Assembly (NCBI GenBank): GCA_028690575.1
Contig: JAQVAY010000003.1
Span: 1 to 40,681 of the forward strand
Reading direction: 5' to 3'
Length of the DNA stretch: 40,681 bases
Source of the DNA: Bacilli bacterium
Lineage (GTDB): Bacteria; Bacillota_I; Bacilli_A; RFN20; CAG-826
Both the position numbers and the translations under genes were made by a program. Below, piece after piece: positions 1-40,681 of this stretch (the first letter of the stretch is position 1; each line of letters opens with the position of its first letter). The notes beneath the pieces were generated by a model. The model did not search any database. It was not told the DNA's origin and saw nothing but the letters and a program-made list of their open reading frames with translations.

Positions 1-983
1 ACCAATTTAAATCCATCATCGATATCTTTCATAATCGCATCAATCATGTATTTTGAATCATAATTCCTATTAGGATCTATTTTATCGGCTGCATAAATGA
101 CTTTACCCATACGGTCCATTTTCGCATTGCCTGTCGCGTGAAATGTAATCGCTTTGATAATTGAGCGGTTCTGAATATTAAAATCAGTCTTGGCGATATA
201 AGAGCCTACAAATTGGTGAAAGGAAAAATTAGGCATATCCAAATATCTACGATAATGCTTTCTCATTATATCTTGGCTATTATGTTCTTTTCCAATGTCA
301 TGAAGGAAACCGGAAATATAATATAAGTCACCATTTCTAAGGTGATGCTTTTTAGCTATTTTATAAGCTAAATTTGCTACTGCCTTACTGTGATCAAATC
401 TTTTTGGTTTTAGATAAGATTTTATCTTCTTTATGTAATAAAGTTCATTATCTTCGATGTATTTAATGACTCTTTCGTCCAGTTTCAAGGAATGGAATGA
501 ACGGATGTCACTTGCGCTGACTTCCACCATTCTTCCTGGGACCATCATCATATTGTATTTTTTAATATTTTCTTCATTTAGTTCAATGTTTGGACGAGAC
601 ATGAAAATAATCTTTGCCCTCTTTGAAAGTTCTAAAGCCTCTTTCCAACGATGAAATTCGTTGACTTGATCACCACCGATAAGATAGAGAAGTTGATCAT
701 GAGGATATTTTTCTTGAAAATACCGAACTGTGTCGATTGAATAGTTTTGTTCTTTTCCACTGTTGACTTCAAATAAATCAATACTAAAACGCTTGTATTC
801 TTGAATGGATAATTTAATCATTTCCACCTTATCTTTGATAGGGGCAGATTCTTCTTTCCATATTGAAAGCGGAGAAGGCACAAAAATAACGTCAGCGTCA
901 AAATGCTTTGAAGCCAAACGCGCCATATTGATATGACCGAGATGAATCGGATCAAATCCTCCACCGAAAATGACTTTATTCAT
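1..983 (-). CDS. nadD: Nicotinate-nucleotide adenylyltransferase fused to YqeK-type HD phosphohydrolase (partial, runs off window edge)
   Basis: Not in the ORF track. Hand translation from ATG at 983 stays open to base 1: MNKVIFGGGFDPIHLGHINMARLASKHF...LYLIGGDQVNEFHRWKE...VSASDIRS followed by HD domain ...RFDHSKAVANLAYKIAKKH...SGFLHDIGKEH...AADKIDPNR. Confidence 0.9.
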   Translation of the reverse strand, partial: MNKVIFGGGFDPIHLGHINMARLASKHFDADVIFVPSPLSIWKEESAPIKDKVEMIKLSIQEYKRFSIDLFEVNSGKEQNYSIDTVRYFQEKYPHDQLLYLIGGDQVNEFHRWKEALELSKRAKIIFMSRPNIELNEENIKKYNMMMVPGRMVEVSASDIRSFHSLKLDERVIKYIEDNELYYIKKIKSYLKPKRFDHSKAVANLAYKIAKKHHLRNGDLYYISGFLHDIGKEHNSQDIMRKHYRRYLDMPNFSFHQFVGSYIAKTDFNIQNRSIIKAITFHATGNAKMDRMGKVIYAADKIDPNRNYDSKYMIDAIMKDIDDGFKL

Positions 984-984
984 G

Positions 985-1278
985 TTATTTTTTAAATTGA
1001 ATGACTGGTTTTTCTTTATTCCTGCGGAATAACACAATAACTTTTCCCACTACTTGAACGATATCAGCCTTAAGTTGAGTGGATAAATCCAAAGCGAGAG
1101 CCATAACTGAAGAGCTTGCGCCTTTTAAAACATCGATCTTTATTAATTCTTTAACAACAAGAGCTTTATCCAACATATCAATCAGTGTATCGCTAATCTC
1201 GTTTTTGCCGACTTGGTATCTGGTGGTAACCTTTTCCGCCATCGCTCTCAATTGCTTTTTTTCATGTGTTGATAACAT
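985..1278 (-). CDS. yhbY: YhbY family RNA-binding (CRM domain) protein
   Basis: 97 aa; MLSTHEKKQLRAMAEKVTTRYQVGKNEISD...; conserved position between yqeH and nadD. Confidence 0.9.
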   Translation of the reverse strand: MLSTHEKKQLRAMAEKVTTRYQVGKNEISDTLIDMLDKALVVKELIKIDVLKGASSSVMALALDLSTQLKADIVQVVGKVIVLFRRNKEKPVIQFKK

Positions 1279-1280
1279 AT

Positions 1281-2423
1281 TTATCTCAACTTTCCTAAAT
1301 ACTCTTTTAAAGCTGCTCCCTTAGGGAACATAACGCGAATGACTTGACCTTTAGCCACGAAAGAGGCCCAACAAAGTCCAGCGATGCCAATATCGTGCAC
1401 CTTTCCGTCTTTTTCCATCGTGTAATCAAATAGATCATAATCAGTGAAGGTGTTAAATCTTGAACTAACTGGTCTTAAAAACTTTTTATCGTAGTTTTCC
1501 ATCATTGTTTCACGAGCTTTTTTGGATAAAACTTTCTTTGATTCAACCATCTCGGCAGTATAAAGTTTGAAAGTCGTTGGTTTTCCACTAATCAATTCGA
1601 AACTCGCTAGCGAACCAATTAACAAAGTTTCGCCAGGGGAGAGAATTCTCGTCGTAGTTTTGATTTCTTTTTTAGGCGTGATGATTTTTTGAATGTCTTT
1701 TTCAACTTTTCCTAAGGTAGAAGTGACTAAAGAAAAGCCTGGAACTTCATAGAATGAGGCCGAATTGGAAAAAGGTATCTCTAGCAATTTGACAGATGTG
1801 CCTGGATAAACTTCCGTTTTAATCGCTCGACGAGTGTTATTCGTATAAGATTTGAGCATTCTATTGATGAGTGTTGTCTTTCCTGAAGTGTAAGAACCAA
1901 TCATATAAACATCATGTCCGGCGCGAACCTCAGAAAGACTATTTAACATATTAGCAATGTCGATGTTATCTGTGTTACCGAATAGCACAACTCCATAAGG
2001 AGTTAAACCAAACTCCGCAAAACGCTCATTTATGAAAGTTTTGAGTTGCTCCTTTTTTGTGTTTCTTGGAAATAGATCAAATTTAGTACCCGCCACAATG
2101 ACTTTTAACTTTTTTACCTTATTCACGACATCTGGATTTAATGTACCATTAAATGAGAATAAATCGACAACCCAAATGATGACAGCGTCGGTTGCGACCG
2201 CGTCGTCAAGTATCTTGAGAATTTCCTCATCAGCATCTCGTTCAAGCATACCAGTGTTGATAGCTTTCATTTTTTCATAGCAGCTAAAACAATAAAGAAC
2301 TTCTTTTTCAGCATTCGGAGCAAGCAAATGACTCCTGCCGATAAACCCCTTTTCATTTTCTTTGGCGCTTTGCAACACTTCACCGCAATGATAGCATCGC
2401 ATCACTCTTTTAACTTTTCCCAT
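1281..2423 (-). CDS. yqeH: Ribosome biogenesis GTPase YqeH
   Basis: Zn-finger CYHCG...CFSC, circularly permuted GTPase motifs (TKFDL, GSYTSGKTTLINRML), SD GGAGG upstream. Confidence 0.93.
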   Translation of the reverse strand: MGKVKRVMRCYHCGEVLQSAKENEKGFIGRSHLLAPNAEKEVLYCFSCYEKMKAINTGMLERDADEEILKILDDAVATDAVIIWVVDLFSFNGTLNPDVVNKVKKLKVIVAGTKFDLFPRNTKKEQLKTFINERFAEFGLTPYGVVLFGNTDNIDIANMLNSLSEVRAGHDVYMIGSYTSGKTTLINRMLKSYTNNTRRAIKTEVYPGTSVKLLEIPFSNSASFYEVPGFSLVTSTLGKVEKDIQKIITPKKEIKTTTRILSPGETLLIGSLASFELISGKPTTFKLYTAEMVESKKVLSKKARETMMENYDKKFLRPVSSRFNTFTDYDLFDYTMEKDGKVHDIGIAGLCWASFVAKGQVIRVMFPKGAALKEYLGKLR

Positions 2424-2952
2424 AAAAAGTCCTCCAGTCTGGTAATTTTCCCTTTTTCTTCAGATTATTTCTAAGTGGGATATCGATTAAACGATTTAAT
2501 CTAGTTGTCCATTGATCTTCATTTACTATTTTATCAGTTAATATAGCTTTTATGTCAGCAGCATTTGCTGCTCCAATATCGGTCATCAGTTGGTCTCCGA
2601 CAAGCATGACTTTGTCATGTTCTATGCCAGAAGCCTTTAAAAAACTCTTAATTTTTTTTGCAAAAGGTTTCATCGCGCTGCTAATACATTCGATTTGAAG
2701 AAAATGAGCGTATGTTTGAACTCTCTTCCCTCTATTGTTTGAAACAATAATAGGTGTAATCCCATGCTCCCTTAAATCATTTATCAAATTAATAGCTCTT
2801 AATGTCGGATAATAGATGCGATAAGAATCAAGAGTATTGTCTAGATCAAGCAATAAGTACTTTATTCCGAGTTGAGAATAAAAGGGTGTTTCAATATCAT
2901 AGATTGATTTTGCGTGAGCAAAGACTATTCTTCTAATACACATAAATTCCAC
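2410..2952 (-). CDS. yqeG: YqeG family HAD IIIA-type phosphatase
   Basis: LLLDLDNTLDSYR, IVSNN, VGDQLMTDIGAAN; overlaps yqeH start. Confidence 0.92.
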   Translation of the reverse strand: MEFMCIRRIVFAHAKSIYDIETPFYSQLGIKYLLLDLDNTLDSYRIYYPTLRAINLINDLREHGITPIIVSNNRGKRVQTYAHFLQIECISSAMKPFAKKIKSFLKASGIEHDKVMLVGDQLMTDIGAANAADIKAILTDKIVNEDQWTTRLNRLIDIPLRNNLKKKGKLPDWRTFYGKS

Positions 2953-3112
2953 TTTTATTTTATATTAAAAATAACATAGTGCCTAGTAATACGAACAAAA
3001 TCTCTTTTTCGATGGCTATTACGATAAAAAATACTAGACGTAACCTTCAAATATATTAATACTAAAATATTACTAAAAAACTACTAATTACATATTAAAC
3101 ATACAAAGTATG

Positions 3113-5737
3113 TTATTCTTCGTCATCGAATATCGAAATTTGTTCAAAGGTTCCCGATTCATCCTTAATGGTATTCTCAGGTGAATCTTTTTCTTTTTTA
3201 TCGACGACTGGGTTTTCTTTTTGCTTAATTTCTTTTTGAACAATCGGATGAGATGTTGAATCTTTGTTAATGCAATCTAACGAATCATCAAAGACATATT
3301 CGATTCTTGTTTTGCTTGGAATTGAAACATTCTTTTTTGCATACTTGTTTATATCCGTTAGATATAAATCTTCTACTTTATAAGACCAGATGTTCTGATT
3401 GTTTAAACCTAAGTTAACAATATATTCACCATCGACCTGATTTTTTGCTTTTAAGGAAGAAACAATACGATGGATGTCACTTTTAAAACATGGCATAATT
3501 TGCATTGGCTTTCCTAGCCTTGGTGTACACGCAACTTTATTAGGATCGAGCACACGCTCATGACCTTTGTCCGTGAAGATGAGGATTTTGGCTTTTTCCT
3601 CTTCATCAAAAGCGAACAAACTTATAGTTTGATTTTTTCCTAAGCCAGTGACAGATTTTACTCCGCCAGCTTTTGAACTTAAAATCGATAAATCATTTTC
3701 GTTGAACCGAGTGGCGTAGCCATCGCTAGTAAGAACAAGCAAGTCGCTATTTCCAGTCAACACTTGAACTCCTACCACTTCATCGCTGTTTAAGAGGCGC
3801 ATATAGCGAGAAAGACGTGGCCTTGAGTAGAAATCCAGCGAAGTGCTTGCCATTCGTTTGATTTGGCCAAAGCGACTTAATGATGATAGATAAATGTCTT
3901 CTCTCAACTTGCTAACGGCGATAGCTTTGATAATTTTTTCTCCAGCCCCTAGAGTTACAAAAGTATTAAGATGAGTTCCTTCATCTTTCCATTTTGTTTC
4001 ATTGATTTTGTGGACTGGAATGGAGGTGTAGTTTCCTAAATTGGTGAAGCAAATCAAATAGTCAGTGGTAAAGGCTTCTCCTGCGCTGACAAGACAATCA
4101 CCGCTTTTTAAACCTGGTAAAGCGTTAGCTCCTGAACCTTTGAACGACTTGATGGATGAGCGTTTAATATAGCCATCTCTTGTTACAGCAACAATAACAT
4201 TTTCTTTAGCGATTAAATCGCGCTTATCAATAGGCTCTATCTCAATTTTTCCTTCAACAGCAGTTCTTCTATCATCACCATATTTTAAGGCAATTTGTTT
4301 TAAATCTTTGATTAAAACACGATTCAATTTATTCGGATCTTCGAGAATTTCATTAAGAACGGCAATGTCTTTTTCTAATTGGACTTTTTCCTTCTCGAGA
4401 ACTTCCTCATCGGTGTGGCTCAATTTGTATAAAGGCATGGTGACAATTGCTTCTGCTTGTTCATTCGAAAAATTAAAGCGCTTGCATAAATTAACTTTTG
4501 AATCGTTTTTATCTTTACTCTTGCGAATGATATCCACAACCTCATTGATTGACAAAGAAGCGGTGATTAAACCGATAACGAGATGCAAACGATCGGTAAA
4601 CTTGCCTAAATCGAATTTGCTCTGACGAGTAATGACTTCGACTTGATGATCGATATAAGCATCGACAAATTCAATTAAAGATAGAGTTCTCGGTCTTCCA
4701 TTAACAATGGATACCATATTAGCAGAGTAGGAAGAAAACAATGAAGTTTTCTTCATTAAGTATTTCAAAAGCAAATCGGCCCTAGAGTCTTTTTTGCAAT
4801 CGATAACTATGCGAATACCTTTCCAGTCGCTCTCGTCACGCACTTCTAATAGGCCATTGACTGATTTGGAATGGATGATTTTATCTATTTCGTAAACCAA
4901 TTGAATTTTAACGACTTTATAAGGAATCTCGGTGATAACGATTTGCTGGAGATCTTTTGTTTTAATGATTTCTGCTTTGGCAGAAACTTCTATTCTTCCT
5001 CGGCCAGTTGTATAGATGTTTTTCAAGCCTTCTGATTCAAAAATTATTCCACCACCTGGGAAGTCAGGCCCCTTCACGAAATTGAGCAAATCTTCGGTTG
5101 TAGCGTTCTTATGATTAATACGATAAATAATAGCATCAATAACTTCTCTAAGGTTGTGTGGAGGTATTTCAGTTGCTAAAGCAACTGCAATTCCTTCAGT
5201 TCCGTTGACTAACAAATTGGGAAAACGGCTTGGCAAGACAATTGGTTCTAATTCAGTGTCGTCAAAATTGAGTTGCATTTCGACAGTGTTCTTATCAATG
5301 TTTTTCACTAGTTCATTGCTTAATTCACTGAGTCGAGATTCAGTATATCGATAAGCAGCAGGAGAGTCTCCATCAATCGATCCGTTATTACCTTGGAAAT
5401 CGATGAGAGGGTAGCGAACCTTCCAATCTTGGCTCATTCTTGCAAGAGCCTCATAAATGGAAGAGTCACCATGAGGATGGTAAGTACCCATTACTGTTCC
5501 CACGGTATGAGCGCATTTCTTGGTTGGCTTATTGAAAAGATTATTGCTCTTATACATCGAGAAAATAATTCTTCTTTGTACGGGCTTTAAACCATCGCGA
5601 ACATCTGGAATGGCGCGATCTTGAATAACATATTTAGCATAGGTGGCATAACGATCACCCATTACATTTTCTAAAGGCTCAATCGAGATATTTTCTTTGA
5701 TGGGTTCATCAATTATGACATCATTTTTCTTTGCCAT
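3113..5737 (-). CDS. parC: DNA topoisomerase IV subunit A
   Basis: 874 aa; GDRYATYAKYVIQDRAIPDVRDGLKPVQRRI, AAYRYTE active-site Tyr; next to parE. Confidence 0.93.
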   Translation of the reverse strand: MAKKNDVIIDEPIKENISIEPLENVMGDRYATYAKYVIQDRAIPDVRDGLKPVQRRIIFSMYKSNNLFNKPTKKCAHTVGTVMGTYHPHGDSSIYEALARMSQDWKVRYPLIDFQGNNGSIDGDSPAAYRYTESRLSELSNELVKNIDKNTVEMQLNFDDTELEPIVLPSRFPNLLVNGTEGIAVALATEIPPHNLREVIDAIIYRINHKNATTEDLLNFVKGPDFPGGGIIFESEGLKNIYTTGRGRIEVSAKAEIIKTKDLQQIVITEIPYKVVKIQLVYEIDKIIHSKSVNGLLEVRDESDWKGIRIVIDCKKDSRADLLLKYLMKKTSLFSSYSANMVSIVNGRPRTLSLIEFVDAYIDHQVEVITRQSKFDLGKFTDRLHLVIGLITASLSINEVVDIIRKSKDKNDSKVNLCKRFNFSNEQAEAIVTMPLYKLSHTDEEVLEKEKVQLEKDIAVLNEILEDPNKLNRVLIKDLKQIALKYGDDRRTAVEGKIEIEPIDKRDLIAKENVIVAVTRDGYIKRSSIKSFKGSGANALPGLKSGDCLVSAGEAFTTDYLICFTNLGNYTSIPVHKINETKWKDEGTHLNTFVTLGAGEKIIKAIAVSKLREDIYLSSLSRFGQIKRMASTSLDFYSRPRLSRYMRLLNSDEVVGVQVLTGNSDLLVLTSDGYATRFNENDLSILSSKAGGVKSVTGLGKNQTISLFAFDEEEKAKILIFTDKGHERVLDPNKVACTPRLGKPMQIMPCFKSDIHRIVSSLKAKNQVDGEYIVNLGLNNQNIWSYKVEDLYLTDINKYAKKNVSIPSKTRIEYVFDDSLDCINKDSTSHPIVQKEIKQKENPVVDKKEKDSPENTIKDESGTFEQISIFDDEE

Positions 5738-5740
5738 ACT

Positions 5741-7690
5741 CTATTTGACCTCCTTTAAAAAATTATCTGTTTGTCGGAAATCGACGTTTTCTTCTACCCA
5801 TTTACGGCGAAGGACTATGTCCTTACCCATCAAGGTGGAAACACGATTCTCCGCTAAAAGCGGATCTTCAATATCAACTTGTATTAAAAGGCGGCTTTTT
5901 GGATCCATGGTTGTTTCTTTAAGTTGAATTGCATCCATTTCTCCTAAACCTTTATAACGAGAAATTTTGTAGCCAGCGCCTATTTTTTTCTTCGCTTCAT
6001 CTAACCCCTCATCGTCCCAAGCGTATTCTTGGGTGAGCTTACCTTTGTCTTCTTTATAGACTCGATAAAGAGGAGGAACAGCGATAAAAACATGACCTGT
6101 AGTGATCAAAGGTCTCATATAGTGATAGAAAAAAGTTAATAAAAGGGTTTGAATATGAGCACCATCGGTATCAGCATCGGTCATAATGATAATTTTTCCA
6201 TAATGGCTATCATTGATGTCAAAGGATTGACCAAAGCCTGCTCCGATTGTATTAATTATTGTGGCTATTTCTTCATTTTTTAAAACATTCGCCACAGGTA
6301 TTCCATCAGTGTTAAGTGGCTTTCCACGAAGTGGAAGAATAGCTTGATGAAGTCGGTCTCTACCTTTTTTAGCGCTTCCACCAGCGGAATCACCTTCAAC
6401 AATAAATAGTTCATTAAGCTTATATTCTTTACTTTGAGCTGGTGTCAATTTATCGGAAAGAATAACTTCGCTTTTAGTTTTTCTAGCGTTTCGAGCTTCA
6501 TCTTTGGCTTTTCTTGCTGCGATTCTCGCTTGTTGGGAATCAACACATTTCTTGATGATTGAAATGGCAATTTCTTTATTTTCCGTGAGATAATATGTGA
6601 ATTTATTATAGATAACATTTTGAACAATGTAGGTTGCTTCTTGCGTTCCCAATTTGCTTTTCGTTTGTCCTTCAAACTCATTAATTTCTTCTGGTATTTT
6701 GAGTGAAATCACGGCTGTTAAGCCTTCGCGAATATCTGTTCCGTCAAGTTTTTTGTTTCTTAACAAATTGTTGTTTTCAGCGAAATCGTTTACTGCTCTG
6801 GTGATACCTGTTTTGAAACCTACTTCATGGGTTCCACCATCCTTGGTACGAACATTATTCGCATAAGAAATTAGGGTTTCGTTGTAGTCAGCAGAACAAT
6901 ATTGGAGAGCGATTTCCGTGATAATTCCTGTGGCTTCATCACTGTCGTAAAAATCTGTTACAGGGGTGAGCGGCGTCTTATTAACGTTGATATTTTCGAC
7001 ATAAGCATAAAGCCCTCTTTCGTAATGAAATTCCTGTGTTTCGTTAGTTCTTTCATCTATTAAGATGAAAGTGACATCCTTCATTAAAAAAGCAGACTCT
7101 TGAAGATGCCCAGCAATTACTTCTCTTTTGAAGTCAACGGTTGAGAAAATTTTACTATCTGGTTTGAAGCGCACAAAAGTACCATGCTTTTTTGTGGTTC
7201 CAATTACTTCAAGAGGAGTAACGAGTTTTCCTCCATTCTCGAATCTTAAATGAGATATATTACCATCGTTATAAACGATGACATCAAGATATTCTGATAA
7301 AGCATTAGTTACAGAAGCCCCTACTCCGTGTAGACCCCCAGCGCTTTTATAGACAGCACTATTAAATTTACCACCAGCATGCAATTCAGAGAAAACGATC
7401 TCAACAGCAGGTTTGCCGGTTTCTTTATTGATGCCAGTTGGAATTCCTCTTCCTTCGTCTTGAACAGAACAAGAACCATCTTTATAGATGGTTACTGTAA
7501 TTTTATCTCCAAATCCAGAGAGAGCTTCGTCAACTGCATTATCGATAACTTCCCACACTAAATGATGAAGTCCACTTGTATTTGTTGAGCCAATATACAT
7601 GGCTGGTCTTTTTCTTACACCCTCAAGACCTTGGAGGATGTGAATATCATTAGCGGTGTACTGCAAAGACTTGTTTTTTTGTTCGTCCAT
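5741..7690 (-). CDS. parE: DNA topoisomerase IV subunit B
   Basis: GHKL ATPase (LEGVRKRPAMYIGST, DNAVDEALSG), TOPRIM EGDSAGGSAKKGRDR, DADTDGAHI. Confidence 0.93.
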   Translation of the reverse strand: MDEQKNKSLQYTANDIHILQGLEGVRKRPAMYIGSTNTSGLHHLVWEVIDNAVDEALSGFGDKITVTIYKDGSCSVQDEGRGIPTGINKETGKPAVEIVFSELHAGGKFNSAVYKSAGGLHGVGASVTNALSEYLDVIVYNDGNISHLRFENGGKLVTPLEVIGTTKKHGTFVRFKPDSKIFSTVDFKREVIAGHLQESAFLMKDVTFILIDERTNETQEFHYERGLYAYVENINVNKTPLTPVTDFYDSDEATGIITEIALQYCSADYNETLISYANNVRTKDGGTHEVGFKTGITRAVNDFAENNNLLRNKKLDGTDIREGLTAVISLKIPEEINEFEGQTKSKLGTQEATYIVQNVIYNKFTYYLTENKEIAISIIKKCVDSQQARIAARKAKDEARNARKTKSEVILSDKLTPAQSKEYKLNELFIVEGDSAGGSAKKGRDRLHQAILPLRGKPLNTDGIPVANVLKNEEIATIINTIGAGFGQSFDINDSHYGKIIIMTDADTDGAHIQTLLLTFFYHYMRPLITTGHVFIAVPPLYRVYKEDKGKLTQEYAWDDEGLDEAKKKIGAGYKISRYKGLGEMDAIQLKETTMDPKSRLLIQVDIEDPLLAENRVSTLMGKDIVLRRKWVEENVDFRQTDNFLKEVK

Positions 7691-7788
7691 TACCCACTAC
7701 CTCCTAATCGCTCTTAATTATATACAAATTAAGTTGCAAATATAAAGTTATTTAGTAGAATAAAAAGATAGGAAAACGAGGGTAAATT

Positions 7789-8553
7789 ATGAATATATTA
7801 TATAATATATTAGCAGTATTATTCAGCCTAATGGTTGGTTATTTACTTGGTTCTATCCCATCCTCTGTTTGGATTGGAAAAGCTTTTTTCAACCAAGATC
7901 CTCGTGATTACGGTTCCCGAAATGCCGGTGGCACGAATGCTGGAAGATTATGGGGAAAGAAAATCGGTTTATTAGTTATGATAATCGATATGTTCAAAGC
8001 CGGACTTTCGGTGTGGCTTTGTTGGTTTATTTTTTCTCGCATTCCTTTCGACAACGGCCAAACCCTTGTCGCTTCCGTCAATAATGTTGATAATTTTGGA
8101 ATGAACTTTTCTTATATAATCGCTTGGCCGGTTTACTGGGTTGCAACCATAGGTTGCATGGTCGGACATTGTTGGCCAATCTTCGCTCATTTTAAAGGTG
8201 GTAAAGGCGTAGCGGTATATGCTGGTTCTATTCTATTTACCTCATGGATGATTGCTTTTATTCCTGGAATTCTCTATTTTGTAATCCTCAAAATAAGCAA
8301 ACACGTTTCCCTCGCTAGTATTATTGCCCCTATTTGTTGCACACTATTAGCGTGGATTTGGGCCATTCTTTGTATGTTGGGCATCATTCCAACAAGCTTG
8401 TATTCATTGCCAACATACGGACCGAACCTATTGCCATCATGGGTCTTTGCCATCGTCCTTACTTTCCACTCAGTGATAGTCATTATTCGTCATTCTGAAA
8501 ACATCAAAAGACTTAAAGCCGGCACTGAACGAAAGATATCTTGGATGAAATAA
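7789..8553 (+). CDS. plsY: Glycerol-3-phosphate acyltransferase PlsY (membrane)
   Basis: YLLGSIPSSVWIGK, DYGSRNAGGTNAGR, GHCWPIFAHFKGGKGVA; 254 aa with an insert between TM segments. Confidence 0.93.
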   Translation: MNILYNILAVLFSLMVGYLLGSIPSSVWIGKAFFNQDPRDYGSRNAGGTNAGRLWGKKIGLLVMIIDMFKAGLSVWLCWFIFSRIPFDNGQTLVASVNNVDNFGMNFSYIIAWPVYWVATIGCMVGHCWPIFAHFKGGKGVAVYAGSILFTSWMIAFIPGILYFVILKISKHVSLASIIAPICCTLLAWIWAILCMLGIIPTSLYSLPTYGPNLLPSWVFAIVLTFHSVIVIIRHSENIKRLKAGTERKISWMK

Positions 8554-8584
8554 ATAGTAAATAATTAGTAGTTTTTAAGTAATT

Positions 8585-8607
8585 GCCTATCTATGATAGG
8601 CTTTTTC
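8585..8607 (+). terminator. Rho-independent terminator of plsY
   Basis: GCCTATC-TAT-GATAGGC followed by TTTTTC. Confidence 0.8.
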
Positions 8608-8613
8608 TTTCCG

Positions 8614-8640
8614 TAAAAAAAGCCCCCATTGCTGAGAGCT
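8614..8640 (-). terminator. Rho-independent terminator of the efp-yneF unit
   Basis: Minus strand AGCTCTC-AGCAAT-GGGGGCT (two G-T pairs) followed by T6. Confidence 0.6.
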
Positions 8641-8654
8641 AGCTTATAAATATT

Positions 8655-8882
8655 TTATTTATTTGCGTTATTCATGCTGTTCATGATTTCGCGAACTTGT
8701 TTCTCGCTTGGTTTTCGGCCCATTTGAGTTAACATGACACGAATCATTTTTTCATTCACTGGAGGGTTCTTTTTGAGCTCTCTTTTGAAAATGAATCGAG
8801 CAAGGAAGTATCCTGCTGCAACGCCACCGACTAATGCCACAACGAGGTAAATAACAAATAAGTATATTTGGACTTCCATCAT
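8655..8882 (-). CDS. yneF: YneF family (UPF0154) single-pass membrane protein
   Basis: 75 aa; N-terminal TM then KNPPVNEKMIRVMLTQMGRKPSEKQVREIM. Confidence 0.85.
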   Translation of the reverse strand: MMEVQIYLFVIYLVVALVGGVAAGYFLARFIFKRELKKNPPVNEKMIRVMLTQMGRKPSEKQVREIMNSMNNANK

Positions 8883-8885
8883 AAA

Positions 8886-9443
8886 TTAAGCTCTCCCGTC
8901 GTAGCTTCCGTCATCTGTACGGACACTTACTACTTCACCTTCGTTGATAAAAAGTGGCACTCTAATCTTTAATCCAGTTTCAAGTGTGGCATCTTTCATC
9001 GCTTTATTGACGGTGTCTCCACGGACCGCTGGCTCGCAAGCGGTAATCTTTAACGCCACTTTGGCTGGTAAGTTAATACCAATGATTTCCCCTTCGTAAG
9101 AGCTGATTTCCACCATTTCATCGCCTTTAAGAAATTGTTTCTCCCATTCAAGACGGCTGTGTGGGATTTCGATTTGATCATAACTTTCTTGATCCATGAA
9201 GACTAAAAAGTCCCCAGTATCATACAAATATTGCATTTGGCGCTTATCAAGTCGAATGGTTTCAATCATATATCCACTGTTTCGAGAAATTTCAACGATT
9301 GCTCCACTTCTTAAATTCTTTACCTTAAGCTTAGCCACCATTTTTCTCATAGCGGTTTTGTTCAAAAGAATATCTTGAACTTGATAAATATTTCCTTCTT
9401 CTAGGAAGAAATTTCCTGGTCTTAATTCTGTTACATTTACCAT
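8886..9443 (-). CDS. efp: Translation elongation factor P (atypical tip loop)
   Basis: 185 aa; VTELRPGNFFLEEGNIYQVQD..., C-terminal TCEPAVRGDTVNKAMKDATLETGLKIRVPLFINEGEVVSVRTDDGSYDGRA. Confidence 0.93.
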   Translation of the reverse strand: MVNVTELRPGNFFLEEGNIYQVQDILLNKTAMRKMVAKLKVKNLRSGAIVEISRNSGYMIETIRLDKRQMQYLYDTGDFLVFMDQESYDQIEIPHSRLEWEKQFLKGDEMVEISSYEGEIIGINLPAKVALKITACEPAVRGDTVNKAMKDATLETGLKIRVPLFINEGEVVSVRTDDGSYDGRA

Positions 9444-9491
9444 AATGTTAACCCTTTCTTAAAAAATCTTAATTATTATAGCAAATTATTG

Positions 9492-10121
9492 CTATTTAAT
9501 AAACGGATTTAGCTTCCGTTCAAAACCTATTGTTGTACTTAATCCGTGGCCCGGAAAAACTTTAGTCTCATCGGGAAGCGCAAAAAGCTTCGATAAAGAG
9601 TGTTTAATTTCTCTTCCGATGGAAGATGGCAAGTCGCTTCTACCAATGAAGCCACGAAACAATGTGTCTCCAGAAAATAATAAGTTACTCTTTGCTATAT
9701 AATAGCACACTGACCCCTTGGTGTGGAAAGGAGTGCCAATAACTTGAATTGGCTCCTCCAACAATTCAAGCACTTCTTGATCGCTGACAAGAATTGGTTT
9801 AGTTTGAACCACAAACTCGCAGTTGCTCATTATAGAACAATTGAGTCTTGTGTCTGTTAAGCCATCTTCGTCATCAAAGGAAACAAAGAGTGGAACGTTT
9901 AAAGTCTTTACTGTGTGATCAATTCCACGCATGTGATCGAAGTGAGAATGCGTTAGAAGAATGCCATGGCATACCAAATGATTTTTAGTGATGTAATTGA
10001 TTACACCATCATAATCGCATGATGGGTCGATAATAACGCAAGAAGAATTATTATCGATTGCAAGGTAGCAATTGGAAAATAAATCGTCTCTATCATTATA
10101 AAGAAAAGGCACAACTTTCAT
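9492..10121 (-). CDS. MBL-fold metallo-hydrolase (YqgX / glyoxalase II-like)
   Basis: THSHFDHMRGID, FSGDTLFRGFIGRSDL, VFPGHG. Confidence 0.88.
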   Translation of the reverse strand: MKVVPFLYNDRDDLFSNCYLAIDNNSSCVIIDPSCDYDGVINYITKNHLVCHGILLTHSHFDHMRGIDHTVKTLNVPLFVSFDDEDGLTDTRLNCSIMSNCEFVVQTKPILVSDQEVLELLEEPIQVIGTPFHTKGSVCYYIAKSNLLFSGDTLFRGFIGRSDLPSSIGREIKHSLSKLFALPDETKVFPGHGLSTTIGFERKLNPFIK

Positions 10122-10137
10122 GAGTTTTTCTTAATAA

Positions 10138-10160
10138 TAAAAAATAGGCTGAGCCTATCT
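10138..10160 (-). terminator. Terminator after rpmG
   Basis: Minus strand ATAGGC-TCA-GCCTAT followed by TTTTT, directly after the rpmG stop. Confidence 0.7.
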
Positions 10161-10161
10161 T

Positions 10162-10326
10162 TTATTTCTTTTTCTCGCGATGGAGTGTCATCTTTTTGCA
10201 CACTGGGCAATACTTTTTTAACTCCAAACGATCTGGTTTATGCTTTTTATTTTTGGATGTGAGATAGTTCTCTTCGCCACATTCATTGCATTTTAATGTC
10301 AATGAGATTCGATCATCTTTTGCCAT
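10162..10326 (-). CDS. rpmG: 50S ribosomal protein L33 (zinc-ribbon type)
   Basis: Not in the ORF track. 54 aa [62 protein letters not shown] upstream. Confidence 0.93.
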
Positions 10327-10427
10327 ACTACTTGTCTCCTTAAAGTCGTTTTATATCTTATCATAGATAATAGGATATGCAAACATATTTTTAGACTATT
10401 GCATTACTAGTAATGTATAATATTGAC

Positions 10428-11480
10428 ATGAATTCTCGTATAGAAACTCGCAGTATCAAAATTGGTAACATCATTCTTGGCGGTCAGGACCACGTTTTAA
10501 TTCAATCGATGTGTAATGTCAAAACCGAGAAGGTTGATTTAGTGGTTAAGCAAATAAATGAATGTGCCGCTTTGGGTGCCGATTTAATGCGTGTTTCAGT
10601 TATGGACGCAGCCGATGCTAAAGCTATTTCTGAAATTAAAAAACATATAAATATACCTCTTGTTGCTGATATTCATTTTGACTATCGTCTAGCTTTACTA
10701 GCGATGGAAAATGGCGCTGATAAAATCAGAATTAATCCTGGAAACATCGGATCTTTAGATAATGTTAAAAAAGTTGTCGACATGGCAAAAGAAAAACACA
10801 TTCCAATCCGAATTGGAGTAAACTCTGGTTCTTTAGATAAAACCATCCATGATTATTCACATCAATACTCTGGAGTTGATTTGGTTAATTCAGCGAAAAA
10901 GCATGTCGAGATTTTAGAGAGTCTTGACTTCTATGATATTGTAATCTCGCTAAAGGGATCAAATGTTCGAGAAACCATTGCCGCCAATCACTTAGCGGCC
11001 AAAACTTTTCCTTATCCTCTTCACCTTGGAATAACTGAGGCGGGATATAAAGACCTTTCCCTTATCCGCAGTTCCGCTGGATTATCACCACTTTTGTTGG
11101 ACGGGATTGGCGATACAATTCGTATTTCTATTTCTGGAGATCCTCGCGATGAAATTATCGCAGCCAAAAGATTACTACACGACTTGGATTTATATCCTAA
11201 TTACCCCACACTTGTCGCGTGTCCCACTTGTGGAAGAACGCAAGTAGATGTCTTAAAGTTAGCAGAAAAAGTCATGGAATACCTTGAAAAAGTGAACAAA
11301 CCAATTCATGTCGCAGTTATGGGATGTGTGGTGAACGGACCGGGTGAAGCTAAAAACGCTGATATTGGAATAGCCGGTGGAAACCACGAATATGTTATCT
11401 TTAAAAAAGATAAGGTCATAAAAAAGGTCCCAGAAGGACTAGCTTTTGAAACTCTTGTTTCTGAAATAGAAAAGATGTAA
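10428..11480 (+). CDS. ispG: 4-hydroxy-3-methylbut-2-en-1-yl diphosphate synthase IspG
   Basis: MNSRIETRSIKIGNIILGGQDHVLIQSMCN..., SCGRT-like CPTCGRTQVD, GCVVNGPGEAKNADIGIAGG; ORF track start 10413 judged too early. Confidence 0.93.
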   Translation: MNSRIETRSIKIGNIILGGQDHVLIQSMCNVKTEKVDLVVKQINECAALGADLMRVSVMDAADAKAISEIKKHINIPLVADIHFDYRLALLAMENGADKIRINPGNIGSLDNVKKVVDMAKEKHIPIRIGVNSGSLDKTIHDYSHQYSGVDLVNSAKKHVEILESLDFYDIVISLKGSNVRETIAANHLAAKTFPYPLHLGITEAGYKDLSLIRSSAGLSPLLLDGIGDTIRISISGDPRDEIIAAKRLLHDLDLYPNYPTLVACPTCGRTQVDVLKLAEKVMEYLEKVNKPIHVAVMGCVVNGPGEAKNADIGIAGGNHEYVIFKKDKVIKKVPEGLAFETLVSEIEKM

Positions 11481-11486
11481 TTAAAG

Positions 11487-12275
11487 ATGATAATTATTGA
11501 ACGCACTACTGCAGTAGTCGATAAAACAATCAGAGATCTGCAACGAGTTTCCTTTTGGATTGCAATTGTTGTTCAGGTAATTTTTTTATGTCTTTATGGA
11601 CTAAGAATTTACACTAATTTAAACCACATCGTTTATCTTATTATTTACAGCTTTTTAACAGTAATGTCACTATTTGGTTTTATTTTCTACTTAGCAACAT
11701 ACCAAATAAAAAAAGATAAAAAGGTGTTAGGAACAAAACAAGGAATCAAAATTTTAAAATACTTTGCTAATGCAATTATGATTATTGTCGTAATAGTTGA
11801 ATTTGTTCAACGTAAGCCCAGTGATTTGGATATTATTATTGCAGCTTTATCTATTGTTTTCTTTCTCATTCAAATTGTATTTGAACTAGTTCGCATGGCC
11901 TACAATAGATATTCCAATTTGCTCATGACCGCCTTAGGCATGGATTTTGCAAAATTTGGAATGTTAGCCGATCCAAAGAGTTACATACTTTCGAAGCTTG
12001 ATAATCCTCTCGAAAAGATTTCTAATAAGATAACCGGCGTTAAAACAGAGAAAAAAGAACTTACAAAAACCGAACAGTATGTCGAACAACTCACTAATGA
12101 ATATAAAGATCAAAAGAAAGTGGTTAAAAAAGCAAAATTGGACAAAGAAAAACAGAAAATAAAAGAGCATTCTAAGATTATATTTGGTGTTTTCAAAAAG
12201 AAAAAACGGAAGGAATCAGTTCTCCCAAAGGATGATAAATCTATCAAACAAATAACAAAAAATAAATCCTCTTAA
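11487..12275 (+). CDS. Uncharacterised multi-pass membrane protein with long basic cytoplasmic tail
   Basis: 262 aa; about 4 hydrophobic segments then Lys-rich C-terminus (KTEKKELTKTEQYVEQL...FKKKKRKES); no family recognised. Confidence 0.7.
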   Translation: MIIIERTTAVVDKTIRDLQRVSFWIAIVVQVIFLCLYGLRIYTNLNHIVYLIIYSFLTVMSLFGFIFYLATYQIKKDKKVLGTKQGIKILKYFANAIMIIVVIVEFVQRKPSDLDIIIAALSIVFFLIQIVFELVRMAYNRYSNLLMTALGMDFAKFGMLADPKSYILSKLDNPLEKISNKITGVKTEKKELTKTEQYVEQLTNEYKDQKKVVKKAKLDKEKQKIKEHSKIIFGVFKKKKRKESVLPKDDKSIKQITKNKSS

Positions 12276-12276
12276 T

Positions 12277-12308
12277 AAAACCACCGATATTCGATGGTTT
12301 TATTTTTA
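12277..12308 (+). terminator. Rho-independent terminator
   Basis: AAAACCA-C-CGA-TAT-TCG-A-TGGTTTT then ATTTTT. Confidence 0.75.
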
Positions 12309-12350
12309 ATACTATGTATTAAAGTATTGAGAATTAAGTATGTAGATTAT

Positions 12351-13241
12351 TTAATTAAACACTGATTTCCAACCCTCGACAAACATACCTTCTCTGAGCA
12401 TTTTAATCTCTTCTTTATAAGGTGGTTTTTCGTTGATGTATGGGGTTTCAAGAATCTTGGGCACATTAGCCAATAAAGGATGATGGACATAAGCGTTCAG
12501 GGTTTTGAATCCAATAGTTCCATAACCAATATTTTCATGGCGATCCTTGTGAGCGCCTTTTTCATTTTTGCTGTCATTTAAATGGACGACAAGTAGTCGG
12601 TCTAATCCGATGATATCATCAAATTTTTGCAGAATATTATCAATATCGTGCACATCGTAACCAGCATCGTTTAGGTGACATGTATCGAGGCAAACTCCAA
12701 GGCGGTCGGAATGTTTACTCCCCATAATCACTTGATTGATTTGTTCAAAGGTGATTCCGATTTCGGTGCCTTTACCCGCCATAGTCTCCAGGGCAATTTT
12801 GACTTTAGTGTCATCATGATCAAGAATTTCATCAAGCGCATCAATTAAGGCCGATATAGCCACTTCATTTCCTTGGCTGACATGCGCACCGGGATGCAAA
12901 ACAATAATCGAAGCGTGAAAAGCACTCGTTCTTCTGATTTCATTTAATAATATTTCTTTTGAACTCTGATATAATTCAGGACGGCTTCGATTAGCTAAAT
13001 TAATAATATAAGGAGCGTGGACAACAATCTTAGATTCATCTAATCCAGCTTTTTTAATTAAGGCATACCCTTCTTCAATTTTTAATTCTTTTAGGGGCTT
13101 ACGATAGCTGTTTTGTGGAGCGCCAGTATAAAACATGAAAGCATTGGCTCCATAGCTCAGTGTTTCTTGAACTGATCCTAAATAAAAATCGGGAGCGGCC
13201 ATCGAAACATGGGAACCGATTAAGATATCTTCATTTTTCAT
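12351..13241 (-). CDS. nfo: Deoxyribonuclease IV (endonuclease IV)
   Basis: IGSHVSM, HPGAH, LETMAGKGTEIG, CLDTCHLNDAGYD, HLNDSKNEKGAHKDRHENIGYG. Confidence 0.94.
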   Translation of the reverse strand: MKNEDILIGSHVSMAAPDFYLGSVQETLSYGANAFMFYTGAPQNSYRKPLKELKIEEGYALIKKAGLDESKIVVHAPYIINLANRSRPELYQSSKEILLNEIRRTSAFHASIIVLHPGAHVSQGNEVAISALIDALDEILDHDDTKVKIALETMAGKGTEIGITFEQINQVIMGSKHSDRLGVCLDTCHLNDAGYDVHDIDNILQKFDDIIGLDRLLVVHLNDSKNEKGAHKDRHENIGYGTIGFKTLNAYVHHPLLANVPKILETPYINEKPPYKEEIKMLREGMFVEGWKSVFN

Positions 13242-13297
13242 ATAAAATCCTCCTAGTTATGTTAACATAAATAGGAATTAATGAGTGTAGAAACGCT

Positions 13298-14152
13298 ATG
13301 AAAATTACCATTCTTGAACCGAGAGGATATTGCGCCGGAGTCAATCAAGCAATTGAAATGGCTTTAACAGCGAGAAAAAATCATCCTCTTTTAATGGTCA
13401 ATGTTTTAGGAATGTTAGTGCATAATTCTTATGTCATTGCTTTTTTAAAGCAACACGACATTGGATTAATCAAAAACATCCATGAGGCTCCCAACGGAAG
13501 TGCCATTATCTTTACTGCTCATGGGCATGAGAATAAAGATGAGCAAATCGCAAAAGAAAAAAATTTAGTTATATATGATGCAATCTGTCCTTTAGTAAAA
13601 AAGAATCTTGCAACTATCGCCAAAGAAAAAGAAAACCACCACCAGGTGATTTATATTGGCTATCCTTCTCATCCCGAGACATTAGCGGCTATTTCTAGTA
13701 ACACAAATGTTTATTTGTATTCAATTGGTCAAACCTTTGACTACAATGTTATCTCTGATGCGTCACCGCTTATTATCAATCAAACGACATTGAATATTCT
13801 TTCTTTGGAAAATATACATCAAGATATTAAAAATCACCTTCCGAAAGCTCGATTACAAGATGAAATTTGCCGAGCAACGAGAAATAGACAAGAAGCCCTT
13901 CTTCAGCTTGAAGAAGATGTCGATGCCATTATTGTTGTGGGAAGTGAAAAATCGAGCAACGCCAAAAGACTGTATGAAATTGCCCAATCAGTCCATCCTC
14001 AGGTTGATGCTTTTCTAATTGAAAGTGCAACCGAACTCCCAAAAGAAATTCTAAAGACTAAAAGACACATTGTAATATCGAGTAGCGCTAGCGCTCCTCT
14101 ATCACTTATCGAAGAAATTAGTAACGAGCTAGTAAATCTTAAACAACTTTAG
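13298..14152 (+). CDS. ispH: 4-hydroxy-3-methylbut-2-enyl diphosphate reductase IspH
   Basis: EPRGYCAGVNQAIEMA, FTAHGHENK, DAICPLVKKN, CRATRNRQEA, VVGSEKSSNAKRLYEIA. Confidence 0.93.
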   Translation: MKITILEPRGYCAGVNQAIEMALTARKNHPLLMVNVLGMLVHNSYVIAFLKQHDIGLIKNIHEAPNGSAIIFTAHGHENKDEQIAKEKNLVIYDAICPLVKKNLATIAKEKENHHQVIYIGYPSHPETLAAISSNTNVYLYSIGQTFDYNVISDASPLIINQTTLNILSLENIHQDIKNHLPKARLQDEICRATRNRQEALLQLEEDVDAIIVVGSEKSSNAKRLYEIAQSVHPQVDAFLIESATELPKEILKTKRHIVISSSASAPLSLIEEISNELVNLKQL

Positions 14153-14903
14153 GCAAACGCTCGTGATCAAAAGATTGAATTATTAAATCTTTATCGATAC
14201 TCAGTAGGTATTTTTCCATTTTTGGCATGAAAATTTTTTCGATTTCGTGTGGTAGGTCGAGATAATTGAACTTAGCGTTAACAATATCGCGTCGAACATG
14301 ATGAGGAGCATCTCCCGATATATAAATATCGCATTCCTCTTTTTTTGCTACTTCCCAGTCCCGGCTTCCGCCACCACCGATGATGCCAATTTTTTTGATA
14401 AATGGCCTACCTTCATGTATTAATAAACCATAATTGACGTCGAGATGATGTTTTGCGTAATCAGCAAAGGAAAATACATCAGTATCTTCTTTTAAATAGC
14501 CTATTCTCATCATTGGATTGAGTAGAGGGGTGTAGACATCTTCTAAATGCAATGCTTCGCATAAAGCATCGTTCATTCCTCCCTCTCCAGCATCAAAGTT
14601 CGTGTGAAAACTATAAACAGGAATCCCTAATTTATCAATTTCTTCACAGAGCAGTTTTTTACTTTCATCATTTTTAAAAACGCGAAATTTCGTTCCAAAA
14701 ATAAATGGATGATGAGTAATGACAAGATCGGGATGAAATTGTTTGACCTTAGGAAGTATTTCCCAGTCTAAATCGAGGCAGAGAAGAACTTTCTTAATAT
14801 CATCTGGCATTTTTCCAGTCATCAAACCGACTCGATCAAATGATTCAGCGAGTCGCTTAGGGAAGCGCTTAGCCATCAAGCGGAGAAACGATTTTGTTTT
14901 CAT
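14139..14903 (-). CDS. Nif3-like dinuclear metal centre protein (YqfO family)
   Basis: RLAESFDRVGLMTG, LVITHHPFIF, YSFHTNFDAGEGGMND, GGGGSRDWEVAKKEECDIYISGDAPHH. Confidence 0.9.
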   Translation of the reverse strand: MKTKSFLRLMAKRFPKRLAESFDRVGLMTGKMPDDIKKVLLCLDLDWEILPKVKQFHPDLVITHHPFIFGTKFRVFKNDESKKLLCEEIDKLGIPVYSFHTNFDAGEGGMNDALCEALHLEDVYTPLLNPMMRIGYLKEDTDVFSFADYAKHHLDVNYGLLIHEGRPFIKKIGIIGGGGSRDWEVAKKEECDIYISGDAPHHVRRDIVNAKFNYLDLPHEIEKIFMPKMEKYLLSIDKDLIIQSFDHERLPKVV

Positions 14904-14904
14904 G

Positions 14905-15567
14905 CTAAATTACTCCCATAATTTTTTCTTTTTCTTTTTGCAACTCAACTAGCCGACTGGGTGGAATATTTTTCTTTTTTAAGATGTTTTCTATCTCGCT
15001 AATTCGGGAGATATATTTCTCTTTAAATATTGATGTTTTTTCAACTCTAAGTATCGGTCCAAAGGTTAAATCTTCCTCGCTATAAAAAGCGATATCAGAA
15101 CGAATAAAACGGATAATTTCATAATAGATATTTTCTTCTTTTATCATTCTCTCATCAGCGATGATAAAACCGATTTTTGTTAAATAATCTCGCACTTCTT
15201 TAATTTGGCTATGGGCATCAATAATGATGGTTTGAACTTTTTCTAATTTGCGGGGGTAATCTTTCAAAATTTTAATGATTGTTTCTCCTCCCATTCCAGC
15301 AATTATAACGGTATTAACGCAGCTGGGAAGGTCAGAAATTCCATCGGAAAATAAGGGCACAATAATTTCCTCAAGTTTTTCTTTTGTCAAAGCTTTAACT
15401 AATCGGTTATAAGGACCCTTCTTATTTTCAATCGCATAGCCGTGGTTAACTTTTCCTGATTCATATAAAGCAATCATTAATTTACCATGATCGCTGCCGA
15501 TATCAGCCACCACGCTTACGGGGGTCATTTCAAGGATTGTTTCCAATCGAAGTGAAAGTTTTATCAT
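14905..15567 (-). CDS. trmK: tRNA (adenine22-N1)-methyltransferase TrmK family
   Basis: [39 protein letters not shown]; between sigma gene and nif3 as in Bacillus yqfN. Confidence 0.88.
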
Positions 15568-16817
15568 AATGAACCTCCATGATAATCGTTATATTTATTA
15601 TTCTTTTGGTTTGCTCTCATTTTGCGGATTGCTTTCGCTTCAATTTGACGAATTCGCTCGCGAGTAACGCCAAATTCGTGTCCTACTTCTTCCAAAGTTC
15701 GTGGATGATTGTCATCTAGCCCATAACGTAGGCGAATGATTCTTTCTTCTTTTGGACTTAACGAGGATAAGATGGAATCTAGTTTTTCTCTAAGCTGATT
15801 TCTGGAAACATAATCGATAGGAGATTCGCTGGTTTTGTCTTCTAAAAAATCGCCCAAACGAGAGCCATCTTCATCACCGATGGGAAGTTCCATGGAAATG
15901 GTGTCCATGGTTAATCTTTGAGTCTCTAAAATCTCTTTTGAGGATAGAAATCCATTTAAAGCAATACTTATTTCTTCCGCAGTTGGCTCTCTACCATTTT
16001 CCTTGAGAAAAGTGGTTTTAGCTTTATTAATTTTATTCATTCTCTCAAAAATATGAACAGGTAAACGAATCGTACGTGCTTGATCGGCAATGGCACGTGA
16101 AATCGCTTGGCGAATCCACCATGTGGCGTAAGTCGAGAATTTAAATCCTTTGGTGTAGTCAAATTTCTCGACAGCCTTCATTAATCCGCAATTTCCTTCT
16201 TGAATTAAGTCGAGAAAAGCAATGCCTCGACCAAGATATTTTTTTGCGTTATTAACTACTAATCGTAGGTTATGGCTTACTAACTCATTTTTTGCCTCTT
16301 CATCACCACCAGCAATTCTCTTGGCGATAGCTAATTCTTGTTTGGTGTCTAAAAGAGGTAATTTAGCGGCATCACGTAAATATATGCGAACCGAATCGGT
16401 TGATTTTAGTTCATCGTTTTGATAGTCAGTGATTTGTTCAACGTCTTTAGCGATATCATCTGTATCGCTATCTTCGAGAATTAAATTTTCATCTTGCAAA
16501 TCAAAAATTTCTTCTTCGCTATCATCGACGACTTGGAAATTGGATAAGATGAATGTTGTCAATTTGTCGACATCATCTTCTTCTAAATGATGAGAAGCAA
16601 TAATATCATCAATTTGGCTTTGCAATATTTCACCTTTAGTCTGATATTTATCCATAATTCTTTGCTCAATGTCATGGAAATCTACGGATGGTTCAGAGGG
16701 TGAAGAAAAAGTATTTTCTTGACCAACAGGAATTTGACCAAGAATCTTTTCTTCAAGACTAGGATGCGGTCTTCCTCTTCTTTTCTTTATCGTTGGTAAA
16801 CTATCCTTATTATTCAC
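15564..16817 (-). CDS. Second RpoD-type (sigma-70 group 1/2) RNA polymerase sigma factor; start re-called at GTG 16817
   Basis: Full regions 1.2, 2, 3, 4: [73 protein letters not shown]...[35 protein letters not shown] overlaps the rpoD stop, 7 nt before GTG at 16817; the ORF track start 16976 would overlap rpoD by 149 bp. Confidence 0.88.
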
Positions 16818-16827
16818 ATCAATATCC

Positions 16828-18165
16828 TTAGATTTTGCCTTTATAGTCGCCAAGTCTCTTGCTGCGAGTTGGGTGACGCAATTTGCGGATTGCTTTCGCT
16901 TCAATTTGACGAATTCTTTCGCGAGTGACACCGAACTCACGTCCCACTTCTTCAAGTGTTCTGGGGCGGTTATCATCTAATCCGTAACGAAGGCGAATGA
17001 CTCTTTCTTCACGATCCGAGAGATCTTTTAAAATGGAATAGAGTTCTTCTTTTAAGAGTTGTCGAGTGGTAAATTCAGTGGGAGATTCTGACTCTTTATC
17101 TTCGATAAAGTCTCCAAGATGAGAATCATCTTCTTCACCGATTGGTGTTTCTAATGAAACTGGTTCCATCGCAATACGTTGAATCTCACGAATACGTTTT
17201 GGAGACAAATCGCCATTTAAGGCTTCACTGATTTCTTCAGCGGTTGGTTCTCTACCTAATTCCTGAATCAGAGTTCTTTGCACTCTGGTCATTTTATTAA
17301 TAGTTTCAACCATGTGAACAGGAATACGAATCGTGCGAGCCTGATCGGCGATGGCTCTTGTGATGGCTTGACGAATCCACCATGTGGCGTAAGTCGAGAA
17401 CTTATAGCCTTTGGTATAATCAAATTTATCGACAGCTTTCATTAGGCCGAGGTTTCCTTCTTGAATTAAATCAAGAAAAGCCATGCCTCGTCCGACATAA
17501 TGTTTAGCAATATTAACCACTAATCTAAGGTTGCGGTTGATTAATTCTTGTTTTGCATCTTCATCACCTTCATCGGCTCTTTTGGCAATAATTGGTTCTT
17601 CTTCGGGTTTTAATAAGGAAAATTTGCCAATTTCTTTAAGATACATTTTCACTGAGTCATTAACTCTAACTTCACTTCCAAGAGAGATGTTTAGATTTTC
17701 GACATCAATTTCTTCTTCTTCTTCTTCCTCTTCTTTAATCGCGGAATCACTAACGAAGAAATCATCATCTTCGATTGGTTCTTCTAAGTTAATTTTAGAA
17801 TCATCAATTTTGTCTAAATCTTCGTCTTCTTCGTCTTCTTCTTCCTCTAACTCACTCGTTACTTCAATTTCCTGCGAAGCGAAAAACTCCATTAAATCAG
17901 CGATGGCGTCATCGTCTAATTCATATGTTTGTAGGCGTTCATATATTTCACTTTGGCTGATAGTACCAGTGAGCTTTGCTTTTTTCAAGAGTTCGGTTTC
18001 GACTTCTTCTAACGATTTGAATTCAATACCTTGTTTCTTTGTCTCGTTCTTAACTTTTTTAGCTTTTGGTTCAGCTATTTCAGCTTCTTTTTTGGGTCTG
18101 CCGCGCTTCTTTTTTTCAATCTCTTCAACTGCTACTTCGACGGGTGCTTTTGGTTTTCTTCCCAT
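16828..18165 (-). CDS. rpoD: RNA polymerase primary sigma factor
   Basis: [80 protein letters not shown]...[12 protein letters not shown]; after dnaG. Confidence 0.93.
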
Positions 18166-18185
18166 AATGATCTCCTCCTTAGGAA

Positions 18186-19976
18186 TTATATTTTCTTTTT
18201 CGCTTTTCGACGATTGTATTCGGCTAGTATGCGAGCCTGTTCAAGTTGCGATTTACCTTCTAGGGATCGCTCGAGCATATCTTTTTCAAAGATTCGTTCT
18301 TTTTCGCCATTGATGGCTTCCAGCAAATTATTCAGTAATTGTTGATCGCATTTTTGGGGATGAGTCTTTTCTAAATAGAGGGTGGTCACTTCATTGACGA
18401 GCAAATCCTTATTTTCCAAATCACTCATTTCGATGGAAGCTAATAGGTCGACTGGCTCAAAGCCTTCGTGTTTTTGCATATAATCGACGAGGTAATTGGC
18501 GACTTGGCGATAGGTTTCATCATAAAATCCGGCCAATTTATCTTCATAGAAGGATATCGCTTCTTTGTTTTGCAACATTTGATAGAGGAATTCTCTCTCT
18601 GCCATTTCCAATCGGCGAAGGACCTTTCTTTCAGGATGGAATGATCGAATAATGTCTTCTGGTTTTTTTGTGGCCTGTTCATTGCGGACTTGCTTCAATA
18701 AAGAACGTAGGCTGTCGATATCGTAACCAGTGACACTGGACAATTGATGGAGATAGTTATCTAAATCTAATTGATCTCTTATACCGAGCAAGATAGGAAC
18801 AAACTCACTGATTAGCTGTCTTTTTTGTTCAGCAGTTTTCAAAGGGTTGCTTCGTTTAAAATACTTAAGAGCAAAATCTACACGATTGAGCAATTTTTGA
18901 ATATAAAAGCGCAGAGCATCTGGGCCTTTGCTTTTGAGTATTTCATCAGGATCTTCGGTGTCGCCTTGATTATCAACGATCATGCAAGGTATTTGAGCTT
19001 CTTGGAGCATCTTGCTCGCCTTCATCATGGCGGTTTGCCCAGGTAAATCACCATCAAGGCAAAGTCGAACTTCAACATTTAACATGCGAAGCATGGCAAT
19101 ATGTTCACTCGATAAAGCAGTGCCCATTAAAGCAACAGCATTATCGATTCCAATTTTAGAAAGAGCGAAAACATCCATGAAACCTTCGCAAACATAAATG
19201 CAGTTGGCGATACGAGCCTTTTCTTTGGCAATGTGATAGTTATAAAGAATGCTACTTTTATGAAATAAAAGAGTTTCCGGTGAATTAATATATTTGGTTT
19301 CAGGTCCGTCTCCGATTCTACGGGCGCTGTAGCCGACCACACGGCCTTCTGAATCACAGATAGGAAAGATGGCTCTTCCTTGGTTTTTATCGGTATAGTT
19401 ACCATTAACTAAAGTGGCGATACCAACATCCTCAAGAGTTTTAACGGAATGCCCTTTGGCCATCAAAAATTGACATGTGGCTTGACCGTCTTTCAAGGAG
19501 TATCCAAGGAGGAATTTCTCTTGAATAGCGTGATCTAAATTGCGGGTTTTGAAATATTCAAGTCCTTCTTTTCCTTCCGAGGTGTTCAAAGCATATTGAT
19601 AATAAAGAGTTAAGTCTTTAAGACATTTTAGAAGCGGCATTTTTTCAGGATCTTCTGGCTTGACAAAGGTCTGTTTTTTATCGAGACGTTCATCGTGATA
19701 CCCAGAAATATCCGCCACTTTTTTCATGGCTTCAATAAAAGGAATATGAAGATACTTTTGCACAAACGAAATAGCAGAGCCACCCGTTCCACAAACGAAA
19801 CATTTAAACATCTTCCTTTCTGGACTAATACTCATCGAGGGATTTGTATCATCGTGAAAAGGACATTTGGAGACATAATTCTTACCCTTTTTAATTACAG
19901 GGATAAAAGACGATACCACTTGAACTATATCGGCGTGATCTAATACATCATTAATTAAACTTTCTTCAAATGCCAT
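18186..19976 (-). CDS. dnaG: DNA primase
   Basis: [29 protein letters not shown] zinc finger; [21 protein letters not shown]. Confidence 0.94.
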
Positions 19977-19987
19977 GTCTACCTTAA

Positions 19988-21361
19988 TTAATAGAAAACC
20001 TTAACCGAGAGATATTTCTCCAAGTCTGTAATCTGCAAACGAATCTGTTGCATTGTGTCGCGGTCACGGATAGTGACAGAGCTGTCTTCAAGCGTGTTGA
20101 AATCAACAGTCACACAATAGGGCGTTCCAATTGCGTCTTGTCGGCGATATCTTTTACCGATACTTCCAGTATCGTCATAGACAGTAGTCATATATGTAGA
20201 TAAAATCTTTTGAACTTCTTGAGCTTTCTCTTCAAGCTTTTTGCTTAATGGCAAGACAGCTACTTTGTACGGGGCAAGAGAAGGCACTAAATGCATGACA
20301 ATGCGGGAATCATTTTCTCCAATAGCCTCCTCATCGTACGCATTGCATAAAGTCATTAAAATTAAGCGATCTAGGCCAACAGATGGCTCAATGCAGAATG
20401 GTACATATTTTTCATTGGTTTCTGGATCGAAATAGTCGAGCGGTTCACCACTATATGTGGCATGACGTTTCAGATCGTAATCTGTGCGGTCGGCAATACC
20501 CCAAACTTCACCCCATCCAAATGGGAAACGATATTCGATATCGGTGGTAGCTTTAGAATAGAAAGCGAGTTCAGCGGGTTCGTGATCGCGAAAACGTAAA
20601 TCTTCTTTCTTTATTCCTAAATCAGCAACAAAATCTAAGCAGCGTTTTTTCCAGAAATCAAACCATTTTAAGTCTTCCCCTGGCTTGCAGAAGAATTCCA
20701 TTTCCATTTGAGTGAATTCTCTCATTCTAAAAGTCATTTGTCCTGGAGTAATTTCATTTCTAAAGGCCTTTCCAACATTGCATATACCAATAGGCAATTT
20801 TCTGCGAGTAGTTCTTAGGATGTTTTTGAAATTAACAAAGACACCTTGAGCGGTTTCAGGACGCAAATAAACAACTGACTTACTGTCTTCGGTTACACCG
20901 ATGTGAGTTTTAAACATCATATTAAACTTGCGAATATCGGTAAAATTAGTTCCGCCGCAGTTTGGACATTTAACGTCGTTGTTGCGAATAAAATCCATGA
21001 GTTGTTCGTCGTTTAGTCCCGCGATATCAGCATCAGGAAATTGTTTTTCAATTAATTGATCAGCGCGAAATCTCATCTTGCAGTCTTTGCAGTCGAGCAA
21101 AGGGTCGTTAAAAGTTGAAACATGTCCAGTTGCTTCCCAAACTTTTGGATTCATTAAAATCGCGGCATCAATTCCAACGTTGGTAGGTGATTCCTGGATA
21201 AATTTCTTCCACCACATTTTCTCAATATTTCTTTTTACTTCAGAACCTAGTGGACCATAATCCCATGTATTGGATAAACCACCATATATTTCAGAACCTT
21301 GGTATAAGAAACCAGAGGTAATAAAATGGTTTGTGACTTTGTCAAAATCGAATTTGCTCAT
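19988..21361 (-). CDS. glyS: Glycyl-tRNA synthetase (alpha2 class II type)
   Basis: FLYQGSEIYGGLSNTWDYGPLGSEVKRN, RPETAQGVFVNFKN, FCIEPSVGLDR. Confidence 0.94.
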   Translation of the reverse strand: MSKFDFDKVTNHFITSGFLYQGSEIYGGLSNTWDYGPLGSEVKRNIEKMWWKKFIQESPTNVGIDAAILMNPKVWEATGHVSTFNDPLLDCKDCKMRFRADQLIEKQFPDADIAGLNDEQLMDFIRNNDVKCPNCGGTNFTDIRKFNMMFKTHIGVTEDSKSVVYLRPETAQGVFVNFKNILRTTRRKLPIGICNVGKAFRNEITPGQMTFRMREFTQMEMEFFCKPGEDLKWFDFWKKRCLDFVADLGIKKEDLRFRDHEPAELAFYSKATTDIEYRFPFGWGEVWGIADRTDYDLKRHATYSGEPLDYFDPETNEKYVPFCIEPSVGLDRLILMTLCNAYDEEAIGENDSRIVMHLVPSLAPYKVAVLPLSKKLEEKAQEVQKILSTYMTTVYDDTGSIGKRYRRQDAIGTPYCVTVDFNTLEDSSVTIRDRDTMQQIRLQITDLEKYLSVKVFY

Positions 21362-21395
21362 AATATAACTCCTCCTAGAGAGTGCGTGCTTGTAT

Positions 21396-21425
21396 AGTAT
21401 AGGTACACGCGTGAGGAATTGTCAA
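21396..21425 (-). promoter_or_regulatory. Predicted sigma-A promoter for glyS
   Basis: Minus strand TTGACA (21420-21425) - 18 nt - TATACT (21396-21401), then SD AGGAGGAG before ATG 21361. Confidence 0.65.
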
Positions 21426-21456
21426 CCTATTATAAGTGTATTATTTATTATCTTTT

Positions 21457-22167
21457 TTATTTATTTAGTAATGCCGCTGTCTTTAAAACAAAACCATAAG
21501 AATCGCTAATAAAGGTTATGAATTTATTAAAGATAAACAAAGCATTTTCTTTCGTACAGTGAGGTGAATCAACTTTGCTATTGTCAGCATTGAAAATTGT
21601 TCTCAAAAGAAGCATTTGTTCTTTAGATAAGTCTCTTTCGGTGTCCTTATTAAGGCAAGATGAACAGACGAAACCTCCATCGCTAAAAGAGAAAGTTCTA
21701 ATATCCTTTTTATTGCCACAAAAAACGCACTTATTAACTTCAAATTCATAGCCTGAAATTTTTAAAATTTTAGCCAAAAATATTAACATGGGCATCCATG
21801 GATCGCTTTTGGTTCTCAACGTCTCAATTGTGTTTACTAAATCGCCATAAATTAATGTCTTTTCTTCGTCCTGCAATAGATTTTTTGTGACTTCATTGAT
21901 CACCATTAAAGACCCGAGATAATAATAGTCGTTTGTCAACTTGATTGGGGAAGAAATGACTGTGCTTGATTTCAAAACAGGATATTTGAAATTCCCTTCT
22001 TGGAGTTCAATATCAGCAATGACTAGATTGGTATTTAAAGCAGAATTTTTGCTATTTGGCCCCAATAGGCCTCTAACTAAAAAAGTAATGGTCCCATCAC
22101 TACTTATTGCATTTACAATACCATCTTTTTCTTTATATGGAGTAATAGAAATAATCACGACACGCAT
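21457..22167 (-). CDS. recO: DNA repair protein RecO
   Basis: MRVVIISITPYKEKDGIVNAISSDG..., CVFCGNKKDI...CSSC; start trimmed from 22224 to 22167 to avoid overlap with era. Confidence 0.88.
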   Translation of the reverse strand: MRVVIISITPYKEKDGIVNAISSDGTITFLVRGLLGPNSKNSALNTNLVIADIELQEGNFKYPVLKSSTVISSPIKLTNDYYYLGSLMVINEVTKNLLQDEEKTLIYGDLVNTIETLRTKSDPWMPMLIFLAKILKISGYEFEVNKCVFCGNKKDIRTFSFSDGGFVCSSCLNKDTERDLSKEQMLLLRTIFNADNSKVDSPHCTKENALFIFNKFITFISDSYGFVLKTAALLNK

Positions 22168-22169
22168 GA

Positions 22170-23054
22170 TTATTTCTCCAATTTGTAACCGAAAGTCTCG
22201 AGGGCTTTTTCTTCGTTCCGCCAATCCTTTTGGACTTTAACAAAGAGTTCGAGATAAACGTGCTTTTTCAAAAGCGCTTCAATATCGTTGCGGGCTCTTG
22301 TACCGATAAGCTTTATACGTTTGCCATTCGCTCCAATAACAATGCCTTTTTGGCTTTCTTTTTCGACAATGATACTGGCTTTAATCGGCATTGGGTTCTT
22401 CTCCCATTCAATATTTTCCATGTAGATGGCAATTGAATGAGGAACTTCTTCTTTAAGATTCTTTAAAACCTTTTCACGAATAATTTCTTTTATTTGGAAA
22501 ACTTCATCCTTATCAGTTTTAACATCAGTGGGATAAAATGGCTGGCCTTCAGGCAATAGAGAAATTACTTTTTTTAAAAGGTCATCCAAATTGAATTTTT
22601 CCGTTGCCACAGTTTCAATAATGCTAGCATTAGGAAAATAAGAAAGATATTTTTCTTTGAGCTTGTCGACATGGACTAAACGAGCTTGATCAATCTTGTT
22701 AAAAACGATAATTAATGGTGAATTTTGAATATCTAAGTGTTCTAGTAAATATTCATCGCCTGGACCGAATATAAGAGAAGCATCGACAATTAGCATATTA
22801 ACATCAACGTCATGAGCCGTGCTATATGCCATGTTGTTCATGCGCTTTCCTAAAATTTGATGTGGCTTATGAATACCAGGAGTATCAACAAAAACAATCT
22901 GCGCTTCTTGAGAATTATAGATTCCGCGAATATTATTCCTTGTTGTCTGAGATTTATCAGTAACAATCGAAATTTTTTGATTTAATAGACCATTTATAAT
23001 GGTTGACTTCCCGACATTTGGACGGCCGAGAATCGACACAAAACCTACCTTCAT
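22170..23054 (-). CDS. era: GTPase Era
   Basis: GRPNVGKSTIINGLL, DTPGIHKP, NKID, C-terminal KH domain IVEKESQKGIVIGANGKRIKLIGTRAR. Confidence 0.94.
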   Translation of the reverse strand: MKVGFVSILGRPNVGKSTIINGLLNQKISIVTDKSQTTRNNIRGIYNSQEAQIVFVDTPGIHKPHQILGKRMNNMAYSTAHDVDVNMLIVDASLIFGPGDEYLLEHLDIQNSPLIIVFNKIDQARLVHVDKLKEKYLSYFPNASIIETVATEKFNLDDLLKKVISLLPEGQPFYPTDVKTDKDEVFQIKEIIREKVLKNLKEEVPHSIAIYMENIEWEKNPMPIKASIIVEKESQKGIVIGANGKRIKLIGTRARNDIEALLKKHVYLELFVKVQKDWRNEEKALETFGYKLEK

Positions 23055-23455
23055 TATTTGAGATCTTCTGGAGAGAAAGCAAATGGTAGCAATTCAATGA
23101 CATTAGTTTCTCTAACCATGCCTTTCATATTAGTCATATATATAGGAGCGTTGCTCGGATATAATTCGCTAATTACTTGGCGGCAAGCACCACAAGGTGA
23201 GATTGGCTCGTCGGTATCGCCGCTTAAAGCAAAAGCGACAAAATCTTCTTTTTTGTAACCATGCATATAGGCATTGTAAAGGGCATTTCTTTCCGCACAC
23301 ATGCAAAGGGGATAGGAAGAATTCTCGATATTTGCTCCGAGGAAAACACTTCCGTCTTTGCATTCAAGAGCTGCTCCGACTGCAAATTTTGAATATGGTG
23401 TGTAGGATAGCTTTCTCGCTTCCTTCGCTCTTTCAATTAATTTCTCTTTTTCCAT
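23054..23455 (-). CDS. cdd: Cytidine deaminase
   Basis: SKFAVGAALECKDG, CAERNAL, PCGACRQVISEL. Confidence 0.94.
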   Translation of the reverse strand: MEKEKLIERAKEARKLSYTPYSKFAVGAALECKDGSVFLGANIENSSYPLCMCAERNALYNAYMHGYKKEDFVAFALSGDTDEPISPCGACRQVISELYPSNAPIYMTNMKGMVRETNVIELLPFAFSPEDLK

Positions 23456-23464
23456 TGTATTTTT

Positions 23465-23917
23465 TTACTCCTTATTAAGTATTTCATCTTGCAAAGCAAA
23501 CATTACTTTTTCATCTTCTTCAGTCATGTGATCAAAACCGAGTAAATGAAGTAAACCATGAACAAATAAAAACTGTAGTTCTCGTTTTAAAGGATGGCCG
23601 TACTCATCAGCTTGCTGGCGAGCTTTTTCTATTGAAATGTAGATATCACCTAAACAAACGGGACTTTTATTGTCTTTCAGCAATTCTAATGGGTTCGCTT
23701 CTCCGTCGAGGAAAGCAAAAGAAATCACATCGGTTGGGCGATCAATATGACGGTAATCTCTATTCATTTGATGAATAAATTCATTATCGACAAAACTAAC
23801 GCTCACAATGACATCATCGCCGACATTGAGATGATGAAGAGTTTTTTCTAATAACCTCTTGTATTCCTCTTCAAATGAAGAGAGTTCAGAAAATGTTGTT
23901 TGAAAATCTAGTTCCAT
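23465..23917 (-). CDS. ybeY: Endoribonuclease YbeY
   Basis: NRDYRHIDRPTDVISFAFLD, HGLLHLLGFDH. Confidence 0.94.
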   Translation of the reverse strand: MELDFQTTFSELSSFEEEYKRLLEKTLHHLNVGDDVIVSVSFVDNEFIHQMNRDYRHIDRPTDVISFAFLDGEANPLELLKDNKSPVCLGDIYISIEKARQQADEYGHPLKRELQFLFVHGLLHLLGFDHMTEEDEKVMFALQDEILNKE

Positions 23918-23956
23918 TTTTAGGGACTATATGATAGCACGAGCCATAAAAAGTTG

Positions 23957-25159
23957 CTAGATTATTTCATCATTTTGATGAAGGACATTAGAAATTGCGA
24001 CTTTTGCCTGTAAATACTTTCTTCTCTCTTCCGAAAAAGAGAAAAGCGTACTTAAGTTAGAGTATAAAGCAAACTCCACAGACAAATAGAAAACAATGAA
24101 AGGAATTGAGAACTGCTGATTTGCAATCATTAAGCCACAAGTGGAAATAAGCATGATTAGGATGAATGAATACTTTTTCAATAAGACCATTTTCCCATAC
24201 TGATATGTTTTTTCGTGAAGAGTTAATTCACTTTGACGAAAATTATCGATATCTTTAGATTTCAATAAAGCTTTTTCATCTCTCGCAATACCTTCCTCTT
24301 TCTTTCTAAGAAAGGATTTGAGATAGAATGCATCGAGAAATGCAATCAATAAAGGAGCGATGATGAGCAAAATATTCCGCGGATCATTGATTAGAATAAT
24401 GAATATGAGAAATGCACAAATTAGAAAAACGTAGAGGAAATTTAGAGGAGTTGCCATAACCATTTGCTTAAATTTTTCGAATCTTTGATGAAATAGGTTG
24501 TATTCCTTGGGCTTAATTGAAAGTATTTCCAAAATATCATTGTCCATACGATGCATTATTTTAAATAAACTATTACGCAAGAGGATTTCAAAAAAACCAA
24601 AAGCAACAAGCAACAAAAGAGGGATAAAAAGGGAGATATCTTTGTCAAAGAAATACACTGATAACACTCCTGATATACCCGTCATAACTTGGCAAGTAAA
24701 AGGCATAACATATTCCCTCTTCTTAATAATGCTTTGATGCACAAATGGGCACGGAGTTTCGGCGTAATTTTTGATTAATAATCCCGTCTTGTCCCACATA
24801 ATTGAGAATTTTTTGAAACTAAGCGAGTATGTCCCTTTGGCCGGATCCGATATTTGAACTCTGTTCCATTTTATTCCAGTTATAATTACCGCGTGTTTGC
24901 TTTCGCTTTCTTGCTTTAGGCTTACTATCAGGGGGAAGATTTTGTTGTTTTTAATCTCTTCTTCGTCTTCTACTCTAAAACCAACCACCTCGACATTATA
25001 CTTCAGGGCAATTTCACTCATTTGCTGGTAAGAAATGGTTTGGTTTTTCTCGTGGAAAGGTAGAAATAAATAATTCTTATCTTTATGAATGTGAGCTAAC
25101 ATCATCTTTAAACATGCGTATCCACAATCGAATTCTCCGATTTGGGGTATAAAAAACAT
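23957..25159 (-). CDS. C39-family cysteine peptidase domain fused to ABC-exporter-like transmembrane region, no ATPase domain
   Basis: MFFIPQIGEFDCGYACLKMM (Q..DCGxAC), KHAVIITGI, ISDPAKG; multiple C-terminal TM helices; ORF ends where a nucleotide-binding domain would begin. Confidence 0.75.
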   Translation of the reverse strand: MFFIPQIGEFDCGYACLKMMLAHIHKDKNYLFLPFHEKNQTISYQQMSEIALKYNVEVVGFRVEDEEEIKNNKIFPLIVSLKQESESKHAVIITGIKWNRVQISDPAKGTYSLSFKKFSIMWDKTGLLIKNYAETPCPFVHQSIIKKREYVMPFTCQVMTGISGVLSVYFFDKDISLFIPLLLLVAFGFFEILLRNSLFKIMHRMDNDILEILSIKPKEYNLFHQRFEKFKQMVMATPLNFLYVFLICAFLIFIILINDPRNILLIIAPLLIAFLDAFYLKSFLRKKEEGIARDEKALLKSKDIDNFRQSELTLHEKTYQYGKMVLLKKYSFILIMLISTCGLMIANQQFSIPFIVFYLSVEFALYSNLSTLFSFSEERRKYLQAKVAISNVLHQNDEII

Positions 25160-25164
25160 AAAAA

Positions 25165-25188
25165 ACCTCCTAATAGATAAGAGGAGGT
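25165..25188 (-). promoter_or_regulatory. SD-sequestering hairpin upstream of the C39-like gene
   Basis: Minus strand ACCTCCT-CTTATCTATT-AGGAGGT then TTTTTATG; 7-bp perfect stem containing the Shine-Dalgarno. Confidence 0.6.
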
Positions 25189-25222
25189 AAAGCCATAAAA
25201 ATCCTAAAAATAAATGACGATT

Positions 25223-25245
25223 AAAAAAAGACTCAAAGAGTCTTT
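25223..25245 (-). terminator. Rho-independent terminator after dnaJ
   Basis: Minus strand AAAGACTC-TTT-GAGTCTTT followed by TTTT, starting at the dnaJ stop codon. Confidence 0.8.
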
Positions 25246-26383
25246 AATTTTTGAATGATTTCTTAAATTTTGTGAATAAGGAATCTTTTGGATTGCTGGC
25301 ATTGCGGAACGATTCGAGGATAGTCTTTTGTTCTTTGGTTAACGTAGTGGGCACTTTTACGATGAGATGAACAAATTGATTTCCTGGTTTTCTAGTTCTT
25401 AAATCTTTAATGCCTTGACCTTTCATTCGAAGAATTTGACCAGGCTGAGTTCCAGCAGGAATACTCAATGTAACATCTCCATAAACAGTCGGAACATCAA
25501 TGTTGGTCCCTAATACTGCATCGACAAAATCGATTGGGACATCTAAGTGAATGTCGTTGCCATCTCTTTTGAAATCAGCGTGCGGTTTGATGAGAACTTC
25601 AACATATAAGTCACCATTTGGGCCACCATTGGTCCCTCTTTCACCTAAACCGCTGACGCGAATTTGCTGGCCTTCATTGATGCCGGCTAAAATGTGGACA
25701 GTAACATCTTTTTTCTTTCGCACATAGCCTTTTCCATTGCAGTTTGGACATTTATCGCTGATAACTTTTCCAGAGCCTTCACAGTTTGGACAAACTTCTT
25801 CACTTTCCATCGTACCAAACAAACTTCTTCTTTGCATACGGACATATCCGCGTCCATTACATGTAGGACAAGTTTTGACATCGTGAGCTGTTTTAGCTCC
25901 GGTTCCATGGCACACTGAACATTGTTCGTCGACGTTCAAAGAAATATTAATATCTCTTCCTAAAATGGCATCCATAAAGTCGACTTTGACGCGCATAACG
26001 ACATCATTGCCTCTTCGTGGTCCGGTGGGATTAGTTTGTCTTCGGGAGCTTCCTCCTCCAAAGAAGGAATTAAAGATATCTCCGAAGTCAAAGCCTTCAC
26101 CTCCTCCAAAACCACCAGCGAATGGGTTAGCACCACCAGGGTTACCCGCTCCACCAGGCTGTTCAAATGCGGCATGTCCGAATTGATCATAAGTAGCGCG
26201 TTTTTGATCATCATAAAGGATGTCATAGGCCATCTGCACTTCTTTGAATTTATTCTCATCACCACTGGTTTTATTATCTGGGTGATATTTTTTTGCTAAT
26301 ATTCGATAGGCACTTTTGATTTCATCCTTGGTTGCATTCTTTTTTAAACCAAGAATTTCATAGCAATCTCTTTTTTCAGCCAT
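25244..26383 (-). CDS. dnaJ: Chaperone DnaJ
   Basis: J domain YHPDNK, G/F region, four CxxCxGxG zinc repeats; start set to MAEKRDCYE (26383). Confidence 0.94.
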   Translation of the reverse strand: MAEKRDCYEILGLKKNATKDEIKSAYRILAKKYHPDNKTSGDENKFKEVQMAYDILYDDQKRATYDQFGHAAFEQPGGAGNPGGANPFAGGFGGGEGFDFGDIFNSFFGGGSSRRQTNPTGPRRGNDVVMRVKVDFMDAILGRDINISLNVDEQCSVCHGTGAKTAHDVKTCPTCNGRGYVRMQRRSLFGTMESEEVCPNCEGSGKVISDKCPNCNGKGYVRKKKDVTVHILAGINEGQQIRVSGLGERGTNGGPNGDLYVEVLIKPHADFKRDGNDIHLDVPIDFVDAVLGTNIDVPTVYGDVTLSIPAGTQPGQILRMKGQGIKDLRTRKPGNQFVHLIVKVPTTLTKEQKTILESFRNASNPKDSLFTKFKKSFKN

Positions 26384-26404
26384 ATCCATCCTCCTTTTGA
26401 TAAA

Positions 26405-26432
26405 TCACCAGTAAAGATAACTCTACTGGTGA
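26405..26432 (-). other. Stem-loop between dnaK and dnaJ
   Basis: TCACCAGTA ... TACTGGTGA, 9-bp perfect stem with 10-nt loop, no long U tract. Confidence 0.6.
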
Positions 26433-26449
26433 AATGATTAGTGTTTTTC

Positions 26450-28294
26450 TTAAGCTTTATGTCCGTCTTTGCTAGTAAAATCAGCATCAACTACATCATC
26501 GCTTGAAGTTCCTGGTTTTGCTTCTTCAGCGGCTTTACCATCTGGTCCAGCAGAAGCGCCCCCAGCTTGCGCTTGTTGCATGTATGCAGCGGCTTGTTCA
26601 AGCTCATTAATGCGAGTTCTTAAAGTTTCGATATCGTTGTTATCTAAAGCAGTTTTTAACTCATCGCGCATTTTTTGAGTTTGTTCTTTTTGGGTTGGAT
26701 CCATCGACTCACCCTTTTCTTGCATAGCGATGTCAATATCATTGATTAAGCCTTCGGCTTTATTCTTGAGTTCGGTTTCTTCTTTTCTCTTTTTGTCCGC
26801 TTCGGCATTTTCTTGAGCTTCGCGAACCATGCGGTCGATTTCTTCTTTGCCTAAACCTGTGCTACCCGAAATAGTAATATTTTGTTCTTTTTGGGTATCA
26901 AGATCCTTAGCGTTGACTTTAACGATGCCGTTAACATCGATGGAGAAAGTGACTTCAATGCGAGGCTGTCCACGACGAGATGGTTTAATACCAGTTAGTT
27001 GGAAATGGCCGAGCAATTTGTTGTCGTGAGCCATGGGGCGTTCGCCCTGATAGACCATGATGTCGACCGCGGGTTGATTATCCGCAGCGGTGGAGAAGAT
27101 TTGGCTTTTGGTTGTTGGAATTGTTGTGTTGCGTTCAATTAAAGGAGTCATTACTCCACCGAGGGTTTCAATACCGAGAGTTAAAGGAGTGACGTCCAAT
27201 AAAACGACATCTTTGACATCTCCGCTCACGACGCCACCTTGATAGGCAGCACCGATGGAAACGGCTTCATCTGGGTTGACAGATAAATTAATTGATTTGC
27301 CAGTCATACTCTTTACTAATTCTTGAACAGCTGGCATACGGATAGAACCACCGATCATTAAAATTTGATCGAGATCTTTAGAGGTGATTTTAGCATCAGC
27401 AAGAGCGCGTTTAACTGGTTCTTCACATCTCTTTAAGAGATGTCTTGTCAAATCTTGGAATTTCGCTCTCGTAAGAGTGACTTCAAAGTTGACTGGTCCA
27501 GTGGCCTTCATGCTAATGAATGGAAGAGAAACAACAGTCTCCATCAAGGCCGAGAGTTCAATCTTAGCTTTTTCGGCTGCTTCTCTAATTCTTTGAAGCG
27601 AACTTTTGTCGGTGATATCAACACCACTTTCAATTTTGATTTGGGCTTTAATCCAATCAGCAACGACTTGATCCCAGTCATCACCACCGAGTTTGTTGTC
27701 CCCGGCTGTAGAAATAACTTCGAAAGTTCCATCGCCAATATCGAGGATAGAAACGTCGAAAGTTCCACCACCTAGATCGAAAACAAGAATCTTTTCTGAT
27801 TTTTTGGTGTCAAGACCATAGGATAACGCTGCGGCAGTGGGTTCGTTAATAATACGAACGACATCCAAGCCAGCGATTTGGCCAGCATCTTTAGTTGCTT
27901 GACGTTGAGCATCGTTGAAATAAGCGGGAACTGTAATAACAGCTTTGTCTACCTTGTGACCGAGATGAGTCTCAGCGTATTTTTTCATGTACGCGAGAAC
28001 TTTCGCGGAAATTTCTTGGGGAGTAAAGTCTTTATTAGTGCAGTTAATATGAATTTTTTCGGAACTTCCCATCTTACGTTTAATCGAGCTGATTGTGTCT
28101 GGGTTGGTGACGGCTTGACGTTTAGCGGCGTTGCCGACAATTTCTTCACCATTGGCTTTGAAAGCCACGACAGAAGGAGTTGTGTTGGTTCCTTCTGGAT
28201 TCGGGATGACTTTGACTGTGCCATCCGCTTGTAAATAACTCACGACGGAGTTAGTTGTACCTAAATCGATACCTAGAATAATTTCTTTTGCCAT
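26450..28294 (-). CDS. dnaK: Chaperone DnaK (Hsp70)
   Basis: [37 protein letters not shown]. Confidence 0.95.
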
Positions 28295-28309
28295 AATTTA
28301 ATTTCCTCC

Positions 28310-28897
28310 TTATGCATCGAATTTGTCTTGGGTTTGGTTTTCTTCTGGTTTTGTTTCTTTAGCCTTCTGCTTACCAGTTACTGATACAATGGCATGTCTA
28401 ATAATTAAGTCATGCAGTTTATATCCTTTGCCGTAAACACGGGCGACTCGATTCTCTTCGCCTTCAGATTCAGTGACATCCATGGCGTTCATCGTGAGAG
28501 CATCGAACTTATCACCAACATTGGGAGTGATTTCAACTACTCCTTCATTTTGTAATACCGACACCAGATTTCGGTATATATATTGGAATCCAGTCAGGTA
28601 ATTTTTCATGGCCGGATCAGTTGGCTCATTTTGTAAAGCGAGATAGAAACTATCGAGAATGGGAATCAGTGATTCAATGAATCCTTCAGCGCGGTACTTA
28701 ATCGCTCTTGATTGATCCTTTTCTAGACTAGCTCTTAAATTTTTAGTATCGGCATAAGCGCGATAATATTCGTTTTTCCAATGATCAACATCGCTTTTTA
28801 ATTTGTTGATCTCGTTTTTATAATCCTTACGATTATGAAGTTCCTTTTCCGTACATTCTTCTGTACAAGGTGTTTTGTCTTTAGGCATCTCCACCAT
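28310..28897 (-). CDS. grpE: Nucleotide exchange factor GrpE
   Basis: Coiled coil then IPILDSFYLAL..., DKFDALTMNAMDV, GKGYKLHDLIIRHAIVSV; start re-called to 28897 (SD AAAGGAGG). Confidence 0.88.
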   Translation of the reverse strand: MVEMPKDKTPCTEECTEKELHNRKDYKNEINKLKSDVDHWKNEYYRAYADTKNLRASLEKDQSRAIKYRAEGFIESLIPILDSFYLALQNEPTDPAMKNYLTGFQYIYRNLVSVLQNEGVVEITPNVGDKFDALTMNAMDVTESEGEENRVARVYGKGYKLHDLIIRHAIVSVTGKQKAKETKPEENQTQDKFDA

Positions 28898-29930
28898 CTT
28901 TTCCTCCTTTATCATCAAATTGTGCGAAATATTCATTTAGTTTTTCACTCAAGTATTCGAGAGCGCTGAGCGCTTTGTCGTAATCCATACGAGTGGGACC
29001 GAGCAAGGTAATGGAAGTTTCTCCTTCACTTCCAAGCTTAATTTTAGCGGTAATGGCTGATACATCAGGATTTCCGCTCACGTCACCTATTTTAACGACA
29101 GGGATATTGCTATCTCCTTTTAAATTTCCTTCAACTTCTTTAATTAACGTACTGTCATTGAGAAGGTGGAACATTCTTTGAAGCTTTTCAGCGTCGTTTT
29201 TGAATTCAGGATTATTGAACAGTTCTTCTCTTCCGTACAAGGAGAGACGGTCGCTTGCGAAGCGAACAAATGTTTCAAGTAAGGCTTGATAAACCAAGTC
29301 GTGACTAACAATATAATCGTTAAGAATTGGTTTTAGAGCTTTTATTTTCTCAACTAATTGAAATATGGGTGTACCTTTCAAGCGATCATTTAATAAGGTA
29401 ACGCACGAGACTATTTCACTAGCATCAATGCCTTTTTCTAAGAGGAAGGTTTTGTTTTCCACGTAGCCTTTATCAGTCACAAAGACCGCTGTTATAGTAT
29501 TAGGACCAATAGGGACAAGCTGAATGTTAGCGAGTCGCTCTTCTTTTTCATCCGGACCCATAACCACAGAAACAAGAGAAGTCATTTGCGATAGTATTTC
29601 ACAGCTTGATTTGAGCACTTCTTCAATAGACTGAATCTTAGCAGTTAATATGTTTTGCAAAGAATATTTCAAGTCTTCATCGACACTTTTGTCGCGAAGG
29701 TGTTCGCAGTAGTAGCGATATCCTTGCGCGCTTGGGGCTCGCCCACTTGAGGTGTGTGTTTTTTCTATCAATTCACTTTTTTCCAAGGCTACCATTTCAT
29801 TGCGGATGGTTGCTGAAGAATAGGGAAGGTGATATTCATCAATCAAAGTTTGGCTACCGACTGGTTCAGCGTGTTTAATAAAGTATTCAACGATATGTTT
29901 AAGAATCGTATCACTTCTTGATAATGCCAT
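28881..29930 (-). CDS. hrcA: Heat-inducible transcription repressor HrcA
   Basis: MALSRSDTILKHIVEYFIKHAEPVGSQTLIDEYHLPYSSATIRNEM; start 29930 because 29951 lies inside CIRCE. Confidence 0.93.
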   Translation of the reverse strand: MALSRSDTILKHIVEYFIKHAEPVGSQTLIDEYHLPYSSATIRNEMVALEKSELIEKTHTSSGRAPSAQGYRYYCEHLRDKSVDEDLKYSLQNILTAKIQSIEEVLKSSCEILSQMTSLVSVVMGPDEKEERLANIQLVPIGPNTITAVFVTDKGYVENKTFLLEKGIDASEIVSCVTLLNDRLKGTPIFQLVEKIKALKPILNDYIVSHDLVYQALLETFVRFASDRLSLYGREELFNNPEFKNDAEKLQRMFHLLNDSTLIKEVEGNLKGDSNIPVVKIGDVSGNPDVSAITAKIKLGSEGETSITLLGPTRMDYDKALSALEYLSEKLNEYFAQFDDKGGKDGGDA

Positions 29931-29944
29931 ATCATAACCTCCTT

Positions 29945-29971
29945 TTAGCACTCTTTCGTTTTTAGTGCTAG
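29945..29971 (-). promoter_or_regulatory. CIRCE element (HrcA operator)
   Basis: TTAGCACTC-N9-TAGTGCTAG, 2 mismatches to TTAGCACTC-N9-GAGTGCTAA; upstream of hrcA SD. Confidence 0.9.
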
Positions 29972-29975
29972 TCTA

Positions 29976-30003
29976 ATTATAAAATGTTTGTTGGCAGTGT
30001 CAA
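29976..30003 (-). promoter_or_regulatory. Predicted sigma-A promoter of hrcA-grpE-dnaK-dnaJ
   Basis: Minus strand TTGACA (29998-30003) - 16 nt - TATAAT (29976-29981), both hexamers perfect, just upstream of CIRCE. Confidence 0.85.
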
Positions 30004-30043
30004 CAGGTAATTGCTAAAAAATAATCAGACATAGTCTAATTCA

Positions 30044-30067
30044 TAAAAAAATGGCTTTTTTGCCATT
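30044..30067 (-). terminator. Rho-independent terminator of hemW unit
   Basis: Minus strand AATGGC-AAAAAA-GCCATT followed by TTTTT. Confidence 0.75.
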
Positions 30068-30094
30068 AAAATAATGTTTCAAAAGTAAAAAAAT

Positions 30095-31198
30095 CTATTC
30101 GCTCATGAACTGAACGACGATTTGATCGAGTATCATCATTCCTTCGTAAGTAGGGATTAAATGATTGTCTTCTATCTTCAATAAACCTTCATTGATGAAT
30201 GATGTAATACTCGGCTGGTGAATGGAGAGGAAATCTTCGCCAAAACGTTTCTGGTATTCATCAAAGGATAAACCCAAGATGGTCCGCAAAGAGAGCATGA
30301 GGTAATATACTTTATCATCTTCATAAGTAACCAATTCCTTACTACCCAAGAATTGTCCATTGTTATATTGATTAATGCTGTTCGTGTTGCGGTAGCGATA
30401 TTTATCGACAAAGCCACTCGCTCCGAGACCAATTCCATAATACTGATCATCTTTCCAATAAGTGAGATTATGAAGGCTAAAACGACCTGGTTTGGCCCAG
30501 TTGCTTACTTCGTAATGAATAAAACCCGCTTCAGTCAATTGATTAGCGATTAAATCGTATAATTCTCGAGAATAGTCATCGCTGACTTCTTTAATTCCGT
30601 CAAGGTAAAATTTGGTGTGTGGGTGAATGGATAATGAGTAGCAAGAGATATGTTCGACCTCTAAATCAATTAAGCTATTAATATCCTGTAACAACATGTT
30701 TTTAGTAACCTGGGGAAGTCCTAAGATTAGATCGACGTTAATGTTATTAAAGCCAAGGTTACGCGCATGTCTAATTGCCGTCTTAACATCATTAAAAGTG
30801 TGATGTCTATTGAGCAAAGCGAGAATTTTATCATCTGTCGATTCCACACCCAAAGAAATACGATTAACTCCATATTTCTTTAACATAGTTAATTTTTTAA
30901 TACTTAGAGATTCTGGGTTAGCTTCAATTGTGAATTCTTCCGCATCTTTTGAATAAGGTTGAAGCATATTTAAAAGCTTCTCAAAGAGATGGTCTTCTAA
31001 CGAGGTTGGTGTGCCCCCTCCAATATATATTGTCTTTAGAGAATGGTTGATATTTGAAGATGTTAGTTCTTCTTGGAGCATCTCGAGATATTTTTCTGCT
31101 AAAGAAGTAAAATACTGCAACTTGGGGAAGTCGCAGTAATGACAAATGTGTTCACAAAAAGGAATGTGAATATAAAGGGAAGAGGGCTTATTTGTCAT
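30095..31198 (-). CDS. hemW: Radical SAM protein HemW (oxygen-independent coproporphyrinogen oxidase-like)
   Basis: SLYIHIPFCEHICHYCDFPK (CxxxCxxC), YIGGGTPTSL; start trimmed to MTNKPSS (31198). Confidence 0.9.
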   Translation of the reverse strand: MTNKPSSLYIHIPFCEHICHYCDFPKLQYFTSLAEKYLEMLQEELTSSNINHSLKTIYIGGGTPTSLEDHLFEKLLNMLQPYSKDAEEFTIEANPESLSIKKLTMLKKYGVNRISLGVESTDDKILALLNRHHTFNDVKTAIRHARNLGFNNINVDLILGLPQVTKNMLLQDINSLIDLEVEHISCYSLSIHPHTKFYLDGIKEVSDDYSRELYDLIANQLTEAGFIHYEVSNWAKPGRFSLHNLTYWKDDQYYGIGLGASGFVDKYRYRNTNSINQYNNGQFLGSKELVTYEDDKVYYLMLSLRTILGLSFDEYQKRFGEDFLSIHQPSITSFINEGLLKIEDNHLIPTYEGMMILDQIVVQFMSE

Positions 31199-31409
31199 CT
31201 TCCTTATCTTTGTAGCTGCTGATTTCTTCAGCGGTTTTTTCATCATCAACTGGGACAAGAACTCTATCTAGTTCTTCTTTGATGATTTCTTTTTCATCCT
31301 TTTTCGCTTCTTTGAGTTTTGGATGCATTAGACGGTGAATAATAAACGCAATTAAAGCGATAATTGCCGCAGCGATGACAATGATAAGAAATATTAATAA
31401 ATTGTCCAT
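31188..31409 (-). CDS. Small single-pass membrane protein with charged tail
   Basis: 73 aa; MDNLLIFLIIVIAAAIIALIAFIIHRLMHPKLKEAKKDEKE...; SD-like AGAAAGGC upstream; overlaps hemW start. Confidence 0.6.
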   Translation of the reverse strand: MDNLLIFLIIVIAAAIIALIAFIIHRLMHPKLKEAKKDEKEIIKEELDRVLVPVDDEKTAEEISSYKDKEDDK

Positions 31410-31421
31410 AAAATAGCCTTT

Positions 31422-32897
31422 CTAGTTACGAGGAATTGGTGTGTAAACATTTTTGTTTTTCACCATTTCTTTACGATAATACCCTAATTCCACTAAATGG
31501 TCCATAGATGTTCTTGCTGTTTCATATGCACAGCCAAGCGCTTTCTTGCATTGGGCAATCGTATATTTCTTCCCTAATGTGCAATGACGAGCATAAAACT
31601 TTGCTTCATTTCTCTTTAGGGAAGGATCTAATTCTAGAAGATGTTCTTCTAAACGGCAAGCCTGCTTTTCGTCTAAAACTGGAGGAATGTAACTGACAGC
31701 AATCTTTTCAGTTGAGACTTCGCTCACTTCTTCTTTTTCAACTGGTTTAGGCTCGCTCTTTTCAGTCGGCTTAACAACAGGTTCCCTTGGTTTTAGCTCA
31801 GGTTTAGCAAATATTGGTTCTCCTGGAAGAGGTTCTTTTTCAATAATTTGTTCTTTTTTAACTTCTATAATCGGCTCTACTGCCTCAGCGGGAACTTCTT
31901 CGATGCGATAGTAGTCTTTTTTCATCTCTTCGCTGTTTCGATTGGCGATATAATCGAGAACTTTTTCGCATTTATCACTGATATAAGGAAGGGCAAAGTT
32001 GATGAAATATGTCAAGTCATTGGTTTTTTGCACTTCAACAAGGAGGCGGGCGATGACATCTTGTTTCTCGTTAAGAAGTGATTCGAAAGGTAATAGAACA
32101 CCCAATTCAGAAAGGCCAGTATGAGCTAAGACAGCTTTCATCATTAATAGAGCAATTTCATCGTTATATGAAGGAAAAGGACGAATGTAATTTACATAAT
32201 AATATGTAGCAATACTTTTGACTAGACCACTACTTTTTCCATTCTGAATGAAAGAGAATAAATCGTTCATCATTGAATCGATTAAATGAACAGGAGCAGC
32301 AGTATAAACAGGATCAATTAAAACGCGATTTTCGGGATTCTTATCATCTTTAATCCGATAAAAGCTGGTCAGTTCAGATTCCCCAATAATTTTGGCGTAT
32401 AATTCGGCGAGGAAATCGATATCAATTTGGCTTGAAAATTTACTTTTTATAAAAGTTAATGAGTTTACATAATGTTTTAAGATTCGATGAGTGTTCGAAA
32501 TTTCTTTTACATTTCCTTGAACGAGTGAACGTAAATAAGGTTCCGTGACATCCAACTCATATTTAGAAGCGACAAACTCTAATGATTTAATCAACCAAGC
32601 ATCTTCAAATTGTTTGGCATCTCCGTTGCTTGGACTCATGCGCATATACTCACGTAAAATGCGAAGGAGTTTCCCTTCTAGTTCATTTACGGATGTGGCC
32701 ACTGTTGGGCAAAAGCACACCAGTAAAGAATTGCGATCAACGCTCTTGATATTTAAATACTGATTATAAGCGCTTCGATAGGAAAGAATATTGGCCCAGA
32801 TATTATCAATGAGAGACATTTTTAATTCTTTGCCAACTTCACTACGAGTCGCATATTTAGTTTCAGTAAAACGAATAGCTAAATCATTGCTTGCCAT
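31422..32897 (-). CDS. Fic-fold-like protein with degenerate catalytic motif and C-terminal winged-helix-like region
   Basis: ATYYYVNYIRPFPSYNDEIALLMMKAVLA aligns to the Fic core HPFxxGNGR helix but lacks His and GNGR; C-terminus QCKKALGCAYETARTSMDHLVELGYYRK HTH-like. Confidence 0.65.
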   Translation of the reverse strand: MASNDLAIRFTETKYATRSEVGKELKMSLIDNIWANILSYRSAYNQYLNIKSVDRNSLLVCFCPTVATSVNELEGKLLRILREYMRMSPSNGDAKQFEDAWLIKSLEFVASKYELDVTEPYLRSLVQGNVKEISNTHRILKHYVNSLTFIKSKFSSQIDIDFLAELYAKIIGESELTSFYRIKDDKNPENRVLIDPVYTAAPVHLIDSMMNDLFSFIQNGKSSGLVKSIATYYYVNYIRPFPSYNDEIALLMMKAVLAHTGLSELGVLLPFESLLNEKQDVIARLLVEVQKTNDLTYFINFALPYISDKCEKVLDYIANRNSEEMKKDYYRIEEVPAEAVEPIIEVKKEQIIEKEPLPGEPIFAKPELKPREPVVKPTEKSEPKPVEKEEVSEVSTEKIAVSYIPPVLDEKQACRLEEHLLELDPSLKRNEAKFYARHCTLGKKYTIAQCKKALGCAYETARTSMDHLVELGYYRKEMVKNKNVYTPIPRN

Positions 32898-32920
32898 AAA
32901 AGATACCTCTTTATGGCTTT

Positions 32921-32950
32921 ATTATATAAACATTTCGAAAAATATGGCAA
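32921..32950 (-). promoter_or_regulatory. Predicted sigma-A promoter for the Fic-like gene
   Basis: Minus strand TTGCCA (32945-32950) - 18 nt - TATAAT (32921-32926), then SD AGAGGT and ATG 32897. Confidence 0.6.
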
Positions 32951-32992
32951 GAAGAAAACCAAAATAACTACTAAAATTCTACTAAATAAAAA

Positions 32993-34807
32993 CTAATTAT
33001 CATCATCGTCAATCGATAAGATTGACATAAAGGCTTCTTGAGGTACTTCGACAGAACCAATCTTTTTCATCCTCTTTTTGCCTTCTTTTTGCTTTTCAAG
33101 AAGTTTCTTTTTACGAGAAATATCTCCTCCATAGCACTTGGCTAAGACATCTTTTCGCACTGCTTTAACATCAACGCGCGCCACTACTTTACCACCAATT
33201 GCAGCTTGAATAGGAATTTCAAATTGCTGTCGAGGAATCACTTCTTTGATTCTTCTAATAACGCCAAGACCTCGTTTATATCCATCAGGACGATAGATGA
33301 TGCTACTCAAAGCATCAACGACCGTCGCATTTAATAAGACATCCAATTTGACAAGATCGCTTTTTCGATATGAGGAGTATTCATAGTCAAAAGAAGCGTA
33401 TCCCTTCGTATAACTCTTGAGTTTATCAAAGAAATTATAAATAATTTCAGCAAGTGGCAATTGGTATATCAAAATCATTCTGGTTTCATCGAAATATTCA
33501 AGATTCTCATATATGCCACGTCTTTCTTGACATAACTCCATAGTCGCTCCGACATATTCTTTTGGAGTCATGATTGAAGCTTTAACATATGGTTCTTCAA
33601 TATGATCAATCTTTGAATTATCTGGCAGCTTGCTGGGGTTATCGAGATTAATTACGCTTCCATCTGTCATGTAAACATGATAAATAACGCTTGGAGCGGT
33701 CAAAATTAAATCGAGATCATATTCTCTTTCCAATCGTTCTTGAACGATATCCATATGTAATAAGCCAAGAAAACCACAGCGGAAACCAAAGCCAAGAGCT
33801 TGGCTAGATTCAGCAATATATTGTAAGGAAGCATCACTCAATGACAATTTATCAAGAGCATCTTTTAATTCGTGATATTCTTCGGAATAAACAGGGTATA
33901 ATCCACAGAAGACCATTGGATTCATTATTCGATAACCAGGGAGAGCTTTTGGGGCTGGATTATTGACTGAAGTGACGGTGTCACCAGGTCGGACATCTTT
34001 GATGTTTTTAATTTGAGCGCATAAATAGCCAACTTCACCTGCTGAAAGACTATCAACCTTAATCGGATTGGCAGCGTGAATTCCTAATTCAGTGACTTGG
34101 TATTGCTTGTTGGCTTGCATTAAGCGAATCTCATCGCCAATCTTGACAGTTCCATCCATAATGCGAATGAGAATCACTACTCCTCGATAAGAATCATAGT
34201 AACTGTCAAATATTAAAGCCTTCAAAGGTGCTTCATGGTTTCCATTTGGTGGAGGAACATCTTTAACTATCGTTTCCAATAATTCGTGGATGTGGTAGCC
34301 GGTTTTGGCTGATACTTCGACGACATCAGTGCAGTCAATACCAATCTTTTCTTCGATTTCTTTACGACATAAGTCTGGTCTCGCACTTGGCAAATCAATT
34401 TTATTGATAATTGGTAATATTGTTAGATCATTGTCGATGGCAAGATAAGTATTAGCGAGTGTTTGAGCTTCAACACCTTGAGTGGCATCCACTACCAAAA
34501 TAGCACCTTCACAGGCTGCTAAAGAGCGTGATACTTCATAGGTGAAGTCAACATGCCCTGGAGTGTCAATAAGATTAAAAATATAAGTATTTCCGTCATC
34601 CGCCTTATAGTTCAAAGTAACTGCGTTGAGCTTGATGGTTATGCCTCGCTCTCTTTCCAAATCCATGGAATCGAGAATTTGTTCCTTCATATCACGTTGT
34701 TCAATCGTTCCCGTCGCTTCTAAAATACGATCGGCGAGAGTGCTCTTGCCGTGATCAATATGGGCGATGATGGAGAAGTTTCTAATTTTCTTTTGATCTA
34801 TTTTCAT
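32993..34807 (-). CDS. lepA: Elongation factor 4 (LepA)
   Basis: [36 protein letters not shown]-terminal [23 protein letters not shown]. Confidence 0.95.
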
Positions 34808-34820
34808 ATGTTTTCGCGTT

Positions 34821-34829
34821 ATTATAGCA
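34821..34829 (-). promoter_or_regulatory. Extended -10 promoter upstream of lepA
   Basis: Minus strand TGCTATAAT (TGnTATAAT), 13 nt before the lepA ATG. Confidence 0.55.
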
Positions 34830-34836
34830 TAAAAGC

Positions 34837-37173
34837 CTATTTCTTAAAGAAATTTAATAAGTGATTTTTCACTTCTTGAGGGTTGAGAACAACTAGATAG
34901 TTACTCCATTCAACTCTAAAGAGATCTTGATATTGACGGTACATATATCTCTCGTCAATTAAAAGCGCAGCTCCTCGGTCTTCTTCACTGCGTATAACTC
35001 TTCCCACCGCTTGCATGACTTTGTTCATGCCAGGATTGAGATAAGCGTAGTCGTGTCCAGGCTTCTCTTGACTCTTAAAATAGGTGGCAATCTGATCGCT
35101 TTCAAAATTAATTCTCGGCATACCAATTCCAATAATTACTGCTCCGATGAGACGGTCATCAATCAAATTTATGCCTTCTGCAAAGGAACCACCAATCACC
35201 AAAAAGCCAACGGTTGTAACGATGGGGTGCCCCATGAAATGTTCTAAGAAACCTACCTTTTCTTGATCGGACATATCGCGATTCTGACGATAAAAAATAA
35301 AGTCTTCCGGAGAGAAAAGTTTAATCAATTTTTCAAGATATTCATAGCTGGGAGCATAGACAAAATAGTTGCCCACTTTATTAGCCACAAATGCGCGAAT
35401 ATATTCAGCGACTTCTTCATAAGAACCTTCTCTATTTTTATATTTAACTGATACTTTAGGGGCCACCATTAATTTGAAATTGCTTTGGGAAAAAGGAGAA
35501 GGAAGAATGAGGGTTGGATCACTATCCTTTTTACCGCCAAGAGTGTCGATAAAATATTCGATTGGAGACAATGTGGCGGAGAAAAATACGCTCCCCTTTA
35601 ATCGATTGGTCATCGATGAAATAAAATAGGAAGCATCTAAACAAAAAAGGTGGATTTTTATATCATCTTTGATTCCATAATAGGCTAAATATCGCTCATT
35701 GAAGAACTCACTGATTTTCATAAAGCGATTGACTTCAAGATAAAAATCAAGCAAGTCTTTGCTGACTATTTCGTGTTCATTTTTATTGAGATCCTGCATC
35801 AAATTGATGAACGAATTGTATAGTTTATATTCCTCTTCAGGGAAGTCTTCCAAGATATGGTCACCAATTGGATAGTTGGTAGAGATTTCCTTAAACATCT
35901 TGTCGAATTTACTCATCGCTTTTTTCAATCGGGAATGCTTTACTTTGCGAATCGATTTTCGGGCTTTCAAAAAAGAAATATAACTAATTGAGGCACTATA
36001 CATATCTCTAGAACGATCAACGAGGTTATGAGCCTCGTCCACTAAAGCTAAATAATGGCTAGCATCCTCTTCAAAATATCGCTTCATAAATGATATTGGA
36101 TCAAAAACATAGTTATAATCGCAGATGATTAAGTCGCAGAATAAAGAAAGATCAAGTTCTAATTCGAAGGGGCATATTTCGTTATCTCGAGCAATTCCGA
36201 CAACTGTTTCATAATTAAAAGTCGAATGGTCAAGTAAAGATTGCTTTAAAACACCCTGAATCTTATTATAATACCCCTTAGCAAATGGACATTCATCAGG
36301 ATTACAGGCCTTTCCGCTTGAAAAACATATTTTATCCTTAGCGGTGACAACTATATCGTTAAGGACAAGCGATTTGCTCTTTAATAATTCAGCTGCTTCG
36401 TAGGCTGCTTCTTTACCAGATGTCTTTGCAGTTAGATAAAAGATTTTGCTCTTGTCATCATCGGCCAGAGATTTGATGAAAGGAAAAAGAGTGGACATGG
36501 TTTTACCAATTCCAGTCGGAGCTTCGCAGTAGAAACGACCACCATTCTTGGTAATTCCATAAGCATATTTTGCCAATTCTCTTTGACCTCTTCGATATTT
36601 GTCAAAAGGAAATTGAAGATTTTTGATCGAAATGTCTCTTTGTTCCTGATGACGAAAGATAATGTTAACAAAGGCTAGGTAATCATAAAGGAGCCTAAAA
36701 ACAAATTGCTCCAATTCCTCTTTGAGAAAATAATAGTAATCCACCATTTTTTCTTTTTCTTTACCCTGACGGATGTAAGTCATTCTTATCCCAATTCGAG
36801 AAAGATTTTGTTCATATAAAAACATCAAAGCGTAGCATTTGGCTTGTCCGAGATGCCAATCGTTGTTTTCTTCTTTAAATGTTTTTAGATCGATAACTGA
36901 GGATTTTATCTCATCAACGATGAATTCATCGGCACTTTTTTTGATAATGCCATCCGCTCTTCCTTGGAGTTCGATTGTCACATCTTCAACAAGAAAGGTG
37001 TGTTTTAAAGGGTATTCGCTTATGTAATCGCTACCTTGCTTTTCTTGGAAACTGGCGTGAATACGACTGCCTTCTTGCATTGAACTGCGATTAAAAACGC
37101 GATTGTCGATATCGCCTCTTCTTAAAAGGAAGTCAACCAGTTGATGAACTGAAAGTTCCAATGATTTGTTCAT
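34837..37173 (-). CDS. PD-(D/E)XK nuclease-like domain fused to DinG/XPD-family Fe-S DNA helicase
   Basis: N-term GRADGII...FIVDEIKSS...QAKCYALMF; helicase [33 protein letters not shown]; Cys set [17 protein letters not shown]...EICPFE. Confidence 0.85.
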
Positions 37174-37189
37174 ATGAATATAGTAAAGA

Positions 37190-37212
37190 AAAAGACTAGT
37201 TATTTCTAGTCT
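37190..37212 (-). terminator. Rho-independent terminator after fmt
   Basis: Minus strand AAGACTAG-AAATAA-CTAGTCTT followed by TTTC. Confidence 0.65.
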
Positions 37213-38151
37213 TTACTCGAAGATTTTTCCGAACAATTTTTGATTCCCATTAACGAATGAACGATAGTCCATTCTCTTTTTGCCCTCTTTTTGGATTTCT
37301 AATATTGATAGTTGTCCATCGTTTAATTGAACAACAAGTCCGTTTTTATTGGCTTGAATGATTTCACCAACTTGTCCTTTGAAAGGAATTTTTACTAATT
37401 CGGCCTGATAGATTTTTATTTTTTCCCCTTCAAGAAGTAAATACGCCCCTGGTTTATCGCTTAAGGCTCTTATCCAACCTAATATTTTTTCGGCGTCCAT
37501 TGATAAATCAAGTTTCTCTTGTTCAACTTTAATACTCGGAGCAAAAGTGACTAAACTTTCGTCTTGAACTTCACCAGTAAGTTCTCCATCAATATATTTT
37601 GGCAAATTATCTAGTATTAAATCTTTCGCGGCTGATCCCATCTTGTCGAATAAAGATGTAGCATTATCTTCTGAAACAATCTTTACAATGCGTTTAGCGT
37701 ACATTCTCCCAGCATCCATCTTGTCAATCATTTCCATGAGAGTCATTCCGGTCTCTTTCTCATTATTAATGAGCGCGTATTGGATTGGGGCAGCACCTCG
37801 ATACTTAGGCAACAAAGAGCCATGTAGGTTCAAGCATCCATATTGAGGAATATCTAATAGTCCTTGAGGAACAATTTGTCCGTAGGCCAAAGTGATAATC
37901 AAATCTGGTTGTAATTCTTTTACAAAATCGTATTCTTTACGAATCTTAATAGGTTGAAAAACTGGTATCCCATATTTTTCAGCAACTACTTTTGTGGGGA
38001 CTTTTTCAGTTTCGCCGCTTCTGCCGATTGGCCGATCGGGTTGAGCAATAAGACCAACAAAATGGTATCCGGCTTCAATGAGAGATTCGAACACAAAAGC
38101 GCTAATGCGAGGAGTTCCCATGAATATAAGACGTAGATTTTCTTTTTCCAT
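37213..38151 (-). CDS. fmt: Methionyl-tRNA formyltransferase
   Basis: MEKENLRLIFMGTPRISAFVFESL, LITLAYGQIVPQGLLDIPQYGCLNLHGSLLPKYRGAAPIQ; start re-called to 38151. Confidence 0.93.
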   Translation of the reverse strand: MEKENLRLIFMGTPRISAFVFESLIEAGYHFVGLIAQPDRPIGRSGETEKVPTKVVAEKYGIPVFQPIKIRKEYDFVKELQPDLIITLAYGQIVPQGLLDIPQYGCLNLHGSLLPKYRGAAPIQYALINNEKETGMTLMEMIDKMDAGRMYAKRIVKIVSEDNATSLFDKMGSAAKDLILDNLPKYIDGELTGEVQDESLVTFAPSIKVEQEKLDLSMDAEKILGWIRALSDKPGAYLLLEGEKIKIYQAELVKIPFKGQVGEIIQANKNGLVVQLNDGQLSILEIQKEGKKRMDYRSFVNGNQKLFGKIFE

Positions 38152-38199
38152 AAAATAATTGTAATTCATTTTGCAGACAAAATACATTAAAATGTATGC

Positions 38200-38646
38200 A
38201 TGAAAATAGCTTTATGTTCAGATAGTCACGGCAATAATTCTGCCATAGATGAAATATACAAAAGATTCCCTCATTGCGATTTATATCTTCACGCAGGCGA
38301 TGGAGAAACCTCTTCATCAAGCATTTTTCCTTTTGAAATGGTTAAAGGAAATCGTGACTGGGATATGAATTTGCCTGATAAGTTATTATTCACGACACCT
38401 TATGGACCATTGTTTATGCAACACACCCAAAAAATAGCGGTTTCTTTTTTAATGGAAAACAATATAAAAATCTTTGTTCACGGTCATACTCATAGAAGAG
38501 AATATTTTGAAAACAATGGTGTGATTCATCTTAGTCCGGGGGCTATTTCATTTCCTCGCGATGGCTTCGATTTATCGTTTGCCGTTATTGACATTAGTCA
38601 AGAACAGGTAAAGGTCAGTTTCTATAGTCTTCTCGACAAAGAATGA
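38200..38646 (+). CDS. YfcE/MJ0936-family metallophosphodiesterase
   Basis: MKIALCSDSHGNNSAIDEI, DLYLHAGDGE, VKGNRDWD, FVHGHTHRREYFE. Confidence 0.9.
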   Translation: MKIALCSDSHGNNSAIDEIYKRFPHCDLYLHAGDGETSSSSIFPFEMVKGNRDWDMNLPDKLLFTTPYGPLFMQHTQKIAVSFLMENNIKIFVHGHTHRREYFENNGVIHLSPGAISFPRDGFDLSFAVIDISQEQVKVSFYSLLDKE

Positions 38647-38688
38647 ATTATCTAATATCATTTACGAAAGAAGCAGGGAGATATTTAT

Positions 38689-40680
38689 ATGTATTCTGAA
38701 TACAAAAAAGTCGATGAATTTATCAAGTCAGCGTCTCTAGTCATGGACAAAAATAAGACTATGCAAGATATATTCACTCTCATTTGTCAAAGAAATGCAA
38801 GCAAGATTGCCGTTGAATATTACGATTTAAAAGGAAAATTAAAGCACTATAAATATAAAAAAATGAAGGTTAATGTATTTTCATTTGCCTCCACAATAAA
38901 CAATATTTTAAAAGCCGATGGTCTCCACTATCCAGTTGGACTAAAAGTTGCCAACAATCAACACTGGGGTGAACTATTTTGGGCTATATTAATGGCTGGA
39001 TATAAACCACTTTTAATTGATGCTAGACTTCCTAGGGAAGCAACCAGCAACATAATAGCTCAGAGCCACGCCATTGCAATCGTGACTGATGACGTCTACT
39101 CTTATGATGTCACAAAAATATCTGTTGATGATTTTATTAACATTAGAACTACTAAGGAAGTATCTCCAGTTTGGGAAAATGAAGTGATCTTCTGTTCCAG
39201 TGGAACGACTGGAGATGTAAAATTGATGATTTATAACGGCGAAGCGATTTGCCATCAATTATGTTGCTCCTTGGACTTACCTAAAGAAACCAAAGATATC
39301 ATGTATCCAGAAAAATATGGCAAACTCAAGATTTTAGCGATGATTCCTTTTCATCATATCTTTGGATTTGTCGCGGTATTTTTATGGTATACCTTCTATG
39401 GAAAAACAATGGTTTTCCCCAGCGCAATTACTCCAAGTGAAATTCAAAAGGTTTGTCAAAAAGCTGGCGTTACTCATGTATACAGCGTCCCGTTATTCTG
39501 GGATAGTCTAGCTTTAAACACCAAAAGAAAAGTCGATTTATTAGAGCCGGAAAGAAAAGAATTATTCCATAAATTTATGCAATATAATCTTGGTAAAATA
39601 TCTGAAAAAGAAGCTGGAAAAGCTGGATGGAATATCACTCGTTCAGTTATTCAAAAAATGCTGCTTGGACCCAAACTAAGATTTTGCATTTCTGGCGGTG
39701 GCTTCCTCTCCAATGAAACTGTTACCACCATTAACGCCCTCGGTTACCCTCTATCCAATGGCTATGGGATGACAGAAATTGGTGTCACTTCTGTTGAATT
39801 ATCAAGTGATGTTAACGAAAGGTTAAAATGTAGCATTGGAAAACCTTTCCACGGCGTTGAATATAAGATTGATAATAATCATGAATTATTAGTCAAATCA
39901 CCAACCTTACATGTTCGAGAGATTATTGGCGGCAAAGAACAGAAAACGATCTTAGACAAAGACGGATTTTTCCATACGGGAGACATCGCAGAATCTGACC
40001 ACGATGGGCGCTACTATTTGAAAGGTAGAATCAAGGACATCATTATAAATGCTGATGGAGAAAATATTTTTCCTGATGAACTTGAAGAATCGTTCAAATC
40101 AATTTCTTTTGTCAGTCATCTCGTCGTCCTTGGCGTCAAAGTCGCCAACTCTCACGAAGAAAAAATCACTCTTGTCCTTGAACTTGACAACGGAGTTAGT
40201 GATGAGCAATTAGAAATGGTGAAAAAACAAGTTAAAGAAAGAGCTCAACACTTGCCTCATAATGCCAAAATATCTGATGTTTTCTTGGCCAAGAATAAGT
40301 TGCCTTTGGCCAACGGAATAAAAGTTAAGAGATTCTTAGTGAAAAATAGTCTTGAGAGCGGTTCAAAAGACTATATTTCGATCAACTCAAAGAAGGAAGC
40401 CAAAAAGTTTGATGGATTTGACGAAAAAACAATCAATTCTATTTTGGTTCCAATAAGAGAAGCGTTTTCCAAAGTTCTTGTCCTATCGGCTTTTAAAATT
40501 GAAGATGATGCCAACTGGATTGATGATTTAGGTGGTGACTCAATGAATTATGTCGAATTGATTAAGGAAGTCCAAGAAAGATTTGATATCACTTTCCCAG
40601 AAGAAAAACTCGGGGTTATGGCTACGGTAAACGATTTTGTTTACGAAGTGGCAGTCCTTATAAAGGAAAATGCAAAATAA
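38689..40680 (+). CDS. AMP-forming acyl ligase (adenylation domain) with C-terminal acyl-carrier domain
   Basis: IFCSSGTTGDVKLMI, YGMTEIGVTSVE, HTGDIAE, GRIKDIIINADGENIFPDELEE, NGIKVKRF; C-terminus DDLGGDSMNYVELI carries the phosphopantetheine Ser. Confidence 0.87.
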   Translation: MYSEYKKVDEFIKSASLVMDKNKTMQDIFTLICQRNASKIAVEYYDLKGKLKHYKYKKMKVNVFSFASTINNILKADGLHYPVGLKVANNQHWGELFWAILMAGYKPLLIDARLPREATSNIIAQSHAIAIVTDDVYSYDVTKISVDDFINIRTTKEVSPVWENEVIFCSSGTTGDVKLMIYNGEAICHQLCCSLDLPKETKDIMYPEKYGKLKILAMIPFHHIFGFVAVFLWYTFYGKTMVFPSAITPSEIQKVCQKAGVTHVYSVPLFWDSLALNTKRKVDLLEPERKELFHKFMQYNLGKISEKEAGKAGWNITRSVIQKMLLGPKLRFCISGGGFLSNETVTTINALGYPLSNGYGMTEIGVTSVELSSDVNERLKCSIGKPFHGVEYKIDNNHELLVKSPTLHVREIIGGKEQKTILDKDGFFHTGDIAESDHDGRYYLKGRIKDIIINADGENIFPDELEESFKSISFVSHLVVLGVKVANSHEEKITLVLELDNGVSDEQLEMVKKQVKERAQHLPHNAKISDVFLAKNKLPLANGIKVKRFLVKNSLESGSKDYISINSKKEAKKFDGFDEKTINSILVPIREAFSKVLVLSAFKIEDDANWIDDLGGDSMNYVELIKEVQERFDITFPEEKLGVMATVNDFVYEVAVLIKENAK

Positions 40681-40681
40681 C

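Follow-up and report, generated by a model that had tools for sequence, protein, structure and literature searches.

What are the 11-nt repeats that follow parC in this Bacilli genome, and why do they occur where they do? The window (the whole stretch of DNA analysed, 40,681 nt) contains three arrays of TTAGTA units. The first has four units of 11 nt (3055..3098, minus strand; PWM score 35.7) and lies between parC, encoding topoisomerase IV subunit A (3113..5737, minus strand; TIGR01061, E 1.9e-242, just under the cut-off), and yqeG (2410..2952, minus strand; TIGR01668). On the minus strand, TTAGT is found at 3087, 3076 and 3065, in exact 11-nt steps, with an additional degenerate unit, TTAAT, at 3098. 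The second array has three units (8554..8586, plus strand; PWM score 26.6), is directly 3' of the stop codon of plsY (7789..8553, plus strand; TIGR00023), and has AGTA every 11 nt starting at 8556. The third, also of three units (32964..32996, minus strand; PWM score 35.3), overlaps the stop codon of lepA (EF4; 32993..34807, minus strand; TIGR01393, 992.8 bits) and has TTAGT at 32996, 32985 and 32974. The first-pass annotation had reported the 11-nt AGTA spacing after parC, a 22-mer matching at 21/22 positions between the parC and plsY arrays, and a third array with the same spacing after lepA; all of this is borne out. After the plsY array there is a hairpin, GCCTATC-TATGATAGGC, followed by a T run (8586-8615, plus strand); read by eye, it is an apparent intrinsic terminator.

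The window has two exact TTAGT triples at 11-nt steps, against a mean of 0.0 in 100 Markov-1 (nearest-neighbour) resamplings. In the genome itself (1.02 Mb in 101 contigs) the triple, with up to one mismatch, matches four times at three loci, and the reversed-pattern control does not match at all. The arrays had been described as a three-locus family, which is far too small: this genome adds arrays at C101:474, C101:6394 and C33:1179, and relatives have up to about 20 each. Among 58 related genomes the triple is common and clusters in one chromosomal region, with few control matches in most genomes. All genomes analysed are MAGs, and the counts given here are raw, with shared ancestry ignored. 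A matrix trained on the units gives the consensus T-T-A-G-T-A-(G)-W-W-W-W, in which AGT hardly varies; 100 arrays score 25 or more with it, versus none in reversed sequence. Near dif, in 25 genomes, TTAGT pairs are spaced by 11 bp (n=106), 22 bp (n=43) or 33 bp (n=18); other spacings have about 5. The window arrays are members of a TTAGTA(G)WWWW direct-repeat family with an exact 11-bp period. This period is compatible with the earlier suggestion of binding on one face of B-DNA. It was also stated that no named element fits; the element is real, conserved and unnamed, and an Rfam search of the window found no matching family. The open-licence literature yielded no paper joining TTAGTA, direct repeats and the terminus; earlier description elsewhere is possible.

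The chromosomal region is most easily recognised in a relative with an 879-kb contig (G012). It has 19 of the 11-bp TTAGT pairs in 140-240 kb versus 5 in other 20-kb samples, and within the array cluster the GC skew changes sign, from +0.17 to -0.20. The dif site is at 184 kb, and dnaA is opposite, at 713 kb. As read from these genomes, several families of uncultured Bacilli have their arrays concentrated near dif and the replication terminus. The window can be placed on the same map. Its first 32 bases (1..32) are a contig-end overlap, the 100% reverse complement of C101:1-32. Contig C101 has dif at 336-362 and its two arrays at 474 (474-495, dif-proximal) and 6394. Because of the overlap, dif is expected some 303-329 nt before the first base of the window; alignment to G001 agrees with a position about 0.3 kb to the left. 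In relatives parC is terminus-proximal, at a median of 5.1 kb from dif. On this placement the window covers the right-hand side of the terminus, with arrays at about 3.4 kb (pointing toward dif), 8.9 kb (pointing away) and 33 kb from dif. Dif-pointing arrays at about 3.3 kb recur in G001, G005, G022, G028 and G030, and arrays at about 8.5-9.4 kb, mostly facing away, recur in at least ten other genera. The xseB-dxs gap, the 3' side of plsY and the parC-yqeG gap are syntenic array sites. It is close to certain that the arrays are part of a terminus- and dif-linked system.

The closest association is with dif itself, the site used to separate sister chromosomes. Nearly all genomes of families f1, f3 and f5 that were looked at have a dif-proximal array; the exceptions are G016 and G044. 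It lies on the TTATGTTAAC side of dif; homology with the E. coli site identifies this side as the XerD-type arm. The gap between dif and array is 109 +/- 7 bp in 23 genomes (range 88-121), with 14 of the 23 at 109-112; the remaining gaps are mostly one unit shorter or longer. The phase is non-random (Rayleigh p ~3e-7), and 10.5 bp fits equally well as 11 bp. Three f3 genomes (G035, G042 and G047) have arrays on the other side of dif too, again facing it. Of the 281 genomes searched in the order, 110 match a composite dif-gap-array pattern, and none matches its reversed control. The spacing peaks, the controls and this distribution contradict an occurrence at the rate of shuffled DNA and a lack of conservation in relatives. 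Against 85,462 species genomes the same pattern finds 111 stretches. Among the 80 matches listed, almost all are titled uncultured Bacilli, Bacillales or Erysipelotrichaceae, and 75 score as arrays. Judged by the matches listed, the combined dif and array element is essentially restricted to this lineage of uncultured Bacilli. A MAG titled Staphylococcus epidermidis (L219, CAMBSI010000003.1) also has the dif-plus-array of the lineage; it is probably mislabelled or mixed.

A fixed side and distance from dif, with the array always facing dif, would be expected of a Xer accessory sequence like those of cer and psi. The dif-proximal array, wrapped by protein, would then set the topology or timing of XerCD recombination, and the other arrays would be secondary. 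Accessory proteins at cer and psi include the transcription factors ArgR and ArcA (PMC5357621). The dif-proximal arrangement resembles these in that a site of the transcription-factor type keeps a constant distance from a Xer core and stays on one side of it. It differs from the ArgR/PepA/ArcA systems in that the core is a chromosomal dif, the array is on the XerD-type arm, and there are dozens of further arrays. Most arrays are kilobases away from dif and, to our knowledge, a chromosomal dif normally has no need for accessory DNA. An accessory role as the primary function is improbable.

Orientation changes with distance. All 26 arrays no more than 0.3 kb from dif face it, as do all 12 between 0.3 and 5 kb and 14 of the 15 between 5 and 8 kb. 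Such polarity recalls Tus-Ter and RTP-Ter fork traps, in which case bound arrays would halt forks that had passed the terminus. The promoters of tus and rtp each contain a ter site (PMC10331603). Likewise, the gene encoding the candidate array binder described below has an array at its promoter in 41/44 homologues. However, at 8-10.5 kb most arrays face away from dif (17 versus 7 toward it), and outer orientation tracks the adjacent gene; a strict rule that every array faces dif was rejected on these grounds. Arrays are also found before ftsA and nrdD. They are numerous, lie on both arms, are of mixed orientation beyond 8 kb, and have a site architecture different from that of Tus and RTP sites. 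RTP homologues (PF02334) were found in 0/58 relatives, with a positive B. subtilis control. A polar fork trap is accordingly given little credence.

Gene context raises a different possibility. Near dif, 102/125 arrays are intergenic, while 81% of the region is coding. Outside the dif site 66 arrays are sense and 15 antisense to the adjacent gene, statistics that are partly confounded with gene direction, and arrays start at a median of 10.5 nt past the stop codon. The sense bias is taken as real because array orientation away from dif tracks the neighbouring gene. The first-pass annotation described its three arrays as transcript-sense and as starting within about 30 nt of a stop codon. Across the family the bias and the typical distance stand, 15 arrays are antisense, and nearness to a stop codon is not a defining trait of the element. 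Both features would suit an RNA-level 3'-UTR element, acting as a terminator or as a repeated protein contact. This reading fails to account for sites that are ordered by chromosome position and held at a fixed distance from dif, with others just upstream of promoters, where they are antisense in two genomes (G012 and G033). The same properties distinguish the arrays from TRAP-type and other RNA 3'-UTR repeats. Terminator-like hairpins are absent at the parC and lepA arrays, and there is the lack of an Rfam match. An RNA element is thus very improbable indeed, and the arrays are almost certainly DNA sites.

The lepA-side array points to a protein that may bind these sites. Directly downstream of it is a promoter-like TTGCCA-18-TATAAT (32921..32950, minus strand), so called from an 11/12 consensus match, and 99 nt downstream of the array is the start of an ORF for a 491-aa protein (31422..32897, minus strand). 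Profiles, predicted structure and a survey of homologues were used to characterise it. It has a Fic fold (residues ~1-330), followed by a disordered linker (~335-408). A winged helix (410-487) forms the C-terminal part and contains the recognition helix YETARTSMDHLVEL at residues 458-471. An NCBIfam search found no family for it. A profile match to a Fic protein (4rgl, E 2.6e-10) agrees with the AlphaFold2 model (pLDDT 82.9), for which the top Foldseek matches are all Fic proteins (4rgl, E 2.2e-7). With an E-value limit of 0.1, PF02661 is found in 18/30 homologues (lowest E 8.7e-8), and the winged helix has a BlaI/MecI-like match in 15/30. The Fic catalytic motif HPFx[DE]GN[GK]R is absent in 30/30 homologues; by sequence, the fold is catalytically dead. 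The recognition helix, YETARTSM, barely changes between f1 and f5. Fic domains with a C-terminal HTH are also found in SO_4266 and CccR, and CccR represses its own promoter (PMC9755527). The cccR site is palindromic, whereas the sites here are direct repeats and terminus-linked, and the catalytic motif has been lost.

The gene and the arrays co-occur. The gene is present in 48/58 relatives: in all f1 genomes but one that is 66% complete, and in all f3 and f5 genomes except G044, with weaker matches in f2 and f7. It was not found in f4, f6 or G044, and f8 has a partial Fic match in G045 only. Genomes of f4, f6 and f8 (G055 left out) and G044 have no arrays at dif, and array matches there are not above control. 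An array is found upstream of the start codon in 29/30 homologues and in 12/14 further ones; the background rate is 8% for genes at the terminus and 3% for genes far from it. In G049, G054, G052, G042 and G037 the gene and dif are on separate contigs, and the array-gene link there is therefore not a by-product of terminus position. The homologue in G041 has a ruined recognition helix and no promoter array; those in G019 and G057 have an intact helix but also lack the array. On these comparisons, the dead-Fic/winged-helix protein is very probably the array binder.

Association of a site with a gene cannot by itself name the binder. The arrays could be bound by a different protein, with the Fic-fold gene merely one of its regulated targets. 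Head-to-tail sites of 11 bp would also suit proteins of the OmpR/PhoB or ParR type. However, the co-occurrence of gene and arrays, the near-invariant recognition helix and the loss of the array where that helix has decayed make a different binder unlikely. No other conserved DNA-binding gene is prominent among the terminus genes. Several specific candidates were tried and rejected. Genes conserved around dif include deoB, xerD, dinB, dxs, xseAB, nadD, yqeH and parCE, and none of the conserved dif-flanking genes is an obvious new DNA-binder. A third tyrosine recombinase with an arm-binding domain was considered; the arrays presumably resemble the arm repeats of Tn916 Int. The Xer proteins lack an extra arm domain, and extra recombinases in this genome and G012 look like integrases of unrelated mobile elements. 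Small Xis/BldC-like HTH_17 proteins are patchy and are not co-distributed with the arrays. A 403-aa mobile-element-type tyrosine recombinase with an HTH_17 match upstream is encoded on contig C58 of this genome (L281; 913-2124, plus strand); it is likely to be part of an integrated element.

Arrays also precede other genes. The rsmH-ftsA region has one in 13/17 f1 genomes examined (this genome and 12 others; 4 lack it) and in G034 of f2, and none was found in the f3, f4, f6 and f8 genomes looked at. Nine genomes with the gene family have an array upstream of nrdD, compared with 0/6 without the family. With arrays upstream of its own gene, ftsA and nrdD, the protein could be an ordinary autoregulated transcription regulator, and the terminus clustering would simply reflect the location of its targets. 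Family f2 fits this description, with promoter arrays at its own gene and, in G034, at ftsA. Although f2 genomes have the gene, they have no recognisable dif arrays in the two genomes testable; terminus binding is therefore not universal. The 20-mer counts cannot prove that f2 has the promoter site alone, because the G034 promoter array escapes the 20-mer pattern. Since f2 has promoter arrays and none at dif, the order of events suggested is an original regulator to which sites at the terminus were added afterwards. Elsewhere, most terminus arrays do not precede promoters but immediately follow stop codons or occupy convergent gaps and operon interiors (xseB-dxs, 3' of plsY, 110 bp from dif), and an ordinary regulator leaves the dif geometry unexplained. 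It is improbable that regulation is the whole answer.

The explanation preferred here is that the arrays are binding sites of an autoregulated terminus and division protein; as a whole it is probably correct. The arrays would act as double-stranded DNA sites, with one winged-helix domain per 11-bp turn, arranged head to tail. The protein is proposed to bind its own promoter and, in many genomes, DNA preceding ftsA(Z), which may affect ftsA expression. In f1, f3 and f5 its targets would also include numerous arrays up to about 45 kb from dif, among them the array some 110 bp from the XerD-type arm. Bridging of arrays by the Fic-fold bodies could draw the terminus together at dif and thereby tie dimer resolution and division to the completion of replication; MatP/matS and ZapT would be systems of comparable role. 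The dif-proximal complex may in addition aid XerCD or FtsK. The balance of evidence leans towards this organising and division-coupling role. Against it, array orientation away from dif follows the adjacent gene more than the direction of dif, a pattern that the organiser model does not require. A sensor of the end of replication is a rather unlikely variant: once the forks reach the terminus, duplication of the dense dif arrays would titrate the protein off the promoters of ftsA(Z), nrdD and its own gene while the dif-proximal complex readies XerCD. If so, completion of replication would be read by site titration and relayed to division, dNTP supply and dimer resolution.

Only a handful of lineages are known to have a terminus-marking system: enterobacteria have MatP, Caulobacter has ZapT, and narrow groups have the Tus and RTP fork traps. 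No known terminus system shares the form described here, with 11-bp repeats, a fixed distance from dif and a site before the gene of the candidate binder. One of the closest known systems is MatP/matS, which also has many sites confined to the terminus around dif and a proposed role in terminus gathering and division coupling. The matS site is a 13-bp palindrome bound by a ribbon-helix-helix protein, MatP, whereas the arrays are direct repeats with a dead-Fic/winged-helix candidate; one is fixed near dif, and others are before the candidate's own gene, ftsA and nrdD. The KOPS and SRS motifs that guide FtsK are single polar octamers found over the whole replichore; the arrays are multi-unit and near the terminus alone, with an outer polarity that follows genes. 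ZapT is a terminus-enriched DNA-binding protein with a proposed link between the terminus and the Z-ring (PMC7188993). It is similar in its terminus enrichment and its proposed tie to division, but no consensus motif was found for it and its sites are mostly inside ORFs, unlike the sharp, mostly intergenic motif here. If the preferred explanation is true, a further independent terminus-marking system exists in a large group of gut Bacilli that are uncultured and genome-reduced, and a catalytically dead Fic protein gains a proposed chromosomal role. Because the site motif is sharp and a candidate protein can be named, the system is testable at once. One motif ties together dif, the terminus and the ftsA and nrdD promoters; the question of how a cell recognises that replication is complete would thus become testable outside model organisms.

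Several minor features were also observed. In L286 (G057, f5) the arrays near dif consist in part of inverted TTAGTACTAA units, which are head-to-head rather than head-to-tail. A near-palindromic GATTTAATC-like motif is found 18-19 nt after the end of dif in about 35 of 80 loci (for example L198, L206 and L223); its position is constant but its conservation is loose. In the array-less family f8, L013 (G040) has 22-nt TTAGTTTTTGTTTTGTC repeats at about 1501, also found on several contigs and unrelated to the 11-bp arrays. Contig C101 of this genome (L094) encodes a PemK/MazF-like toxin-family protein (498-1079, minus strand; PF02452, E 4.2e-7) between the dif-proximal array and deoB, and homologues of this gene are near dif in 10 genomes.
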